From positions 1 to 64,000 of the forward strand of contig CANHQJ010000003.1 in NCBI GenBank assembly GCA_947462875.1: DNA of 64,000 nucleotides, written 5' to 3'. The notes below the pieces were generated by a model that worked only from the letters and a program-made list of their open reading frames with translations, was not told the origin of the DNA and did no database searches. The position numbers and the translations under genes were made by a program. Positions 1 through 64,000 of this stretch are shown one piece after another. Every line of letters begins with the position of its first letter. Position 1 is the first letter of the stretch. Source of the stretch: Verrucomicrobiia bacterium (GTDB taxonomy: Bacteria; Verrucomicrobiota; Verrucomicrobiia; Verrucomicrobiales; Akkermansiaceae).

Positions 1-2
1 GC

Positions 3-1127
3 GATGGCTGGGGCTCCGGTGGTGACGGCGGCGGCGGCGGCGGTGGCTTCGGTGCCATCCCTGCGACGATGCGCAAGCGCTGCTCGAAAGAAGACCGCTT
101 GCAGCGTCTCGCCGAAACCGGCGGTAACGAAAAATGCGAAGAAGCCGTACTCAAAGCCCTGCGCTGGATGAAAAAAACGCAGAATGCCGATGGCTCGTGG
201 GGTACCTCGAACAAAGCAGCCATGACGGGTCTGGGCCTGCTCTCCTATCTCGGCCACTGCGAAACACCGCTCTCGGAGGAATTCGGTGAGTCCTGCCTGA
301 AGGCGATGACCTACCTCATCAACCTGAGCATGAAAAACCAAGGCAAACTGGCGGAAAGCTTCGGCGGTCACGCCTGGGTGTATGAGCATTCCATCGCCGT
401 ATATGCGCTGGCGGAATCGACGACTTTCTGCAAACAGCTCAACATCAACGTGCCAAATTTGGCGGAAGTCACGCAGAAGTCCGGGCAGTTCCTGATCGAT
501 AACCAACACGAAAATGGTGGCTGGGCGTATTCTTATGATGAGGGACCGAAAGCGCACACCGACGTCTCCGTCACCGGTTGGCACATCCAGGCGCTCAAGG
601 CGATGAAACACACCGGCCTCGATTTCAAAAATCTCTCTCGCTGTGCTTCGAAAGGTCTTGATTACCTGAAAGACAAACAAGACTCCGAGGGCGGCTTCGG
701 CTACACAGGCACAGGCTTGCACGGCGGGCTGGACTACCACACGCTCACCGGCGTCGGCGTTCTCTGTTTCCAGATGTGGGACAAAGGCAGCAGCTCGGAA
801 GTGCGCAAGGGCGCGAAATACATCAGCAAAAACACCAAGCTGCAGTGGGGCACGCCTCATGTGGATCTCTATGGTCACTACTACGAGGCTCAGGCGATGA
901 TGAACCGCGGAGGCGAGGACTGGAAAAAATACAACGCCATGATGCGCGACGAAGTGCTGAAGAACCAACTGCCCGACGGGACGTGGAAAAATCCCGAGGG
1001 CAAACTCCGCGCCGTGGGTGCCCAGTTCCAGGGAGGCGGGGCGCAAAATGTCTTCTACCGCACCGCGCTTTGCACGTTGATGCTGGAAGTGTATTACCGT
1101 TTCCTTCCGGGCACGGGTCAGCACTGA
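3..1127 (+). CDS. Squalene cyclase/prenyltransferase-like alpha-alpha toroid protein (5' end cut by window)
   Basis: The reading frame is open to the left edge, so the true start lies outside and the ATG at 69 is internal. The first visible residues form a glycine-rich linker (GDGGGGGGGFG). The rest looks like an alpha/alpha toroid built from QW-like repeats: QNADGSWG, NQHENGGWAY, KQDSEGGFGY and LPDGTW, spaced about 50-100 residues apart, as in terpene cyclases and prenyltransferase beta subunits. I do not see the DxDD motif of a real squalene-hopene cyclase, so an enzymatic role is unproven. Such proteins are common in Verrucomicrobiota and Planctomycetota, often membrane-anchored through the part missing here. 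PBP2 follows about 100 bp downstream on the same strand. Confidence 0.75.
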   Translation, partial: DGWGSGGDGGGGGGGFGAIPATMRKRCSKEDRLQRLAETGGNEKCEEAVLKALRWMKKTQNADGSWGTSNKAAMTGLGLLSYLGHCETPLSEEFGESCLKAMTYLINLSMKNQGKLAESFGGHAWVYEHSIAVYALAESTTFCKQLNINVPNLAEVTQKSGQFLIDNQHENGGWAYSYDEGPKAHTDVSVTGWHIQALKAMKHTGLDFKNLSRCASKGLDYLKDKQDSEGGFGYTGTGLHGGLDYHTLTGVGVLCFQMWDKGSSSEVRKGAKYISKNTKLQWGTPHVDLYGHYYEAQAMMNRGGEDWKKYNAMMRDEVLKNQLPDGTWKNPEGKLRAVGAQFQGGGAQNVFYRTALCTLMLEVYYRFLPGTGQH

Positions 1128-1223
1128 CAATCAAGACGCCGACGGCTCTGGTCGGATGGCTGTAGGGAACGGAAACAGAGATTGACCTGCGTGTCCCTCA
1201 TCGCTACTGTTTCTCTCACACGC

Positions 1224-3362
1224 ATGAGCGCACCCCGTATTTCCCCTGCCCTGTTGCCCGCGCTGTGCCGGGTGGCACTGGGTTGTGCGGGCCTTGCCAT
1301 GGCTCAGGAAGCCGCGCCGCCGGTGGAGAGTGCGACGAACGACGCCTCGATCAAGGGTCTCAAAAACGCGCGTGTCATCAGTCTCGCGATTCCCGCCCCG
1401 CGCGGGCAGATTCTCGATCGCGAAGGCGAGCCGCTCGCACAAAACCGCGTCACCTACCAGATCGCGCTCCAATTCCCGCAGTTTGAGAACGCCACGCAGG
1501 ATTTTGTCGTCTCGTGGGCCCGCAAGCGACTGGGCGAGCTGAAAATTTTGTTGCCGAAAAGTTGGGAAAAAACCGATGACGAGCTCTGGGCACACTACAA
1601 GGACCGGCGCTGGCTGCCGCTCTACCTCAGCGGATTTATCAGCAGTTCCGGTGCCTCCGAGCTATCGCAGAAAATGGGCAAGCGCGATGATCTCATCCTC
1701 GTGCCCGTCTATTCCCGCTACTACCCCGGTGCCAGCCTCGCCTCGCACATCATCGGCTACACCGGCAGCGCGGGGAAACTGCCGACCGGACCCATCAATT
1801 TCAACGACCCGTTATGGGAACCCACCGAAGGCAAAGCCGGGCTGGAAATGCTCTACGAGAAACAGCTCGCCGGCACGCCGGGCATGAAGCGCATCCTGTA
1901 CAATAACGATGGCGTCAAGCTTCAGGAGGAAATCGTGCGGCGTCCCATCGCGGGTGGCAACGTCATCACCACCCTCAACAAACGCTGGCAGGAGCGTGCG
2001 GAAAAAGTTCTCAAGGAAGGTTGCCAGCGCGGCGCTTTTGTGGTGCTGGATGTGACGACGGGCGAAGTGCTGGTGATGGCATCGCGGCCCAGCTTCGACC
2101 TGATGGAATTTGTCGGCGGTATCAGCACGGCGCGCTTCAAGGAACTCAACGAGGATCCCGCCGCTCCGTTGTTCGCCCGTTCGTTTGCGGCACAGTATCC
2201 GCCCGCTTCCACCTTCAAGGCCGTGGTCGGTCTCGCCGCGATGCAGGCGGAAGCGATCGATGAAAACACCACGATCTACGCACCCGCGTTTCTCGAATTT
2301 CCCGGGCACAAGGTGCGCAATGCCTCGGGTCGCGAGGAGGGCAGCATCGCCATCAAGTATGCGATGGCGCGCTCCTGCAACACGTGGTTTGCCCAGGTCG
2401 GCATCAAGACCGGCCCCTCCACGTTTCTCTCCATGGCGCGGCGTCTCGGCTATGGGGAAAAAACCGGCCTGCCCCTCGTAGGCGAGGCCCCCGGACTGAT
2501 CCCCACGAACGAGTGGATGCTCGCGAATCACAAACGCCGTTTCATGAATGGCGACAGCGCGAATATGTCGATCGGCCAGGGGGTCCTGCTCGCCACGCCA
2601 CTGCAAGTCGCGCAGGGCATGGCGGCGATCGGCAATGGCAAGGCGCTGCCGAAACTGCAACTCATCCGTCAGGTGCAGGATGGCAAGGGCCGCGTCACTT
2701 CCCAATCGATGCCGCAGGTGCGCACGGAGCTGGATGTGACCGAGGATGCGGTGCTGGCGGTGCAAAAAGGCATGCGCGATGTGGTCAATGAAGGCTACGG
2801 TACGGGCCGCGCGGCGGGCATGAGCTGGACGACCATGTGCGGCAAGACCGGCACGGCACAATGGGGCCCGCCATCGAAAAACCAACGTCTCGCCTGGTTC
2901 GCCGGGTTTTTCCCGTTCGAAAATCCCCGCTTCGCCTACGCCGTGGTCTATGAGGGCCGCCCGGGACAAACCGTGAGCGGTGGCCGCATGGCCGCGCCGA
3001 TGGTGCAGGCGTTTTTCAATCCGCTGCGCAAGGAGATCGAGGAAATCATCACGCCGCCGAAAAAGGCGCTGGTGGTGGAGGACAGCACGCCCGCCTCGAC
3101 CATGCTGAATAGCGACTCGATCCGCGCGATTCCCGTGGAGCCTGAAATGGAGAGCGATGGTGTGCCGAAGGCCATCCCCGTCCCCGTGGAAGGCGATGAC
3201 GCCGAGGGCACCCCACCCCTGACCGCTGTTCCCGTGCCGAACGAAGACGAAACCGAGGAAATGGAGGAATCCGATCAACCCGCGGAGGAAATCCGCCGCG
3301 CCATTCCCGTCGATGAGGAAGCGGAAGAAACGGGTGATGAGATCGAATACACTCCCGAGTGA
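1224..3362 (+). CDS. mrdA: Penicillin-binding protein 2 (peptidoglycan D,D-transpeptidase)
   Basis: Class B transpeptidase that cross-links peptidoglycan during cell elongation. All three active-site motifs are present: S329-T-F-K (in PPASTFK), S384-C-N and K541-T-G (CGKTGTAQ). The N-terminal half has the usual PBP dimerisation opening (APRGQILDREG). A hydrophobic N-terminal segment should act as membrane anchor or signal. I chose the ATG at 1224; a TTG at 1182 would add 14 residues. After the catalytic domain comes an acidic tail of about 110 residues with recurrent I/V-P-V units (AIPVEPE, AIPVPVE, AVPVPNE, AIPVDEE), which is not part of the family core. The AddB-like gene starts about 50 bp downstream on the same strand. 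Confidence 0.9.
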   Translation: MSAPRISPALLPALCRVALGCAGLAMAQEAAPPVESATNDASIKGLKNARVISLAIPAPRGQILDREGEPLAQNRVTYQIALQFPQFENATQDFVVSWARKRLGELKILLPKSWEKTDDELWAHYKDRRWLPLYLSGFISSSGASELSQKMGKRDDLILVPVYSRYYPGASLASHIIGYTGSAGKLPTGPINFNDPLWEPTEGKAGLEMLYEKQLAGTPGMKRILYNNDGVKLQEEIVRRPIAGGNVITTLNKRWQERAEKVLKEGCQRGAFVVLDVTTGEVLVMASRPSFDLMEFVGGISTARFKELNEDPAAPLFARSFAAQYPPASTFKAVVGLAAMQAEAIDENTTIYAPAFLEFPGHKVRNASGREEGSIAIKYAMARSCNTWFAQVGIKTGPSTFLSMARRLGYGEKTGLPLVGEAPGLIPTNEWMLANHKRRFMNGDSANMSIGQGVLLATPLQVAQGMAAIGNGKALPKLQLIRQVQDGKGRVTSQSMPQVRTELDVTEDAVLAVQKGMRDVVNEGYGTGRAAGMSWTTMCGKTGTAQWGPPSKNQRLAWFAGFFPFENPRFAYAVVYEGRPGQTVSGGRMAAPMVQAFFNPLRKEIEEIITPPKKALVVEDSTPASTMLNSDSIRAIPVEPEMESDGVPKAIPVPVEGDDAEGTPPLTAVPVPNEDETEEMEESDQPAEEIRRAIPVDEEAEETGDEIEYTPE

Positions 3363-3412
3363 TTCCATCGTTTTTTCTTGGTGAGTCGATTTTTTTCACG
3401 CATGCTGATTCC

Positions 3413-6202
3413 ATGAATCGCGTCTTCGTGGGCTGGGAAACATCGTTGGTGGAAACCGCGGCGGAATGGCTGTGGGACCGGCGCGAGGAGATCGCTTCGA
3501 TGTGCGTGGTGGTGCCCACCGCGCAGGCGGGGCGGCGCTTGCGCGAGGCGGTGCTGCGGCGCGCCACTCAGGAACAATCCGCCATTCTGGGACTGCGCAC
3601 GGTCACACCCGCGTTTTTCATCAAGATCGATCATGCCGAGATGGCCGAGGAATCGATCGAGCTGCTGGCGTGGATGGAGGTGATGGAGTCGATCCATGAC
3701 TGGTCGCCGTACGCCGCGGCATTTCCTCATCCGTTGGACGAGGATGAGGGCAAGGGCTGGTCGCGTTCGATCGCGCAATCGCTGATGGAGCTGCGCTATC
3801 ACTTGCAGGAAAACGGGATGATGATCGCTGATGCCGCGAAACGCATGGGCTCGCATCCCGATGCCGCGCGCTGGGCGGCGTTGTCTTTGTTGGAACAACA
3901 GGTCGAGAAGCTGTTGCGCTCGTGGTCGCTGCGCAGCCGCAGTGACTTGCTGCAACAACGTCTCGTCAACCGGCAGGCCGCGGCATTGCCCCATGATTGC
4001 CAGTCATTGGTGCTGGTCGGCGTGACCGAAACATCGCCGCTCGTCGCGGAGCTATGGCGTCGGGTGCCGCAGGCCAGCGCGCTGATCGCGGCGCCGGAGG
4101 AGGAAGCCGTGCATTTTGACGAGCTGGGATTCCCGCTGCTTTCGTGGTGTGAGAGGTCGCAAGGATTTCCCGGACGCAATGGTCTGGCGGGCCGGCTGCA
4201 TGTCACGGCGGACTACCGCCAACTCGCCGAGCAGGCCGTGAAATGTGTGGCCGCTCGCGGTGCCGCATCCGATCAGGTGATGCTCGCTACCTGTGAGCCG
4301 TCGCTGGGCCAGCCGCTGATCACCGCCTTCGCCCGCGCGGGCTGGCAGGTGTTCGATCCTGCAACGTCTCACGGCGCGCTGGACTGGCGCGTGTGGTTGC
4401 GGCACTGGCAGCGCTGGCTCAGCAAGCCCAGTCTGGCGATCGCAGCGGAAATGGCAGGCTTCCGCGAAACGGCATGCCTCACCGGCAGTGGCGTCTATCG
4501 ATGGTTACAGTCGCTCGGTGTGCTGCGCGATCAGTGTTTGGTCGATACGGTCGAGGACGTGGAGCGCCTCACCCAGGCCTCCGCGCTCCCGCGCGGCGTG
4601 AGCGAGGAACAGGCCCAGCGGCTGATCGCGGCCCTGCAGCACCTCACCCGCTGGCGCGCGGAATTTTTCCGCAACGGGTGCTGTGCCACGATGCAGCAGT
4701 TGTTAGAGCGTTGGCAGAACGATTCTCTGATCGAAATCGATGACGCCGCATGGCTGTCATCACTCCTCGCCCAATGGCAGCCCTGGGAGCAACGCATGAC
4801 CTACGATGCCGCCTTCTGGCTGCAACTCTGCTGCGATCGTTTGCCTGTCGCCTCACTGGAGCTGCCGGAGGAGCGCGCGCTGGACGTCGAGGGCTGGCTG
4901 GAAATTCCCTTTCACCGCGCCGATCATCTGCTCATCTGCGGCATGGACGATCAGTGCATCCCCTCGCGCTGCGGCGGCGAGCCATGGCTGAATGCCAGCA
5001 ACCGCGGCATGCTGGGACTGCACACCGATGCCCAGCGCGAAGCGCGCGATGCCTATCTGTTCCACACCATTCTCGAAGCCCATCGCTCCCATGGCGCGAT
5101 CGATATTCTCCTCAGCAAAACGGACACGCAGGGGAAAATGCTGTTGCCCTCGCGGCTGCTCCTGCGCGCCACCGGTGAGGAACTCGCCGCACGCGTGGCG
5201 CTGCTGTTTGCCGAAGTGCCGCCCGCGGACTCGCAGCTCCACTGGCATAGCGACTGGTCATGGCAACCGCGCATCGCTCCTGTGGCGAAGGAAAAGGAGG
5301 GCAAGCTGCGGCTATCGGTCACCGCCCTGCGCGATTATTTGTCCTGCCCCTATCGGTTTTACCTGAAACACGGATTGCACATGAACCGGCGCGATGGCGA
5401 TCGCGGCGAGTGGAATCACCGCGATTTCGGCAATCTCTTGCACGAGGTGTTGGAAACCTGGGGCGCTGATACCAGCATGCGCGATCTCGCCACCGGCAGC
5501 GCGCTCACCGAGTGCTGGAACGACCTCCTCACCACACTCATCGCCAAACGTCACGGCACGCAACTCAATCTCGCCCTGCAAATCCAATCGGCCGCACTGC
5601 GCCAGCGTCTCGCCTGGCTCGCGGAAGCGCAAGCGGAACACCGCGCCGGGGGCTGGCAGGTGTGGAAGGTGGAAACGCCGTTTCTGTTAGAGCTGCCGCT
5701 GATCCATTTGAGCGGAAAAATCGACCGCATCGATTACCACGCCGGCTCCGATTCCTACATGATGTGGGATTACAAAACCGGCAAGGTCGATGAACAGGTG
5801 AGCAAGTCCCACCTGAAGGGATTCACCGCCAAGTCCATCCTGCCCGCGCATCTCGCCAACGATGAGCGATTGTTCGTGCCGGGTGAAAAGGGCAAAATGC
5901 AGCAATGGATCAATCTGCAACTCCCGCTCTACGCCGCCGCCGGGCTGACTCCGCAGGTGCCGGGCGTGGGCTACATCGCCGTGGGTGATGCGCGCGATGA
6001 GGTGGCCTTCCGCCCGTGGGAGGGCTTCGACCCCGGCATCGCCGAGTCCGCACGGCAGTGTGCGATGTGGCTGATCGAAAAAATCGCCCGGCAAGAATTC
6101 TGGCCGCCGAATGAAAAGGCGGAATTCGATGACTTCAAGGTCCTCGCCAGCGGTGCCAATCTGGAAGCGATGACGCAGCCGCCCTGGTCACTGCAAGCCT
6201 AA
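3413..6202 (+). CDS. AddB/RecB-family PD-(D/E)XK nuclease protein
   Basis: A 929-residue protein whose C-terminal third carries the RecB-family nuclease signature: SCPYRFYLKHGL (about 643), the histidine of FGNLLHEVLE (about 671), the aspartates of GKIDRID and the lysine of WDYKTGK (about 784). The N-terminal region resembles the degenerate helicase half of AddB (VVVPTAQAGRRL), with no convincing Walker A. The likely role is the second subunit of a double-strand-break resection complex feeding RecA. No AddA/helicase partner is in this window. The ATG at 3413 is preferred over upstream starts because it follows the PBP2 stop and begins a typical protein N-terminus. The stop overlaps the convergent dapB stop by 15 bp, and its TAA sits in a CTAAC pentamer. 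Confidence 0.75.
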   Translation: MNRVFVGWETSLVETAAEWLWDRREEIASMCVVVPTAQAGRRLREAVLRRATQEQSAILGLRTVTPAFFIKIDHAEMAEESIELLAWMEVMESIHDWSPYAAAFPHPLDEDEGKGWSRSIAQSLMELRYHLQENGMMIADAAKRMGSHPDAARWAALSLLEQQVEKLLRSWSLRSRSDLLQQRLVNRQAAALPHDCQSLVLVGVTETSPLVAELWRRVPQASALIAAPEEEAVHFDELGFPLLSWCERSQGFPGRNGLAGRLHVTADYRQLAEQAVKCVAARGAASDQVMLATCEPSLGQPLITAFARAGWQVFDPATSHGALDWRVWLRHWQRWLSKPSLAIAAEMAGFRETACLTGSGVYRWLQSLGVLRDQCLVDTVEDVERLTQASALPRGVSEEQAQRLIAALQHLTRWRAEFFRNGCCATMQQLLERWQNDSLIEIDDAAWLSSLLAQWQPWEQRMTYDAAFWLQLCCDRLPVASLELPEERALDVEGWLEIPFHRADHLLICGMDDQCIPSRCGGEPWLNASNRGMLGLHTDAQREARDAYLFHTILEAHRSHGAIDILLSKTDTQGKMLLPSRLLLRATGEELAARVALLFAEVPPADSQLHWHSDWSWQPRIAPVAKEKEGKLRLSVTALRDYLSCPYRFYLKHGLHMNRRDGDRGEWNHRDFGNLLHEVLETWGADTSMRDLATGSALTECWNDLLTTLIAKRHGTQLNLALQIQSAALRQRLAWLAEAQAEHRAGGWQVWKVETPFLLELPLIHLSGKIDRIDYHAGSDSYMMWDYKTGKVDEQVSKSHLKGFTAKSILPAHLANDERLFVPGEKGKMQQWINLQLPLYAAAGLTPQVPGVGYIAVGDARDEVAFRPWEGFDPGIAESARQCAMWLIEKIARQEFWPPNEKAEFDDFKVLASGANLEAMTQPPWSLQA

Positions 6203-6931
6203 CACATCCTGCATGTCGTAGAGACCGGCGGGCTGGGTGGCGAGCCACTGCGCCGCTTTCACCGCGCCGCTGGCAAAGGTCAGACGCGAGCTGGCCTTGT
6301 GCGTCAGCTCCACGCGCTCGCCATCGGCGGCAAACATCACGGTGTGATCGCCCACCACATCGCCACCGCGCAGCGTGTGCATGCCGATCTCCTTGCTGGG
6401 CCGCGCGCCGGTGAGGCCGAAGCGGCCGTGCACGATGTCGTCGTTGTAGTTGGTGTTCGTTTCCTCGTTGAGGATTTCCAGCAAACGCCGTGCCGTGCCG
6501 GAGGGGGCATCGATCTTGTGGCGGTGATGCATTTCCGTGACCTCGATGTCGAAATGCTCATTGCCGAGAATGCGCGCGGCATGGCGGGTCAGCCAGAACA
6601 GGGTGTTCACGCCGATGGAGAAATTCGGCGCATAGACGATGGGCAAAGTTTTGGCCGCTTCGTAGATCAAGGCGCGCTCCGCCTCGCTATGACCGGTGGT
6701 GCCGATCACCAGACGCGTGCCGTTTTTCACCGCTTCTTCCAACAAATGTTTCGTGAACGAATGGATCGTGAAGTCGATCACCGTATCGGCCTTGGCGATG
6801 GCGGTCGCGAGGTCTTCCCCGGCATCGTGCGTGGCCGTGACCGTGACGCCCGCTTGCCGTGCGGCTTCGATGACGGCCTGGCCCATGCGGCCGGATTTTC
6901 CAGTGACGAGAAGATGTGGAGCGGTGGACAT
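6188..6931 (-). CDS. dapB: 4-hydroxy-tetrahydrodipicolinate reductase
   Basis: Reduces the DapA product with NAD(P)H in diaminopimelate/lysine synthesis. Visible motifs are the nucleotide-binding GKSGRMG at the N-terminus, VIDFT, GTTGH, APNFSIGVN, the catalytic EMHHRHKIDAPSGTA and the C-terminal HTLRGGDVVGDHTV. At 247 residues it is slightly short but complete. The ATG at 6931 (MSTAPHLLVTGKSG) lies 8 bp after the dapA stop, so the two are cotranscribed; longer readings upstream only overlap dapA. It is the last gene of dapF-dapA-dapB. Confidence 0.95.
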   Translation of the reverse strand: MSTAPHLLVTGKSGRMGQAVIEAARQAGVTVTATHDAGEDLATAIAKADTVIDFTIHSFTKHLLEEAVKNGTRLVIGTTGHSEAERALIYEAAKTLPIVYAPNFSIGVNTLFWLTRHAARILGNEHFDIEVTEMHHRHKIDAPSGTARRLLEILNEETNTNYNDDIVHGRFGLTGARPSKEIGMHTLRGGDVVGDHTVMFAADGERVELTHKASSRLTFASGAVKAAQWLATQPAGLYDMQDVLGLQ

Positions 6932-6939
6932 AAAAAATG

Positions 6940-7821
6940 TTAGATCAAGTGAAACGATTGCAGCAATGAGCGCAAGGTGGTGGTTTGCGAATCTGTCAGG
7001 CCAACCAGAGGCAGACGGAATTCGCCACCGCAGAGTCCCATCAGATGCGCGGCGGCTTTGATCGGCACGGGATTCACATCGAGCGTCATCAAGCCGCGCA
7101 GCAACGGGTAGTACTGCTGATGCAATGCCGCCGATGCCGCGTAATCGCCATCGAGGCAGAGATTCACCAGACGACTCATGACCGCGGGGATGATGTTCGA
7201 CGCCACGGAGACCAAGCCCGTCGCGCCGCAAATCATGAATGGCAGCGTGAGCGGATCATCGCCGCTGAGCAGCGCGAAATCCGCAGGCAGTGCCTGGCGC
7301 AGTTGGCTGATGCGGTCCACCGAGCCACCGGCTTCCTTGATCGCCGTGATGTTCGGGCAAGCCGCCGCGAGACGCGCGGTGGTATCGACACCGATCTCGA
7401 TGCCGGAACGCCCGGGCACGCTGTAGAGCATGACGGGCAGTTTCGTGCTATCGGCAATCGCTTTGAAATGCTGGAACACGCCTTCTTGCGATGGCTTGTT
7501 GTAGTAGGGGCAAACTTGCAGTGTGCCGGTCGCACCCATGGCTTCGGCGGCTTGGGTCAGCTCGATGGCTTCTTTCGTCGAGTTCGCCCCCGTGCCCGCC
7601 ACCACTTCCACGCGTCCTGCGGCGAATTCAATGGCGAGACGAATCACTTCCTTGTGCTCGTCCATGTCCACCGTCGGCGATTCGCCCGTGGTGCCCATCG
7701 GCACGATGCCCGTCACGCCCCCTGCGACTTGGAATTCCACCAATTTCTGAAAGGCCGGCACATCGATGGCGCCGTCGCGAAAGGGTGTGATGATTGCGGT
7801 ATAAGTTCCCCGGAATGACAT
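6940..7821 (-). CDS. dapA: 4-hydroxy-tetrahydrodipicolinate synthase
   Basis: Condenses pyruvate with aspartate semialdehyde, the first committed step toward diaminopimelate and lysine. The 293-residue TIM barrel has PMGTTGESPT, the tyrosine of LYSVPGR and the Schiff-base lysine in AIKEAGG (about 161). It lies 11 bp downstream of dapF and 8 bp upstream of dapB. Its TAA stop falls in the pentamer CTAAC. Confidence 0.96.
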   Translation of the reverse strand: MSFRGTYTAIITPFRDGAIDVPAFQKLVEFQVAGGVTGIVPMGTTGESPTVDMDEHKEVIRLAIEFAAGRVEVVAGTGANSTKEAIELTQAAEAMGATGTLQVCPYYNKPSQEGVFQHFKAIADSTKLPVMLYSVPGRSGIEIGVDTTARLAAACPNITAIKEAGGSVDRISQLRQALPADFALLSGDDPLTLPFMICGATGLVSVASNIIPAVMSRLVNLCLDGDYAASAALHQQYYPLLRGLMTLDVNPVPIKAAAHLMGLCGGEFRLPLVGLTDSQTTTLRSLLQSFHLI

Positions 7822-7832
7822 GATGGTAGTGG

Positions 7833-8642
7833 TTAAATTTCAATAGCGCCCTCAAACACAAAATCCGCCGGACCGCTGAGCGTGACATCAGTGAAATCCC
7901 GGCCGTTAGCCACGAAGCCGATCTCCAACGTATCGCCGCCCGCCACATCGACTTTCACCGGCGATGCCGCGCCATGCAGCAAATGATGGACCAGCGCACA
8001 AGCCGTCATGCCCGTGCCGCAAGCCAGCGTCTCATCCTCCACCCCGCGCTCGTAGGTGCGGATGGCGATGTGCTGCGGGCCGAGGACCTTGGCGAAATTG
8101 ACATTCGTGCCCGCTGGCGCAAAGGCCGCGTGGTAGCGCAGGATGGTGCCGTATTTCAGCACGTCCACGCCATCGAGGTCATCGACAAATACCACCACAT
8201 GCGGCACGCCGGTGTTGAGGAAATGAATGGAGCCATGGAGCCCATCGATCGCGAGATCGACGTTCAGGCGCAGGTCGTGCGGATTCGACATCGCGATGCG
8301 CACATTTTCCTCCACCATGTGTGCGGATAGGGTGCCAGCCATCGTTTCGAAGGTGACCACGTCCTTGGTTTCCTCGGTCAAATGCGCCGTAAAACGCCCG
8401 AAGCAGCGCGCGCCATTGCCGCACATTTCGGCCTCACCGCCATCGGCATTGTAGTAGCGGAATTTGTAATCGGCGCCGTGCTCGGCAGGCTCGACCGCCA
8501 GCAAGCCATCCGCGCCCACGCCGCGATGGCGATCGCACAGAGCGGCGATCGTTTCGTCATCGAGTTGCAGCGAGAGATCGCGGTTATCGACGACAATGAA
8601 GTCATTGCCGGCACCGTTCATTTTGTAAAAGTGGAGTAACAT
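7833..8642 (-). CDS. dapF: Diaminopimelate epimerase
   Basis: Interconverts LL- and meso-diaminopimelate, supplying the peptidoglycan cross-linking residue. Both catalytic cysteine segments are present: MCGNGARC and ACGTGMTAC. The N-terminus FYKMNGAGNDFIVVDN is diagnostic. The ATG at 8642 gives 269 residues, normal for the family; an upstream in-frame start would add 12 residues without homology. It is the first gene of dapF-dapA-dapB, with a good promoter just upstream. Confidence 0.95.
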   Translation of the reverse strand: MLLHFYKMNGAGNDFIVVDNRDLSLQLDDETIAALCDRHRGVGADGLLAVEPAEHGADYKFRYYNADGGEAEMCGNGARCFGRFTAHLTEETKDVVTFETMAGTLSAHMVEENVRIAMSNPHDLRLNVDLAIDGLHGSIHFLNTGVPHVVVFVDDLDGVDVLKYGTILRYHAAFAPAGTNVNFAKVLGPQHIAIRTYERGVEDETLACGTGMTACALVHHLLHGAASPVKVDVAGGDTLEIGFVANGRDFTDVTLSGPADFVFEGAIEI

Positions 8643-8657
8643 GGAGATTCGGCCTTG

Positions 8658-8686
8658 GTAGTAAGCGGAAACGGCCAACCTTTCAA
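8658..8686 (-). promoter_or_regulatory. Putative sigma-70 promoter of dapF-dapA-dapB
   Basis: On the minus strand there is TTGAAA (8686-8681), a 17-bp spacer and TACTAC (8663-8658), 15 bp before the dapF ATG. This is a near-consensus arrangement with a very short leader. Confidence 0.5.
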
Positions 8687-8720
8687 GCCCGCATTGTGAA
8701 ATATCGGGGTGGAAGTGGTG

Positions 8721-8738
8721 AGTCAGCAGTGATCAGTG
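8721..8738 (+). repeat. Dispersed intergenic repeat, solo copy
   Basis: An 18-bp unit (AGTCAGCAGTGATCAGTG) that matches both arms of the inverted pair at 20678-20790 with one or two mismatches. It lies in the 165-bp gap upstream of dapF. Next to it is a short perfect hairpin, GCGCC-AGA-GGCGC (8756-8768). Confidence 0.5.
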
Positions 8739-8807
8739 AGCAGTGGGTTTTTTGAGCGCCAGAGGCGCAACACCATACCAGCCTGGCGGCAGCGCCCCAG
8801 GTTCTGG

Positions 8808-9104
8808 CTAAGATGGCGTTTTCTTACAAGCATAGCCTACGAGAAAAAATCCGATGCCGAGAGGAATCACGGGGAAAAACACATTCGGTGCGGATTTTTT
8901 CATCTTTCCCGCAAAGGAATAGATGAGCTTCCTGCGTTCATCGCCGCTCAGATCCTTTCTCTCATAATCAATTTCATCGCTTACACTCGAAGCCACGGAA
9001 GTGATGGTGATCCCGTATCCAAACTGAATCAAACCAGCCCAACCCAGCCCGATGACAATCAGGCAGATTCCCGTGAATATTTGTTTGGCGCGGGTGTTCA
9101 TCAT
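8808..9104 (-). CDS. Small two-helix membrane protein, unknown function
   Basis: About 98 residues with two hydrophobic segments (IFTGICLIVIGLGWAGLI near the N-terminus; FFPVIPLGIGFFLVGYAC near the C-terminus) joined by a charged linker. Possible starts are ATG 9104 or 9101, or a TTG at 9122 that overlaps the stop of the upstream gene. The overlap suggests translational coupling with the AlbA_2-like gene. No family recognised. Confidence 0.55.
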   Translation of the reverse strand: MMNTRAKQIFTGICLIVIGLGWAGLIQFGYGITITSVASSVSDEIDYERKDLSGDERRKLIYSFAGKMKKSAPNVFFPVIPLGIGFFLVGYACKKTPS

Positions 9105-9118
9105 CTGCGTTTCTTTCT

Positions 9119-9493
9119 TCAAATGAATCGTGTGTTGCTGATGAACCGCGAGTAATGCCGCAGCGGCGCGAGATGGCGCTGGATGGTGTTGAAGGCCATG
9201 AAGACGACGACACGATCACCCAGGATCAGCGTGCCGAGCTCGATTCGCGTGCGGGTCATCTCGCGACACAGACGCTCGAACCGGTCATAGATGCCATCGA
9301 GTTCATCGGGATTGATGCCAATGATGAATCCATCGCGACGCACCCCCAAGAGCACCAGCCCACCGTTTGACCAGCGCATCTGCGTGAAAATTTTCGCCAC
9401 ACTCAGGGAATTGGGCACGGATTCTTCGAATACGATCGAATTCTCATAGGCCCTGATGAGGGCGGAGAGCGTCGTGCTGTCCTGGGTGGTCAT
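9119..9493 (-). CDS. AlbA_2/Schlafen-like domain protein, small
   Basis: A 124-residue protein. The centre (SNGGLVLLGVRRDGFIIGI) resembles the NxGG-hhhGV-xDG core of AlbA_2 nucleic-acid-binding domains, followed by a beta-rich half (LGDRVVVFMAF). The start is fixed by a strong Shine-Dalgarno, GGAGGAAA, directly before the ATG at 9493, one of the few clear ones in the window. It lacks the extra domains usual in AlbA_2 regulators, so it is a stand-alone domain. It overlaps or abuts the small membrane protein downstream. The family assignment is by eye. Confidence 0.55.
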   Translation of the reverse strand: MTTQDSTTLSALIRAYENSIVFEESVPNSLSVAKIFTQMRWSNGGLVLLGVRRDGFIIGINPDELDGIYDRFERLCREMTRTRIELGTLILGDRVVVFMAFNTIQRHLAPLRHYSRFISNTRFI

Positions 9494-9573
9494 TTTCCTC
9501 CTTTCGGTTGGGTGAAAATTTCTGGGAGCATTCCAGCATTCTATCGGTTCCGCAAAATTCGACAAGAATCATT

Positions 9574-10128
9574 TCAGTCCGGCAGAGACGGAACATCGGG
9601 ATTTGTCAGCCGAATGTTGCGCCACGCTCCCAGCCAGAATGATAAAAAATGGTTGTCCGATTGTTCTGTCGGCCAGATCATTCCGGAGTTGCGGTCATGA
9701 ATCACGATCAGCGGCATGGTGTCAGACAAAAGCCGCACCCGGGAACGAATGGGCTCATGTGAGTAAATGCAGGTGAATCTCCCGTCAGCCGAAGTTGCGA
9801 ACTGGCACCGGCCCAACGCGTTGAGATCGTATCCGAAGCGCGTCCACTCCGAATAGGTAGTCGCGCCACCTACGATGCGAACGTAGTAGTCATACGACAG
9901 ATCACCGTCATGCTGGTAACCCACTTGCATCTCGCCCTTGGGTGCGATGGGTGCCTTGCCTATGATGTGATCTTCGATCGATACGTTTCCCCAGGATACA
10001 AGCGCCCAAATGACTGCGCAAATCACGGCAAGGATCGCAACGATGACAGCCATCGTCCTATAACAGATTCCGAGGCAACTTCCCGCCATCTGCTGCGCCG
10101 TGGGCATGGGTCCGAGTGAACTGGCCAT
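9574..10128 (-). CDS. Membrane-anchored protein of unknown function
   Basis: 184 residues. One transmembrane segment (about 25-47, TMAVIVAILAVICAVIWALVSW) is followed by a soluble, probably periplasmic beta-rich domain of about 135 residues with two cysteines that could form a disulfide (GRCQFATSADGRFTC). I do not recognise the family. It lies between the AlbA_2-like and zinc-ribbon genes on the same strand and could be cotranscribed with them. Confidence 0.55.
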   Translation of the reverse strand: MASSLGPMPTAQQMAGSCLGICYRTMAVIVAILAVICAVIWALVSWGNVSIEDHIIGKAPIAPKGEMQVGYQHDGDLSYDYYVRIVGGATTYSEWTRFGYDLNALGRCQFATSADGRFTCIYSHEPIRSRVRLLSDTMPLIVIHDRNSGMIWPTEQSDNHFLSFWLGAWRNIRLTNPDVPSLPD

Positions 10129-10173
10129 GGATCTGATTAGTTTGAATAAGTGGAGATGAAATGCATTGGTCTG

Positions 10174-10380
10174 TTAGATCGACCTCTCATGATCTGTGAC
10201 CTGGTCCAGATGGCTCATCATCGCTCGATGGTTCTTCTCGGATTCTCTCATTTCCTCCTCGATCTTCGCTCGCTGCTCTTCGGTGAAATGAAGACTTTTG
10301 GGCAATTCTGCTTCACAGACTCCACAGCGGCCGGATCTGCGGCTGTAAATGATGGCATGGCAGTGAGGGCAGTGGACCAT
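10174..10380 (-). CDS. Small zinc-ribbon protein
   Basis: 68 residues. Two CxxC knuckles near the N-terminus (CPHC and CGVC, 13 residues apart) should bind one zinc; the rest is a charged helix (EEQRAKIEEEMRESEKNHRA). Six bases before the ATG begins a 13-bp palindrome, TATTGT-T-ACAATA, which may be its operator. Its TAA stop lies in CTAAC. Partner and substrate are unknown. Confidence 0.55.
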   Translation of the reverse strand: MVHCPHCHAIIYSRRSGRCGVCEAELPKSLHFTEEQRAKIEEEMRESEKNHRAMMSHLDQVTDHERSI

Positions 10381-10386
10381 AAGTGG

Positions 10387-10399
10387 TATTGTTACAATA
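10387..10399 (-). promoter_or_regulatory. 13-bp palindrome upstream of the zinc-ribbon gene
   Basis: TATTGT-T-ACAATA is a perfect inverted repeat around one base, ending 6 bp before the ATG at 10380. Position and symmetry fit a dimeric repressor site or an embedded -10 element. Confidence 0.35.
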
Positions 10400-10519
10400 A
10401 AGCGTTAACAGGCTCTGGGCGGAAATGCAACGGGCATCGGTGGATGATTTTACCCAGCCCCTTTGACGTGGTTTTTGAGATTGGGGGAGACAGTAAAAAC
10501 ACCATGGACTGGATCTGCC

Positions 10520-10801
10520 TTAAAACTTCACAAGCGGCTGCTCGGGATCGCGGGTGTCGTAGGGGGCGGTTCGGTAGGCCATGCGCAGGCCCACTGTGAT
10601 CATCGAAGTGGCCACGACGAATCCGCCCGCCGTGAGCAACAGGAGTTGTGTCAGACTGTATTCAGAGGACTGATGCTGCACGCACTCTTTCTGATAGACC
10701 AGCCAGGAAGCATAGCCACAAAGCCCCGAAAAAACGAGTGCCAGCATGCCGAAGAACACGACCAGGAATCCTCCGGGAACCGATTGGGTGGGTTGTGGCA
10801 T
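10520..10801 (-). CDS. Small two-helix membrane protein
   Basis: 93 residues with two hydrophobic stretches (GGFLVVFFGMLALVFSGLCG and LLLLTAGGFVVATSMITVGL) and a short loop between. The start lies 12 bp after the stop of the azurin-like gene, so the two form a likely operon; the product could be a membrane partner of the copper protein. No family recognised. Confidence 0.55.
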   Translation of the reverse strand: MPQPTQSVPGGFLVVFFGMLALVFSGLCGYASWLVYQKECVQHQSSEYSLTQLLLLTAGGFVVATSMITVGLRMAYRTAPYDTRDPEQPLVKF

Positions 10802-10813
10802 GGGGTGTGACGG

Positions 10814-11257
10814 TCATTTCACGGCAATGATGCCGTTCATTTCGCCGAAGTGGCCGGGGAAGGTGCAGAGGAAAGGATATTCACCCGCTTCCTTGGGAGT
10901 GAACTTGATCACGTGCGTCTCGCCGGGGCCGAGTTGGGGAGCGAAGGCGAGGATGGCGGCCTTGGTTTCCGCATCGGTGGCGATGTAGTTGTTGTCCTTG
11001 GCCTGGCCGCATTTCGCCGAGATCATCGCCACCATGGAGCCGGGTTTGAGAATGGCCAGATTGTGCGACATGCTGGCTTTGGGGATTTTTCCCGTATGCT
11101 TGAGTGTGATTTCCATGGGCACGCCGACCTTGCCCTCGAGTTTCTTCGTGCTGAAGCGGATCTGGTCGCTGACGGTGACTTCCACCTTGATCGGCGGAGC
11201 GGCCGCATGCAAGGGGGCGAGCAAGGCAACGAAAGCGAGCAGGTGGAAGATTTTCAT
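10814..11257 (-). CDS. Azurin/plastocyanin-like blue copper protein
   Basis: A 147-residue periplasmic electron carrier. A signal peptide (MKIFHLLAFVALLAPLHA) is followed by a cupredoxin domain. Type-1 copper ligands are visible: histidine in MSHNLAI, then cysteine, histidine and methionine in FLCTFPGHFGEMNG, the C-x4-H-x3-M spacing of azurins and related soluble carriers. It probably shuttles electrons to a terminal oxidase such as the cbb3 enzyme encoded later in this window, though nothing here links them directly. A small membrane protein gene follows 12 bp downstream. Confidence 0.85.
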   Translation of the reverse strand: MKIFHLLAFVALLAPLHAAAPPIKVEVTVSDQIRFSTKKLEGKVGVPMEITLKHTGKIPKASMSHNLAILKPGSMVAMISAKCGQAKDNNYIATDAETKAAILAFAPQLGPGETHVIKFTPKEAGEYPFLCTFPGHFGEMNGIIAVK

Positions 11258-11301
11258 GTGAAATCAATGAAGCAAAAATCCGCAAACGCGCAATCAAAAG
11301 T

Positions 11302-13182
11302 TCACAGCGAGATCTGCGCGCCCAGCTCGACCACGCGCGAGGGCGGCAACGAAAAATACGCTGTCGCCGGCGTGGCATTGCGCGTCATCCAGGCGAAAAT
11401 CACGAGTCGGAACCGCTCCCAACCATTCAGACCACGGCGCACGGCATACGTTTCGCGACCGAGGAAGAAGGTGGATTTTTGTGGTTCGTACTTGACCTCG
11501 CCGGTGAGGCATTCCTTGAGCATGACGGGCACGTTGGGCGTTTCGCTGAAGCCGAAACGCAGATGCAGCAGACAGAAGCCCTGGCCGAGCTCCAGCAGAT
11601 CGAAGCGCTCTTCCAGCATCGCGTGTGACGCATCCAGCGTTTCCACATGGAGCAGGATCACCCGCTCATGCAGCACCTGGTTGTGCTTGAGATTGTGCAG
11701 AAGCGCCAGAGGAATGCCGCCGGTCTTGCCGCACATGTAAAAAGCGGTGCCGGAGACGCGGTGGACGTTTTTGCGCGCGAGGTCATCGATCAGCATCGTT
11801 GCGGGGATGGAAGTTTTTTCCATGTGTTTGCCCAAGCGCTCGCGCCCCCAACGCCAGGTGGTCATCAGGAAAATGATGGCAAATGCCACAACGAGCGGCA
11901 TCCACCCGCCGTGGAAAATTTTCGCGCCATTGGCGATGAGGAAGGCGAGGTCGATCAGCAAAAAAGCCACCAGCGCGAGATTGCTTTTCCATGGCGACCA
12001 GTGCCATACCGTGCGTGAGGCTTGGTAGAACAACAGTGTCGTCACTGTCATGGTCAGCGAAATGGAAATGCCATAGGCCGCTGCAAGGTTGCTCGATTTT
12101 TCAAAATTCGTAATCAGAAACAGACAGGCAAGCATCAGCAGCCAGTTCACCGGTGGCAGATAGACCTGCCCTTTTTCCGTCTCGGACGTATAGAGCATGC
12201 GCAGGCGCGGCAGGCAGCCCAACTGGATCGCTTGCGAAGTCAGCGAAAACGCCCCGGAAATCAATGCCTGGCTGGCGATGATGGCGGCGGCGGTGGCCAG
12301 GATCGTGAGGGGCAGAATGCCGGACTCCGATACCAGATTGTAAAACGAGTGGGTCGATTCCGGACGCACCTGCATCAGCGCCGCCTGGCCCAGGTAGTTG
12401 AGAGCAAGTCCGGGAAATGCCACGAAATACCAGGCGCGGCGTATCGCCGCGGCGGAAAAGTGTCCGAGATCCGCATACAGGGCCTCGCCGCCGGTCACCG
12501 ATAGGAACACCGCCGCCAAAATCGGCACCGCATGCGTATGCTGATGGACCAAAAACATCAATCCGTTCATCGGATTCAAGGACCACAAGACTGAGGGACA
12601 GGCGATGATCCAGCGCAGACCCAGCACTCCCAGAGTGACAAACCACAACAGAATGATAGGACCAAACAGCACGCCGACCTTGCCCGTGCCATGGCGCTGA
12701 ATCGCAAAGACGCCGATGATGATGCCTACCGCGATCGGCACGACGGAATCCGCGAGATTGGGTGCCTTGACCGTCAATCCTTCCACGGCCGATAGAACGG
12801 AAATGGCAGGAGTGATCATGCCATCGGCATAAATGAGCGCCGCGCCCAACAAGCCCACGGCAAACACCCAGGGTCGATCGCGCAGGCCCTGCGCCGCACG
12901 GCTGCCGCGCACCAGCGCCGAGAGTGACAGAATGCCTCCCTCTCCCTTGTTATCCAGCCGCAGGATCAGGGCCACATACTTGAACGATACGATCGCAATC
13001 AGGGACCAGATGATCAGCGATGCCGCCCCGGACAAATTTTGCGCGGTGGCATCCACGTGATCCGCGAAACATTCGCGGAAGGCATACAGCGGGCTGGTGC
13101 CGATGTCACCAAACACGATTCCCAAAGCACCCAGCGCCAGTTTCCACTGTGCCGATTTTTTCTGACTAGCGCTGTGACCCAT
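11302..13182 (-). CDS. kup: Kup-family potassium uptake protein
   Basis: A 626-residue K+/H+ symporter of the inner membrane. The N-terminus has the family hallmark GALGIVFGDIGTSPLYAFRE. About twelve hydrophobic helices follow, including GGEALYADLGHF, then a cytosolic C-terminal domain of roughly 170 residues. An AAGGA Shine-Dalgarno precedes the ATG. It stands alone between the azurin-like gene and the divergent coiled-coil/TPR gene. Confidence 0.95.
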   Translation of the reverse strand: MGHSASQKKSAQWKLALGALGIVFGDIGTSPLYAFRECFADHVDATAQNLSGAASLIIWSLIAIVSFKYVALILRLDNKGEGGILSLSALVRGSRAAQGLRDRPWVFAVGLLGAALIYADGMITPAISVLSAVEGLTVKAPNLADSVVPIAVGIIIGVFAIQRHGTGKVGVLFGPIILLWFVTLGVLGLRWIIACPSVLWSLNPMNGLMFLVHQHTHAVPILAAVFLSVTGGEALYADLGHFSAAAIRRAWYFVAFPGLALNYLGQAALMQVRPESTHSFYNLVSESGILPLTILATAAAIIASQALISGAFSLTSQAIQLGCLPRLRMLYTSETEKGQVYLPPVNWLLMLACLFLITNFEKSSNLAAAYGISISLTMTVTTLLFYQASRTVWHWSPWKSNLALVAFLLIDLAFLIANGAKIFHGGWMPLVVAFAIIFLMTTWRWGRERLGKHMEKTSIPATMLIDDLARKNVHRVSGTAFYMCGKTGGIPLALLHNLKHNQVLHERVILLHVETLDASHAMLEERFDLLELGQGFCLLHLRFGFSETPNVPVMLKECLTGEVKYEPQKSTFFLGRETYAVRRGLNGWERFRLVIFAWMTRNATPATAYFSLPPSRVVELGAQISL

Positions 13183-13364
13183 AGTGATCCTTGCGAAACG
13201 CGAGGGGCGTGAGTTTTACCATCCGCGTTGCGCTTGGCGAGTACAAATTCACCCACGGCACGCCACCGGTATGACCCCAGACAAAATCTCCCACCTTGAC
13301 ATTTTTCCCACAAAGTCAAAAAAATCCTGCTTCCCTCCCCACAAAAGCACGCTATTCTTTGCCC

Positions 13365-15524
13365 ATGCGCTACGTTTCCGCCTATGCTTGGCTCACTGTG
13401 TTCTTGGTCACGTCCGGGATCAACGCGACGGGCTATGCGCAAGCCCCCGCCGCCGTCGCTCCGGCGCAGCCGAACTTCGATCCGGCGGACGTCTATTACC
13501 AGGCCTGGCTCTTTGTCCGCGAGGCGGAGGCCCTGCAAAAACAAGGCCGCCACGCCGAAGCCCTGGCCAAATTCCGCAGCGCGGAAAAGTTTTTTGAAAC
13601 CATCCACCGCTTCCATCCGGAGTGGAAAAAGGAGATGGTCGGTGATCGGTTGACACTCACCAAGAGCCAGATCACCAAGGTGCTTCCGCTCGCTCAGGAC
13701 CAGCAGAAAAAGGATGACATCGCCGTGGCGGAAATCATCGAAAGCGGCGGAGACAAGCGCCCCGTCGCACCGATGGCCACGCCGAAACCAGGCCCGACCA
13801 TCGAGATCGAAGATGCCAGGATCAAGTCTCTCGAAGCCGAAGTGAAACGCCTCCGCAGCGCACTCGCCTCTCCCGCGAACCAAAGCTCCCGCGAGGCCGC
13901 CCGCGCCAGCGACCTCGAAAAACAACGCGATGACCTCAACGCCCGTCTCAAGCAATCCATCGCCGACCTCGAGGCCCTGCGTGCCAAAATGGCGACCGCG
14001 CCTGTGCAATCGGAAATGGACCGGCTCAACGAACGCCTCCGCTCGCTCGAACAGGAACGTCAGGCCATGGGCATGGCGCTCTCGCAAAGCCGCGAACAAC
14101 AGCTGCAATCGCAGGCGAAAATCCAGACACTGCAAGCCGATTATCAAGCCATGCGCCAGCAGGCCGCCGATCTCCAGCGCAACCTCGAAGTGGAGCGCGT
14201 GAAATCGAACGAAGTCACCGCCTCCCAGCTCAAACAGCTCCAGCAGCTCGAGCAAACCCTCAAACAAAAGGACACGGAAATCGCCGCCGCGAACCAGCGC
14301 GTGGGTTCGCTCGAAAAACAACTGCAGGAAAGCAAGGACGCCTTCCAGGAACTGCGCACCGAGCGCGATGACCTGCTGCGCGAGCGCGATCACATGGCCG
14401 CCTTGCTCAAGCTCAACGAAAGCGGCCGCATCCAGCAGCTCATCGAACAGAACATGGGCCTAGCCAAGGAACTGCGCGAAGCGAAGGAACGCGTGGAACG
14501 CATCAGCAAGAACAACGACGAGACCAACGACCAGCTCACCGAGGCCCTGCGCGATCTGGCCATCACCAAAACCAAAATCATTTCCCTGCAATCCGAAAAA
14601 CGCGCCCAGGAACAACGCCTGAACGACCTGGAGAAACAATTGCAAAGCAATGAAAAAGCCCTCGCCTCCGGAGAGGCCGCGGCCAATAGCGAGGAAGCCG
14701 ATACCCTGCGCGATATCATCAAGCGCCAACAGCGCCAGCAGGAGCGCCGCAAGCAGGCAGCCCAATTGCTGCTCAATGCCGCCAAAAAACAAACCGCTTC
14801 CGGCGATGCGAACTACGATGAGGCCGTAGCCCTGCTCACCGATCAGGAAATCACGCTCACGCCCGACGAACAAAAAATCCTCGATGCCCGTCAGGTGGAC
14901 GGCGAGATTTATTCCCCCTACGCCGGCAGCAAGGCGCGCGTCTCGGCCGCCACCACGGAAATGCATCAGCAGATCGACGACTACACCAAAGCCGCCGTGC
15001 GCGCCTTCGGTTCCCAGCGTCTCAGCGCCTCGCGCGAGGTCCTGGAAATGATCCTCGACCTCCACCCCGGCCACATCCCCACCATGACCAAGCTGGGCAT
15101 CGTGCAACTGCGGCTCGATGACCCCGCCGCCGCGTCCCAGACACTCCGCGCGGCTGTGGAAAACGACGAATCGCGTTCGCTTTCCCACCGTCTGCTCGGT
15201 CTGGCGCTCTACAAAATGGGCGACCTCGCGGGAGCGGAACATTCACTGACCCGCGCTCTGGAAATCGATCCCAACGATGCCGCCGGCTACACGATCTATG
15301 GCAACACCCTGCTGCGCCTGAAACGCGCCGCCGATGCCGAAAAAGCCTATCAAAAAGCCATTTCCCTGAATCCGGAATCCTCGGAGGCGCTGCACAACCT
15401 CGCCCTGCTCTGCCAGCGCGATGGCCGCATCAAGGAGGCGAAAGGCTACTACGAAGAAGCCCTGCTCCACGGCGCCCAGCCCAATGCCGAACTCGAAGCC
15501 GCGCTGAGCAAGGGCAAAAAGTGA
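13365..15524 (+). CDS. Secreted coiled-coil and TPR protein
   Basis: 719 residues with three parts. A signal peptide (MRYVSAYAWLTVFLVTSGIN) should export it. Residues about 140-500 form a very long coiled coil rich in Glu, Gln, Lys, Arg and Leu. The C-terminal ~150 residues are TPR repeats (for example LGLALYKMGDLAGAEHSLTR and YGNTLLRLKRAADAEKAYQK). It resembles large periplasmic scaffold proteins; no enzymatic motif is seen. The ATG at 13365 is chosen because it begins the signal peptide. Its stop is only 9 bp from that of the convergent L,D-transpeptidase gene. Confidence 0.75.
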   Translation: MRYVSAYAWLTVFLVTSGINATGYAQAPAAVAPAQPNFDPADVYYQAWLFVREAEALQKQGRHAEALAKFRSAEKFFETIHRFHPEWKKEMVGDRLTLTKSQITKVLPLAQDQQKKDDIAVAEIIESGGDKRPVAPMATPKPGPTIEIEDARIKSLEAEVKRLRSALASPANQSSREAARASDLEKQRDDLNARLKQSIADLEALRAKMATAPVQSEMDRLNERLRSLEQERQAMGMALSQSREQQLQSQAKIQTLQADYQAMRQQAADLQRNLEVERVKSNEVTASQLKQLQQLEQTLKQKDTEIAAANQRVGSLEKQLQESKDAFQELRTERDDLLRERDHMAALLKLNESGRIQQLIEQNMGLAKELREAKERVERISKNNDETNDQLTEALRDLAITKTKIISLQSEKRAQEQRLNDLEKQLQSNEKALASGEAAANSEEADTLRDIIKRQQRQQERRKQAAQLLLNAAKKQTASGDANYDEAVALLTDQEITLTPDEQKILDARQVDGEIYSPYAGSKARVSAATTEMHQQIDDYTKAAVRAFGSQRLSASREVLEMILDLHPGHIPTMTKLGIVQLRLDDPAAASQTLRAAVENDESRSLSHRLLGLALYKMGDLAGAEHSLTRALEIDPNDAAGYTIYGNTLLRLKRAADAEKAYQKAISLNPESSEALHNLALLCQRDGRIKEAKGYYEEALLHGAQPNAELEAALSKGKK

Positions 15525-15533
15525 AATCCCAGC

Positions 15534-16154
15534 TCAGTTGTTCGCGACATTGCTCGGCTTGATGCCGGCGTAGCGCTGGCCTGCGGGCGTCTCCATCAGG
15601 CTGCCGCGGATCACCTGCACCTCGGCACCGACGCCGATGCGTTTGTAGAGATCGATCACATCGTTCGAGGACATGCGGATGCAGCCGTAGGAGGCGGGTG
15701 AGCCGAGACGCCATTCCTCGGGCGTGCCGTGGATGTAGATGCAGCGGCGAAACGTATTGCGGTTCTGCCATTCCTTGCCGTGCAGCCAGAGGATGCGCGA
15801 TACGATGGGATCGCGCCCGGGAGCGTTCGGCTTGAGGATTTCCCCCGTGGGGCGGCGCGACTTGAACACCATGCCTTTCGGCGAAGAACCGCCGATTTTG
15901 CGAGCCACCATCAGCTTGCCGATCGGGGTGCGGTTGCTGCCCGAGTTGCTGCCCAGGCCGAACTTCGATGTCGAAACCCTGTAGGCCTTGACCGGTTCGC
16001 CATCGCGGGTGAGCAGCAATTGTTGATCGCGCACCGAAACAATCATCTTCGATCGCGTATCAAAGTGATTCCCGCACTGGCAGAGCATCAGCGAGCCGAG
16101 CAGGGCGGCGAGGGAAAAACTCAGACGTCGAAGGGTGCGCGCGTGGGACTTCAT
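15534..16154 (-). CDS. L,D-transpeptidase (YkuD domain), lipoprotein
   Basis: Catalyses 3-3 peptidoglycan cross-links or attaches proteins to peptidoglycan. The catalytic motif HGTPEEWRLG...SYGCIRMS has the essential histidine and cysteine. The N-terminus is a signal ending in a lipobox-like SLMLCQC, so it is probably lipid-anchored. Its ATG overlaps the TGA of the glycosyltransferase gene (TGATG), which indicates translational coupling, so the two enzymes may act together at the envelope. Confidence 0.88.
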   Translation of the reverse strand: MKSHARTLRRLSFSLAALLGSLMLCQCGNHFDTRSKMIVSVRDQQLLLTRDGEPVKAYRVSTSKFGLGSNSGSNRTPIGKLMVARKIGGSSPKGMVFKSRRPTGEILKPNAPGRDPIVSRILWLHGKEWQNRNTFRRCIYIHGTPEEWRLGSPASYGCIRMSSNDVIDLYKRIGVGAEVQVIRGSLMETPAGQRYAGIKPSNVANN

Positions 16155-17668
16155 CACGAATCATGGGTGTGTACGGTGGCCATCTCCTTGACCACCTCCA
16201 CCTTGCGTGAAGGCAACATCCGTGCCAAAGAAGACAGAGAAGTGTAGAAAAACCCGATCGGGAAAGGAAGCAAAAGAATCGCGGAACTGAATTTCGCATC
16301 CATGGCGGCCTCGATCACCACGTAGAGGAAGAAACTGCCGAAAAGCAGCTCCACCACCGGAGTGAGTGTCTTGATCGCCTTGTAGCTGCTCTTTTTCCAG
16401 TCGGTGCGCGGCTTCTGATCGATGCCATACTTCGGCGTGCGTACGAAAGCGGACTGGTGATTGAAGATCGCCTCGATTACCGCCTTGGCATTGTTCACCG
16501 ACATGCCGATGCCCAGTGCCAGCAAGAGCGGCAGGTAGGGAATTTCCTTCCACCAGGTGCCGGGGCGGAGGGCTTTTTGCGAGGTCAGATAGAAGGCGAC
16601 GATCGAAACCGTGGTGAAGAAGAAGATCGAGCCATTGATCAGGTAGTAGCCGTATTTGCCCAGGTCGATCTTGGTGTGCAAGTTCGGATAGATGAGGAAA
16701 CACAGGCAGATCAGCGCGAGGTAGGCGAAGTTCGAGGTCAGGTGGGCGAATGCCTCCATCTTGATCGGCAGGGATACCTTGCTGCGCAGGATGGAAGGAA
16801 GCACTTTTTTGCAAACCTGGATGGAGCCCTTGGTCCAGCGGTGTTGCTGGCTCTTGAAGCCGTCCATGTCCACGGGCAGCTCGGCCGGGGTTTCCACGTC
16901 ATTGAGGAAAACGAAGCGCCAGCCCTTGAGCTGCGCGCGGTAGGAGAGATCCATGTCCTCCGTCAGCGTGTCGTGCTCCCAGCCGCCGGCATCCTCGATG
17001 CAGGACTTGCGCCAAATCCCGGCGGTGCCGTTGAAGGTGAAGAAGCGCCCCGAGCGATTGCGGGCGGTTTGTTCCAACTCGAGGTGACCATCGAGAAACA
17101 TCGCCTGCACGCGGGTGAGCACGTTGTAAGTGCGGTTCAGGTGACCCCAACGCGTCTGGATCAGACCGACTTTTTCGTCGGTGAAATAATGGATCGTTTT
17201 TTGCAGCACATCGGCATTCGGCACGAAGTCGGCATCGAGGATGAAAAGATACTCGCCCTTGGCAAAGGGCGTGGCGTTTTCGAGCGCTCCGGCCTTGTAG
17301 CCCGTGCGGTCATCGCGGTGGATCATTTCCGCATCGAATCCCATCGCCCGCAAACGGGCGGCCCCCGCCTCGCAGATCGCGGTGGTCTCATCGGTGGAGT
17401 CATCGATGATCTGGATCTGCATCTTGTCCTTGGGATAATCGAGCGCGGCCACGCTGTCGAGCAGGCGGTCCACCACGTGCATTTCATTGAAAACGGGCAA
17501 CTGGATCGTCACCAGCGGCAGTTCCCGGAACAGCTCTTTCGGCTGCGGCTTGTCGTTGCGGTGCTTGAGATACAGGTAAACGATGGTCAGGCGGTGGAAT
17601 CCATAGCCCGACATACCGATCAGAACGACCAAGTAGCAGATATACCAGAGAGGAGAAGTGATGTCCAT
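16154..17668 (-). CDS. Family 2 glycosyltransferase, cellulose synthase-like
   Basis: A processive membrane glycosyltransferase of about 504 residues. One N-terminal helix precedes the GT-A domain with all key motifs in order: IIDDSTDE, ILDADFV, TEDMDLS and QQHRWTKG (the Q-x-x-R-W of processive enzymes). Three or four helices follow. It resembles bacterial glucomannan or cellulose synthase-like proteins and may make a beta-linked polysaccharide or glycolipid; the substrate cannot be read from sequence. The ATG at 17668 is preferred; a TTG at 17716 would add 16 residues. Confidence 0.85.
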   Translation of the reverse strand: MDITSPLWYICYLVVLIGMSGYGFHRLTIVYLYLKHRNDKPQPKELFRELPLVTIQLPVFNEMHVVDRLLDSVAALDYPKDKMQIQIIDDSTDETTAICEAGAARLRAMGFDAEMIHRDDRTGYKAGALENATPFAKGEYLFILDADFVPNADVLQKTIHYFTDEKVGLIQTRWGHLNRTYNVLTRVQAMFLDGHLELEQTARNRSGRFFTFNGTAGIWRKSCIEDAGGWEHDTLTEDMDLSYRAQLKGWRFVFLNDVETPAELPVDMDGFKSQQHRWTKGSIQVCKKVLPSILRSKVSLPIKMEAFAHLTSNFAYLALICLCFLIYPNLHTKIDLGKYGYYLINGSIFFFTTVSIVAFYLTSQKALRPGTWWKEIPYLPLLLALGIGMSVNNAKAVIEAIFNHQSAFVRTPKYGIDQKPRTDWKKSSYKAIKTLTPVVELLFGSFFLYVVIEAAMDAKFSSAILLLPFPIGFFYTSLSSLARMLPSRKVEVVKEMATVHTHDS

Positions 17669-17786
17669 GAGATGATGCGGTTGATACGCCGGAGAGGCAG
17701 GTATGTTTTCAAACAATCAGGGAAGGCGAACCGGAAGAACGTCAGCAATTTGCATGCCATTCATCACCCTGTGCTGTCCGGCGACA

Positions 17787-17815
17787 GTTCAAGTCGTACG
17801 ACCGACCCTTGTCAA
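17787..17815 (-). promoter_or_regulatory. Possible promoter/operator of the glycosyltransferase operon
   Basis: The minus strand carries a perfect TTGACA (17815-17810); a weak TTGAAC follows after 17 bp. The spacer contains the 10-bp palindrome GTCGTACGAC (17793-17802), suited to a repressor. This lies in the 200-bp gap between lpxD and the glycosyltransferase. Confidence 0.3.
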
Positions 17816-17872
17816 GCTCAAAGTACGGCAGGCACGATTTTTCGGGAATCCACTGCGGCCGCCCAGCAAGCG

Positions 17873-18907
17873 CTATTCGGCCCCCGCATCCAGCCGCCGC
17901 TTGAGCTCCTTGACGTCTTCGATCAGCTTGGGCAAACGCCGCTGCAAGGCCATGACCTTCAGCTCCTGCTTCATCGTCTGGGCGGGATTTCCCAAATACA
18001 CCGCGCCGCCTGGTAAGTCGTGCGTGACCCCCGATCGAGCCGCCAGCACCGCCTTGTCGCCGACTTCCAAATGCCCGGCGATGCCCACCTGGGCCGCGCA
18101 GGTGACGTAGTTGCCGAGCTTCGAACTGCCGGCGATCCCCGTCAGCGCGATGACAAGGCAGTGCTTGCCGATTTGCACGTTGTGGCCGATTTGTACCAAA
18201 TTGTCGATTTTCGTCCCCTCGCCGATGAGCGTCTTGCCAAAACGAGCGCGGTCGATGGTGGTATTCGCCCCCACTTCCACGTCATTTTCCAGCTCCACGA
18301 TGCCGACCTGCGGGATTTTCTGGTGTTTTCCTGCGGAAAACTCGTAGCCGAAGCCATCCGCGCCGATCACGGCTCCCGGCTGAAGCACCACCCTGTCGCC
18401 CAGCACACAACGCTCGCGGATGCTGACATTTTGATAAATCAGGCAGTCGCGTCCGATGACGACACTTCGGCCGATCACCGCGTTGGGATAAATTTCCGAA
18501 CCATCGCCGATGACCGCCCCTGCCATGATCACCGCGCCCGCGTGAACGCGGACTTTTTCCGGGTCAAACGAAGCCGTGGGATCAATCATCGCCCGCGGAT
18601 CCACCCCTGCGACAAAAGGCGGCTCCTGCTGCGCGAAGTGCTGGATCACCGCGGAAAAGGCCATCGTCGGGTTTTCCACCTCCACCAAAGCCATCCCTGC
18701 GGGAGCTCCACCCATCCCCGGCTCGATCAGGCAGGCACCGGCTTGGGATTTCTGAAATTGCGTCACATACTTCGGGTTGCCCAGGAAACTCACGTCCCGC
18801 GCGCTCGCGAGATCCAGCGACGATATCCCGTGAAAGGCCGCAGCGGGATCTCCGCAGAGGAGTGTCCCGCCCGTCAATTCCACCAACTCCTGAAGCGTCA
18901 ATGCCAC
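17873..18907 (-). CDS. lpxD: UDP-3-O-acylglucosamine N-acyltransferase
   Basis: Third enzyme of lipid A synthesis, adding the N-linked acyl chain. The 344-residue protein has the LpxD N-terminal uridine-binding domain, then a long left-handed beta helix of hexapeptide repeats (for example [20 protein letters not shown]), with catalytic histidine candidates in [19 protein letters not shown]. It sits 15 bp downstream of ompH, the usual gene order, and demonstrates an LPS outer membrane. Confidence 0.94.
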
Positions 18908-18922
18908 GAAGAGAAGAGAAAA

Positions 18923-19591
18923 TTATTGATCTCCCTCGGGAGTGACCGTCTGCTTCGGCTTCAGAGCTTCCTCCGGTGCCGGCGTTTGGCCGGGGGTGGG
19001 AGCCGCTTCGGCAGGGGCGTCCTTGTTCAGATCCTTCAGCAAGGAAGCGGTGATCTCGGTAGCGTCTTTGCTGAACAGCAGAAACGGCACCTGCGAGGTG
19101 CTCATGCCGGATTTGTCGAAAACGAAGTCATAGTTCTCCGACTTGGCGCGCTCCTCGACCAGTTTGCGGATTTCATTGAGAATCCCGCGCATGCGATCGA
19201 CCATTTTTTCATTGAGTGCCTTGTCCTTGCGGCCCAGGAATTCACGGCGCTCCTTGTCAAGCTGGATGCCTTCCTGGTATTTCGATTGGTAATCCTTGTA
19301 CACCTGCGCCTTTTTCTGATCGGAGAGCGAAGGATCTTCGGATTGCTGCTTCAGTACGCGGATGTCGCTCTCGATCTGACGGATGGTCGTGAGTTTTTCG
19401 TTGTTGTCCTTCTGGATGCGGGCGCGTTCCACATTGATTTCCTGCTGCGCGATCGCTGTCTTGTAGTATTCCTTGAACAACAGCGCCATGTCCACCGTGG
19501 CGATTTTCAGCTGCGCCTGCTGAGCGCCAGCGTTACCGATAAAGAGCGCGGCCACGGCCACGGCGATCATGCGACGAATCATGTGAGTCAT
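18923..19591 (-). CDS. OmpH/Skp-family periplasmic chaperone
   Basis: 222 residues. A signal peptide ending GNAGAQQ precedes a domain beginning LKIATVDMALLFKEYYKT, then a long helical hairpin rich in Lys, Glu and Gln, as in Skp. It should hold unfolded outer-membrane proteins in the periplasm. The C-terminal tail is Pro/Ala-rich. It is followed directly by lpxD, the common ompH-lpxD order. An in-frame ATG at 19582 is a possible alternative start. Confidence 0.88.
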   Translation of the reverse strand: MTHMIRRMIAVAVAALFIGNAGAQQAQLKIATVDMALLFKEYYKTAIAQQEINVERARIQKDNNEKLTTIRQIESDIRVLKQQSEDPSLSDQKKAQVYKDYQSKYQEGIQLDKERREFLGRKDKALNEKMVDRMRGILNEIRKLVEERAKSENYDFVFDKSGMSTSQVPFLLFSKDATEITASLLKDLNKDAPAEAAPTPGQTPAPEEALKPKQTVTPEGDQ

Positions 19592-19722
19592 AAGTAAATG
19601 GGTGTGTGAACGGCTTCACCTTATCGGCAGGGCAGGTCGCGTCAATCCTTTTTCCTGACCAAAACGCAAAACTTTCGTCACTGCCGCCGGCCATTTGAGG
19701 CTGCCGCGTGATGCTTGATGAG

Positions 19723-20655
19723 TCAGACCAGGGAGTCGATGGGGTGATCAAGTCCGAGCAGCCAGGGAGTGAACTCGGGCGGGATGGGGGCGGTGAAATG
19801 GAGGCGCTCGCCGGTGCGGGGGTGATCGATGCTCAATTTCCATGCATGCAGCATGAGGCGGCCGGTTTGGGCGGTTTGGCGCTGGGTTTGCGCGTAAATG
19901 GGATCGCCGATGAGGGGGGTGCCCTTGTGTTTCATGTGCACGCGGATCTGGTGCGTGCGGCCGGTGTGAAGATGGCACAGCACCAGGGCCGTGCGCGTGG
20001 CGGCATCGCCATAGAGGACTTTGTAGTCGGTGATGGAGGCGCGGCCGGAAGGTGGCGTGACCACTGCCATTTTCTGGCGGTTGCGCGGATCGCGGCCAAT
20101 GTGCGTGAAGACCGTCTCCGCGGCGGGTGACGGGACATTTTGTGTCACGCAGAGGTAGATTTTATCGTTGGTGCGTCCGGAAAACTGGTTCACAAGGTGC
20201 TGGTGGGCGTGGTCGTTTTTCGCCACAATCAGGCAGCCGGACGTGTCTTTGTCGAGCCGGTGGACGATGCCGGGCCTCTCCACGCCGCCGATGCCGGAAA
20301 GCTGGCCGTGGCAGTGGTGCAGGAGGGCGTTGACCAGCGTGCCGTCGTGATTGCCGACGGCGGGATGCACGACCATGCCGTGTTCCTTATCGATGACGAT
20401 GATGTCCTGATCCTCATACAACACTTGCAGGGGAATGTCCTGCGCGGCGGCCTCGGCAGGCACGGCCTCGGGGATGGCGATGCTGATGCGGTCGCCGGGT
20501 TTCACCGGATCGCGCGGCTTGGCGGGCTTGTCATTGCAAAGAATGAATTGCTCGCGGATCAGTTCTTGGATGCGTGAACGCGAAAGGTCCGGCAAACGAC
20601 TGGCCAGCCAGGCATCGATGCGGTCAGAGCTCGGTTGGTCAACGGTGAGGATCAT
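19723..20655 (-). CDS. rluD: RluA/RluD-family 23S rRNA pseudouridine synthase
   Basis: 310 residues. An N-terminal S4-like RNA-binding domain (SRIQELIREQFILCND) is followed by the catalytic domain with the family signature GIVHRLDKDTSG (the aspartate is the nucleophile) and HTGRTHQIRVHMKHKG. It converts specific uridines in 23S rRNA to pseudouridine. The ATG at 20655 is chosen because the longer frame runs into the intergenic repeat. The exact target subtype is inferred. Confidence 0.88.
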   Translation of the reverse strand: MILTVDQPSSDRIDAWLASRLPDLSRSRIQELIREQFILCNDKPAKPRDPVKPGDRISIAIPEAVPAEAAAQDIPLQVLYEDQDIIVIDKEHGMVVHPAVGNHDGTLVNALLHHCHGQLSGIGGVERPGIVHRLDKDTSGCLIVAKNDHAHQHLVNQFSGRTNDKIYLCVTQNVPSPAAETVFTHIGRDPRNRQKMAVVTPPSGRASITDYKVLYGDAATRTALVLCHLHTGRTHQIRVHMKHKGTPLIGDPIYAQTQRQTAQTGRLMLHAWKLSIDHPRTGERLHFTAPIPPEFTPWLLGLDHPIDSLV

Positions 20656-20677
20656 GGAAATGAAGTGGAAAGTGACA

Positions 20678-20790
20678 AGTGAGCCGTGATCAGTGTTTGG
20701 AACTGTGGGGCAGTGGGTTGAATTCTCCTCATTGTTTGAAGCGTGCCAAAGTCCGCACTGCATCTGCCTTTCCACTGATCACTGCTCACT
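20678..20790. repeat. MITE-like inverted repeat between rluD and cysK
   Basis: The left arm AGTGAGCCGTGATCAGTG (20678-20695) and the right arm (20773-20790, reverse complement AGTGAGCAGTGATCAGTG) match at 17 of 18 positions and enclose about 77 bp. A third copy of the arm lies at 8721-8738. It fills most of the 155-bp gap and has no coding capacity. The same unit in two intergenic regions suggests a dispersed genome repeat. Confidence 0.55.
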
Positions 20791-20810
20791 CACCCACACA
20801 TCACTTTTCC

Positions 20811-21770
20811 TCAAATCTCGTGCACGGGGAGGTTGGCGCATTCGTCGCGGAGTTTTTCGGCGAGCATGGTGCTCAGGTAGCGCTCGGAGCTGGAGCAGCC
20901 GATGGTAACGATGCGCTTGCCGGCGAACTCGGGGCGCTTGGCGACCTGCATCGCGGCCCAAACGTTGGCACCGGTGGAGATACCGGCGGGGATGCCTTCG
21001 TCCTGCGCCAAGGCGCGGGCGGTCTCGAAGGCGTCCTCGTTCGTGACCTGGATCACTTCATCGATGATGTTGATGTTGAGATTTTTCGGGATGAATCCGG
21101 CACCGATGCCCTGGATCATGTGCGGGCCCGGAGCACCGCCGGAAATCACGGGGCTGGCGGTCGGCTCGACGGCGAAGGTTTTCATGGCGCAGCGGGATTT
21201 CAGCACTTCGGAAACGCCCGTGATCGTACCGCCCGTGCCGACACCGGCAACAAAGGCATCGATCTGACCTTCCGTCGCTTCCCAGATTTCCTCAGCGGTG
21301 GTTTCGCGGTGGATTTGGGGGTTCGCAGGGTTATCGAACTGGCCCGGACCGAAGGCACCGGGGGTTTCTTCCAGCATTTTTTTCGCCATGGCGATGGCGC
21401 CACCCATGCCGCGGGCGCGCGGGGTGAGCACGATTTCGGCACCGAGCAGGCGCAGCAGCACGCGGCGCTCCACCGACATGCTCTCGGGCATGGTGAGGAT
21501 GCAGCGGTAGCCTTTCGCACGGGCGACAAATGCGAGGGCGATGCCGGTATTTCCCGAGGTGGGCTCGATGATCAGGCCGCCGGGTTTCAGCGATCCATCG
21601 CGTTCGGCCGCTTCGATCATCGCCTTGCCGATCCGGTCCTTGACGCTGAAAAGGGGGTTGAAAAACTCGGCTTTCACGCAAATCTCGGCATTCAGGCCTT
21701 TGGTGACGTGATTGAGGCGGATGAGAGGTGTGTTGCCGACCGTGTCGACCATGCTGTTCGCGATTTTCAT
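20811..21770 (-). CDS. cysK: Cysteine synthase A (O-acetylserine sulfhydrylase)
   Basis: A PLP enzyme making cysteine from O-acetylserine and sulfide. The N-terminus (VDTVGNTPLIRLN) and the lysine in FNPLFSVKDRIG that binds PLP are typical, followed by the substrate loop PTSGNTGIALAF and the phosphate-binding GTGGTITGV. At 319 residues it is full length. It is monocistronic on the minus strand, with the repeat element just beyond its stop. Confidence 0.95.
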   Translation of the reverse strand: MKIANSMVDTVGNTPLIRLNHVTKGLNAEICVKAEFFNPLFSVKDRIGKAMIEAAERDGSLKPGGLIIEPTSGNTGIALAFVARAKGYRCILTMPESMSVERRVLLRLLGAEIVLTPRARGMGGAIAMAKKMLEETPGAFGPGQFDNPANPQIHRETTAEEIWEATEGQIDAFVAGVGTGGTITGVSEVLKSRCAMKTFAVEPTASPVISGGAPGPHMIQGIGAGFIPKNLNINIIDEVIQVTNEDAFETARALAQDEGIPAGISTGANVWAAMQVAKRPEFAGKRIVTIGCSSSERYLSTMLAEKLRDECANLPVHEI

Positions 21771-21845
21771 AGTGTGGTGAATGGGTTGCTGGCCATTGGT
21801 AGCATGGTCGCGACAAAAATCACACTATTTTTTTGCTCCCTGATT

Positions 21846-23252
21846 TCAGACCCGGATGCCCTGGGGATGGTGAAACAAATCCGCCGGATCGTATCGGCGT
21901 TTGATTGTTTGGAGAAAATCCACGGCGCCGAAGTAGGCGTTTTGCGGGTTGGCGAAATTGCGGTCGGGGTAATTGCAGTAGTGGCGTTTGATGCCGTGCT
22001 GCGCGAGCAGTGTCTGGATGGCATCGACGGCGTTTACCACGCGGGCCTCGCGGGCGGGATCGTCCCAGTAGCCCTGGATTTCCGCCATGTAGCCGCATGC
22101 ACGATGGGCGAAAACCGAGGCCGCGGCATGGGCGGGGTCCTGGATCGCACCGCCGAGCGTGTTGCACTGCCAGATCACACCCGACGTGGCGGCGACTTGC
22201 TGCGCGAGTGCTTCCGCGATGTCCTTGAGTTCGTCAAATCCCTCCAGCATGCCGGCACAGGCGTTTTTGAACGGCAGCGGCCCACTACGTCCATAGTAGG
22301 TCTTGATGGCGGCGGGGTAGAGCGGCGCGTGGTAGCGGGTGGTGGTGGTGACGAGTTTTTCCAAGGGTTTCATCAACGCCGTGATGCGCGCCTGGCTCTT
22401 GAGATCGGTGTGGGTGAGCAGGATGGTCAGTGATTTTCCGTTGAGCACAAAGGCGGAAAAGGCATCGCGCGGCAATTCCTTCGTCGCGGTGAACCAGGTT
22501 TCCAGAAGGTTTTTCACCTTGGCGGGAGTGAGATCGCTGGTCTTGAACCGACGGTGATAGAGGTTCGTGGGTGCCTTTTGCGTGCGGAAGCGGAATTGCG
22601 TGATGACGCCGAAGTTGCCATTGCCACCACCGCGGCAGGCCTTGAGCAACGGATGTTCGCCCTCGCACTCGTGGACGTTGCCCTCGGCATCGATCATGCG
22701 GATGCCTACGAGCTGATCGCAGGTGAGCCCGTATTGCCGCGACAGCAAGCCATAGCCGCCGCCGAGCGTCAGCCCGCCGATGCCCACACCCGCGCAGGAT
22801 CCCGCTGGCAGCACGCGGCCTTTGGCTAACAGAAAGTCGTTGATCTGTCGCAACTTCGCGCCGGGGGCCACGGTGAAGACGTTCGATGCGGCATCGAGCG
22901 ACATGGCATTCATGTTCGATAGATCGAGAGACAGGCTGTCATCCGCCATGCAATAGCCCTCGAAACAATGCCCTCCACTTTTGATCGAAATCGTCTTTTT
23001 GTTTTCCCGCGCCCACTTGATGCCGGAAATCACATCGTCCTCGGTGAGACATGATTTCACCGCGGCGGGTTTCGGTTTCAAGCGGCTGTTGAACAAAGTG
23101 CAGGCCTGGCGGTAGCCATCGCTACCAGGCAAAAGGAGCGAAGGTTTCGCCGCCACGGTCTGTCCCTGGGAAAAAGGCATCAGCAGCGCGGCACTCCCGA
23201 GTTGAAGGAATCGACGGCGCGATGGCAGATGGGAAGTTGCAACGTCTTTCAT
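21846..23252 (-). CDS. Tat-exported BBE-type FAD-dependent oxidoreductase
   Basis: 468 residues. The N-terminus has a twin-arginine-like signal (SRRRFLQLGSAALLMP). The FAD-binding domain carries SGGHCFEGYC, with the histidine that forms the 8-alpha bond, and PAGSCAGVGIGGL, with the cysteine that forms the 6-S-cysteinyl bond, so bicovalent flavin is predicted. The C-terminus (YCNYPDRNFANPQNAYFG) is the berberine-bridge module. Family members oxidise sugars, alcohols or alkaloid-like substrates using O2; the substrate is unknown here. The codons for residues YYGRS carry a degenerate copy of the 16-bp dyad (22283-22298). Confidence 0.85.
   Translation of the reverse strand: MKDVATSHLPSRRRFLQLGSAALLMPFSQGQTVAAKPSLLLPGSDGYRQACTLFNSRLKPKPAAVKSCLTEDDVISGIKWARENKKTISIKSGGHCFEGYCMADDSLSLDLSNMNAMSLDAASNVFTVAPGAKLRQINDFLLAKGRVLPAGSCAGVGIGGLTLGGGYGLLSRQYGLTCDQLVGIRMIDAEGNVHECEGEHPLLKACRGGGNGNFGVITQFRFRTQKAPTNLYHRRFKTSDLTPAKVKNLLETWFTATKELPRDAFSAFVLNGKSLTILLTHTDLKSQARITALMKPLEKLVTTTTRYHAPLYPAAIKTYYGRSGPLPFKNACAGMLEGFDELKDIAEALAQQVAATSGVIWQCNTLGGAIQDPAHAAASVFAHRACGYMAEIQGYWDDPAREARVVNAVDAIQTLLAQHGIKRHYCNYPDRNFANPQNAYFGAVDFLQTIKRRYDPADLFHHPQGIRV
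22283..22298 (-). repeat. Degenerate copy of the 16-bp dyad
   Basis: On the minus strand TACTAT-GGAC-GTAGTG, matching TACTAT-N4-ATAGTA at 10 of 12 arm positions with the same 4-bp spacer. It lies inside the FAD oxidoreductase gene. This is the weakest of the five copies. Confidence 0.4.
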
Positions 23253-23304
23253 GGGACAATACTAGTGAAGAGAATGAACCCGGGCGAGGCCATTCTTGTG
23301 CACA

Positions 23305-24429
23305 TCATTCGATTTTCAGTATGGCATTGGCATGAGCCTTACGATCTTCGGGGCAGCCGCGTAAGAGCATCTGAGCCATTTCTTTTTTCAGATAGCTCGC
23401 GGGCATTTGCTGCCAGACACTGAGGGTTTGCTCGATATCTTTTCTCGCATTGGCGAAAAAGAATTTTCCCATGGTTTCGATTTTATCCTTCCCCTTGAGA
23501 TGCGCTTGCGTCCACTGAATGGCACTTGCGAGGTCTTTTTCGGCCCAGGCATCGCCATACACTTGGATCAATTTTTCGGCGTCTGCGGGATTGCCTGTGG
23601 CTTCGGCTGTTTCTCGCATCAGATCTTCAAGGCCCGCAAAGGTGCTACTGGCTCCCCAGCTCGGAGTGAATCCGGCGGACAGCCATTCCTGACGTTGCGC
23701 TGTGGATGCTTGGTCCCACACATTCCGCGCCGACTCATGCGCCGATTTCCCGAGAAGCTGTGCTTGCAACTGTGTCTGCGCTTTTCCGGCGGGTAGAGCC
23801 AGCAAGAGGTTCCATGCAGCCCCGATTTCATCGAATTGAAAGATCAGGTTTCTCCCGTTGGCGGTGGCAAACAACTCGGCATTTTCTAACAATATTTTCT
23901 GCGCGCTCTCTGGTTTCGTTTTGCAGAGAATTTCGAGGGTGGTGATCCATGCTTGGGCACGTAGCGCCGCATTGGGAATGCGTGATGCCGCCGCAAGGGC
24001 AGCCTCGGAATCCACGGCAGCCCAAGTCCGGAATAAAAGGTAGGTTTCGAAACTCGCCTCTTCCTTCTTATCGATGAGCCAAGCAAACATTTCTTCGGGA
24101 GCGTCTTCGGCCCATCCCCTCGCGTATTCAATACCTGGCATTCCGCTGCCGGGATAGCAGCCGGGATTCATAAGCTGGACCATCACTTCGCCCGCATAGT
24201 TTTTCCGCGGTGGCGGCGGATTGTGAGCCATGATCCGGTTTCCCATGCGTTCCAGCATGTTTGTCGCATCCATGGAACCGGGGCTTGTTGATGGCCCGAC
24301 GGCAGAGTGCTCGGTGAAAATGATTTCACCAGAAGATGTGTGATTCTCCGACGAAACACGCGAATACGCCCCAATGGCGGATGCCCCAAAAAGGATCAGC
24401 GGAGTAGCGTTGAGTATGAGGCGTTTCAT
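23305..24429 (-). CDS. Secreted helical-repeat protein, Verrucomicrobia type (copy 2)
   Basis: 374 residues with an N-terminal hydrophobic segment (LILNATPLILFGASAIGAYS) for export or anchoring. The rest is all-helical with units of the form D-x-E-A-A-L-A-A-A-S-R-I-P and SAIQWTQAHLKG. It shares this style, and probably ancestry, with the gene 15 bp upstream. No catalytic motif is visible. Expect a repeat solenoid for protein binding at the envelope. Confidence 0.6.
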   Translation of the reverse strand: MKRLILNATPLILFGASAIGAYSRVSSENHTSSGEIIFTEHSAVGPSTSPGSMDATNMLERMGNRIMAHNPPPPRKNYAGEVMVQLMNPGCYPGSGMPGIEYARGWAEDAPEEMFAWLIDKKEEASFETYLLFRTWAAVDSEAALAAASRIPNAALRAQAWITTLEILCKTKPESAQKILLENAELFATANGRNLIFQFDEIGAAWNLLLALPAGKAQTQLQAQLLGKSAHESARNVWDQASTAQRQEWLSAGFTPSWGASSTFAGLEDLMRETAEATGNPADAEKLIQVYGDAWAEKDLASAIQWTQAHLKGKDKIETMGKFFFANARKDIEQTLSVWQQMPASYLKKEMAQMLLRGCPEDRKAHANAILKIE

Positions 24430-24444
24430 GGAAGTTTCTGATGA

Positions 24445-26361
24445 TTATGGAGCTGAGGAATCGCCGTGTTTTGTGACATATTCTTCCTTCTTCTTCATCG
24501 CCACATCCCGCACGGCACCGGAAGGCAAGGACTCTGCCCAGGCTATCGCAGCATCGGGATCGTAGCGGAACCAACTGGTCGCGAGCCCTGCTGCCGCAGA
24601 GGCGGCACTCTCCCTGTTCGGCAAGGAATTCAGCCAAGCCGCCGCTGCCTCCGGGTGCTCTTCACCCCACTGGCTGGCAAAGGAATCCAGCGCTCCTTTG
24701 GATGGATCTACAGGCACTTCGGCGATGAATGAGGCGTAGTCTGACGCGTGCTGCCCCAGTGCTTGACCGATCTCAGATGTCCATTGGTCCTGAGGAAGTT
24801 GCCGCAGCAGCTCGGTGCGTCGTGCGATGTCTGACGCGGGGATGTTTGCGATGATTTTTGCGAGCAAAACGCCGCGCATCTGCCCAGGAAAATGCGGCAG
24901 TTGCGTGAGCGCTGTCTCGGGATTCGCCTGCGCTGCTCGGGTAGCGAGTTTTTCCAGGATGCTGTCATCATCGGGAGCGGAGGCATCGCTCGCCCAGATG
25001 GCGGCGACAGCGAGACAATCTTCTGCTGACCAGTGACCGGATTCCCTGCTGATCAGTTGCGCAGTGATACTGCGTTGCCAAGCAGCATCACCGCCCGCCT
25101 CGGCAGTCAACTCCCTTATGCCGGCGATGAGCCCTGCGGGATCACGGGGAAGTTTTTCCGCCAAGGCCGCAAGCACCCGCAACCTCATGCCGTTGTCCCT
25201 GATGCTGCCATGGAAAAATTCTTCGAATGGATTTCCCGGTGGCTCCGGCTCCTCCGTCACGGGCGCTGCCTGCGGTGGATCGGCAAAGGGATCGTATGCC
25301 ACATTCGAAACGGCAAAGGGATCATCGATTGAAGTAGTGTCTTGTGCGAAGAAGGTTTCGGTTTCCCTGAGAAGCTTGAGTGCTGCCATGGGATCCGATT
25401 CGGCAAGATGGTAAATGATGGACCCTGGTGCCGTTTGATTGAGATCATTGTGGTGAGTCAATTTCGCAGCATCCAATGCCCTCAGTGCCGCATGAGGATC
25501 CTGTTCGGCCAAGACACACAACCAAGCATGCTTGGCAAAATTGCGCAATTGCGGGTCGGCGATGCCATTCACCCATTCGTCGATGGGAGGATGGCTCGGT
25601 TTCCACCCAGCCACAACCGCTTGAAATGCCGTAAAAATCCCATCAGGATGATTTCCCACTTTCCATTGGAGACAGGCATTGCCAGCAGCGACGGCATCGG
25701 TCTTGGCAAGGCTGGCAATCGCGGCCACCCAGTCATCCGAGGTAGAGTGATGCTCACTTATTTCCTTAATCCCCTCAGGATTCCATGATAAGTAAAGCAA
25801 GGGATGCTGCTCGGCAAGAGCTGCCGATATGGCTTCAAGGAAATAAGCATGAGGTTTTCGTGTCTGAGGCTCCGTGAGCATGGCGTATGCTGTATCAGGC
25901 ATCAATTCTGCCATGACCTCGGCCGCCCACATGGGATAGAAGGAACCGTCACCCGACGCCTGCAAAAAACCATCGAGGTCTTTCACCATCCACACGCCGT
26001 ATGCCCAGCGCAGCGCTGCTTCCGCATTCGGCGTGATGCCATTTTCATAGTTCTTGTCGTAGGGAAAGAGCTCATCCCATTCCGCGATCAGTTGCGGGAA
26101 ATCAGTGACCTTGCCTGCTTTCATCCGCTCCATCCACAAGGCACGCGGCGACCCTGGAGCGAGGCCTGACACAGAACTCACGTGCGCACTTGATGCCGAC
26201 TGCGAGTCTTTGTCAGGCGCTTGCCAAGATTTGAGTGAATGCCCGAACCGCCAACCACCCACAGCGCAGACGACCACTCCGGTCAGCCACAAAAAGAAGT
26301 GATTGCGATTCCTGAAAAGCACCAGACCATGCTGCCCTTCATCGCTGAAATAGCAAGGCAT
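24445..26361 (-). CDS. Membrane-anchored helical-repeat protein, Verrucomicrobia type (copy 1)
   Basis: 638 residues. A single transmembrane helix near residues 22-38 (HFFLWLTGVVVCAVGG) is followed by a long solenoid of helical pairs with repeated phrases such as DPMAALKLL, HPEAAAAWLNSLPNRE and DPDAAIAWAESLPSG. It resembles unnamed Verrucomicrobia families; function unknown. It forms a two-gene operon with the related gene downstream. By eye this pair is less GC-rich than neighbouring housekeeping genes. Confidence 0.6.
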   Translation of the reverse strand: MPCYFSDEGQHGLVLFRNRNHFFLWLTGVVVCAVGGWRFGHSLKSWQAPDKDSQSASSAHVSSVSGLAPGSPRALWMERMKAGKVTDFPQLIAEWDELFPYDKNYENGITPNAEAALRWAYGVWMVKDLDGFLQASGDGSFYPMWAAEVMAELMPDTAYAMLTEPQTRKPHAYFLEAISAALAEQHPLLYLSWNPEGIKEISEHHSTSDDWVAAIASLAKTDAVAAGNACLQWKVGNHPDGIFTAFQAVVAGWKPSHPPIDEWVNGIADPQLRNFAKHAWLCVLAEQDPHAALRALDAAKLTHHNDLNQTAPGSIIYHLAESDPMAALKLLRETETFFAQDTTSIDDPFAVSNVAYDPFADPPQAAPVTEEPEPPGNPFEEFFHGSIRDNGMRLRVLAALAEKLPRDPAGLIAGIRELTAEAGGDAAWQRSITAQLISRESGHWSAEDCLAVAAIWASDASAPDDDSILEKLATRAAQANPETALTQLPHFPGQMRGVLLAKIIANIPASDIARRTELLRQLPQDQWTSEIGQALGQHASDYASFIAEVPVDPSKGALDSFASQWGEEHPEAAAAWLNSLPNRESAASAAAGLATSWFRYDPDAAIAWAESLPSGAVRDVAMKKKEEYVTKHGDSSAP

Positions 26362-26433
26362 AAGGTGAGTCGATTACCGAAGCGGGCAAATGTCTGCGAA
26401 TGGTCTGATGGAATGAAAAGACGTGCCTGCCGA

Positions 26434-27717
26434 TCACCACTCGCGGATGGTGTCTTCCATCGCGGTGAGCGTCTCATCAATGTCATCGCGGGTGTGCGCC
26501 AGTGAGAGGAAGCCGGTTTCGTAAGGGCTGGGGGCGATGTAGATGCCTTTGTCGAGCATGGACCAGAACAGCTTGCGGAACATCTCGAGGTCCTGCGTTT
26601 TGACGGAATCGAGATTGATGATTTCCGCATCGGTGAAGAACAGGCAGAACATCGAGCCGACGCGGTTGAAGCGATGCGGGATGCCTTTTTCCGTGAAAAT
26701 TTTCTCCACACCCGCTTGCAGGTAGGCGCCGATTTCATCCAGCGTTTCATAGGCACCGGCTTTGTCGAGCTCGTGAAGCTGCGTCAGGCCGGCGACCATC
26801 GCGAGGGGATTGCCGCTCAGCGTGCCCGCTTGATAGACAGGACCGAGCGGGGCCAGCCAGTCCATGATGTCGGCGCGACCGCCAAAAGCCCCCACGGGCA
26901 ATCCACCGCCGATGACCTTGCCGAAACACGAGAGATCCGGCGTGATGTTTTCCAGTCCTTGCACGCCCGCCTTACCGAGGCGGAAGCCGGTCATGACTTC
27001 GTCGAAGATCAGCACCGTGCCGTGTTTCGCGGTGATTTCGCGGAGGAAATTCAGGAATCCCGGCTGCGGCAAAATGAGCCCGGCGTTGGCAGGGTAGGGC
27101 TCCAGAATCAAGGCGGCGATCTGCCCCTCCCAATTCGCAAAGGCCGCTTCCACGGCCGCGCGGTCATTGAAGGGCAGCACGATGGTTTCGGCGGCAAAGG
27201 CTTTCGGCACCCCGGCGGAATCCGGCTCGCCCTGCGTAAGCGCACCCGAACCTGCGGCGACGAGCAACGAGTCGCTGTGGCCGTGATAGCAGCCGTCGAA
27301 TTTGATGATCTTGTCGCGTTTCGTGAAACCACGGGCGAGGCGGATCGCGGACATCGTCGCCTCGGTGCCGGAATTGGTCATGCGCACTTTTTCCACCGAG
27401 GGCACCCACGAGGTGACCATTTTCGCCATCTCCACTTCCAGCACGTTCGGGATGCCAAACGACAAACCGTTTTTCGCCGCCTCGTGCACGGCATTGATCA
27501 CCGCCATGGGCGCGTGGCCGAGAATCGCCGGACCCCAGGTGCCGATGTAGTCGATGTAGCTCTTGCCGTCGATGTCCTCGATGCGGCTGCCCTTGGCGCG
27601 GCGCACGAAAAACGGCTCGCCACCGACGTTGCGGAAGGCGCGCACGGGGGAATTGACGCCGCCGGGAATGAGTTCCTTGGCGGTCTGGAAAAGTTTGGCG
27701 GAAATGGGATAACGCAT
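26434..27717 (-). CDS. hemL: Glutamate-1-semialdehyde 2,1-aminomutase
   Basis: Last step of the C5 route to 5-aminolevulinate, the haem precursor. The 427-residue PLP enzyme has the N-terminal PGGVNSPVRAF, FDGCYHGHSD, FDEVMTGFR and the PLP lysine in CFGKVIGGGLPVGAFGG. It is monocistronic. The product feeds haem synthesis, which the cbb3 oxidase encoded here requires. Confidence 0.95.
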   Translation of the reverse strand: MRYPISAKLFQTAKELIPGGVNSPVRAFRNVGGEPFFVRRAKGSRIEDIDGKSYIDYIGTWGPAILGHAPMAVINAVHEAAKNGLSFGIPNVLEVEMAKMVTSWVPSVEKVRMTNSGTEATMSAIRLARGFTKRDKIIKFDGCYHGHSDSLLVAAGSGALTQGEPDSAGVPKAFAAETIVLPFNDRAAVEAAFANWEGQIAALILEPYPANAGLILPQPGFLNFLREITAKHGTVLIFDEVMTGFRLGKAGVQGLENITPDLSCFGKVIGGGLPVGAFGGRADIMDWLAPLGPVYQAGTLSGNPLAMVAGLTQLHELDKAGAYETLDEIGAYLQAGVEKIFTEKGIPHRFNRVGSMFCLFFTDAEIINLDSVKTQDLEMFRKLFWSMLDKGIYIAPSPYETGFLSLAHTRDDIDETLTAMEDTIREW

Positions 27718-27849
27718 GGTGGGCGGGCATTGTCCTGCAATTTTCCGGTGGCTGCAACTGAGATTCTGAAAAAATCTTCGAATAAATACCGAGCGGCCGC
27801 GTCGAAGATTTATCCTTTTCTTTTTTCCAGCTTCCGCTACGTTGCACTT

Positions 27850-28560
27850 ATGAAACTACTGAGCCTCGCCCTGTTTCTGATCCTCCCGCTTTCCGCCCAA
27901 ACGAAACGCGGCGAACGCAAGTCCTTGCTCGATAATGACCCGCGCGTGGTCTATCTGACCGATATGCCGGACAAACAGATCGAGCTCATGATCATCAAGG
28001 AAGCGCCGGTGTTTTCGGATGTCGATGGCAAGAACAAGCTCGGCACCATCCAGGCCAACCAGAAGGTGAAAATCGAGGCCATCACCGACAAGGCCTACAA
28101 GGTCCGCGGCAAGGGCACGCGCGATGGCATCGCCGGCTGGGTCGGCCCCTGGGCCTTTGCATCGAAGGACCCGCAATTCGTCGAGAATTTGAAAAAATTC
28201 TACACCCGCCAACTGGAGGTGAACAAGATCATCGCCGAAAACGATGTGGCCATGGGCATGACCACCGATGAGGTCGCGAAATCGTTAGGCCAGCCGACCA
28301 AGAGCTCGCTGCGCCAGACTCCGGACGGCCAGAGTGGCAAGTGGGAGTTCATCGATTACGAAGAGCAGAAAAACTACTCGCTGGTGCGCGATCCCGTCAC
28401 CGGCAATATGTTCCGTCAACTCGTCAGCGTGACGCAGATCGAGAAAGGCAAACGCGTGGTGGAATTCACCAACGGTCTGGTCAGCGCCATCGAGGATGCC
28501 GAAAGCCGCCAAGCCGACAACGTCCGCATCATCGTCCCGCCGTTGGTCTTTGGCTGGTAA
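27850..28560 (+). CDS. Secreted SH3-like domain protein
   Basis: 236 residues. A signal peptide (MKLLSLALFLILPLSAQ) is followed by a bacterial SH3-like segment (about 40-100: VKIEAITDKAYKVRGKG...GWVGPW) and a later part containing GMTTDEVAKSLGQPTKSS, which resembles the repeat of BamE/SmpA-like proteins. Probably a periplasmic envelope protein. The frame stays open upstream across the antisense of hemL, but the signal peptide fixes the start at 27850. Confidence 0.65.
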   Translation: MKLLSLALFLILPLSAQTKRGERKSLLDNDPRVVYLTDMPDKQIELMIIKEAPVFSDVDGKNKLGTIQANQKVKIEAITDKAYKVRGKGTRDGIAGWVGPWAFASKDPQFVENLKKFYTRQLEVNKIIAENDVAMGMTTDEVAKSLGQPTKSSLRQTPDGQSGKWEFIDYEEQKNYSLVRDPVTGNMFRQLVSVTQIEKGKRVVEFTNGLVSAIEDAESRQADNVRIIVPPLVFGW

Positions 28561-28567
28561 TCGCAGG

Positions 28568-29554
28568 ATGACCACCACGCCTTCGCCGAAAATTGACGGC
28601 CACGTTCACCTCGTGGGCAATGGTCGCTCGGGCTCCGGTTGCTGGATGCGCATGGGCGGCTGGCACAGGATGATGGGGGAAATGATGCGCCGCAGCATCG
28701 GCATGCCTGTCAGCGTGACGGATCCGGATTTTGACCGCATCTACGTCGAGCGACTGCTCCGGCACGTGCGCGAGTCATCGCTCGATCACGCGCTCTTGCT
28801 CGCTCAGGATGAGGTTTATCACGCCGATGGCCGCAAGCGCGATTTCGGCTCCTTTTACGTGCCGAATGAGTATTTGTTCGAGGTCTGTGAGAAGCACCCG
28901 GAATTTCTCCCCTCCCCCTCCATCCACCCCGCGCGGCCCGATGCGCTGGAGGAGCTCGACCGCTGCCTCGACCGCGGTGCCCGCGCGCTGAAGCTCCTGC
29001 CGAATTGCCACGACGTCCACTGCTCCGATCCCTGCTACGATCGTTTCTGGGAACGGATGGCGGAGGCCGGGCTGCCGCTACTCGCGCACACCGGCGGAGA
29101 AATGACGGTGCCCGTCGCCAATGCCGCCTACCAGGACCCGCGCACCCTGCGCCGACCGCTCGAAATCGGCGTGAAAGTGATCGCCGCGCACTGCGCCAGC
29201 AACAGCAGCTTTTGGGATCAAAATTATTTCACGGAACTGCAACAGATGATGCACCGGTTCCCGAATCTCTACGCCGATACCAGCGCGCTGAACACCCCCA
29301 TGCGCAGCGGCATCCTGCGCGATGCCCTCCATACCGTGCACGCGGACCGCTTGCTCCACGGCAGTGATTTCCCCGTGCCCATCGGCACCTGGTACGCCTG
29401 GCTGCGCGGCCTCATCGATCACGACGACCGCCGCCAGGCCGCCCGCATCGAAAACCTGTTGGAGCGCGACTATTTCCTCAAACGCATGGCGGGATTTGAG
29501 GAAACCCACTTCACCCGGATCAGCGATGTGCTGCGGCCGTGGACGCAAAGCTGA
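28568..29554 (+). CDS. Amidohydrolase_2-family metal-dependent hydrolase
   Basis: 328 residues, a TIM-barrel hydrolase. It has the N-terminal metal motif DGHVHLVG, a central PLLAHTGGE, VIAAHCAS and the C-terminal aspartate motif LLHGSDFP. The substrate is not evident. The first 60 residues have an unusual Met/Gly/Arg-rich insert (GCWMRMGGWHRMMGEMMRR). The last 34 bp of conserved sequence at its 3' end are repeated exactly at 30448-30481, beyond the next gene, indicating an insertion or exchange at this gene's tail. Confidence 0.75.
   Translation: MTTTPSPKIDGHVHLVGNGRSGSGCWMRMGGWHRMMGEMMRRSIGMPVSVTDPDFDRIYVERLLRHVRESSLDHALLLAQDEVYHADGRKRDFGSFYVPNEYLFEVCEKHPEFLPSPSIHPARPDALEELDRCLDRGARALKLLPNCHDVHCSDPCYDRFWERMAEAGLPLLAHTGGEMTVPVANAAYQDPRTLRRPLEIGVKVIAAHCASNSSFWDQNYFTELQQMMHRFPNLYADTSALNTPMRSGILRDALHTVHADRLLHGSDFPVPIGTWYAWLRGLIDHDDRRQAARIENLLERDYFLKRMAGFEETHFTRISDVLRPWTQS
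29509..29542 (+). repeat. 34-bp direct repeat, left copy (amidohydrolase 3' end)
   Basis: Begins CTTCACCCGGATCAGCG and encodes the FTRISDVLRPW end of the amidohydrolase. It is identical to 30448-30481. The two copies are 939 bp apart and flank the secreted-protein gene at 29621. Confidence 0.8.
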
Positions 29555-29620
29555 TAACGCATTTTTTCCGAAAAGCCTTGACCCGCAGGATACGAGAGAT
29601 TTCTACTTTCGTTGTTACCC

Positions 29621-30433
29621 ATGTCATCGTCTACAAAGCGATTTCTATCCATCACGGCAGGTCTCCTTATAGCGTTGGTCCTGCATGGCAAGGTTCATGC
29701 GGCAAGGGTCACGATTGAATACGTCGCGCAAGCAAGTACGGTAACCGGCCAACCGTTCGGCCTCACAGTGCCGCGACTCACCCAGGTGAAAGGCTACATG
29801 ACTTACGAAACCAACACCACCGACCTCAGGCCTGCGGATTCCATGCGCGGAGACTTTGTCATGGCGGGAACCTGGGATTTTCGTGCGGAGTTTTTAGGAA
29901 AAGTCATCAGAGGATCGGGAACAGCATCGGCTTCCACCAATCTTTTCGGCTCACCCACCTTGCGCTTCAATGATGGAGATACTGATAGCAGGTCCGGCAT
30001 CATGTCGTTTGACGGCATCCCAGATTCCACCATTGGTTTGGGTTTCAGTATTTCAGGTCAAGCCAAAGACCTGCCCACTGACAAGCTGCCCATCAACTTC
30101 ACATTCAATCCGCCGCCGCAAGGAGCATCCCATACGTTCGTTCTGGAAAATCAATCGGGAAGCATGCTCCTGCAGTTCGTGTCTTTCCGCCAAGTCGATC
30201 TGAAAATCCATTCCGTCGCTCGCATGGGAGGCAATGTGGAAATCGTTTGGTCATCCGCGGAGGGAAAGCGCTACGAACTTGAATTTTCCACCGACCTGCA
30301 AAACTGGACAAAAATCCGCACCAATCTCACGGGAACGGCACAGTCCACAACATTGATCGACCCGATTGCCACACGCTATTCAGGAAACCCTCCTAGCAAC
30401 GGATTTTACCGAATCCTTGACCCATTGTTCTGA
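29621..30433 (+). CDS. Secreted protein, probably inserted, unknown function
   Basis: 270 residues. A signal peptide (FLSITAGLLIALVLHGKVHA) precedes a beta-rich region, then a C-terminal segment YELEFSTDLQNWTKIRTNL that matches a short module common at the end of Verrucomicrobia secreted proteins. No catalytic residues recognised. The gene lies between two exact copies of the amidohydrolase 3' end and is visibly lower in GC than its neighbours. A TTGACC box at 29578-29583 could drive it. I read it as a recent acquisition. Confidence 0.6.
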   Translation: MSSSTKRFLSITAGLLIALVLHGKVHAARVTIEYVAQASTVTGQPFGLTVPRLTQVKGYMTYETNTTDLRPADSMRGDFVMAGTWDFRAEFLGKVIRGSGTASASTNLFGSPTLRFNDGDTDSRSGIMSFDGIPDSTIGLGFSISGQAKDLPTDKLPINFTFNPPPQGASHTFVLENQSGSMLLQFVSFRQVDLKIHSVARMGGNVEIVWSSAEGKRYELEFSTDLQNWTKIRTNLTGTAQSTTLIDPIATRYSGNPPSNGFYRILDPLF

Positions 30434-30447
30434 GAGGCGAACACACT

Positions 30448-30481
30448 CTTCACCCGGATCAGCGATGTGCTGCGGCCGTGG
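30448..30481 (+). repeat. 34-bp direct repeat, right copy (remnant amidohydrolase tail)
   Basis: An exact copy of 29509-29542. In the matching frame it encodes FTRISDVLRPW and then PRK and a stop, where the intact gene has TQS and a stop. The copy is therefore a second, slightly different gene end, not only a target duplication. It lies in the 135-bp gap before the aldehyde dehydrogenase gene. Confidence 0.75.
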
Positions 30482-30532
30482 CCGCGGAAATGATCACCCT
30501 AGCGGGCTAGCGCAGCCCGACACAGTTCTGTC

Positions 30533-30561
30533 TTGTGATTTGAGGAATGCTGCCCTAGATA
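30533..30561 (+). promoter_or_regulatory. Putative promoter of aldehyde dehydrogenase, near-leaderless
   Basis: TTGTGA (30533-30538), 17-bp spacer, TAGATA (30556-30561), then only 7 bp to the ATG at 30569. Transcription would begin at or next to the start codon. Confidence 0.45.
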
Positions 30562-30568
30562 CTGTCTC

Positions 30569-32050
30569 ATGTCCGCCAAGTCCCGCACACGCACGCCTGC
30601 GCGTGAATTGCTTTTTGGAAGTTTATGGGAATACGATCCCGCACCGGAGACGTCGTCGCCGCAGTTGCAGGATCGCTACACGCTTTTCATCAATGGCAAG
30701 TGGGTGGCTCCCAAGACGAAAAAATTCTTCGCGTCGATCAGCCCGCGCGATGGCAAACCGCTGGCGGAAATCGCGCTCGCAGGTGCCGCCGATGTGGATG
30801 CCGCGTATCAGGCGGCGGCGGCGGCCTTTCCGGCATGGAGCAAGCTGCCGGGTGCGGAACGGGGAAAATATCTCTATCGCATCGCCCGCTTGCTGCAGGA
30901 CCGCGCGCGGGAATTCGCGGTCGCTGAAACGCTCGACGGCGGCAAGCCGATCAAGGAATCGCGCGACTTCGATGTGCCGATGGCGGCCGCGCATTTTTTC
31001 TATCACGCCGGCTGGGCGGACAAGCTCGACTGCGCGATGCCGGGCAAACATCTCGCGCCGCTCGGCGTGGTCGGCCAGATCATCCCGTGGAATTTTCCCC
31101 TGCTGATGCTGGCCTGGAAGCTCGCGCCCGCCCTCGCCTGCGGTAACACCGTGGTGCTGAAGCCCGCGGAGACCACCTCGATCACCTGCCTGAAATTCGC
31201 CACCATCCTGCAAGAGGCCGGACTGCCTCCGGGCGTGGTGAATTTTGTCACGGGTGCGGGGGAAACCGGTGCCGCGGTGGTGAATCATCCGCTCGCGAAA
31301 AAAATCGCCTTCACCGGATCGACCGCCGTGGGCAAGGGCATCCAGAGAGCGCTCGCTGGCACGGGGAAAAAACTCACGCTGGAGCTCGGCGGCAAGGCGG
31401 CGAACATCATTTTCGAGGACGCCGCCATCGACCAGGCGGTGGAAGGCATCGTCAACGGCATCTTTTTCAATCAAGGCCACGTCTGCTGCGCGGGATCGCG
31501 CTTGCTGGTGCAGGAGTCGATCGCCACGGCGGTGATGCAGAAATTGAAAATCCGCCTGCGCAGCCTGCGCGTCGGCGATCCCATGGACAAGAATACCGAC
31601 ATCGGCGCGATCAATTCCCACAAGCAGTGGCAAAAGATCGATGAGCTCGTGCAAGCGGGCGTTGCCGAAGGCGCGGAGCTCTATCAGCCGCCCTGCCAGC
31701 TGCCGAAGGATGGCTACTACTATGCGCCTAGTATTTTCACCCATGTCAGCCTCAGCCACCGCATCGCCCGCGAGGAGATTTTCGGCCCTGTTCTCTCGGT
31801 GCTGACGTTCCGCACACCGGAAGAGGCGGTGGAAAAAGCGAACAACACGCCCTATGGCCTCAGCGCCGGTGTGTGGACGGACAAGGGCTCGCTCGCGATG
31901 AAAATGGCGGCGGAGCTGAAAGCGGGCGTCGTCTGGGCGAATACCTACAACAAATTTGATCCGACTTCGCCCTTCGGCGGCTTCAAGGAATCGGGCTTCG
32001 GGCGCGAAGGCGGCAAGCAGGGCTTGCTGGAATACGCGGAACTGATCTAA
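30569..32050 (+). CDS. NAD(P)-dependent aldehyde dehydrogenase
   Basis: 493 residues, standard length. The motifs are PWNFPLLMLAWKLAPALACGNTVVLKPAE, FTGSTAVGKGIQ, the catalytic glutamate of LELGGKAANI and the catalytic cysteine in NQGHVCCAGSR. It oxidises an aldehyde to the acid; the substrate is not defined by sequence. A sulfatase gene follows 10 bp downstream, suggesting joint use in carbohydrate breakdown. Codons for GYYYAPSI contain a copy of the 16-bp dyad (31718-31733). The TAA stop is in CTAAC. Confidence 0.9.
   Translation: MSAKSRTRTPARELLFGSLWEYDPAPETSSPQLQDRYTLFINGKWVAPKTKKFFASISPRDGKPLAEIALAGAADVDAAYQAAAAAFPAWSKLPGAERGKYLYRIARLLQDRAREFAVAETLDGGKPIKESRDFDVPMAAAHFFYHAGWADKLDCAMPGKHLAPLGVVGQIIPWNFPLLMLAWKLAPALACGNTVVLKPAETTSITCLKFATILQEAGLPPGVVNFVTGAGETGAAVVNHPLAKKIAFTGSTAVGKGIQRALAGTGKKLTLELGGKAANIIFEDAAIDQAVEGIVNGIFFNQGHVCCAGSRLLVQESIATAVMQKLKIRLRSLRVGDPMDKNTDIGAINSHKQWQKIDELVQAGVAEGAELYQPPCQLPKDGYYYAPSIFTHVSLSHRIAREEIFGPVLSVLTFRTPEEAVEKANNTPYGLSAGVWTDKGSLAMKMAAELKAGVVWANTYNKFDPTSPFGGFKESGFGREGGKQGLLEYAELI
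31718..31733 (+). repeat. 16-bp dyad TACTAT-N4-CTAGTA (in aldehyde dehydrogenase)
   Basis: TACTATGCGCCTAGTA, one mismatch from perfect symmetry. The last codon, AGT, is an unusual serine choice in this GC-rich gene. Confidence 0.6.
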
Positions 32051-32060
32051 CAAACCCATC

Positions 32061-33734
32061 ATGAAAAATCCATGGAAATCCCTCGTGCTGTCTCTCCTGA
32101 CCAGCGCTCCCTTGCTGGCGGCCGATGCCGCGAAACCGAACATCCTGCTGATCTGCGTGGATGACCTCAAGCCGGCCATCGGCTGCTATGGCGACACGTT
32201 CGCCAAGACGCCTAACATCGATGCCCTCGCGAAGCGCGCGGTGGTGTTCGATCGCGCGTATTGCAATCAGGCGGTCTGCGCGCCCTCGCGCAACGCCCTC
32301 ATGGCCAGCCTGCGTCCGCAGACCTTGGGCATCTATGACCTCGCCACGAACTTCCGCCAATCCCGCCCGGATGCCGTCACCATGGCCCAGCATTTCCACC
32401 AATCCGGCTACAAGACGCAGGCCCTCGGGAAAATCATGCATGTCGGTCACGGCAACAATGAGGACAAGGCCTCGTGGGATGTGCCGCATTTCCAGGGCAA
32501 GACCGTCGGCTATGCCCTGAAGGAAAACCAGGCCCCCACGCGTGAGGGTGCCTTGTTCGATAACAAACGCCCGGATCAACTGCCGCGCGGTGCGGCCACG
32601 GAAGCGGCGAATGTGTCCGATGACACTTACAGCGATGGCCAGATCGCGGCCGAGGCGATCCGTCGTCTGCAAGCCGCGAAAACGGACACACAACCGTTTT
32701 TCCTCGCCGTCGGATTTCTCAAACCACACCTCCCCTTCGTCGCGCCGAAGCGTTACTGGGACCTGCACGATCCGAACAAACTGCCGCAACCCGAACGACT
32801 CACCCCGCCCGACGGCGCGCCCTCTTACGCACCTCAATTCGGCGGCGAGCTGCGCAATTACGCCGATATGCCGGGTGGTAGCACGCCCTTGTCACCGGAG
32901 CTCACCCGCCATCTCATCCACGGCTACTACGCCGCCACGAGCTACATGGACGCGCAGTTGGGCAAGGTCCTCGATGAGTTGAAAAAACTCGATCTGGAGA
33001 AAAACACGATCGTCGCGCTGTGGGGCGATCACGGCTGGCACCTCGGCGATCACGGCATGTGGTGCAAGCACACCAACTACGAACAAGCGACCCGCATCCC
33101 GCTGCTGGTCGCCATCCCCGGCGGCAAAGCGGCTCATGCGAAGGCATTGGTGGAAACCGTCGATCTCTATCCCACTCTCGCCGAACTGGCCGGGCTGCCC
33201 GCGCGCGAAGGTCTGGACGGAAAAAGTTTCGCCGCCGTGGTGCGCGGAACCGCCGACAAACATCGCGAGTTTGCCACGCACGTCTATCCGCGCCAGAACA
33301 TGATCGGTCGTGCGGTGCGCGATGAGCGCTACCGGCTCGTCGAATGGAAAAAACCCGGTGCCGATGCCTCCACGGCGGAATACGAACTCTACGATTACCA
33401 GGCCGATCCCGGCGAAACCAAAAACCTCGCCAAGTCACAAGCGGAACTGGTGAAAACCCTCGCCGCCCGTCTCCAAGCCATGCCCGAGGCCAAACCGCAG
33501 CTTAAAGCCGCCGCCGCTGCCGATGCGCCCAAGCGCCCGGCTGCCAATCAGGACCGCGCGGCGATGTTCGCACGTCGCGATGCCGACAAGGACGGCAAGC
33601 TCACCAAGGAAGAATTTCTCAGCCAACAACCTGACCCCCAGGACGCCCCCGCGCGCTTCACGCGTTTTGACAAAGATGGCAATGGCTTTCTAACAAAAGA
33701 GGAATTTGTCAACGGTTCTGCCGCGAAGAAGTGA
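32061..33734 (+). CDS. Secreted sulfatase with C-terminal EF-hands
   Basis: 557 residues. A signal peptide (LVLSLLTSAPLLAAD) is followed by an iduronate-2-sulfatase-like domain. C73 in C-A-P-S-R is the residue converted to formylglycine; PNILLICVDDL supplies metal ligands, and GDHGWHLGDHG completes the site. The end carries two EF-hand calcium loops (DADKDGKLTKEEF near 505, DKDGNGFLTKEEF near 534), unusual for the family and probably structural. It should desulfate polysaccharides outside the cytoplasm, alongside the aldehyde dehydrogenase 10 bp upstream. An anaerobic or FGE-type maturase would be needed elsewhere. Confidence 0.88.
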   Translation: MKNPWKSLVLSLLTSAPLLAADAAKPNILLICVDDLKPAIGCYGDTFAKTPNIDALAKRAVVFDRAYCNQAVCAPSRNALMASLRPQTLGIYDLATNFRQSRPDAVTMAQHFHQSGYKTQALGKIMHVGHGNNEDKASWDVPHFQGKTVGYALKENQAPTREGALFDNKRPDQLPRGAATEAANVSDDTYSDGQIAAEAIRRLQAAKTDTQPFFLAVGFLKPHLPFVAPKRYWDLHDPNKLPQPERLTPPDGAPSYAPQFGGELRNYADMPGGSTPLSPELTRHLIHGYYAATSYMDAQLGKVLDELKKLDLEKNTIVALWGDHGWHLGDHGMWCKHTNYEQATRIPLLVAIPGGKAAHAKALVETVDLYPTLAELAGLPAREGLDGKSFAAVVRGTADKHREFATHVYPRQNMIGRAVRDERYRLVEWKKPGADASTAEYELYDYQADPGETKNLAKSQAELVKTLAARLQAMPEAKPQLKAAAAADAPKRPAANQDRAAMFARRDADKDGKLTKEEFLSQQPDPQDAPARFTRFDKDGNGFLTKEEFVNGSAAKK

Positions 33735-33746
33735 CCGGCGAAAGCC

Positions 33747-34007
33747 TCATGCATCAAAGGCATGAGGGTCCTTTTGCAATAACTCCAGAGCATTGGCATC
33801 CAGACGATCTTTCTCGCGCACAGGTTCTTTGCGGGCTCCTCCAACAACTTTTTTTACGAGGGTTCCATCATCTGCGGGTGCTTGCCATTTTCCGCCACGG
33901 AGAAACAGCGCGTTTTGTTGCATCATGGCGATTCGGCGCAGCGGAGAAATCCGACGGAGCGAGCCCCCCACCTTTTTTTTCACCGGTTCCTGAAACGATT
34001 CATTCAT
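33747..34007 (-). CDS. Possible small basic protein, unknown
   Basis: 86 residues on the minus strand within the 386-bp gap between the sulfatase and the FG-GAP gene. It is rich in Lys and Arg (PVKKKVGGSLRRISPLRRIAMM) and ends LDANALELLQKDPHAFDA. No Shine-Dalgarno is clear and I recognise no family. It starts close to a run of eight T on the plus strand (33973-33980), so a frameshift or sequencing slip is possible. Plausible but unproven; nothing else coding is evident in this gap. Confidence 0.4.
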   Translation of the reverse strand: MNESFQEPVKKKVGGSLRRISPLRRIAMMQQNALFLRGGKWQAPADDGTLVKKVVGGARKEPVREKDRLDANALELLQKDPHAFDA

Positions 34008-34120
34008 GCTGCGGTTTGATACATAGCACGGAATTCATGCCTTGGCAAGAAGCTGATGACGACTTGAACATTTGCCACGCGTCTCTTCTCGTGCTAGAAA
34101 AGGCTTCTTCTGTGATTGTC

Positions 34121-34981
34121 ATGAATCGAGTTTTCCCATCAATGCGCATGTTTGCCCGCGTCATGTCGATGCGGCGCAGCATACATCGATGGGCGGTCGG
34201 GTTGGTGGCTTTCACCGTGAACATGCAGGGCTTTGCCGAGCAGGTGGTCTTTTCACACCAAGGCGCCCTTTATCACTCGATCACGGACGGTAAACAACCC
34301 GGTCTTTTTGTTTATGAAAAATCGAAGCAAAAAGGCGCATCTGATTTCCTCCCGCCCAAACGCATCGGCGATGCCGTGCAGGGTCTAACGGTTGCTTTAT
34401 CTGATGGCAAGATTCACCTCGTATCACCGGGATGCGAGCACACTCTGGATCCCGAGAAAGGGCTCGTGCTAAAGCGTAAGATTCAGTTGCCCGGATCGCC
34501 GCCCTCGCCCAGCCTCTGGACACTGGCCGATTACAATGGCGACGGCCACACGGATGTGATCGTGTTCTCGCAGACTGCCGCCGATGCCAAAGCGCGGATC
34601 TTTTACGGCCGCGCCGACGGCAGCCATGCCGACGCCTTTGTTCTGCGAGCCGATGGCAAGGATTTTGATTCCTCCGGCATCCGCTCGCCGCATTTCGTCA
34701 ACCTGGACGATGACGACGACCTCGATCTGATCTGTCTCGATGCGGGAGGGCGAATCATCTACTATGAAAATAGTAATACGAATTCCGAGCCGCTGTATGC
34801 CGCGGGCAGGATCCTGGTTGCCGATGCCCTGCGGTCGATGACACCGTTCGACTGGGATCGCGATTCACTGCCGGATCTGATGGTGGAAACCAAGGAGGGG
34901 AAAATCGGCTGGATGAAACAATCGGCACGCGCCAAGGAAGGTCCACCCGTTTTCACGCAACCTGACTTTCTCGTTCCCTGA
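34121..34981 (+). CDS. FG-GAP/VCBS-repeat secreted protein
   Basis: 286 residues. A positively charged N-terminus with a hydrophobic stretch (WAVGLVAFTVNMQGFAEQ) suggests export. The body has Asp/Gly-rich blade motifs typical of VCBS/FG-GAP beta propellers: LADYNGDGHTDVIVF (about 136), NLDDDDDLDLICLD (about 194) and FDWDRDSLPDLMVE (about 243). Probably a calcium-binding surface or matrix protein. The frame continues upstream, but that part has no secretion signal, so the ATG at 34121 is favoured. It contains a perfect copy of the 16-bp dyad. Confidence 0.65.
   Translation: MNRVFPSMRMFARVMSMRRSIHRWAVGLVAFTVNMQGFAEQVVFSHQGALYHSITDGKQPGLFVYEKSKQKGASDFLPPKRIGDAVQGLTVALSDGKIHLVSPGCEHTLDPEKGLVLKRKIQLPGSPPSPSLWTLADYNGDGHTDVIVFSQTAADAKARIFYGRADGSHADAFVLRADGKDFDSSGIRSPHFVNLDDDDDLDLICLDAGGRIIYYENSNTNSEPLYAAGRILVADALRSMTPFDWDRDSLPDLMVETKEGKIGWMKQSARAKEGPPVFTQPDFLVP
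34760..34775 (+). repeat. 16-bp perfect dyad TACTAT-N4-ATAGTA (in FG-GAP gene)
   Basis: TACTATGAAAATAGTA: perfect 6-bp arms around GAAA. The local codons (AAT AGT AAT ACG AAT) are much richer in A/T than elsewhere in the gene. Confidence 0.65.
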
Positions 34982-35079
34982 CGATCCTGCCGCCTTTGGG
35001 GGATCCACGTCCTCAACTGACAAAAGATCAGCGACAAATCATGGCAGCCGCGACTTTATCTCTCCTGCAAGGCATTACC

Positions 35080-35817
35080 ATGAACAAAGCTCTTCGTTTT
35101 CTCCTACCTCTCATCGCGCTGATCATCCTCGTGGTGTTTTGGGCGCGCCCGGACTCTTCCGTGCGGGAATCAAGTATCACCGCGGACTCCTCCCAACCAG
35201 ACGGTCGGCAAAACCAAAGTCACCCGGGCGCTGATGCCGAGCCACCCGCCGCGGGAGCCTTGTCTTCCAGCCATCGCGAGGAAACCGGGAAAAATACGGA
35301 ACCGAACGATGCCATTTCCGGCCTGGAGGAATTCACCCATGATGATCTGCTTCATGAACATGTCATCCACACTCTCGTGCCGCGCGGTCACTCGGTGGTG
35401 ATGGCCGGCGAGCGCGACGCAAACGGCAAACGCATTTTCACCATTCTCACCCCTCAATCAGGGGACCCGGAAATTCCTGCGGGACAAATCAAGCTGTCCA
35501 GCCGCACCTTCACGTTGGATGACCAGCAAATCAACCAAGCCGGGATGCAGACTCTGCTCGCCGATGAAAAGCGCCTCCAGAATCAAGGCGAAATCTGGAG
35601 CCCTGAAGACATCAAAAAGACTCAGGATCAATGGCCGTCTGACGCGGCTCTCACGATGCCGACTCTGATGCTGGAAAGCGGCTCTGAAGGCACGATCGAA
35701 ATCGGTTCCCTGGGGGAATCGCCCTTTTTTCGCAGCACGAAGGTCCAGATCAGTTCATCGACTGATGGCTATGAATTGAAAACAACGCTTCAGACCTTCG
35801 GGAAAAGGGTGAAATAA
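35080..35817 (+). CDS. Membrane-anchored protein, unknown
   Basis: 245 residues. One N-terminal transmembrane helix (FLLPLIALIILVVFWA) is followed by a low-complexity linker rich in Ser, Pro and Gln and a soluble C-terminal domain with phrases such as HTLVPRGHSVVMAG and TMPTLMLESGSEGTIEIG. The end resembles secretin-associated or outer-membrane-complex proteins only vaguely, and I do not assign it. The ATG at 35080 is chosen because the upstream extension is not membrane-like. Confidence 0.55.
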   Translation: MNKALRFLLPLIALIILVVFWARPDSSVRESSITADSSQPDGRQNQSHPGADAEPPAAGALSSSHREETGKNTEPNDAISGLEEFTHDDLLHEHVIHTLVPRGHSVVMAGERDANGKRIFTILTPQSGDPEIPAGQIKLSSRTFTLDDQQINQAGMQTLLADEKRLQNQGEIWSPEDIKKTQDQWPSDAALTMPTLMLESGSEGTIEIGSLGESPFFRSTKVQISSSTDGYELKTTLQTFGKRVK

Positions 35818-35871
35818 CCCGTGATGGCGCATTGACACCCGATCAGGTGCATCGCCAAGATCGTGCCGCAC

Positions 35872-37035
35872 ATGAATGTTGAACCACACCGTCAACGCTC
35901 CCTGATCGCCTGCGATAAATTCAAGGGCTCGCTCTCGGCGATCGATGCCTGCCTGGCCGTGCAACGCGGCTTGGGAGAGGCATGGGATGGCGACATTTGC
36001 CCGATTGCGGATGGCGGTGAGGGATTCGTCGATACGATGATCACCGCTCTGCGCGGGGAGAAGATCACGGCACCGGCCCACGATGCGTTAGGGCGCAAGA
36101 TTGTTGCGGAATACGGCATCGCCCGGCGCGGTGGACAAACGATCGCCATCATCGAAATGGCAGCGGCCAGCGGCATGTGGCGCATCGATCCGTTAGAGCG
36201 CGATGTCATGCGCGCATCGACATTCGGCACCGGCGAACTGATGCTTCATGCCATCGAGAATCATCAGGTCGATCAGATCATCGTCGGCCTCGGCGGCTCG
36301 GCGACGAACGATGGCGGCACCGGCATGGCGGCGGCGCTGGGTGTGCGATTTTTTGCTGCGGATGATCATTTGCTGGATCCTGTGCCTGAGTCGCTGCGGA
36401 GGTTGGCGCGTGTGGATTTTTCCCAACGCATCGCACTGCCGCCGGTGCAGGTGGCCTGTGATGTGGAGAACCAGCTCTGCGGCGAGCGCGGCGCGAGTGC
36501 CGTCTATGGTCCGCAAAAAGGGGCGAGTCCGGCGCAAGTGGAGGAACTGGATCGCTGGCTGCGGCATCTGACACAGGTCACGGATGCGGAAGTCCATGCG
36601 CACACTCCCGGTGCGGGTGCCGCGGGCGGTTTGGGCTTCGGCTTGCTGACTTTCGCGGACGCCCATCTGGTGTCCGGTTTTTCCCTGGTCGCGCAGGTCT
36701 GCGATCTGCAGCATCGCATCGCGGCAGCGGATCTGGTGATCACGGGCGAGGGCTCGCTGGATGCCCAGTCCCTTTCCGGCAAGGGTCCGGTCGGCATCGC
36801 GCGGCTGTGTCGCGAGCTTGGCGTGCCTTGTGTGGCGGTAGCGGGCGCATGTAGCGAGGAGATCACGGCAAGCGGATTGTTTCATCACGCGATTGCGCTC
36901 AGCTCGCTCGGCTTGCCTCTGAGCGAAACGATGGCGCGCGCCGTGGAATTGTTAGAAAACGAAGTGTGCCAGGCCCGGGAACAGTGGCGTCTGATCGCAG
37001 GCAAAGGCAAGTCTCACAGGGTTTCAGGCTCATGA
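35872..37035 (+). CDS. Glycerate kinase (GckA/GarK type)
   Basis: Phosphorylates glycerate for entry into glycolysis or the serine/glyoxylate route. The 387-residue protein has the family N-terminus CDKFKGSLSA, CPIADGGEGF, the phosphate-binding GLGGSATNDGGTGM and VITGEGSLDAQS. An in-frame GTG at 35863 would add 3 residues. Its TGA overlaps the ATG of the HupE-like gene (ATGA), so the two are coupled. Two TTA codons near 36084 and 36190 and a third at 36950 sit in GTTAG. Confidence 0.9.
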   Translation: MNVEPHRQRSLIACDKFKGSLSAIDACLAVQRGLGEAWDGDICPIADGGEGFVDTMITALRGEKITAPAHDALGRKIVAEYGIARRGGQTIAIIEMAAASGMWRIDPLERDVMRASTFGTGELMLHAIENHQVDQIIVGLGGSATNDGGTGMAAALGVRFFAADDHLLDPVPESLRRLARVDFSQRIALPPVQVACDVENQLCGERGASAVYGPQKGASPAQVEELDRWLRHLTQVTDAEVHAHTPGAGAAGGLGFGLLTFADAHLVSGFSLVAQVCDLQHRIAAADLVITGEGSLDAQSLSGKGPVGIARLCRELGVPCVAVAGACSEEITASGLFHHAIALSSLGLPLSETMARAVELLENEVCQAREQWRLIAGKGKSHRVSGS

Positions 37036-38168
37036 GGTTTCTGTTGCTATGGATCGTGTTGTTTCCCGCCCTGGTGCTGGCTCACGAGGTGGATCAGGTG
37101 AAGGCGCAGATGGAGATCGGTAAAAGCGAGTGGAGCGCCATCGTGGAGATCGAGGCATTCACGCTTTATCCCGGCCTGGGACCTCGTGCTCCCGACGCAA
37201 GCGTGGACTACAACTTTGCCGGGATCGATTGGATCCAGCAGCTCGAGCACGGCGATCATCAGGAGATGAAAGAAACCGCCGAGGGCTACCTGCGCGATTG
37301 TTTTCAGCTTTCGCTCGGCGGACAACAGCTTCCCTTCACGATCGAGTTCCTGAATTTCGCCACCGATCCCCCGCAATGGACGACCAACCAAAAAGGCACG
37401 GCGCTCTATCGGCTGAAACTACACGGCACATGGCCACGCGACATGGCGGGCCCGCTGGAGTTGCTGTGGCTCGATTACTCGGACGAGCATCTCCTGCTGC
37501 AAGCGCACACCACGCCGGAAACGGGCCAGGCATTGCTCAGCGTGATGCGCGTGGAAACGAAGGTGCCGACCAGGCTGGCGGAGATCACCGCATCGGGGGA
37601 TATAGGTGGAACGGTGGGCACGAGCCTGTGGGCGTGGATCGTCGCGGGATTCGAGCACATCATTCCCAAAGGTCTCGATCACATCCTTTTCATTCTGGGT
37701 CTGTTTTTCCTGCAGCCCAGGATACGCCCGCTGCTGTGGCAGAGCACGGCATTCACCATCGCGCACTCGATCACGCTGGGTCTGGTGGTCGGTGGTGTGT
37801 TCCGCATCTCGCCGGAGATTGTCGAACCAGCCATCGCTCTGAGCATCGCGTATGTGGGCTTTGAAAACATCTGGGTGAAGGAACTGAAGCCCTGGCGGGT
37901 CGGCCTGGTCTTCGGCCTCGGGCTGCTGCACGGCATGGGATTTGCCAGCGTGATGCAGGAGCTGGAGCTTCCCGCCGGTGGCTTGCTGACGCCATTGCTC
38001 GGGTTCAATGTCGGCGTCGAATGCGGTCAACTCGCGGTCCTGGCGATCGCGTTTTTGCTCACCTTCGCCTTGTTGCGGAAACCCCTCTTCGCCCGCATGC
38101 GTGTGATCGCCTCCGCATGCATCGGCCTGACGGGGCTATACTGGACGGTGGAACGCATTTTTTTGTAA
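37032..38168 (+). CDS. HupE/UreJ_2-family membrane protein
   Basis: 378 residues. A signal peptide, then a periplasmic region of about 180 residues, then six or seven helices with the HupE/UreJ core: FEHIIPKGLDHILFILGLFF, TIAHSITLGL and LLHGMGFASVMQEL, with histidines placed for metal. HupE relatives move nickel; this subfamily is also linked to cobalt or unknown roles. Why it is translationally coupled to glycerate kinase is unclear. The start is fixed by the ATGA overlap and the signal peptide. Confidence 0.8.
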   Translation: MRFLLLWIVLFPALVLAHEVDQVKAQMEIGKSEWSAIVEIEAFTLYPGLGPRAPDASVDYNFAGIDWIQQLEHGDHQEMKETAEGYLRDCFQLSLGGQQLPFTIEFLNFATDPPQWTTNQKGTALYRLKLHGTWPRDMAGPLELLWLDYSDEHLLLQAHTTPETGQALLSVMRVETKVPTRLAEITASGDIGGTVGTSLWAWIVAGFEHIIPKGLDHILFILGLFFLQPRIRPLLWQSTAFTIAHSITLGLVVGGVFRISPEIVEPAIALSIAYVGFENIWVKELKPWRVGLVFGLGLLHGMGFASVMQELELPAGGLLTPLLGFNVGVECGQLAVLAIAFLLTFALLRKPLFARMRVIASACIGLTGLYWTVERIFL

Positions 38169-38224
38169 ACTCAACTTAACCATTCAGCGACTGGGCGAAA
38201 GTTCTAAAAAAACCCATTTTATGC

Positions 38225-38253
38225 TTGCGTCGGCGGGGACATTCTCCTAGCTT
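38225..38253 (+). promoter_or_regulatory. Putative promoter of the small basic protein gene
   Basis: TTGCGT (38225-38230), 17-bp spacer, TAGCTT (38248-38253), 31 bp before the ATG at 38285. Confidence 0.4.
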
Positions 38254-38284
38254 CGCGCCCCGCAACTCCAACTTCTGCACTTTT

Positions 38285-38440
38285 ATGTCCAAGCACAACA
38301 GTCTCAAATCAGCTTCCACGGTGGGTGGCAAGCGTTCCGTTCTCAAGCGCTTTGAACGCGTGAAGCTCATGAAAGAGCGCGGTCAGTGGAAACAAGGTCG
38401 CAGCCCGCTTGGCCTGCCCAAGACCAAACACGAAGCGTAA
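38285..38440 (+). CDS. Chlamydiota/Verrucomicrobiota small basic protein
   Basis: 51 residues: MSKHNSLKSA, then a block GGKRSVLKRFERVKLMKERG and a tail ending LGLPKTKHEA. This matches a small, strongly conserved basic family restricted to Chlamydiota and Verrucomicrobiota and thought to act with the ribosome or in rRNA processing. It supports the phylum assignment. An rRNA pseudouridine synthase gene follows about 100 bp downstream, consistent with a ribosome-related role. Confidence 0.85.
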   Translation: MSKHNSLKSASTVGGKRSVLKRFERVKLMKERGQWKQGRSPLGLPKTKHEA

Positions 38441-38545
38441 TCCGATGGCGCTGCGCATGCGCGGTGCCTCGTTTCGCCATACTGATTTTCCTCAAGCGCG
38501 GGTCTGCTCGGATCCGCGCCTTTTTTCTTGGTAACTTCTCCGATC

Positions 38546-39436
38546 ATGGACTCCACCCGTTTGAACAAATACCTGGCCGCCTGCGGTGTCGATTCCCGAC
38601 GCGGCTGTGACGCGCTGATTCTGGAAGGTCGTGTCGAAGTGAACGGCCACCCTTGCCTCAAGCCCGGCACGCAGGTGAAGGAAGGCGATCACGTGCGCGT
38701 CGATGGCAAGCGCGTGACCATGCTGCGCACCACCACCATTTTGCTCAACAAGCCGCGCGGCCTGGTTTGCTCCAAGGATGACGAGCTCGGTCGCGAAACG
38801 ATCTACACCCTGTTGCCGGTGGCGATGCAGCACTTGCACCACGTCGGCCGGCTCGATGCCGATTCGGAAGGCCTGCTCATCCTCACCAATGACGGCGACC
38901 TCACGCAACGCCTGATGCATCCGCGCAACAAGGTCGAAAAAGAATACCTCGTCACCAGCAACCAACCGTATCAGCAAGAGCATCTCGATTTATTCCTTTC
39001 CGGTGTTTACTCGAAGGAAGGCAAACTCAGTGCCAAATCGCTGCGTCGCATGAGCGCGCGCCGCATTTCCATGGTGCTCGATCAAGGCGCGAAACGTCAG
39101 ATCCGCGTGATGCATGAGACGCTGGGCTACCAGGTGCTCAAGCTCGTGCGCGTGCGCATCGGCACCCTGTGGGGCGGTGACTTGGAGGTCGGACGCTTTG
39201 TTTTGTTAGGACCCGAGGAAATCCTCAAAGCCAGCACCAACCCGGAATCCGTGGCCCCGAAATCCCTCGTCCGCCGCGAAGGGAAACCCGCTGCCGCGAA
39301 AAAATTCGCGCGCAAGGGAGCGAAGCCCATGGCGAAAAAGACGGCGCGCAAGTCGGCCTCCAAACGCCGGTTCGATAACGAGCCGCCCGCCAAAAAAGGC
39401 AGCCGCGCCACCGCCAAACGCCCACGCAAGTACTGA
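38546..39436 (+). CDS. RsuA/RluB-family rRNA pseudouridine synthase
   Basis: 296 residues. An S4 RNA-binding domain (RLNKYLAACGVDSRRGCDALI) is followed by the catalytic domain with GRLDADSEGLLILTNDG (the aspartate is catalytic) and RQIRVMHETLGY. The C-terminal ~60 residues are a Lys/Ala/Arg-rich disordered tail, probably RNA-binding. It modifies 16S or 23S rRNA; the exact site cannot be told. The ATG at 38546 is chosen to begin MDSTRLNKYL. Confidence 0.9.
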   Translation: MDSTRLNKYLAACGVDSRRGCDALILEGRVEVNGHPCLKPGTQVKEGDHVRVDGKRVTMLRTTTILLNKPRGLVCSKDDELGRETIYTLLPVAMQHLHHVGRLDADSEGLLILTNDGDLTQRLMHPRNKVEKEYLVTSNQPYQQEHLDLFLSGVYSKEGKLSAKSLRRMSARRISMVLDQGAKRQIRVMHETLGYQVLKLVRVRIGTLWGGDLEVGRFVLLGPEEILKASTNPESVAPKSLVRREGKPAAAKKFARKGAKPMAKKTARKSASKRRFDNEPPAKKGSRATAKRPRKY

Positions 39437-39546
39437 TCCACCCCAGCGTCAGCGCGATCTCTTCTGCAAGTGTTGTGAGGTTTTCATGATTCGCATTGCA
39501 TCGGTCGCGTTTTTTCCTTAAGACTAGTGAAACATTTGCAATTGCC

Positions 39547-40701
39547 ATGGTTCCGACAATCACTCCCATCAAAGACGTCACAGCCGAGGTGCTGTCGGCG
39601 ATTTCGTACATCGGCAATCAATTTGCGATCCAGGGGGAGTTCGTCGAGGGTCACGAAATCGAGAGCGGACACATCAATACCACCTACATGGCGACGTATG
39701 AATCGCCCGATGGCTCTCGCCACCGTTACATTTTGCAACGCATCAACCAGAATGTGTTCAAGAAACCGCTGGCGGTGATGCGAAATGTGGAATGCGTGAC
39801 GCGCCACATCAACTGGAAGGTGCTGCGGGTCAAAAAAGACCTCGGCGGGCAAACGCTGAACCTGTATCCCGGTCGCGGCGGCCGCTTCTGGGTCGAGGGC
39901 CCCAACGGCGGCATCTGGCGCTGCTACAACTACATCGAGGGCTGCCAGACCTACGACGTGGTGGAAAACACCCGCCAGGCGTATCAAGCCGCGCGCGCCT
40001 TCGGTTCGTTTCAGGATCTTGTCAGCGATCTGCCACCGGAAGAGCTGGAGGAAACCATTCCCGATTTCCACAACACGCCGCGCCGCTACCAGCGGCTGAT
40101 GGAAGTGGCGGCTGCCGATCCCTGCGGGCGCCTGGCTTCCGTGCGCGAGGAGTTCGATTTCATCCGGCAACGCGAGGGCATTACCGGCGCGCTGCTTCAA
40201 CTCCATGCGGAGGGGAAAATTCCCACGCGCGTGACCCACAATGATACGAAAATCAACAACGTCATGATCGACTCTGAGACCGATGAGGCGGTGTGCGTGA
40301 TCGACCTCGATACGGTCATGCCCGGGCTATCGCTCTACGATTTCGGCGATCTGCTGCGCACCGCCACCAGCCCGGCCGAGGAGGACGAAACCGATCTCAG
40401 CAAGGTGCAAATGCGCATGCCGATGTATGAGGCACTGGTGGAAGGCTATCTCGATTCGGCAGGTGATTTCATCAATGACATCGAGGTCGATCATCTGGCG
40501 TTTTCCGGCAAACTCATCACGCTCGAAATCGGCATCCGTTTCCTAACGGATTACCTTGAGGGCGATGTCTATTTCAAAACGCACCGCGAGCATCACAATC
40601 TGGATCGCTGCCGCACGCAGTTGGAACTGGTCAAGCGCATCGAGGAACAGGAAGAGGCGATGGTCAAATTCGCCCGCAAGGTCCGCCGCGGACGCAAGTG
40701 A
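39547..40701 (+). CDS. NahK-like phosphotransferase (APH fold)
   Basis: 384 residues with the kinase motifs THNDTKINNVMID (catalytic loop) and CVIDLDTVMPG (metal-binding aspartate) of the aminoglycoside phosphotransferase superfamily. The phrase DTVMPGLSLYDFGDLLR closely resembles N-acetylhexosamine 1-kinase, so a sugar kinase in N-acetylhexosamine salvage is likely. An ACTAGT palindrome lies about 20 bp upstream of the start. The function is inferred from motif similarity. Confidence 0.8.
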   Translation: MVPTITPIKDVTAEVLSAISYIGNQFAIQGEFVEGHEIESGHINTTYMATYESPDGSRHRYILQRINQNVFKKPLAVMRNVECVTRHINWKVLRVKKDLGGQTLNLYPGRGGRFWVEGPNGGIWRCYNYIEGCQTYDVVENTRQAYQAARAFGSFQDLVSDLPPEELEETIPDFHNTPRRYQRLMEVAAADPCGRLASVREEFDFIRQREGITGALLQLHAEGKIPTRVTHNDTKINNVMIDSETDEAVCVIDLDTVMPGLSLYDFGDLLRTATSPAEEDETDLSKVQMRMPMYEALVEGYLDSAGDFINDIEVDHLAFSGKLITLEIGIRFLTDYLEGDVYFKTHREHHNLDRCRTQLELVKRIEEQEEAMVKFARKVRRGRK

Positions 40702-40720
40702 TGCGTGCTGGATGACGGCG

Positions 40721-41956
40721 TTACGGATAAGTCGCGGCCACCGTTTTCCATCCGGCGGCGGTAAATCCAGCGGTGGCGGCGGGTGAGAGCTGACCCGTGT
40801 GAATCAAGATGCGCGGAGCCGTGCCGAGATCATCGCGCTGCGCAAAAGTGGCGACTTGTTCGGTCCAGGTAACGTGATCGACGGGTGCGGGCACTTCCAG
40901 TGTCCCGGTGGCGGTCATCACGCCGGGCAGGCGGCCCAGCACGACCAGCTCGCTGTAGCGGGCCGCGCCATCGCGTTGGCGCTGGGCCATCATCGCGAGC
41001 GATGCCACGAGGAAATCGACCTGCGCGGCTTGATCGCAGGCATTGGCGAGCAGGATGATGCGGCCGCGTCCCTTCACGCCGTCGAGGGCTTCGAGTGATT
41101 TGACGATGCGGTGGCGGCGGGTGATGCTGAGATACGGCTGGATTTGAAAAGCTTCGATGTCCTCACCGCGCACACCCATGGCGGTGAGAGCCTGTTTGTC
41201 GCGCAGCGCCAGCTCGGAAGCCGTGAGGGAATAGGTTTCCTCGGGAATGCCCACCATTTTTGTCGCTGCCAGTGAGACGCCTGCGGAGGCGGTGGCTGCG
41301 ACGATGCGCAAGGGCAGACCACCGGCAAAAAAGGCCCAGGTGACTTTGTCCATTTCCTCCTGCAGGCGGCGGTTGTCCGAATACGGGTCCACGCCCAGTT
41401 GCCGTGCGGTATCGAGTTTAGCCTTATCAAATCCCGTGGCGGAGCTCAGCCCGCTGCCCTGGGTGGCGGAAGCATCGCCGCCGCCCGCATCGCGGTTTTG
41501 CGCTTTGCTCGCACCGCGCTCGATCGATGCACCGACCTTGCTGAAAAAATGCCCGACGGTGCTGGGGACTTTTTTGATCGATTCCACCGGTTTGGTGACG
41601 ATGTTCTTGGCGGCATCGATGGGTTGCGTGACCGAGCGTTTCATGCCCTCGGCGAAGAGGTCGCTCTTGGAGGTCTCCGCCAGTTTGCGCATGGCCTCGG
41701 CTTCGACGATGCGCGCCTTGAGTTGCGGGACTCCCACGGCCTTGAAGACGCCGAAGTCGGTATCAATCTCAAAGTGGGCCATATAACCATCGGTCACCAC
41801 CTGATCGCGCACGCGGTGGTAAGTGCCAACGAGCAATTCCTGCGGCAGCAGGTCTTTCGCCTGGATCACGACGGGGTCTTCAAACGCTGTGGGAGCCTGC
41901 GCGGGGCAGAAAAACGGCAGAAGAGTGGCGATGAACGAGAGACGCATGGTTTTCAT
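40721..41956 (-). CDS. Secreted protein of unknown function in the flavin electron-transfer operon
   Basis: 411 residues. A signal peptide (MRLSFIATLLPFFCPAQA) precedes a soluble protein rich in Ala, Val and Lys with a low-complexity centre (GASKAQNRDAGGGDASATQG). I recognise no domain and see no cofactor motif. It is third in an operon of FMN/iron-sulfur protein, ApbE and this gene, 12 bp after apbE, so it may be a substrate, scaffold or partner of the flavoprotein. Confidence 0.65.
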   Translation of the reverse strand: MKTMRLSFIATLLPFFCPAQAPTAFEDPVVIQAKDLLPQELLVGTYHRVRDQVVTDGYMAHFEIDTDFGVFKAVGVPQLKARIVEAEAMRKLAETSKSDLFAEGMKRSVTQPIDAAKNIVTKPVESIKKVPSTVGHFFSKVGASIERGASKAQNRDAGGGDASATQGSGLSSATGFDKAKLDTARQLGVDPYSDNRRLQEEMDKVTWAFFAGGLPLRIVAATASAGVSLAATKMVGIPEETYSLTASELALRDKQALTAMGVRGEDIEAFQIQPYLSITRRHRIVKSLEALDGVKGRGRIILLANACDQAAQVDFLVASLAMMAQRQRDGAARYSELVVLGRLPGVMTATGTLEVPAPVDHVTWTEQVATFAQRDDLGTAPRILIHTGQLSPAATAGFTAAGWKTVAATYP

Positions 41957-41968
41957 GACAGGGTTATT

Positions 41969-42799
41969 TCATCGGGAATCTACATGCGGGGGCGGTTCCT
42001 GCCAATGAAATTCGATGGAAGGAGGTGCTATCTGTACACCGCGGACAAACAGTGCCGTGGCCCAGGCATCGGCCGTGGCGCAGTCATTCGCAATGACGGT
42101 CACGGCGCTGAAAGGACGGATCACCGACTCGCCCGTCCGGGGATCGATGATGTGCGAGACGATGCCGCGCTCGGTTTTCTCGAATTGCCGGTAATTGCCA
42201 CTGGTCGCGAGCGCGCGGTTTTGCAGGCGAATCGTTTTGGTTACCGTCCGTGTTGTGGGATCGGGGGCCTCGATCCCCACGTCCCATGCCTTATCACCGG
42301 CGATGGTTTCTCCGGCAATCTGAAACAAAAAATCGTTGATGCCGCGGGCGCGCAGATGCTCCGCCACACGATCGGCGGCAAAGCCCTTGCCGATCGCGGA
42401 GAGGTCCACGCCTTTTCCCTTCGGAGCAAATCCGACACGGTTCACCTGCTCCAGCATCCGCTCATCAAACGCGCCATCCGTGGCCACGCGCATGGCCTCC
42501 GCCAGCGCGAGCACGCGCTGCAGATCGGGGCTGGCCGGCTCGCCGCGATTGTAGCGGCTGAGATCGGAGTCCTTGCGCCACGTGCTCATGACCTGTTCCC
42601 AGTGTTCCAACAAATCACTCACCTCGTTCGGAATATCGCTGTCATTCAGATTGACGCCGCGGCATGTCAATTTCCAGCGGCAGCCCATCGCGTTGCCCAT
42701 CGACTGGGAGATGCCCCATGATTTGCCGCGCACGGCGAGATAGCCAAGAAGCAGCGCGATGCCCAGGAGGGCGAGACAAATGCGTTTGGTCTGGGACAC
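41969..42799 (-). CDS. apbE: FAD:protein FMN transferase
   Basis: Attaches FMN to threonine in exported flavoproteins. At 276 residues it has an N-terminal membrane segment (LALLGIALLLGYLAVRG), then the ApbE motifs MSTWRKDSDLSRYN, VDLSAIGKGFAADRV, ALATSGNYRQF, HIIDPRTG and the metal-binding CATADAWATALFV. It sits 18 bp after the NosR-like gene, whose two SGAS-x-T sites are its obvious substrates. Confidence 0.92.
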   Translation of the reverse strand: MSQTKRICLALLGIALLLGYLAVRGKSWGISQSMGNAMGCRWKLTCRGVNLNDSDIPNEVSDLLEHWEQVMSTWRKDSDLSRYNRGEPASPDLQRVLALAEAMRVATDGAFDERMLEQVNRVGFAPKGKGVDLSAIGKGFAADRVAEHLRARGINDFLFQIAGETIAGDKAWDVGIEAPDPTTRTVTKTIRLQNRALATSGNYRQFEKTERGIVSHIIDPRTGESVIRPFSAVTVIANDCATADAWATALFVRGVQIAPPSIEFHWQEPPPHVDSR

Positions 42800-42817
42800 G
42801 AATGGGCGAAAAATATG

Positions 42818-44473
42818 TTAGAAAAGCGTAACCAACCACGCCACCGCCACCAAGCCTGCGGCGATGGAATCGCGCCGCGTCCAGCGGCCCGGCGCATGGG
42901 TGAGAAATTTCAGCAAGGCACCCGTCGGGCAGCCATAGTGGCAGTAGCCCTGCGGCAGAAAAAAAGATACTACTATACCTATAGTAAATATGGCGGCGGG
43001 CAGCAGCGCGACGAATCCCGTGCTCCAGACTTCGAACGGTTCCGCATGTGCGAAAGGCAACCGGCTGCCTGCCAATGCCAGCGCCCAGATCGCCAGCAAG
43101 GTCAACCAGGGAACGGCGGAAAAAATCCGGTGCGCCTTCGCCGGCAGCGCCCGGCGTTTTTTCCATGCCATGCCTGCCAGCGTCTGCGCCGCACCATGAG
43201 GGCAGATGCGGCTGCAATAGACGTTCTTCCCGGTGAAAGCGGGAATGACGAGCGCGATAGCGGTCATGACCAGCAGCGGCATCGCGGGCAACGCTTTCCA
43301 TCCATGTTGCCCCCAGCCTAGCAATTGATCCTGCCCGACCATCCATCCCAGTCCCAAACCCGCGGCCACCGAACAACAGGCGAAGGCGGCGCGCGATTTT
43401 TTGCCACCACGGAATCCCAGCCAGACGCCCGCAGCCAGCCACAGCAGGCCCAAGGGCATACGCCACGGGATCGCCTCGCTCGTCTGTTTCCATTGATAGC
43501 GGCGCAGCATTTCCTGCACGGTGCCGAACACAGCCATCGCCGTAGTGCTGGCACCGCTGACGAGCAGCAGGTCGGTGTGATCCGCCGTACCCATAATCTT
43601 TTCTAACGGAACTCCGGCGAAGCCATCCGTGTACTTCAGCTCCTCTTTCACGTCAGTGACATACGGTTCGTTATCACGACTTTGAAGCAGGGCCACGCCC
43701 AGGACTTTGGTGTCATCCGCATCCAGCGCCACCAACACATCCGAGCTGCCGTTGAAGCCACGCACCGCCACCGCCATGCGCGAGCTGCGCAGGACGCGAC
43801 CTAACAGTTTTTCGCCATCGCGCACCTCGTAGCAACCGTCCTTATCCGTTACAGCGATGGTATTCGCGGCGGCAAACCAGGGCTTCACCTCGGCGAGCGT
43901 CAGCTCGCGGGCGAATACCTGGTCCATGCCCGTCGCGCCGAAACGGGCGGCCACGCCGCGCGCCATCGCCTCGCTGGTCAGGGAGGCGCCGCTCACCACA
44001 TAGGGATTTTCATACAGTCCCAGCGAGGCCTCCGTGCGACCGTCCCACTGTGTCCAGAAGCGTTGATCGCGTCGCACTTTTTCGACATGTCCCGCCGTAT
44101 CCGCCGTGCGCCACAGCCGCACCTGCCTGACCCGGCGCTGCGCATCCGTGACAACGAGCAACTCCGATGGTCCGGCGTATCCCTGCACCTGCCTCGCTTG
44201 CGGATTCGTGGTGGTCAGCCAGCCTAACAACTCGCCCCCCGCGGTGAGCAGCGGATACCATCCTTCGGTGGCATCGCCAAGTTCATACGCGTCCGCATAG
44301 ACTTCCTTGCCCGCCGAGAGATACGCAGCGGGATCGATGCTTTCCCCCGCCGGCTTGCTCCACAGGCACCACATCGCCGCGACGATCACCGCCAAACGCA
44401 AACAACCGATGCCCCAGCGCTGCCAACGTCTTTGCCCTACGGATGGTTTTTTTGCACTCACAGTCTCGTTCAT
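42818..44473 (-). CDS. NosR-like membrane flavoprotein with two FMN sites and two CxxxCP clusters
   Basis: 551 residues. After a first helix come two periplasmic FMN-binding domains, each ending in the covalent flavinylation motif [S/T]-G-A-[S/T]-x-T: VVSGASLTSEAM near 160 and LLVSGASTTAMAV near 305. Then come several helices and two polyferredoxin-type motifs, YCSRICPHG (about 419) and YCHYGCPTG (about 511). Compared with NosR, the C-terminal 4Fe-4S ferredoxin domains are missing and a second FMN domain is added. ApbE follows directly. The likely role is electron transfer across the inner membrane. Codons for IFTIGIVV contain a perfect 16-bp dyad and three rare ATA codons. Confidence 0.8.
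   Translation of the reverse strand: MNETVSAKKPSVGQRRWQRWGIGCLRLAVIVAAMWCLWSKPAGESIDPAAYLSAGKEVYADAYELGDATEGWYPLLTAGGELLGWLTTTNPQARQVQGYAGPSELLVVTDAQRRVRQVRLWRTADTAGHVEKVRRDQRFWTQWDGRTEASLGLYENPYVVSGASLTSEAMARGVAARFGATGMDQVFARELTLAEVKPWFAAANTIAVTDKDGCYEVRDGEKLLGRVLRSSRMAVAVRGFNGSSDVLVALDADDTKVLGVALLQSRDNEPYVTDVKEELKYTDGFAGVPLEKIMGTADHTDLLLVSGASTTAMAVFGTVQEMLRRYQWKQTSEAIPWRMPLGLLWLAAGVWLGFRGGKKSRAAFACCSVAAGLGLGWMVGQDQLLGWGQHGWKALPAMPLLVMTAIALVIPAFTGKNVYCSRICPHGAAQTLAGMAWKKRRALPAKAHRIFSAVPWLTLLAIWALALAGSRLPFAHAEPFEVWSTGFVALLPAAIFTIGIVVSFFLPQGYCHYGCPTGALLKFLTHAPGRWTRRDSIAAGLVAVAWLVTLF
42971..42986 (-). repeat. 16-bp perfect dyad TACTAT-N4-ATAGTA (in NosR-like gene)
   Basis: TACTATACCTATAGTA on the plus strand, with perfect 6-bp arms. 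It falls in a predicted membrane helix and is encoded by ATA and GTA codons that are rare in the rest of the gene. Confidence 0.65.
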
Positions 44474-44602
44474 GGAAACAACGACGCTATCATCCCGCAG
44501 AAGCGGCTTTTCGCAAGCATAAGAGATGCCCCGCCAAAGAAAACATTTTCCCGAAATACCGGGCGTGTCGGCATCGTAGTGGTGATGTTCACCAGCATCA
44601 TT

Positions 44603-46030
44603 ATGACTCCATCATCCAATCGTCGTTCGTTTCTCAAACTGGCCGGCACGGCCTCTGCCAGCTTTCTCGGTTTTCCTGCCATCGTTCACGCGCAGAACAA
44701 GGGCGACAAGTTGCGCGTGGCATTGATCGCCACGGGCGGGAAAGGAGGCGCTCACATCAACATGGTGAAACAGGCGGGTGACATCGTGGTCGCCCATTGC
44801 GATGTGGATACCAAACGCCAGGGCGGCGTGCCGAAGATGTGGGCCGACTCGCGTTTCTACCAGGATTACCGGATTTTGTTAGAAAAGGAGATGAAGAACA
44901 TCGATGCCGTGATGATCTCCACGCCGGACCACCATCACTATCTCCCCACCGCGCTGGCGATGGAAGGCGGCAAGCATGTCTACACGCAGAAACCACTGGT
45001 GCACACGGTATGGGAAGCGCGGCAGTTGTTAGGCGCTACGAAAAAATTCAAGCTCGCCACCCAAATGGGCAATCAGGGACATGCGGGGCGCGGCAACCGC
45101 GAAATTTACGAATACGTGAACAGCGGCATGCTGGGAGACATCACGGAAATCCATTGCTGCACGAACCGTCCGGTGTGGCCGCAGGGGCTAGAGCGCCCGG
45201 CGGGGGAGGATCCCGTACCTGCGAATCTCGACTGGGATCTGTTTCTGGGGCCCGCTCCGCTGCGGCCGTTCAAGGACAAGCGCGTCTATCATGATTTCAA
45301 CTGGCGCGGCTGGTATGACTTCGGCGGCGGGGCGCTGGCGGACATGGCCTGCCATACGATGGACAGCATTTTCTGGTCGATGAATCTCGGCCTGCCCCAG
45401 AGCGTGGAGGTGGTCGAAATTCACGGGCACACGACGGAGATGTTTCCGAAAGGCGCGATCTTCCGCTGGACCTATGCGGCGGGGACTCTGCCCAATGGCA
45501 AACCACGCCCGGCGCTGGTGATCTATTGGTACGAGGGCAAGTTGATGAAGGACGGCGTGGAGGTGATGGCTTCGGAACGCATGCGACGTCCGGAAAAACT
45601 GGCGCCGGGCGTCAAGCTTGCAGCGAGCGGCAATGTGTATTTCGGCACCAAGCACGACTTGATTGTCGAGGGCAGCTACGGCGATGTCTCGCGCATCGCA
45701 CAGACCGAAGAGGAAAAGAAAAACAATCCGCTCGGCAAGCCACCCGAACTCCTGGCGCGCAATCCGGATGGCGAGGGCGACTTCGGCCAGTACATGGACT
45801 GGCAGCGGGCCTGCAAGGGAGAAAAGGCCTGGGATGCGCCGGGATCGAATTTCCTCTACGCCGCGCCGTTCACGGAATCGATTCTGTTAGGAAACATCGC
45901 CCTGCGCGTGGGCAAGGTGAATGAGAAGCTGATCTACGACGGTGAAAAAATGAAGTTCACCAACAACGATGTGGCGAACGGATTCCTGACGAAAGAATAC
46001 CGCAAGGGCTGGTTCCATCAGTTGGTCTGA
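44603..46030 (+). CDS. Tat-exported Gfo/Idh/MocA-family oxidoreductase
   Basis: 475 residues. A twin-arginine signal (NRRSFLKLAGTASASFLGFP) precedes an NAD(P)-binding fold (RVALIATGGKGGAHI) and the C-terminal dimer domain with the motif GWYDFGGGALADMACHTMD. The family oxidises or epimerises sugars and inositols; exported versions are typical of Planctomycetota and Verrucomicrobiota and carry the cofactor with them. The ATG at 44603 gives a compact signal; an ATG at 44585 is also possible. Confidence 0.85.
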   Translation: MTPSSNRRSFLKLAGTASASFLGFPAIVHAQNKGDKLRVALIATGGKGGAHINMVKQAGDIVVAHCDVDTKRQGGVPKMWADSRFYQDYRILLEKEMKNIDAVMISTPDHHHYLPTALAMEGGKHVYTQKPLVHTVWEARQLLGATKKFKLATQMGNQGHAGRGNREIYEYVNSGMLGDITEIHCCTNRPVWPQGLERPAGEDPVPANLDWDLFLGPAPLRPFKDKRVYHDFNWRGWYDFGGGALADMACHTMDSIFWSMNLGLPQSVEVVEIHGHTTEMFPKGAIFRWTYAAGTLPNGKPRPALVIYWYEGKLMKDGVEVMASERMRRPEKLAPGVKLAASGNVYFGTKHDLIVEGSYGDVSRIAQTEEEKKNNPLGKPPELLARNPDGEGDFGQYMDWQRACKGEKAWDAPGSNFLYAAPFTESILLGNIALRVGKVNEKLIYDGEKMKFTNNDVANGFLTKEYRKGWFHQLV

Positions 46031-46039
46031 TGGAACGGG

Positions 46040-46615
46040 CTATTTTTTCTCCTCGGGGGCGGGCGTTTTGACTTCTGGTTTTTTGCCGCCTTCGGGGACG
46101 AAGAGCAGTGTCACGCCGTTGATGCAGTAGCGCTGGTCCTTGGGGGTGTTGAAGCCCTCGCCTTTGAACAAGTGACCAAGGTGACCGTTGCACTTGGCGC
46201 AGAGAACTTCCGTGCGAATCATGCCGTAGGAGAGATCGTCCTTAAGAATGACGTTTTTATTGTCGCTGGCATCGTAGAAGGAAGGCCAACCGCAGTGGGA
46301 ATCGAATTTGTGTTTCGAGGAAAACAGTTCCGCGCCGCAACCGGCGCAGTAGTAGGTGCCGCCGCCCTGTTCCTTGAATTGTTTGTACACCGCGCTGTGG
46401 GCGGGCTCGGTGCCCGCCTGGCGCAGGACGCGGTATTGCTCGGGGGTGAGAATGGCTTTCCATTCGGCATCGGTTTTTTCCACTTTTGCCGCAGGCGGGA
46501 CGGGTGCTGTTTCTTGCGTTTTCATCACTTCTTTTTTGGCGTTTTCCTGTGCAATGCTGGTGGCGATGAGCAGTCCTCCGGCGGCGCATAGTGCTATCAC
46601 GACAAGTTTTTTCAT
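46040..46615 (-). CDS. msrB: Secreted peptide-methionine (R)-S-oxide reductase
   Basis: 191 residues. A signal-like N-terminus (LVVIALCAAGGLLIATSIA) and an Ala/Pro/Lys linker precede the MsrB domain: two zinc CxxC pairs (YCAGCG and CAKCNGH), the substrate site HCGWPSF and the catalytic QRYCING. It repairs oxidised methionine in envelope proteins. Both ends carry low-complexity Pro/Lys segments. Confidence 0.92.
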   Translation of the reverse strand: MKKLVVIALCAAGGLLIATSIAQENAKKEVMKTQETAPVPPAAKVEKTDAEWKAILTPEQYRVLRQAGTEPAHSAVYKQFKEQGGGTYYCAGCGAELFSSKHKFDSHCGWPSFYDASDNKNVILKDDLSYGMIRTEVLCAKCNGHLGHLFKGEGFNTPKDQRYCINGVTLLFVPEGGKKPEVKTPAPEEKK

Positions 46616-46621
46616 GACGCC

Positions 46622-46649
46622 ATCCTACGCGTGATGCGCTGACAATCAA
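46622..46649 (-). promoter_or_regulatory. Putative msrB promoter, near-leaderless
   Basis: On the minus strand TTGATT (46649-46644), 16-bp spacer, TAGGAT (46627-46622), then only 6 bp to the ATG at 46615. The -35 box overlaps the stop of the upstream gene. Confidence 0.45.
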
Positions 46650-47512
46650 GTGAATCGCTGCAAAATTTTTCCCAACACCTGCACCTGTGCCTCGGGCCAG
46701 AGCGTGCGCGGTGTCATGATGGCGCCATCGAGCGAACGATGCTCGGGCCAATCGGCTTGTTGCGGGATGTGAGCGACGGCGCGGCGGATGATGGCCTTGG
46801 CGGCGGCGACGTTGGCATGGAGATGGCCCATCACAGCCTCGGCGGTGACGGCGCTTTCTTCGATTTTCCAGCAATCGTAGTCCGTGATCATCGCCAGGGT
46901 GGCGAGGGCGATCTCCGCTTCGCGCGCGAGTTTCGCCTCGGGCAGGTTGGTCATGCCGATGACGTCAAAGCCGAGCTTGCGATTCGTCTCGCTCTCCGCC
47001 CGCGTGGAAAAAGCCGGGCCGTCCATGTTGACGTAGGTGCCGCCATCATGCACTTGCAGGTTTTCCGCCGTGGCGGCATCGCGCAGGATGCCGCGCAGAC
47101 CGCTGCTGATCGGGTCGCCGAAGCTGACGTGGCCGACGATGCCCTTGCCGAAAAACGTATGGTGCTCGCGACGGCTGGTGCGATCGAAAAACTGATCAGG
47201 CAGCACCACATGGCGCGGGTGGTATTCTTCCTTGAGGCTACCCACGGCGGTGACACAAATGCACCAGCGCACACCAACACTGCGCAGCGCCCAGATGTTG
47301 GCACGGTGATTGATTTCCGTGGGCAGGAGGCGATGTCCTCGCCCGTGCCGGGGCAAAAACCAGATCTGCCGCCCGGCCATCGTGCCGCCGATGAGGGCAT
47401 CGCTCGGAGCGCCGAACGGTGTCTCGATCACACGCTCGTCGGTTTTTTCAAAGCCATCGATCTCATACAATCCACTGCCGCCGATGATGCCAATTGCCGC
47501 TGTCTCGTCCAT
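46646..47512 (-). CDS. mtnP: S-methyl-5'-thioadenosine phosphorylase
   Basis: Splits methylthioadenosine to adenine and methylthioribose-1-phosphate in methionine salvage. The N-terminus IGIIGGSGLYEI, the phosphate loop RHGRGH, MDGPAFSTRAESETNRK and MTNLPEAKLAREAEI are diagnostic. The 288-residue form from the ATG at 47512 is typical; the longer frame is not conserved. It lies just upstream of msrB, and both concern methionine, so cotranscription is possible. Confidence 0.9.
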   Translation of the reverse strand: MDETAAIGIIGGSGLYEIDGFEKTDERVIETPFGAPSDALIGGTMAGRQIWFLPRHGRGHRLLPTEINHRANIWALRSVGVRWCICVTAVGSLKEEYHPRHVVLPDQFFDRTSRREHHTFFGKGIVGHVSFGDPISSGLRGILRDAATAENLQVHDGGTYVNMDGPAFSTRAESETNRKLGFDVIGMTNLPEAKLAREAEIALATLAMITDYDCWKIEESAVTAEAVMGHLHANVAAAKAIIRRAVAHIPQQADWPEHRSLDGAIMTPRTLWPEAQVQVLGKILQRFT

Positions 47513-47553
47513 GCCGGAAGATGGCAAAGCGGGGCACGGTTGACAATGCGGAT

Positions 47554-48903
47554 TTATTTCCGCCGCCATTCCACACAAATCGGCTGCGCTTTGGTGCCGG
47601 GGGTGGGGCGCGGAATGAGCACGAAGTCATCGCCTAACACGGCGTCCTTGTGCGTGGCGTTTTCCCATTTTGTGGTATCGATGCGCTGGGGCAGGAAGGC
47701 CACAAAAGGTCTGCCGCCACGCTGGGAGCCGTTGGTGTCGATGGGTTCGTAGCTTTTTTCTCCTTCGAGCGGTGTGATCTCGATGACGATGCTTTCTGCG
47801 GTCTGGGTGATTTTTTGCGAAAACGGCAGAGGTCGCGCTGCCATTTTTGCCGACCATGCGGGATCGCCGTAGAAAGCCACCATATCGCGATCGAAGACCA
47901 GGCCTTTGCGATCCATCGCGCTCAGATCCGCGGTGGTTTCCAGCCGATGCACCAGCGCGAGCTGATTGGCGATGAAGGCCTCGGCGAAGGTGTAGCGGCC
48001 GGGTTGTTCGACGAAATAATCCATCAGCCCCCAGCCCATGTAGCCATACCAGGTGGGCTCGACGTAGCCGGCCATCTGGCGCACGCCCACGCTTTGCATC
48101 CAGGCGAGGGCCATGGCATCCGTGCCATCGACGAGACCCATGAGGCAATTGCCGCAGGGGAGATAGACCTTCGGCGTATCATTGCGCACGGGGTGTTCCT
48201 TGCGCTGCAGATCGCGACCGTAGATCACACCATCGCGCGAGTGGAACGAGCCGTTTTTGTAGCGGAAGCCCGGTTGCCAATCGCGGGTGGTGGCATGGCC
48301 GGACGTGATGATGAGCTGCGTGGACGGGTCGGCAAAAGCCGTGGCCAGCTCGGCAATGCTATCGGCGTCATCGAGCGCGAGTTCTTTTTCGAGCTCGTTG
48401 CCTTTTTTGATCGAGTGACCGCGGGGCACCAGTTCATCGAAGCACTCCGCTTCCTCGCACATCCTGGTGGCGATGCGCGTGCCGGAAACGGTGCGACGGA
48501 TCTCCAAGGGCTTCACCTCGTTGACAATCTTCATCGCATCGTCAGCCGTGCGGCCGGTGATCACGCCCCAGCGCGCATCGGTGTAGGGATCGGCATCGAT
48601 CCGGCGCATCAGCTGGTGGAATTGATTGATGAACTTGCCATCGACTTGCTCGCAGGTGCCCACCACGGCGACGTCGCGCGGGTGATTTTTTTGCAAGGCG
48701 GGCAGTGCCTCGCTGAGATTCTGATCGCAAACGATGACGGTGGCCTTGTGTTTTTTTGCCAGGGCCTCGATCACGCCCTTCCACGCTTCTTGGGCCTGCG
48801 TTTGTTTCCATGTCAGGATGGCATACGTTTGTTCGGCATGGAGCGGTGCGCAAAAAAACGCGGTGAAAATAGCGAGACTGGTCAGGGAATGCGGGAATTT
48901 CAT
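47554..48903 (-). CDS. Gingipain/caspase-fold (C25-like) secreted cysteine peptidase candidate
   Basis: 449 residues. A signal peptide (LTSLAIFTAFFCAPLHAE) precedes a protein whose core resembles gingipain-type caspase folds: a histidine in IITSGHATTRDW and a cysteine in VYLPCGNCLMGLVDGTDAMALAWM, followed by GYVEPTWYGYMGWG. The usual GHG and ACxxG are replaced by SGHATT and PCGNC, so activity is uncertain. It may process envelope or secreted proteins. The ATG at 48903 is chosen to begin the signal peptide. Confidence 0.6.
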   Translation of the reverse strand: MKFPHSLTSLAIFTAFFCAPLHAEQTYAILTWKQTQAQEAWKGVIEALAKKHKATVIVCDQNLSEALPALQKNHPRDVAVVGTCEQVDGKFINQFHQLMRRIDADPYTDARWGVITGRTADDAMKIVNEVKPLEIRRTVSGTRIATRMCEEAECFDELVPRGHSIKKGNELEKELALDDADSIAELATAFADPSTQLIITSGHATTRDWQPGFRYKNGSFHSRDGVIYGRDLQRKEHPVRNDTPKVYLPCGNCLMGLVDGTDAMALAWMQSVGVRQMAGYVEPTWYGYMGWGLMDYFVEQPGRYTFAEAFIANQLALVHRLETTADLSAMDRKGLVFDRDMVAFYGDPAWSAKMAARPLPFSQKITQTAESIVIEITPLEGEKSYEPIDTNGSQRGGRPFVAFLPQRIDTTKWENATHKDAVLGDDFVLIPRPTPGTKAQPICVEWRRK

Positions 48904-49044
48904 AAAAAAAAGATGCCTCAAGGCGTGCAGCAGGGCAAGCGCTCATTCGAATGAGTGTGGCTCATCTTGGAGGGTCCGGGGTGCCGATTTCGCGAAAATA
49001 CGCATAATTTTCCACAAGCTGCGCGGAGCGTTGCGAAAAAAAAT

Positions 49045-49057
49045 TGGCACAATGCCA
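49045..49057 (+). promoter_or_regulatory. Inverted repeat overlapping the leader of the cysteine-containing gene
   Basis: TGGCA-CAA-TGCCA, a 5-bp inverted repeat with a 3-bp centre, ends two bases before the ATG at 49060. The position suits an operator or an RNA hairpin masking the start. Confidence 0.3.
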
Positions 49058-49059
49058 GC

Positions 49060-49584
49060 ATGACTCTTGTCCACACTCTCTCGGATTTCCATCACTGGCT
49101 GCTGGATGGCAAACCGGATCTCACCACGTATCCTCATGTGATCGTTCTCCACGGCGCCGGTTCTTTTCCTGCGTTGGGCGCGGCGATCGCGCATTACCTG
49201 AATGAATATGACGATCAGGCCGCCGGGCACTGGATGGCGATGCCGCCGCACTTGATCGATGCCATCGCCGCGGATGCCGCACAGCGCCGCTTGCTGGGGG
49301 TCGATCAGCCCTGTGAGAAATGCCCGCCCACCGGGCCGTGCGGATTGCGCAAGGTGATCAAGGGTCTGGCGCTGCACGGGCATGTGGTGCTGGATTCGCC
49401 GCATGCCAGTGCCGCCACCGAGAAAATCGATGGCGTGTTCCACGTGTCCCTCTCCACCGTGCACAAGGACTGCCACATGCATCTGAATGCCGCGCGTTTC
49501 GATGAGCGCTGCCTCGCCCCGATCATCGCCGATGTCTATCTCGAATGGCTCCAGTGCAACTGCCGCCGCCCTCATGTGGCGTGA
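49060..49584 (+). CDS. Cysteine-containing protein of unknown function
   Basis: 174 residues, no signal peptide. The middle has a tight cysteine group, CEKCPPTGPC (about 85-94), and the end has CNCRRPH, with several histidines (HKDCHMH), so metal binding is likely. The N-terminal part VIVLHGAGSFPALGAAIAHYL is hydrophobic but not a clear helix. No family recognised. The cbb3 operon begins 75 bp downstream on the same strand, so a role in metal handling for the oxidase is conceivable but not shown. Confidence 0.6.
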   Translation: MTLVHTLSDFHHWLLDGKPDLTTYPHVIVLHGAGSFPALGAAIAHYLNEYDDQAAGHWMAMPPHLIDAIAADAAQRRLLGVDQPCEKCPPTGPCGLRKVIKGLALHGHVVLDSPHASAATEKIDGVFHVSLSTVHKDCHMHLNAARFDERCLAPIIADVYLEWLQCNCRRPHVA

Positions 49585-49658
49585 AAAGATTTGCACACTC
49601 AATCAGCGATGATGCTGAGACAACTCCGTTTCCATCCCATTTACTGACTTCCTCTTTT

Positions 49659-49805
49659 ATGAACGTTCTCGCCCTCACCATCCTCATCAGCGCCTGTCTG
49701 GGGGGCATTTTCATCCTCTGCTTTCTCGGCCAGGTGCGCTCGTCGCGCCGCTCCTCACCGGAGCGTGACTCGCTGCTCCCGCTGGAACAAAAACCACCCC
49801 ATTGA
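49659..49805 (+). CDS. ccoS: CcoS-like cbb3 oxidase maturation peptide
   Basis: 48 residues: one transmembrane helix (LALTILISACLGGIFILCFL) and a short charged tail, the size and form of CcoS, which helps load cofactors into cbb3 oxidase. It is the first gene of the operon, 18 bp before ccoNO, an unusual position because ccoS usually lies near ccoGHI. No ccoG, ccoH or ccoI is in the window. Confidence 0.65.
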   Translation: MNVLALTILISACLGGIFILCFLGQVRSSRRSSPERDSLLPLEQKPPH

Positions 49806-49819
49806 TTCACCGCCTAAAC

Positions 49820-49835
49820 TACTATGATCCTAGTA
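49820..49835 (+). repeat. 16-bp dyad TACTAT-N4-CTAGTA (over the ccoNO start codon)
   Basis: TACTATGATCCTAGTA spans the ATG at 49824. It has one mismatch from symmetry and forces the rare CTA codon. In mRNA it could form a hairpin hiding the start codon. Confidence 0.6.
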
Positions 49836-52349
49836 AAAACAAACACCACCATAACCTACGACGACACCTCCGTCCGCCAGTTCATGATCGCCTCCATCAT
49901 TTGGGGCATCGTGGGCATGCTCGTGGGTGTCATCATCGCCACACAGCTTTCCTGGTGGCAAATGAACGGGAAATTCCTGGAAGCGTTCAGCTTCGGCCTG
50001 TTCAAGGGCGAGGGCCTGTCCTATCTCACCTTCGGCCGTCTGCGCCCCCTGCACACCAATGCGGTGATTTTCGCGTTCGTGGGCAACATGATGTTCGCGG
50101 GCGTTTATTACTCGACGCAGCGGCTGTGCAAGGTGCGCATGGGATCGGATTTCCTCTCGCGCCTGCATTTCTGGGGTTGGCAGACGATCATCGTGGCGGC
50201 CGCCATCACACTGCCCGCCGGTCTGACCCGCGGCAAGGAATATGCCGAGCTCATCTGGCCCATCAACATCGCCGTGGCGCTGATCTGGGTGGTGTTTGCG
50301 ATCAACTTCTTCCTCACCATCGCGAAACGGAATGAGCCGAGCCTGTATGTGGCGCTGTGGTTCTACATCGCCACGATCATCACCATCGCCATGCTCTACA
50401 TTGTGAACCACCTGTCGATCCCGACCTCCTGGATTCATTCCTATCCGATCTTCGGCGGCTTGCAGGACGGATTGGTGCAGTGGTGGTATGGTCACAATGC
50501 GGTGGCGTTTTTCCTGACGACGCCGATTCTCGGCATCATGTACTACTTCCTGCCGAAGGCGGCGAATCGTCCGGTGTATTCGTATCGTCTGTCCATCGTG
50601 CACTTCTGGTCCCTGGTGTTCATTTACATCTGGGCCGGTCCTCACCATTTGCTCAATACCGACCTGCCGCACTGGTTGCAGAAACTGGGCATGCTTTTTT
50701 CGCTGATGCTATGGGCTCCTTCGTGGGGTGGCATGCTCAACGGTCTCCTGACCCTGCGCGGTGCCTGGGGGCAACTGCGCACCGATCCGGTGATCAAGTT
50801 CTTCGTGGCAGGCATCACGTTTTATGGCATGGCTACCTTTGAAGGTCCGTTGTTGTCCATCAGCGCGGTCAATGCCATTTCGCACTACACCGACTGGACG
50901 ATCGGTCACGTGCACTCCGGTGCGTTGGGCTGGAACGGTTTCATGGCGGCCGCTTTGTTCTACTGGTTGGCACCGCGTTTGTGGAAAACGAAACTGTGGT
51001 CCATCAGCCTGGCCAACATGCACTTCTGGATCGGCCTGGTGGGCATCCTGATCTATGTGGCCGCCATGTGGACGGCCGGCATTTCCCAGGCCCTGATGCT
51101 CAATCAGGAAGATGCGACAGGCACGACCCTGAAGTATGAATTTGTGGAAACTCTCAAGTCGATCCATTTGGAATACTTCCTCCGTTCCTTGGGTGGTCTG
51201 CTCTATCTCGTGGGCTTCATTCTTTGCGGCGTCAATATTTTCATGACGGCCCGCTCGGGCATGGCCACGAATGAATCGGTGGAAGTGGCCGTGCTGCCGC
51301 GTGAGAAGAAGGACTTCATGAAATGGGGTGAATCGCTGGTCAATGATCCGCTTGCCTACATTTTCCTCGGCATCATCCTGGTTTGCCTGTGGTTCTTCCT
51401 TCCCGCCCATGCGAATCTCGGCGCTCTGGTGGCGGCCATTTTGCTGGCGATCAAGGCGGTGAGAACCTTCCGCCGCAACAGTCAGGTGTGGGCCAATTGG
51501 CACGAGCGCCTGATTGAAAACTACCTTCCCTTCACCCTGCTGGTATTCATCGCGGTGGCCATTGGCGGTGCCTTGCAAATCATCCCGTCGCTGGTGGTGA
51601 ATCGTGACAAAAACATCGAGGGTCGCCTGCAGGAGCTCTACACGCCGCTGGAGCTGGCGGGTCGCGACATTTACGTCAGCGATGGATGCTACAACTGCCA
51701 CTCGCAGATGATCCGCACACTCAAGCCCGACGTGATGCGTTACGGTCGCACCGGCATTGCGGATGATTTCTCCCACCTCGGTGAATCGCTCTATGACCAC
51801 CCGTACCAATGGGGCTCCAAACGCACCGGTCCCGATCTGGCGCGCGAGGGCGGCCCCGTGGCCCAGGGTGCGAAGCACATGCGCATCGGCAAACGCGACA
51901 ACATCTGGCACTACAACCATTTCCTCAATCCGCGCCAGACATCGGACGGCTCGAACATGCCGAACTACCCCTGGCTGTTCGAAAGCAAAACCGACTTCAA
52001 GGGACTGCCGAAAAAGATCGCCGTGCAACAGAAGATCGGCGTGCCATGGCCTGCCATGACCAAGGATGAGATCGAACAACTGGCCCGCGAGCAAGCGATG
52101 GAAATCGCCACCAATCTGGTGCAGGGCGGCGTCTATCTCGAAGCCAAGCCGGAGCTGAAAGGTGATGAGTTGCGCAACTACCTTGCCGATCAGAAAATCG
52201 TCGCGCTGATCGCCTACATGCAGAAACTCGGCGCCTATCGGGAAGTGTCGCCCGAGGGCGGGGCCAAGCCCACTCCGCTGGATCCCGATTCCTTGCGCAA
52301 GGCCGCCATGCCGCTCGAACCACCCGCCGCCACCATCAAACCTCACTAA
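49824..52349 (+). CDS. ccoNO: Fused cbb3 cytochrome oxidase subunits I and II (CcoNO)
   Basis: 841 residues joining the haem-copper subunit and the haem c subunit. The CcoN part (about 1-475) has haem ligands in RLRPLHTN, the copper site WWYGHNAVAFFLT and GPHHLL, the tyrosine in TFYGMATFEGP and the haem pair in DWTIGHVHSGALGWNGF. After a linker and helix, the CcoO part (about 510-841) carries one haem c site, GCYNCHSQM (about 622), and a methionine-containing fold. Fused CcoNO occurs in several phyla. The oxidase gives high-affinity oxygen respiration. The start codon lies inside the 16-bp dyad. Confidence 0.92.
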   Translation: MILVKTNTTITYDDTSVRQFMIASIIWGIVGMLVGVIIATQLSWWQMNGKFLEAFSFGLFKGEGLSYLTFGRLRPLHTNAVIFAFVGNMMFAGVYYSTQRLCKVRMGSDFLSRLHFWGWQTIIVAAAITLPAGLTRGKEYAELIWPINIAVALIWVVFAINFFLTIAKRNEPSLYVALWFYIATIITIAMLYIVNHLSIPTSWIHSYPIFGGLQDGLVQWWYGHNAVAFFLTTPILGIMYYFLPKAANRPVYSYRLSIVHFWSLVFIYIWAGPHHLLNTDLPHWLQKLGMLFSLMLWAPSWGGMLNGLLTLRGAWGQLRTDPVIKFFVAGITFYGMATFEGPLLSISAVNAISHYTDWTIGHVHSGALGWNGFMAAALFYWLAPRLWKTKLWSISLANMHFWIGLVGILIYVAAMWTAGISQALMLNQEDATGTTLKYEFVETLKSIHLEYFLRSLGGLLYLVGFILCGVNIFMTARSGMATNESVEVAVLPREKKDFMKWGESLVNDPLAYIFLGIILVCLWFFLPAHANLGALVAAILLAIKAVRTFRRNSQVWANWHERLIENYLPFTLLVFIAVAIGGALQIIPSLVVNRDKNIEGRLQELYTPLELAGRDIYVSDGCYNCHSQMIRTLKPDVMRYGRTGIADDFSHLGESLYDHPYQWGSKRTGPDLAREGGPVAQGAKHMRIGKRDNIWHYNHFLNPRQTSDGSNMPNYPWLFESKTDFKGLPKKIAVQQKIGVPWPAMTKDEIEQLAREQAMEIATNLVQGGVYLEAKPELKGDELRNYLADQKIVALIAYMQKLGAYREVSPEGGAKPTPLDPDSLRKAAMPLEPPAATIKPH

Positions 52350-52358
52350 GATACCACC

Positions 52359-52550
52359 ATGTTCCGCAGAGTCATTCTCGATGATTGGGCCAGTGTGATT
52401 CCCATTGTTTCCTTCGTGATTTTTTTCGGCGTGTTCGTCATCGCCACCATCCGCGCCTTGCGTTTGGCGGAAAAAAATCGCGAGCACCTGGCCTCGCTTC
52501 CTCTTGATTCCGCAGAAGATTCCTCCTCCTCACAATCCCCAACTCTCTAA
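52359..52550 (+). CDS. ccoQ: CcoQ-like small membrane subunit
   Basis: 63 residues with one helix (VIPIVSFVIFFGVFVIATI) and a charged, serine-rich tail, as in CcoQ (FixQ), which stabilises cbb3 oxidase. It lies 9 bp after ccoNO and 7 bp before ccoP. Its stop is in CTAAC. Confidence 0.75.
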   Translation: MFRRVILDDWASVIPIVSFVIFFGVFVIATIRALRLAEKNREHLASLPLDSAEDSSSSQSPTL

Positions 52551-52557
52551 CCATATT

Positions 52558-53196
52558 ATGTCCGATCAATCCTCCGAACCGAAACGTGGACACTTCGCCC
52601 AGAACAAGGGTGAAGTCATCCTGCGCGAACACGAATACGATGGCATTCAGGAATTCGATCAAAAACTTCCGAACTGGTGGCTGTTCACCTTTTACGGCGC
52701 GATCGTCTGGTTTGCCGTTTATTGGTTTCTCTACTACCAACTCCATCATTTGCGCAGCGATCGCGAGGTCGTGGTGGCGGAGATGAAAGCGGTGTACGAG
52801 AAAAAAGCCAAGGAACTGGAAGCCACGCTCGCCAGTCTCGATGACCAGACATTGGTCAAAACGTGGGCCACGGATGCGGGCATCGTCGCCAGCGGCGAGG
52901 CGATTTACACCACCAACTGCATCGCCTGCCACGGTGCCGACATGAGTGCGGTGATGATGGCGGGAGATCAGAAAATCCCTCTGCCCGGTCGCTCACTCAA
53001 CGATGGCGTCTGGGAATACAGTGGCAAGCCCATGGACATTTTCAAGATCATCAATCAGGGATCCCCCGTGGATGCCAAAGGTCTGAATGGCGCTAAAATG
53101 CAGGCATGGGGGCAAATGCTCACACCCAAGCAAATCGCCGAAGTCACCGCCTACATCATTGCGAAAAATCCCAAGGAATTTTCCGCGCAACCATAA
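52558..53196 (+). CDS. ccoP: CcoP-like subunit with a single haem c
   Basis: 212 residues. One transmembrane helix (WWLFTFYGAIVWFAVYWFLYY) precedes a charged linker and one cytochrome c domain, CIACHGAD (about 121), with the methionine of KMQAWGQML as likely axial ligand. Classical CcoP has two CxxCH sites in about 300 residues; here only one is present. Together with the single site in CcoNO, the complex would hold two haems c instead of three. Confidence 0.85.
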   Translation: MSDQSSEPKRGHFAQNKGEVILREHEYDGIQEFDQKLPNWWLFTFYGAIVWFAVYWFLYYQLHHLRSDREVVVAEMKAVYEKKAKELEATLASLDDQTLVKTWATDAGIVASGEAIYTTNCIACHGADMSAVMMAGDQKIPLPGRSLNDGVWEYSGKPMDIFKIINQGSPVDAKGLNGAKMQAWGQMLTPKQIAEVTAYIIAKNPKEFSAQP

Positions 53197-53278
53197 TCTC
53201 GCGGAGGCGGGGCTCTCCCCCCAAGCCCCACCTCCCGCGCGCACCACATCGCACTCCGCAAGCAGACAATCTCTGCTC

Positions 53279-53307
53279 TTGGCGGATGGCAGGTTAGGCG
53301 TTACAAT
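53279..53307 (+). promoter_or_regulatory. Putative aroC promoter, near-leaderless
   Basis: TTGGCG (53279-53284), 17-bp spacer, TACAAT (53302-53307), then only 6 bp to the ATG at 53314. Strong match with no room for a Shine-Dalgarno. Confidence 0.5.
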
Positions 53308-53313
53308 CCTGCC

Positions 53314-54396
53314 ATGTCATCCACCTTCGGCCATGCTTTCCGCATCCACACCTACGGCGAATCCCACGGCGGCGCCGTTGGCGTGATCATCGATGGCTGC
53401 CCGCCGCGCATTCCCATCACGCAGGCCATCATCCAGCAGGCGCTCGATCGACGCCGCCCGGGTCAGTCGGAAATCGTCACTCCGCGCAAGGAGGCGGACA
53501 CCGCGGAAATTTTATCCGGCATCCAGGATGATCTCACCCTCGGCACGCCCATCGCGATCTCGGTGAAAAACACCGACCAACGCCCGGGTGCCTACGATGA
53601 AATGGCACTGAAGTATCGCCCCTCGCACGCCGACTACACCTACGATGCGAAATACGGCATCCGCGCGCTCTCCGGTGGCGGCCGGGCCTCCGCGCGCGAA
53701 ACGATAGGCCGCGTGGCCGCCGCAGCGATTGCCCTGCAAGTCCTGCGCGCTCACATCTCGAACATCGAGGTTCTCGCCTGGGTGAAATCCATCCAGCATC
53801 TGGAAGCAAATGTCGATCCCGCCACCATCGATGCCACCACCATCGAGAGCAATATCGTGCGCACCGGTGACCCGGCGATGGTGGAGCCGATGATCGAGCA
53901 TATCAAAGCCATCCGTGGCCAAGGAAACTCGGTCGGCGGCGTCATCGAGTGTGTGATCCGCGGCTGCCCGCCGGGACTGGGCGAGCCGATTTTTGACAAA
54001 CTCGAAGCGGATCTCGCCAAGGCGATGCTCTCGATTCCCGCGACCAAAGGCTTTGAGATCGGCTCCGGTTTTGCCGGCACCTTGCTCACGGGTCGCGAGC
54101 ACAACGATCCCTTTGTGATGGACGGAGAAACCGTGCGCACCACCAGCAATCGCTCGGGCGGCGTGCAGGGCGGTATTTCCAATGGCGAGTCCATCGTCTT
54201 TCGTGTGGCGTTCAAGCCCACCGCCACCATCATGACCAGCCAGCAAACCGTGACCAGCGATGGCCAAAACACCGAGCTGCAAGGCAAGGGCCGCCACGAT
54301 GCCTGCGTGCTGCCGCGCGCGGTGCCCATCGTGGAAGCCATGGCGATCCTGGTGCTCACGGATCACTTGCTGCGGCAGCGCGCGCTCACCCACTGA
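53314..54396 (+). CDS. aroC: Chorismate synthase
   Basis: Final step of the shikimate pathway, turning EPSP into chorismate with reduced FMN. The 360-residue protein has the signatures [50 protein letters not shown] and the C-terminal [19 protein letters not shown]. An adjacent membrane protein gene starts 6 bp downstream. Confidence 0.96.
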
Positions 54397-54402
54397 CCCG
54401 CG

Positions 54403-55173
54403 ATGATCGCCGATCTTAGCTCCAGTCCGTACTTGGGTCTCGGCATGATCGTGTTGGGCATCGCGGTGGTCTGCGCCTTGATCGCTCTGTTGCGTGGTGT
54501 TTTTCGACTCATCGTCAATACCTCACTGCTGGCCGTCTCCTTGTGGGTGGCGTACTGGGTGTGGATGCATACCCCCGGCTGGGGCGAGCTCTTGTTTGCT
54601 CACCCGCCGGTGTGGGTGCCCTTCGTCATCCCTGCCATCGCGGGCCTGGCCACCTTGTTCCTATTGCGAAACATCCTGCGCCTGCTGCTCAATCCCTTCG
54701 GTTCCATGGAGGGCAAGCCGGAATCTTCGGGAGGAAAATGGTTTTCTCTGATCTTCAGCCTCATCCCCACGGCGCTGCTCTGCCTCATCGCCGCCTTGCT
54801 CATCCGCCACCTCGGCACGCTGCGGCAGGTGGAAAATCCGGACAGCACCGCCCTCAGCGCGTTGTGGAAGGACGTGATCGACCGCCACATCCCGCCGTCC
54901 TGGCTGCAGCGGCTCGATCCCCTGACGGATCCGGTGCGCCTGACACTCGCGCAATGGATTTCTCTCGCCAGCGAAGAACACATTCCCCGCGCCATCCCCG
55001 TCTCCGACCCCGATGCCATCGAACAAGGCATGCTGCAGGATCCGAAATGGCGCAAGCTGCTCGAGGAACGCCGCTACGGTGAACTCCTGCGCGATCCCGC
55101 CATCGAAAAAGCCCTGCACGACCCGCGCGTGCAAAAAGTGTTAGAAGAACTGCAGCGCAACATACCGAAGTGA
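54403..55173 (+). CDS. Membrane protein of unknown function
   Basis: 256 residues. Four hydrophobic helices (for example LGLGMIVLGIAVVCALIALL and FVIPAIAGLATLFLLRNIL) are followed by a soluble C-terminal region with a proline and helix-rich part (DPKWRKLLEERRYGELLRD). The layout is like CvpA-type proteins, but the match is weak. It follows aroC by 6 bp and is likely cotranscribed. Confidence 0.6.
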   Translation: MIADLSSSPYLGLGMIVLGIAVVCALIALLRGVFRLIVNTSLLAVSLWVAYWVWMHTPGWGELLFAHPPVWVPFVIPAIAGLATLFLLRNILRLLLNPFGSMEGKPESSGGKWFSLIFSLIPTALLCLIAALLIRHLGTLRQVENPDSTALSALWKDVIDRHIPPSWLQRLDPLTDPVRLTLAQWISLASEEHIPRAIPVSDPDAIEQGMLQDPKWRKLLEERRYGELLRDPAIEKALHDPRVQKVLEELQRNIPK

Positions 55174-55194
55174 TTAGCGCTTTCTCCCCACGCC

Positions 55195-55935
55195 TCAAAA
55201 ATCCATCAGGCCCGATGTTTGATCGAAGCGCGGATCGAGAACGAGCGCGCCTTTTTCGATGCGGATGCGCGACATTTCCTCAAAGCCGAGCCGGATTTCC
55301 TCCGGATACTGGGCGGCCAGGCCAGCAAAAGAATCGCGCACCAGCAGCAGAAATCCCTGAGGCACCACCAGCTTGCCGAAACGCCCGCCGCGACTGACAA
55401 AAGAAAAAACCGGCATCGGCCCGCCATCGAGATCGATGTGCGTTTCGATTTCGCCCTTGGCATTTTCCGTCTGATTGACCGCCACCCACATCGATGTCGT
55501 CATCGGCCAGCCGCCGATCTTGCGCACCATGATCACCTCCGCGCGATCCGTCTCCAGCCGCACCAGCACTTTTTCCAGCGTCACCATGCCACCCAGCGCG
55601 CCGCCCTGTTTGGCAGCGAGGGTCTTGGCGAGGTAGGCATTGATTTCATCCTCGGACAAGCGCAAGGCATATGAACCCTCGATCGATTGGGAAAACACCT
55701 TGGTCAAATCCCGCGCCGCGATCGGATTGACCGGATCATTTCCCGTGCGGATATCAGCGAGATTTTGTGGCTGAAACACCAGCACCAGCACATACGCCAG
55801 CCCGGAGATCAACAGCACCACGCCCAGAACCGCCGCGCGTTCGAGGCTGCCGGCCCGGCGGGGTTTTGGCTCTACACGATTGACGGGGGATTCGGACACG
55901 GCGACCAGCCTACCCATCCGCCGCGATGCGGTCAA
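55195..55935 (-). CDS. Membrane-anchored protein of unknown function
   Basis: 246 residues. One helix (AAVLGVVLLISGLAYVLVLVF) near the N-terminus, then a periplasmic domain of about 170 residues with alternating beta-type hydrophobics (VLVRLETDRAEVIMVRKIGG). No motif recognised. A start at 55917 (MGRLVAVSES) is equally possible. Its stop lies 21 bp from that of the converging gene. Confidence 0.6.
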   Translation of the reverse strand: MTASRRMGRLVAVSESPVNRVEPKPRRAGSLERAAVLGVVLLISGLAYVLVLVFQPQNLADIRTGNDPVNPIAARDLTKVFSQSIEGSYALRLSEDEINAYLAKTLAAKQGGALGGMVTLEKVLVRLETDRAEVIMVRKIGGWPMTTSMWVAVNQTENAKGEIETHIDLDGGPMPVFSFVSRGGRFGKLVVPQGFLLLVRDSFAGLAAQYPEEIRLGFEEMSRIRIEKGALVLDPRFDQTSGLMDF

Positions 55936-56003
55936 TGTCGATCGCAGGGAAAAAATCGCAGCGAAAGCTTGACCAGCCGCACATCTCGCGCTTGCTTGAG
56001 CGC

Positions 56004-56351
56004 GTGTTACACCAAGTTCTGAAATCCAAACTCCACCGCGCGATGATCACCGCCGCCGATGTGGAATACGAAGGCAGCATCGAGATCCCGACTGACCTGA
56101 TGGAAGCCGTGGGCCTGTGGGAGGGCGAAAAAGTCTTGGTGGCATCGATCAGCACGGGCAATCGCCTGGAAACCTACGTCCAGCCCGGCCCCGCAGGCAC
56201 GGGAAACATCATCATCAACGGCGGTGCCGCGCATCGCATCAAAAAAGGCGAACGCGTCGCCATCATGGCCTTCGGTCTCTCGGAAACCCCCGTGCTCGCG
56301 CGCAAGGTGGTGCTGAATGACCAGAATGAAATCATTCGTCCCGGTCGCTGA
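56004..56351 (+). CDS. panD: Aspartate 1-decarboxylase
   Basis: Makes beta-alanine for pantothenate and coenzyme A. The proenzyme self-cleaves at Gly-Ser in YEGSIEI to form the pyruvoyl group. The catalytic region LKSKLHRAMITAADVEYEGSI and the end NGGAAHRIKKGERV are typical. I propose the GTG at 56004 (VLHQVLKSKLHRA), which aligns with the usual N-terminus; an ATG at 55926 or 55938 would give an unconserved extension. The kinase-like gene begins 7 bp downstream. Confidence 0.88.
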   Translation: MLHQVLKSKLHRAMITAADVEYEGSIEIPTDLMEAVGLWEGEKVLVASISTGNRLETYVQPGPAGTGNIIINGGAAHRIKKGERVAIMAFGLSETPVLARKVVLNDQNEIIRPGR

Positions 56352-56358
56352 GGCGCTG

Positions 56359-57225
56359 ATGAAACCTGCGATTCTTGCGGCGAACCGGTGCGTCCGGAAA
56401 TACGGCGTCCAGCCGGACCGCTGCGAGGTGTTGCAAGATGCCCACACGATCGTCGTCCGGCTCACGGAGAACCTGGTCGCCCGCATCGTCACCGATACCG
56501 AAGGCCCGCGCCAGGGCACGATCTGGTTTTCCCGCGAAACCGCGATGGCCGCCCACCTCACCCGGCAGCAGGCACCGGTGATCCCGCTCCACCCGGACCT
56601 CCCGTCCGTCGCCCACCTGCAAGACGGCTTCGCGATGAATTTCTGGCACTACGTCACCGCCATCGATGACGTTCCCCACCCCCGCGACATCGGCATCACA
56701 CTGCATCAGTGCCATCAGGCGCTGCAAACGTTTTCCGAAGACTTGCCCTCCCTCGCCATCCTTCACGAAAGCCTGACGATCCTGGAACAACAGACCGTGC
56801 GTGATGCTCTCTCTCTCGACAGCATCGATCTGCTCGCGCGGCATCTGCGCGAATCGATCGAAACCCTCGCCCCCTGCCCGCAACAAGCCTTGCATGGCGA
56901 TGCCCACATGGGCAATCTCCTCATGACCACCCAAGGTCTGCTGTGGAGCGATTGGGAAGATGCCTTCGCCGGCCCCGTCGAATGGGACCTCGCCTCCGTC
57001 ATCTGGAATGCGAAGTTGTTAGAAAACGATCACGCTACCGCGGATGCCATCGTGCAAGCCTACGCATCCTGCGGCACCGCGATCGACCACCAGGTCCTCG
57101 ACCAATGCCTCATCGCCCGCGCCGCCGTGATGAGCACCTGGTATCCCATCCTCTATCCGAACCCCTCCCCCGAGCGCGTGCAAAAGCTGCAACAACGTCT
57201 GGACTGGCTGGGGGAGCTGGAGTGA
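56359..57225 (+). CDS. APH-fold phosphotransferase
   Basis: 288 residues. The motif LHGDAHMGNLL with the catalytic aspartate and SDWEDAFAGPVEWDLAS with the metal-binding aspartate identify an aminoglycoside-phosphotransferase-like kinase. GAGG six bases before the ATG at 56359 decides the start over ATGs at 56317 and 56326 that lie inside panD. The substrate is unknown. One TTA codon at 57013 is in GTTAG. Confidence 0.75.
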   Translation: MKPAILAANRCVRKYGVQPDRCEVLQDAHTIVVRLTENLVARIVTDTEGPRQGTIWFSRETAMAAHLTRQQAPVIPLHPDLPSVAHLQDGFAMNFWHYVTAIDDVPHPRDIGITLHQCHQALQTFSEDLPSLAILHESLTILEQQTVRDALSLDSIDLLARHLRESIETLAPCPQQALHGDAHMGNLLMTTQGLLWSDWEDAFAGPVEWDLASVIWNAKLLENDHATADAIVQAYASCGTAIDHQVLDQCLIARAAVMSTWYPILYPNPSPERVQKLQQRLDWLGELE

Positions 57226-57304
57226 CAGTGGTGATCTACACTTCTGATGATGCCATCCTTCGATCACGCTCTCACAGGCCATCCGCCCATGCTTTTTTCC
57301 GCAT

Positions 57305-57673
57305 TCAAGCGGACGGTTCGTCTTCGCTATCCAGGGCTTTGGGGATGCGGTCCACTTCTTGCAGGAGGTTGACCATGTCCACGCCCTTGGCCGCGGAGCT
57401 ATCGAGGCGGAAGCTGAGGATGGGCGTGGTTTTGAGCACCACGCGCTTCATCACGCGGCTCTGGATGCGGCCGTGATCGCGGTTGAGTTTGTCCAGCACC
57501 GGCTGCACGTGGCCGCCGAGGATGCTCATCCACACCCGCGCTTCGCGGAAATCCTGGGTGATCTCCACTTCGTTCACCGTCACCAGTTGGCCGGGCCATT
57601 CATAATCCTTCTGCACCACCGCGCTGATTTCGCGGCGTAGCAGTTCGTTGACTCGGTCTTGGCGCTGGGACAT
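57305..57673 (-). CDS. rbfA: Ribosome-binding factor A
   Basis: A 122-residue 30S maturation factor with a KH-type fold: N-terminal RVNELLRREISAVVQK, VEITQDFREARVWMSILG and RVVLKTTPILSFRLDSS. It is the last gene of nusA-infB-rbfA, 25 bp after infB. Its acidic C-terminal tail is typical. Confidence 0.93.
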   Translation of the reverse strand: MSQRQDRVNELLRREISAVVQKDYEWPGQLVTVNEVEITQDFREARVWMSILGGHVQPVLDKLNRDHGRIQSRVMKRVVLKTTPILSFRLDSSAAKGVDMVNLLQEVDRIPKALDSEDEPSA

Positions 57674-57698
57674 GGGGAAAATTTCTTTCTAACAGATC

Positions 57699-59879
57699 TT
57701 ACAGATCCTGTGCCACTTTCTCCAGGGTGTAGCACTCGATCAGGTCGCCTTCCAGATATTCATCGAAGTCGCCGAGACGGATGCCGCATTCGCTGCCGAC
57801 CTTGATCTCGTCCACTTCGTTCTGATAGTGACGCAGCGTGGACATCTTGCCGTCGAAGATCGGCACGCCGCCGCGCACCACGCGGGCGTGGGCCTTGCGC
57901 AGGATCTTGCCTTGCTTGACATACGAACCGGCGGCCACGCCTTTGGTGAGTTTGAAAACCTTTTTCACGTCCGCCAGACCGACGATGTGCTCGCGGTTGA
58001 GGGGCTCGAGCAATCCTTTCATCGCCTCGCGCACCTGATCGATCAATTCATAGACCACCGAGTAGAGCTTGACCTGCACGTGTTCCGTCTTGATCGACTT
58101 CACGGCCTTGCCCTCGACTTTCACGTTGAAGCCGATGACGATGGCATTCGCCGAGCTTGCCATGAGAATATCCGACTCGGAAATGGGACCCACGCCCGCG
58201 ACCAGAATCTGGCACTCGACTTTTTTCGATTCGATCGCTTCCAGCGCGTTCTTGATCGCTTCCACCGAGCCCTGCACATCGCACTTGAGCACGATCTTGA
58301 GTTTCTGCGCGCCGGCGCTGTCATTGACCATGGAGAAAATGTCCTCCATGCGCGCTTTGAGCGGATTGATCAGACGGGCGGCGCGGCGCTCGGCCTGGCG
58401 TTCCTCGGCGAGGCGTTTGGCGGCGCGTTCGTTCTCCATTTCCACGAGCTCGTCACCCACGTGCGGCATGTCCTCGAAGCCGATGATTTCCACGGGCGTG
58501 CCGGGTCCGGCGGACTTGATCGGTTGGCCGAGATCGTTGGTGAGATTGCGGACTTTCCCCGCGAAGGGGCCGCAGATGAAGGGCGTGCCGACCTTGAGTG
58601 TACCGCTTTCCACAATGGCCGTGGCAGTGGCACCGCGACCGGCGACCACACGTGCCTCGATGATGTTCGCGCGGGCGTTTCCTTTCGGATTCGCTTTCAG
58701 CTCCATGACCTCCGCTTGCAGCAGCAGCAGCTCCAACAGATGCTCCATGCCCTCACCGGTGTAGGCGGAGACCTCGGCAAATTCCGTATCGCCACCGAAG
58801 TCGGTCGTTTGCAGGCCCAGCTCGGCGAGCTGGGTCTTGGCGCGCATCACGTTGGCGGCAGGAAGATCGCACTTGGTGAATGCCACCACGATCGTGCGTC
58901 CGGCTTTTTTCGCGTGCTCAATGGCTTCCTTGGTCTGCGGCATGACGCCGTCGTTCGCCGCCACCACGATGACCACGATGTCGGTGACATCGGCACCACG
59001 GGCGCGCATGTTCGAGAAAATGGCGTGACCGGGCGTATCGAGGAAAGTGATCGGCTGGCCGTTGTGGAAAACCTGATAGGCACCCACGTGCTGGGTGATG
59101 CCGCCGGCCTCGGACGAAGCGACGCGGCTCTTGCGGATGGTATCGAGCAAAGTCGTTTTGCCGTGGTCCACGTGACCCATGATGGTGATGATGGGCGCGC
59201 GTGTCTTGAGCAATTCCTCGGGCTCTTCCACCCGTGCTTCCGGCACGACCACAACCTCATCCGGCTTGTGCACGCCCGCACCTTTTTCGCGCTTCTCGCG
59301 CTCGAAGATGAAGCCGTGTTTTTCACAAACTTTCGCCGCGATGTCCGGCTCGATCGCCTGATTGGGCGAAACGAAAATTTTCAGATCGATCAGATCCTTC
59401 ATCAGCAGGAACGACTTCAGTCCCATGCGCGCGGCCAGCTCGGCGACGATGATGGGTGGCTTGATGCTGATGACTTTGTCGTCGGCTCCTTCGGCACCGG
59501 CGGCGGCCACGGGCTCTGCGGCGGCTGGCGCGGCAGGGGTGGGGGCGGCGATGGTCGGCAGAATCGCCGCCAGATCGGGCAGCGGAGGCAATGGCGGCAG
59601 GGCCAGGTCCGCATCTTCCTTGTCGAGCACTTTGGAAATGGTGGGCACTACGGACTTGCCGGATCGCTCGGTCTTGCGGATGCCGGAGCTTTTTTTCTTG
59701 TCGCCCTTATCCTCGAAAATATCGAGCGCCGCCTTTTTCACAGGTGCGGGCGGGGGTGTGGGGGCGGCTTGTTTCGCCGCTGCCTCCCGTTGCCGTTCGC
59801 GGCGCGAGGTCTTGGGCTGGTCCTCAATGAGGTCCAGCACTTTTTTCTTCGGTGGTTTGCTTTCGCTATCGGATGGCAT
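57699..59879 (-). CDS. infB: Translation initiation factor IF-2
   Basis: 726 residues. The Lys/Ala/Pro-rich N-terminus precedes the GTPase domain: G1 [10 protein letters not shown]3 [11 protein letters not shown] (usually DTPGHEAF), G4 TKCD instead of NKxD and G5 SAYTGEGM. The C-terminal domains follow ([17 protein letters not shown] and beyond). It delivers initiator tRNA to the 30S subunit. It lies between nusA and rbfA, as in most bacteria. The G4 variation is noted under findings. Confidence 0.95.
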
Positions 59880-59909
59880 CAGTGGTAGTGGCGACGTTTC
59901 GGTGGGGGC

Positions 59910-61175
59910 TTAGGGAGCGGCTGTCAATGCCTGCGCTTTGGTCAAAATCGCGGCGGCTTCGTCTTCGGAAATTTCCAGTGATTCAGCGATGTAATCGGCG
60001 GGCATTTCCACCACCAATTCGAGTGTGATGCCACCGGCGCGGAACAGCTTCGCCGCCAGATCGTCATTCAGACCGAGCTGCTCGCCCAGGCTGTGCGCGG
60101 CATTGTTGATGCGGTCATCAAACATCTTCTGCTGCGATTCATCGCGGCGCACCTGCACATCCCAATCGATGAGACGAGAGGTAAGGCGGGCGTTCTGACC
60201 GCGGCGGCCGATCGCCTTGCTGAGATCTTCCTCGGAAACGGTGACGTGCACGATTTTTTTCTCCGGATCGAGGGTGATGGAGCGGATGACGGCGGGCTTG
60301 AGCGCTTCTTCCACGAGCTGCTTCGGATCATCGCTCCAGCGGATGATGTCCACTTTCTCGTTGTTGAGTTCGCGCACGATGTTTTTCACGCGCGCACCAC
60401 GCAGGCCGACACAGGCACCTACGGGATCGACTTTATCGTCCTTGCTCCAGACTGCGATCTTCGTGCGATGACCGGCTTCGCGAGCGATGGCGCGGATTTC
60501 CACGGTGCGATCGGCGATTTCACTCACCTCCGCCTCAAACAGACGGCGGACGAAATGCGGATGGCTGCGGGAAAGAATCACCTCGGGGCCGCGGCCTTCG
60601 TTTTCCACGGCCACCACGTAGGCGCGGATGCGGTCGTTGATATTGTATTCTTCGGTCGGCACACGCTCGCGCGATGGCATGATGGCCTCGAACTTGCCGA
60701 GATCGATGTATACATCCGAGCGCTCGAAGCGATGCACCACGCCCGAGACGATCTCACCGGCGCGGTCCTTGAACTCCTCGAACAACATTTCCTTTTCCGC
60801 CATGCGCAGGCGCTGCTGCATGGTTTGTTTGGCGGTCTGCACGGCGATGCGGCCGAAGTCTTTGGGCGTGACGTTGAAATCGATTTTGTCATCCACGACA
60901 GCGTCCGGATTTTTTTTCACGGCCACCTTGAGCGGTACCTCGTTGAATTTATCCTGATAGTCGTCATCGGCCACTACGGTGAGTGTGGCAAAAATTTTCG
61001 TTTCGCCTTTTTTGACGTTGATGTCAGCACGCAATGTCTCAATGTGCTCGGCTCCCGGAACCATTTTCCGATAGGCCGCACAGAAGGCATACTCCAAGGC
61101 CGCGATCACCCGACTGCGGTCGATGGCTTTCTCCCTCTCGTAATAATCGATCAAGGCTTCGATGTCGTTTGTCAT
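59910..61175 (-). CDS. nusA: Transcription termination/antitermination factor NusA
   Basis: 421 residues. The N-terminal RNA polymerase-binding domain (ALIDYYEREKAIDRSRVIAAL) is followed by S1 and two KH domains (GACVGLRGARVKNIVRELNNEKVDII and AIGRRGQNARLTSRL), then a short C-terminal helical region. The ATG at 61175 is preferred to 61235, whose extra 20 residues are not conserved. It is first in nusA-infB-rbfA; no rimP is found upstream, where it often lies. A 20-bp perfect palindrome lies 62 bp before the start. Confidence 0.95.
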   Translation of the reverse strand: MTNDIEALIDYYEREKAIDRSRVIAALEYAFCAAYRKMVPGAEHIETLRADINVKKGETKIFATLTVVADDDYQDKFNEVPLKVAVKKNPDAVVDDKIDFNVTPKDFGRIAVQTAKQTMQQRLRMAEKEMLFEEFKDRAGEIVSGVVHRFERSDVYIDLGKFEAIMPSRERVPTEEYNINDRIRAYVVAVENEGRGPEVILSRSHPHFVRRLFEAEVSEIADRTVEIRAIAREAGHRTKIAVWSKDDKVDPVGACVGLRGARVKNIVRELNNEKVDIIRWSDDPKQLVEEALKPAVIRSITLDPEKKIVHVTVSEEDLSKAIGRRGQNARLTSRLIDWDVQVRRDESQQKMFDDRINNAAHSLGEQLGLNDDLAAKLFRAGGITLELVVEMPADYIAESLEISEDEAAAILTKAQALTAAP

Positions 61176-61237
61176 GGTCGTCTGTTCGCTTGGCAGTTGA
61201 ATAGTATAAGTCACACGAGGCATCCCGAGACACAAAA

Positions 61238-61257
61238 GAGTGGGTAATTACCCACTC
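61238..61257. promoter_or_regulatory. 20-bp perfect palindrome upstream of nusA
   Basis: GAGTGGGTAATTACCCACTC is symmetric at every base. It lies 62 bp upstream of the nusA ATG, where a dimeric regulator could control the nusA-infB-rbfA operon. Confidence 0.55.
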
Positions 61258-61455
61258 CTTTCTTACGTCGGAAGCTTCTTCGGCGCGTGTTACAACACGA
61301 AACTCTTGAAAATGCAAGCAGAAAATGGAGTTATGCGCGGGATACGGTCTGGGGACCTGGCGGGGCGGGGGCGGGCGCGGCATTCTGTTTTCTTCGCATA
61401 TGACGATGACCTCATCCCGCGCGGTGCGTTTTTGCGCAATTTGCCATGTTTTTAA

Positions 61456-61483
61456 TTGACGGAATTGCCATTGTGAATACAAT
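61456..61483 (+). promoter_or_regulatory. Strong putative promoter of the entericidin-like gene
   Basis: TTGACG (61456-61461), 16-bp spacer, TACAAT (61478-61483), 20 bp before the ATG at 61504. Close to sigma-70 consensus. Confidence 0.6.
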
Positions 61484-61503
61484 CTCCGCCTCACCAACAC
61501 ACT

Positions 61504-61644
61504 ATGAAAACGACCATTTGGATGACTGTTGTGGCTGCGGCCGTATGCTTGCTTAACTCCTGCGGAACCATCAAAGGCTTCGGCAACGACGTTCAACGGG
61601 CAGGTGGCGCCATCTCGGACACGGCATCCCGCGCAGCGAACTAA
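61504..61644 (+). CDS. Entericidin-like lipopeptide
   Basis: 46 residues: a signal (MKTTIWMTVVAAAVCLLNSC) with a lipobox ending in cysteine, then GTIKGFGNDVQRAGGAISD, which resembles the short helical body of EcnA/EcnB lipoproteins. Such peptides are outer-membrane lipoproteins, sometimes with toxin-like or stress roles. The strong promoter fits high expression. It is not part of any obvious partner pair here. Confidence 0.75.
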   Translation: MKTTIWMTVVAAAVCLLNSCGTIKGFGNDVQRAGGAISDTASRAAN

Positions 61645-61680
61645 TCGCCGCACGATTGCCCGACTCCGCGCGGAGCTGTA

Positions 61681-62613
61681 TCACTTCTCGATGCGAGTGA
61701 TCTTGTAGCCCTGTTTTTCCAGATGGCTGCGGATGCTCACATCACCTGCGAAGTGAGCAGCTCCCGCGGCGAAAAAGTGACACTTCGCTGGTGTATCCGC
61801 CAGTTTTTTAGCGATCGTCTCCGCCATGCTGCGGTCGCGGTCGGTGAGTAGTTTCTGATAGAAACGCTCGCCCAGTTCTTTGTGCTCGCCTTTCGCCATC
61901 TCGGCGATGCCTTTGTCCATCTCTTTCTTGATGGCATCGACCTCGCCGGAGACGTAGGCATCGATCAGGATTTGCATGCTGTCCTTTTTCGCGGCACGGT
62001 CCTCTTTCATGAGGCGCACGGTTTCGCCGAGCAGGATGATTTGCTCTTCCTCGTTGAACTGATCAAAGAGCCCGAGCTGGCTGGCGGCGGTCTCTATGCT
62101 GTCGGTCTGCTTTTCTGCCTCCTCGGCACTTTTCCACAGGGTCGCATCCATGGATTCCTCGCCGGCAAGCTGTGCCTTCAGCATGGGCAGGCTGACGGCC
62201 ATGACCCAGGTTTTCATGGGCTGAAAAGGAGTGATGTCGAGCGCGGGATTGATGGCCTGGAGTTCGGTTTCCACTTGGTTTTTCAATTTCTCGCCGATCG
62301 ACTGCACCAGGGTCTTGTTGTCCTTGCGCACGAGCTGCTGGGTGATAGCCAGTTGGGTTTTTTCATCACTGGGGATCTCAGTGTAAAGGACATCGCATTC
62401 CTGAAACGCCTTTTCCGCTGTGGGATGGAGTTTTCCCAGCGGACCGCTGCCGAGATGAATGGTGCCGAAAAGATAGCTCGGCTTGGTCAGCCCCTTGCCC
62501 TCGATTTTCCAGAGCATGGGCTTGAGCGGATGGGCGGGCTCCTCCGCAGCGTTGGCGGAAAGGAACGGCAGTAGAAAAACCGAGGCACAGAGGGAACGGA
62601 AAAGAAGTTTCAT
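61681..62613 (-). CDS. TraB/GumN-family protein
   Basis: 310 residues. A signal peptide (LFRSLCASVFLLPFLSANA) is followed by the TraB/GumN domain: KPSYLFGTIHLGSGPLGKL with the conserved GTxH, VLYTEIP, and the C-terminal FAAGAAHFAGD with the conserved GxxH. Relatives are metal-dependent proteases in mating or envelope control. The ATG at 62613 is chosen because it begins the signal. Confidence 0.82.
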   Translation of the reverse strand: MKLLFRSLCASVFLLPFLSANAAEEPAHPLKPMLWKIEGKGLTKPSYLFGTIHLGSGPLGKLHPTAEKAFQECDVLYTEIPSDEKTQLAITQQLVRKDNKTLVQSIGEKLKNQVETELQAINPALDITPFQPMKTWVMAVSLPMLKAQLAGEESMDATLWKSAEEAEKQTDSIETAASQLGLFDQFNEEEQIILLGETVRLMKEDRAAKKDSMQILIDAYVSGEVDAIKKEMDKGIAEMAKGEHKELGERFYQKLLTDRDRSMAETIAKKLADTPAKCHFFAAGAAHFAGDVSIRSHLEKQGYKITRIEK

Positions 62614-62741
62614 GCGGCACAAACGATGGCGCATGACGGCGATCTGTCGAGTGGAAAAGCCGATACCGCTCGCGATAGGGGAGATTTTCCTCTGCCGAGC
62701 CCGGCTCTCCGGCATCTCTAGGCATCGGATACAGTTTAAGC

Positions 62742-62769
62742 TTGCTAAGCACCCATATTCCTGTATTGT
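62742..62769 (+). promoter_or_regulatory. Putative promoter of the vapB-vapC pair
   Basis: TTGCTA (62742-62747), 16-bp spacer, TATTGT (62764-62769), 10 bp before the vapB ATG. VapB proteins normally repress such a promoter. Confidence 0.4.
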
Positions 62770-62779
62770 CACCTTGTTT

Positions 62780-63064
62780 ATGAAAACGACACTGGATTTG
62801 CCCGATGATTTGCTCGCAGAAGCAAAGGTGGTGGCGGCGCGCCGTCGCATCACGCTCAAGGCCATGGTCGAGCACGCGCTGCGCCGGGAAATCGCCCCTC
62901 CCCTCGTGTTGCCAGCAGATAGCCCGCTGGAAATGAATGAACTGGGGATGCTGGTGCTTAAGAAGAGAGGGGGCAAGGGCGTCACGATGGAACAATTGGA
63001 TGCGATTCAGGAAGAAATCGACCGCGAAGACGCCGAGCGCGCCATGGGACCTTGGACAAAATGA
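62780..63064 (+). CDS. vapB: VapB-like antitoxin, ribbon-helix-helix
   Basis: 94 residues. The N-terminus MKTTLDLPDDLLAEAKVVAA is a ribbon-helix-helix DNA-binding start, followed by RITLKAMVEHALRREI; the C-terminal part should neutralise the toxin. The ATG at 62780 is supported by the promoter above it. It overlaps the toxin gene by ATGA, the usual toxin-antitoxin coupling. Confidence 0.82.
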   Translation: MKTTLDLPDDLLAEAKVVAARRRITLKAMVEHALRREIAPPLVLPADSPLEMNELGMLVLKKRGGKGVTMEQLDAIQEEIDREDAERAMGPWTK

Positions 63065-63489
63065 TTATCTTACCCGACGTCAACGTTCTTATCTTTATGG
63101 CGGATCCTCAAAGTCCGTTTCATGAGGCGGCGAAATCATTTTTCCAAAAATATGCGGTAAAAGGCTGGGCTACCTGCCCCATCACAGAAAATGGCTTCAT
63201 GCGTATCATCGGACACCCGTCGTTCCCTAATTGTCCCGGCAGCGCGCAGATCGCTCGTGAAACCTTGCGACAATGGCAATCCACCCCCGGCCACCAATTC
63301 TGGACGGATGATGTCTCCCTCTGCGATACCAAGCTTTTCCCCACTCTCCCACCCGCCAAGCACCTCACCGACTGCTACTTGCTGGCACTCGCCGTGAAAC
63401 GGGGCGGAAAATTGGCCACCTTCGATCAACGCATCGATCCCGCCTGGGTGCGCGGCGGCCATCACGCGCTGTTGCTGGTGGAGGCGTAG
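63061..63489 (+). CDS. vapC: VapC-like PIN-domain toxin
   Basis: 142 residues. PIN-domain acids are present: PDVNVL, the glutamate of TENGF, TDCYLLALA and the aspartate of TFDQRI, which together bind Mg and cut RNA. VapC toxins cleave tRNA or rRNA and slow growth until neutralised. Overlap with vapB fits a type II system. Confidence 0.85.
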   Translation: MIILPDVNVLIFMADPQSPFHEAAKSFFQKYAVKGWATCPITENGFMRIIGHPSFPNCPGSAQIARETLRQWQSTPGHQFWTDDVSLCDTKLFPTLPPAKHLTDCYLLALAVKRGGKLATFDQRIDPAWVRGGHHALLLVEA

Positions 63490-63544
63490 CACTTGCCCGC
63501 CGGCAAACTTGACTCTGTCCTCTGGATCGCTAACCATCCATCAT

Positions 63545-64000
63545 ATGAGCAACCTCAAACGCGCTACGCCGTGGATGATCACCATCTCTTTTTTGTTGGT
63601 GTGTTATATCGCGGCGTATTACTGGCTCTACAAGGCGCGCTATAGGTATCACGGGATCGGATCGGGAGGCGTAGTTCATGTGGTGTTCCGACCACTGGCG
63701 CATTGGGACCATTCGCGCATGGTCAAAAAACGACAACGCGAGGCGCGCGATTTTTGCCAGGGAAAATGGCAAGGTAAAGGAACCTTTCGCGATGCGGATC
63801 TCAAACATCACAAAGTCACTTTTGAAGTCACCATAGACGGCGACAATCTCACTATCACCTCAGCCGATCACGATACGGTGTTGGTGGGGAAAACGTGGAA
63901 AATCCAGTCTTTCGATCACTCCTCAAAAATGCAAAAAGATGACTACGCTCCCCGAAAAACTCCGGAACTCAAAGCATTCAGCGCGCCCGCCCTGATGCCT
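63545..64000 (+). CDS. Membrane protein of unknown function (3' end cut by window)
   Basis: Begins at the ATG at 63545 and stays open to the right edge, 152 codons. The N-terminus has one helix (WMITISFLLVCYIAAYYWL), then a charged, histidine-rich soluble part with beta-type segments (KVTFEVTIDGDNLTITSA). No family recognised. It is lower in GC than its surroundings. Confidence 0.55.
   Translation, partial: MSNLKRATPWMITISFLLVCYIAAYYWLYKARYRYHGIGSGGVVHVVFRPLAHWDHSRMVKKRQREARDFCQGKWQGKGTFRDADLKHHKVTFEVTIDGDNLTITSADHDTVLVGKTWKIQSFDHSSKMQKDDYAPRKTPELKAFSAPALMP

Follow-up and report, generated by a model that had tools for sequence, protein, structure and literature searches.

A secreted-protein gene inserted between two copies of a 34-bp amidohydrolase gene tail in an Akkermansiaceae genome

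Based on the comparison of a window of 64,000 nucleotides from a Verrucomicrobiia bacterium (Akkermansiaceae) with the corresponding region of its relatives, we show that a single foreign gene for a secreted protein entered this lineage between an amidohydrolase gene and an aldehyde dehydrogenase (ALDH) gene, after the split from the nearest relative among those compared (G004, with 92% amidohydrolase identity), and that the shared amidohydrolase tail is present, with its last 34 bp, on both sides of the gained gene. The insertion is genuine, recent and lineage-specific; what was inserted is a mobile single gene, and 34 bp of the target were duplicated.

The duplicated gene tail and the empty site in relatives

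The amidohydrolase gene (28568-29554, plus strand) belongs to the Amidohydro_2 family (Pfam PF04909, E 2.8e-21), encodes 328 residues and has orthologues with 76-92% amino acid identity in six genus relatives. The part coding for its C-terminus contains the first copy (29509-29542, plus strand) of a 34-bp exact direct repeat, CTTCACCCGGATCAGCGATGTGCTGCGGCCGTGG, the second copy of which (30448-30481, plus strand) starts 939 bp further on and runs into the native gene end, CCGCGGAAATGA, and into a native spacer that can be aligned to G004. The inserted unit (29509-30447 or, equivalently, 29543-30481, plus strand) measures 939 bp. The repeat had been described, with this spacing, in an earlier note on this DNA, and we recovered it at the same coordinates as a unique pair: with 3 mismatches allowed, the 34-mer has only these two matches in the genome, the chance expectation for such a repeat pair within 6 kb is about 3e-10 in 1.14 Mb, and the only other direct repeat in the window that reaches a length of 20 nt is a 20-mer pair with copies 41 kb apart. 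Reading the frame through both copies also confirmed the two different endings that had been pointed out, since the protein ends in ...RPWTQS* via copy 1 and would end in ...RPWPRK* via copy 2. The new gene end and stop, ACGCAAAGCTGATAAC (29543-29558, plus strand), come from the insert and are native-end-like; the last 12 nt of the amidohydrolase gene (29543-29554) are insert-derived, and the host gene retains a complete end.

In G004, the gene order is SH3-like gene, amidohydrolase, aldehyde dehydrogenase, sulfatase and glycerate-kinase-like gene (neighbouring genes are named by reading of their translations, save where a family search is cited), and the inserted gene is absent; in a second relative (G001) the order is the same, again with a single amidohydrolase tail and without the insert. 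The ALDH gene (30569-32050, plus strand), which is the native right neighbour and keeps its place in both genomes, encodes a protein with 96% amino acid identity to that of G004 and 94% to that of G001, and the 34-bp repeat has one related counterpart in each of them. The G004 tail, ATTTCACCCAGATCAGCAAAGTGCTACGGCCTTGGCCGCAGCACTAATCACTATACG, aligns with copy 2 and the downstream sequence of the window, and the spacer from the amidohydrolase stop to the ALDH start is 75 bp long both in G004 and after copy 2 here, from which it follows that copy 2 and the sequence downstream are native and that the PWTQS end after copy 1 is insert-derived. On the same alignment and spacer, native sequence lies to the left of copy 1 and to the right of copy 2, and the addition amounts to 939 bp. 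These two relatives, with one tail, the same flanking genes and no insert, bear out the proposal of the earlier note that something had entered the 3' end of the gene and restored it, as well as its expectation of a single tail at the empty site; both copies in all relatives, which it had named as contrary evidence, is not the arrangement found.

Nucleotide identity to G004 stays at about 90% until the last 100 bp, with no mosaic step on either side, and close to the junctions it lies within the range found along the region. Replacement of the amidohydrolase by a distant allele was considered and is ruled out, because there is no identity step against G004.

It is highly improbable that the repeat was left behind when an old tandem duplicate of the amidohydrolase gene decayed, or that it is an artefact of an assembly in 39 contigs. 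The repeat itself, taken alone, would suit either; however, against the old duplication (also raised in the earlier note) and the artefact, no amidohydrolase sequence precedes copy 2 beyond the short tail, the relatives are single-tailed, and the two copies sit well inside a contig of 244 kb, where the outer flank of each is native.

The inserted gene and its relatives

The inserted gene (29621-30433, plus strand) has the same orientation as the host amidohydrolase gene, and its stop codon lies 14 bp ahead of copy 2. It encodes a 270-residue predicted secreted protein from a rare family, with a signal-peptide-like N-terminus, and its composition (52% GC and GC3 of 0.58, against GC3 of 0.81 for the amidohydrolase and 0.78 for the ALDH gene, with 58% GC in the genome sample) agrees with the low-GC secreted-protein gene that had been noted between the copies. 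A Pfam and NCBIfam search with the protein gave no family above the cut-off, no relative was found among viral contigs and plasmids, the structure was predicted poorly (mean pLDDT of 52.7), and searching the PDB by fold yielded nothing usable; an Rfam search of 28000-32500 also gave no match. Upstream of the gene, the TTGACC string that had been singled out as a box is present (29578-29583, plus strand) as a possible -35 element, and TTGAC is likewise found upstream of the homologues in three other genomes (G003, G009 and G029), but the promoter scan of the upstream region returned no full sigma-70-like promoter that passed. The inserted gene likely brings its own, putative, promoter.

Relatives of the inserted gene, at 52-72% identity, occur in 7 of the 260 family genomes, and the named records among them come from Akkermansiaceae, Akkermansia and other Verrucomicrobiota metagenome bins. 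The neighbours of the gene differ in each of four genus genomes, being the amidohydrolase and ALDH genes here, blaI and a nitrilase gene in G003, an LpxH-like fusion gene in G005 and an FkbM-type methyltransferase gene in G009. Additionally, the empty site for the G003 copy is held by G008 and G009, in which blaI adjoins the nitrilase gene with no insert, so that the gene moves by itself; on an evolutionary time scale, it is a mobile single gene.

The surroundings of these other copies are varied. In G003, the relative is flanked by an imperfect 23-nt direct repeat, TAAAAAATC...GATTTTGCC (L033, about 1440-1462 and 2545-2566; P 0.014 in a shuffle test), in G005 there is only a marginal 15-mer, and at the G009 insertion no flanking repeats were found. 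In G029, a 76-nt direct repeat, 82% identical, lies on both sides of the relative (L067, 852-927 and 2684-2759); it probably belongs to the dispersed repeats of that genome, as the same locus holds a third stretch similar to it. Finally, G005 contains two 95% identical alleles of the relative on separate contigs (L063 and L065), one of them frameshifted, and the differences between the two are clustered in patches.

The two junctions and the route of insertion

The sequence that follows copy 1 on its right, ACGCAAAGCTGATAACG, agrees with the native end, CCGCGGAAATGATCACC, in 10 of 16 positions once the first base is passed (29544-29559), in-frame TGA included; this match is short and was spotted post hoc, with P 0.0038 against random genome positions. 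To the left of copy 2, the similarity is only weak (8 of 16 positions, P 0.03). We tentatively favour, with a confidence that falls a little short of even, an insertion that took place in one step and made a long target duplication, in which a homologous left join was combined with an illegitimate right join, probably during the uptake of foreign DNA. The incoming DNA would have borne the gene beside a divergent amidohydrolase end, and the homologous left join would have switched from recipient to donor at about 29542, while at the illegitimate right join the DNA just beyond the stop of the new gene would have been fused to the recipient tail at 30448. In that case the two 34-bp copies would come from the recipient itself, and would be identical for that reason. 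Such a two-join account would explain why there is a gene-end likeness to the right of copy 1 and no clear likeness to the left of copy 2, and the one-sided, left-homologous picture is weakened by the 8 of 16 matches at the latter. The donor arrangement that it supposes (the gene behind a divergent amidohydrolase) was found in no genome. The genome encodes a ComEC-type uptake protein (ComEC domain), competence of the organism being putative. The double recombination with a foreign allele that the earlier note had offered comes close to this account, save that a homologous look is confined to the left side, the right side looking illegitimate.

The joins may also both have been illegitimate, with non-homologous foreign DNA taken up at a break that was staggered or re-replicated, 34 bp of target copied onto both sides in the process and the resemblance of the gene ends due to chance, which we regard as somewhat unlikely. 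This route requires no amidohydrolase donor bearing the tail, its outward signature is that of the "insertion with long target duplication" of Helicobacter pylori restriction-modification genes (Nobusato 2000, as cited in PMC1643837 and PMC3031569), and the G003 insertion is flanked by a weak imperfect 23-nt repeat as well (P 0.014). Against it, the 10 of 16 similarity with its in-frame stop is left to chance (P 0.004), and the Ku end-joining protein was looked for in the genome and not found.

The third possibility, which like the second would end in a similar product, is a Campbell-type single crossover, in which a small circle carrying the gene and a short amidohydrolase tail would have recombined through the 34-bp identity, by the action of RecA or of an integrase in trans, with the repeats as attL and attR. 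The anatomy fits such attachment sites and the restoration of the gene, integration of circularised linear DNA by this way is documented (PMC3240628), and the genome encodes tyrosine-recombinase domains (PF00589), with three strong and two partial hits, all on other contigs. Nevertheless, we consider the crossover unlikely, given that there is no recombinase gene in the insert or in the window ORFs read at 25-37 kb, that the ORFs read behind the amidohydrolase gene in five other relatives include no integrase and show no integrase hotspot at the gene end, that the 34-mer is unique to this site in the genome and that the relatives of the gene elsewhere stand without an amidohydrolase tail.

The hallmarks of mobile elements were also searched for in the insert itself. 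It holds one gene, with no recombinase, integrase or transposase and no integrase family match, in agreement with what had been read from the sequence earlier; its ends carry no terminal inverted repeats that we could find, and the 14 bp between the stop and copy 2 contain no pair forming an attC-type inverted repeat. The integrase-type cassette of the earlier note is possible but has nothing positive in its favour: a recombinase is found neither in the insert nor close to it, terminal repeats and further copies of the 34-mer are absent, and the ORFs read behind the amidohydrolase gene in the five relatives include no integrase. No new mobile element is needed to explain the insertion.

A second tail duplication and comparison with known systems

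The scan for direct repeats covered 1.14 Mb of sampled stretches, or 29% of the genome, and contained one other gene-tail duplication (G000:C1:71315-71399 and 73482-73565; L101, 11315-13565), of 85 nt at 87% identity, with a 36-bp exact core that ends in the TGA of an alpha-2-macroglobulin-like gene (by translation reading). Its copies flank a single gene for a 646-residue beta-helix-like protein, which is patchy in distribution (5 of 254 family genomes), so that both cargoes come from rare, patchily distributed families. G004 lacks the whole stretch of 6.3 kb in which this gene lies (71411-77690); copy 1 looks native on both sides, and there is extra similarity to the left of copy 2. The search for further 34-bp-flanked cassettes, which the earlier note had proposed, came out in two ways: the 34-mer occurs nowhere else, and one tail duplication with a 36-bp core is present in the 29% sample. 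This shows that the pattern is not unique, yet the second site is messier and is no exact repeat of the window case. A recurrent process in freshwater Akkermansiaceae, by which single secreted-protein genes are put behind resident genes with the last 34-85 bp of these being copied, seems to us very doubtful.

The other nearby direct-repeat hits of the scan were set aside as repeats within proteins, pairs of similar genes next to each other, a minisatellite of the ATCACTG type and a tRNA-like array. Scattered copies of a short ATCACTGCTCACTGATCACT-type repeat are found at G000:C3:166875-176601, and a tandem tRNA-like sequence (GGTTAGAGCAGCCCCGAC...GGTTCAAACCCCACCGGCCCTAC) occupies a contig end (G000:C1:1-514, L098), in which ARAGORN found no tRNA. 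The minus strand of the window (24445-26361) encodes a 638-residue protein that, by eye, looks similar in style to two of the neighbours of the second site (C1:73608-75596 and 75560-76987), and these perhaps form a lineage-expanded family.

The site in the window is a fresh and well-preserved example of a single gene acquired with no mobile element to be recognised. It comes from an organism other than Helicobacter and concerns no restriction-modification gene, and the empty site is available in a close relative. Such cases help to separate DNA uptake and repair from unrecognised recombinases as the source of long target duplications. They also carry a warning for annotation, in that a neighbouring insertion can swap the C-terminus of a gene.

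Some integrative elements take the 3' end of a gene as their attachment site, and the window case is like them in the duplication of the target gene end and in its restoration with slightly different last residues; unlike them, it has no integrase, measures only 0.9 kb and has no sister element at the same site. Insertion with long target duplication was reportedly described by Nobusato et al. in 2000 for restriction-modification genes of H. pylori. As cited in PMC1643837, PMC3031569 and PMC3154945, these insertions share with ours a foreign gene missing in a relative, a long direct duplication of the target and no transposase of their own. The present case differs in its cargo, a predicted secreted protein instead of a restriction-modification system (an association of this class in the literature, and not a mechanistic requirement), and in its target, a gene end of which the left copy continues into a divergent end that resembles the native one.

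Homology-facilitated illegitimate recombination, known in the competent bacteria Acinetobacter baylyi, Pseudomonas stutzeri and Streptococcus pneumoniae, combines one homologous with one illegitimate join (PMC3240628). The account favoured above follows the logic of this process, which would explain one homologous-looking and one unrelated junction around an insert of about 1 kb; the window case carries a duplication, whereas the published products of that process generally carry a deletion (PMC3240628). Taken with these systems, the site clearly exemplifies a kind of insertion that is known but little understood.
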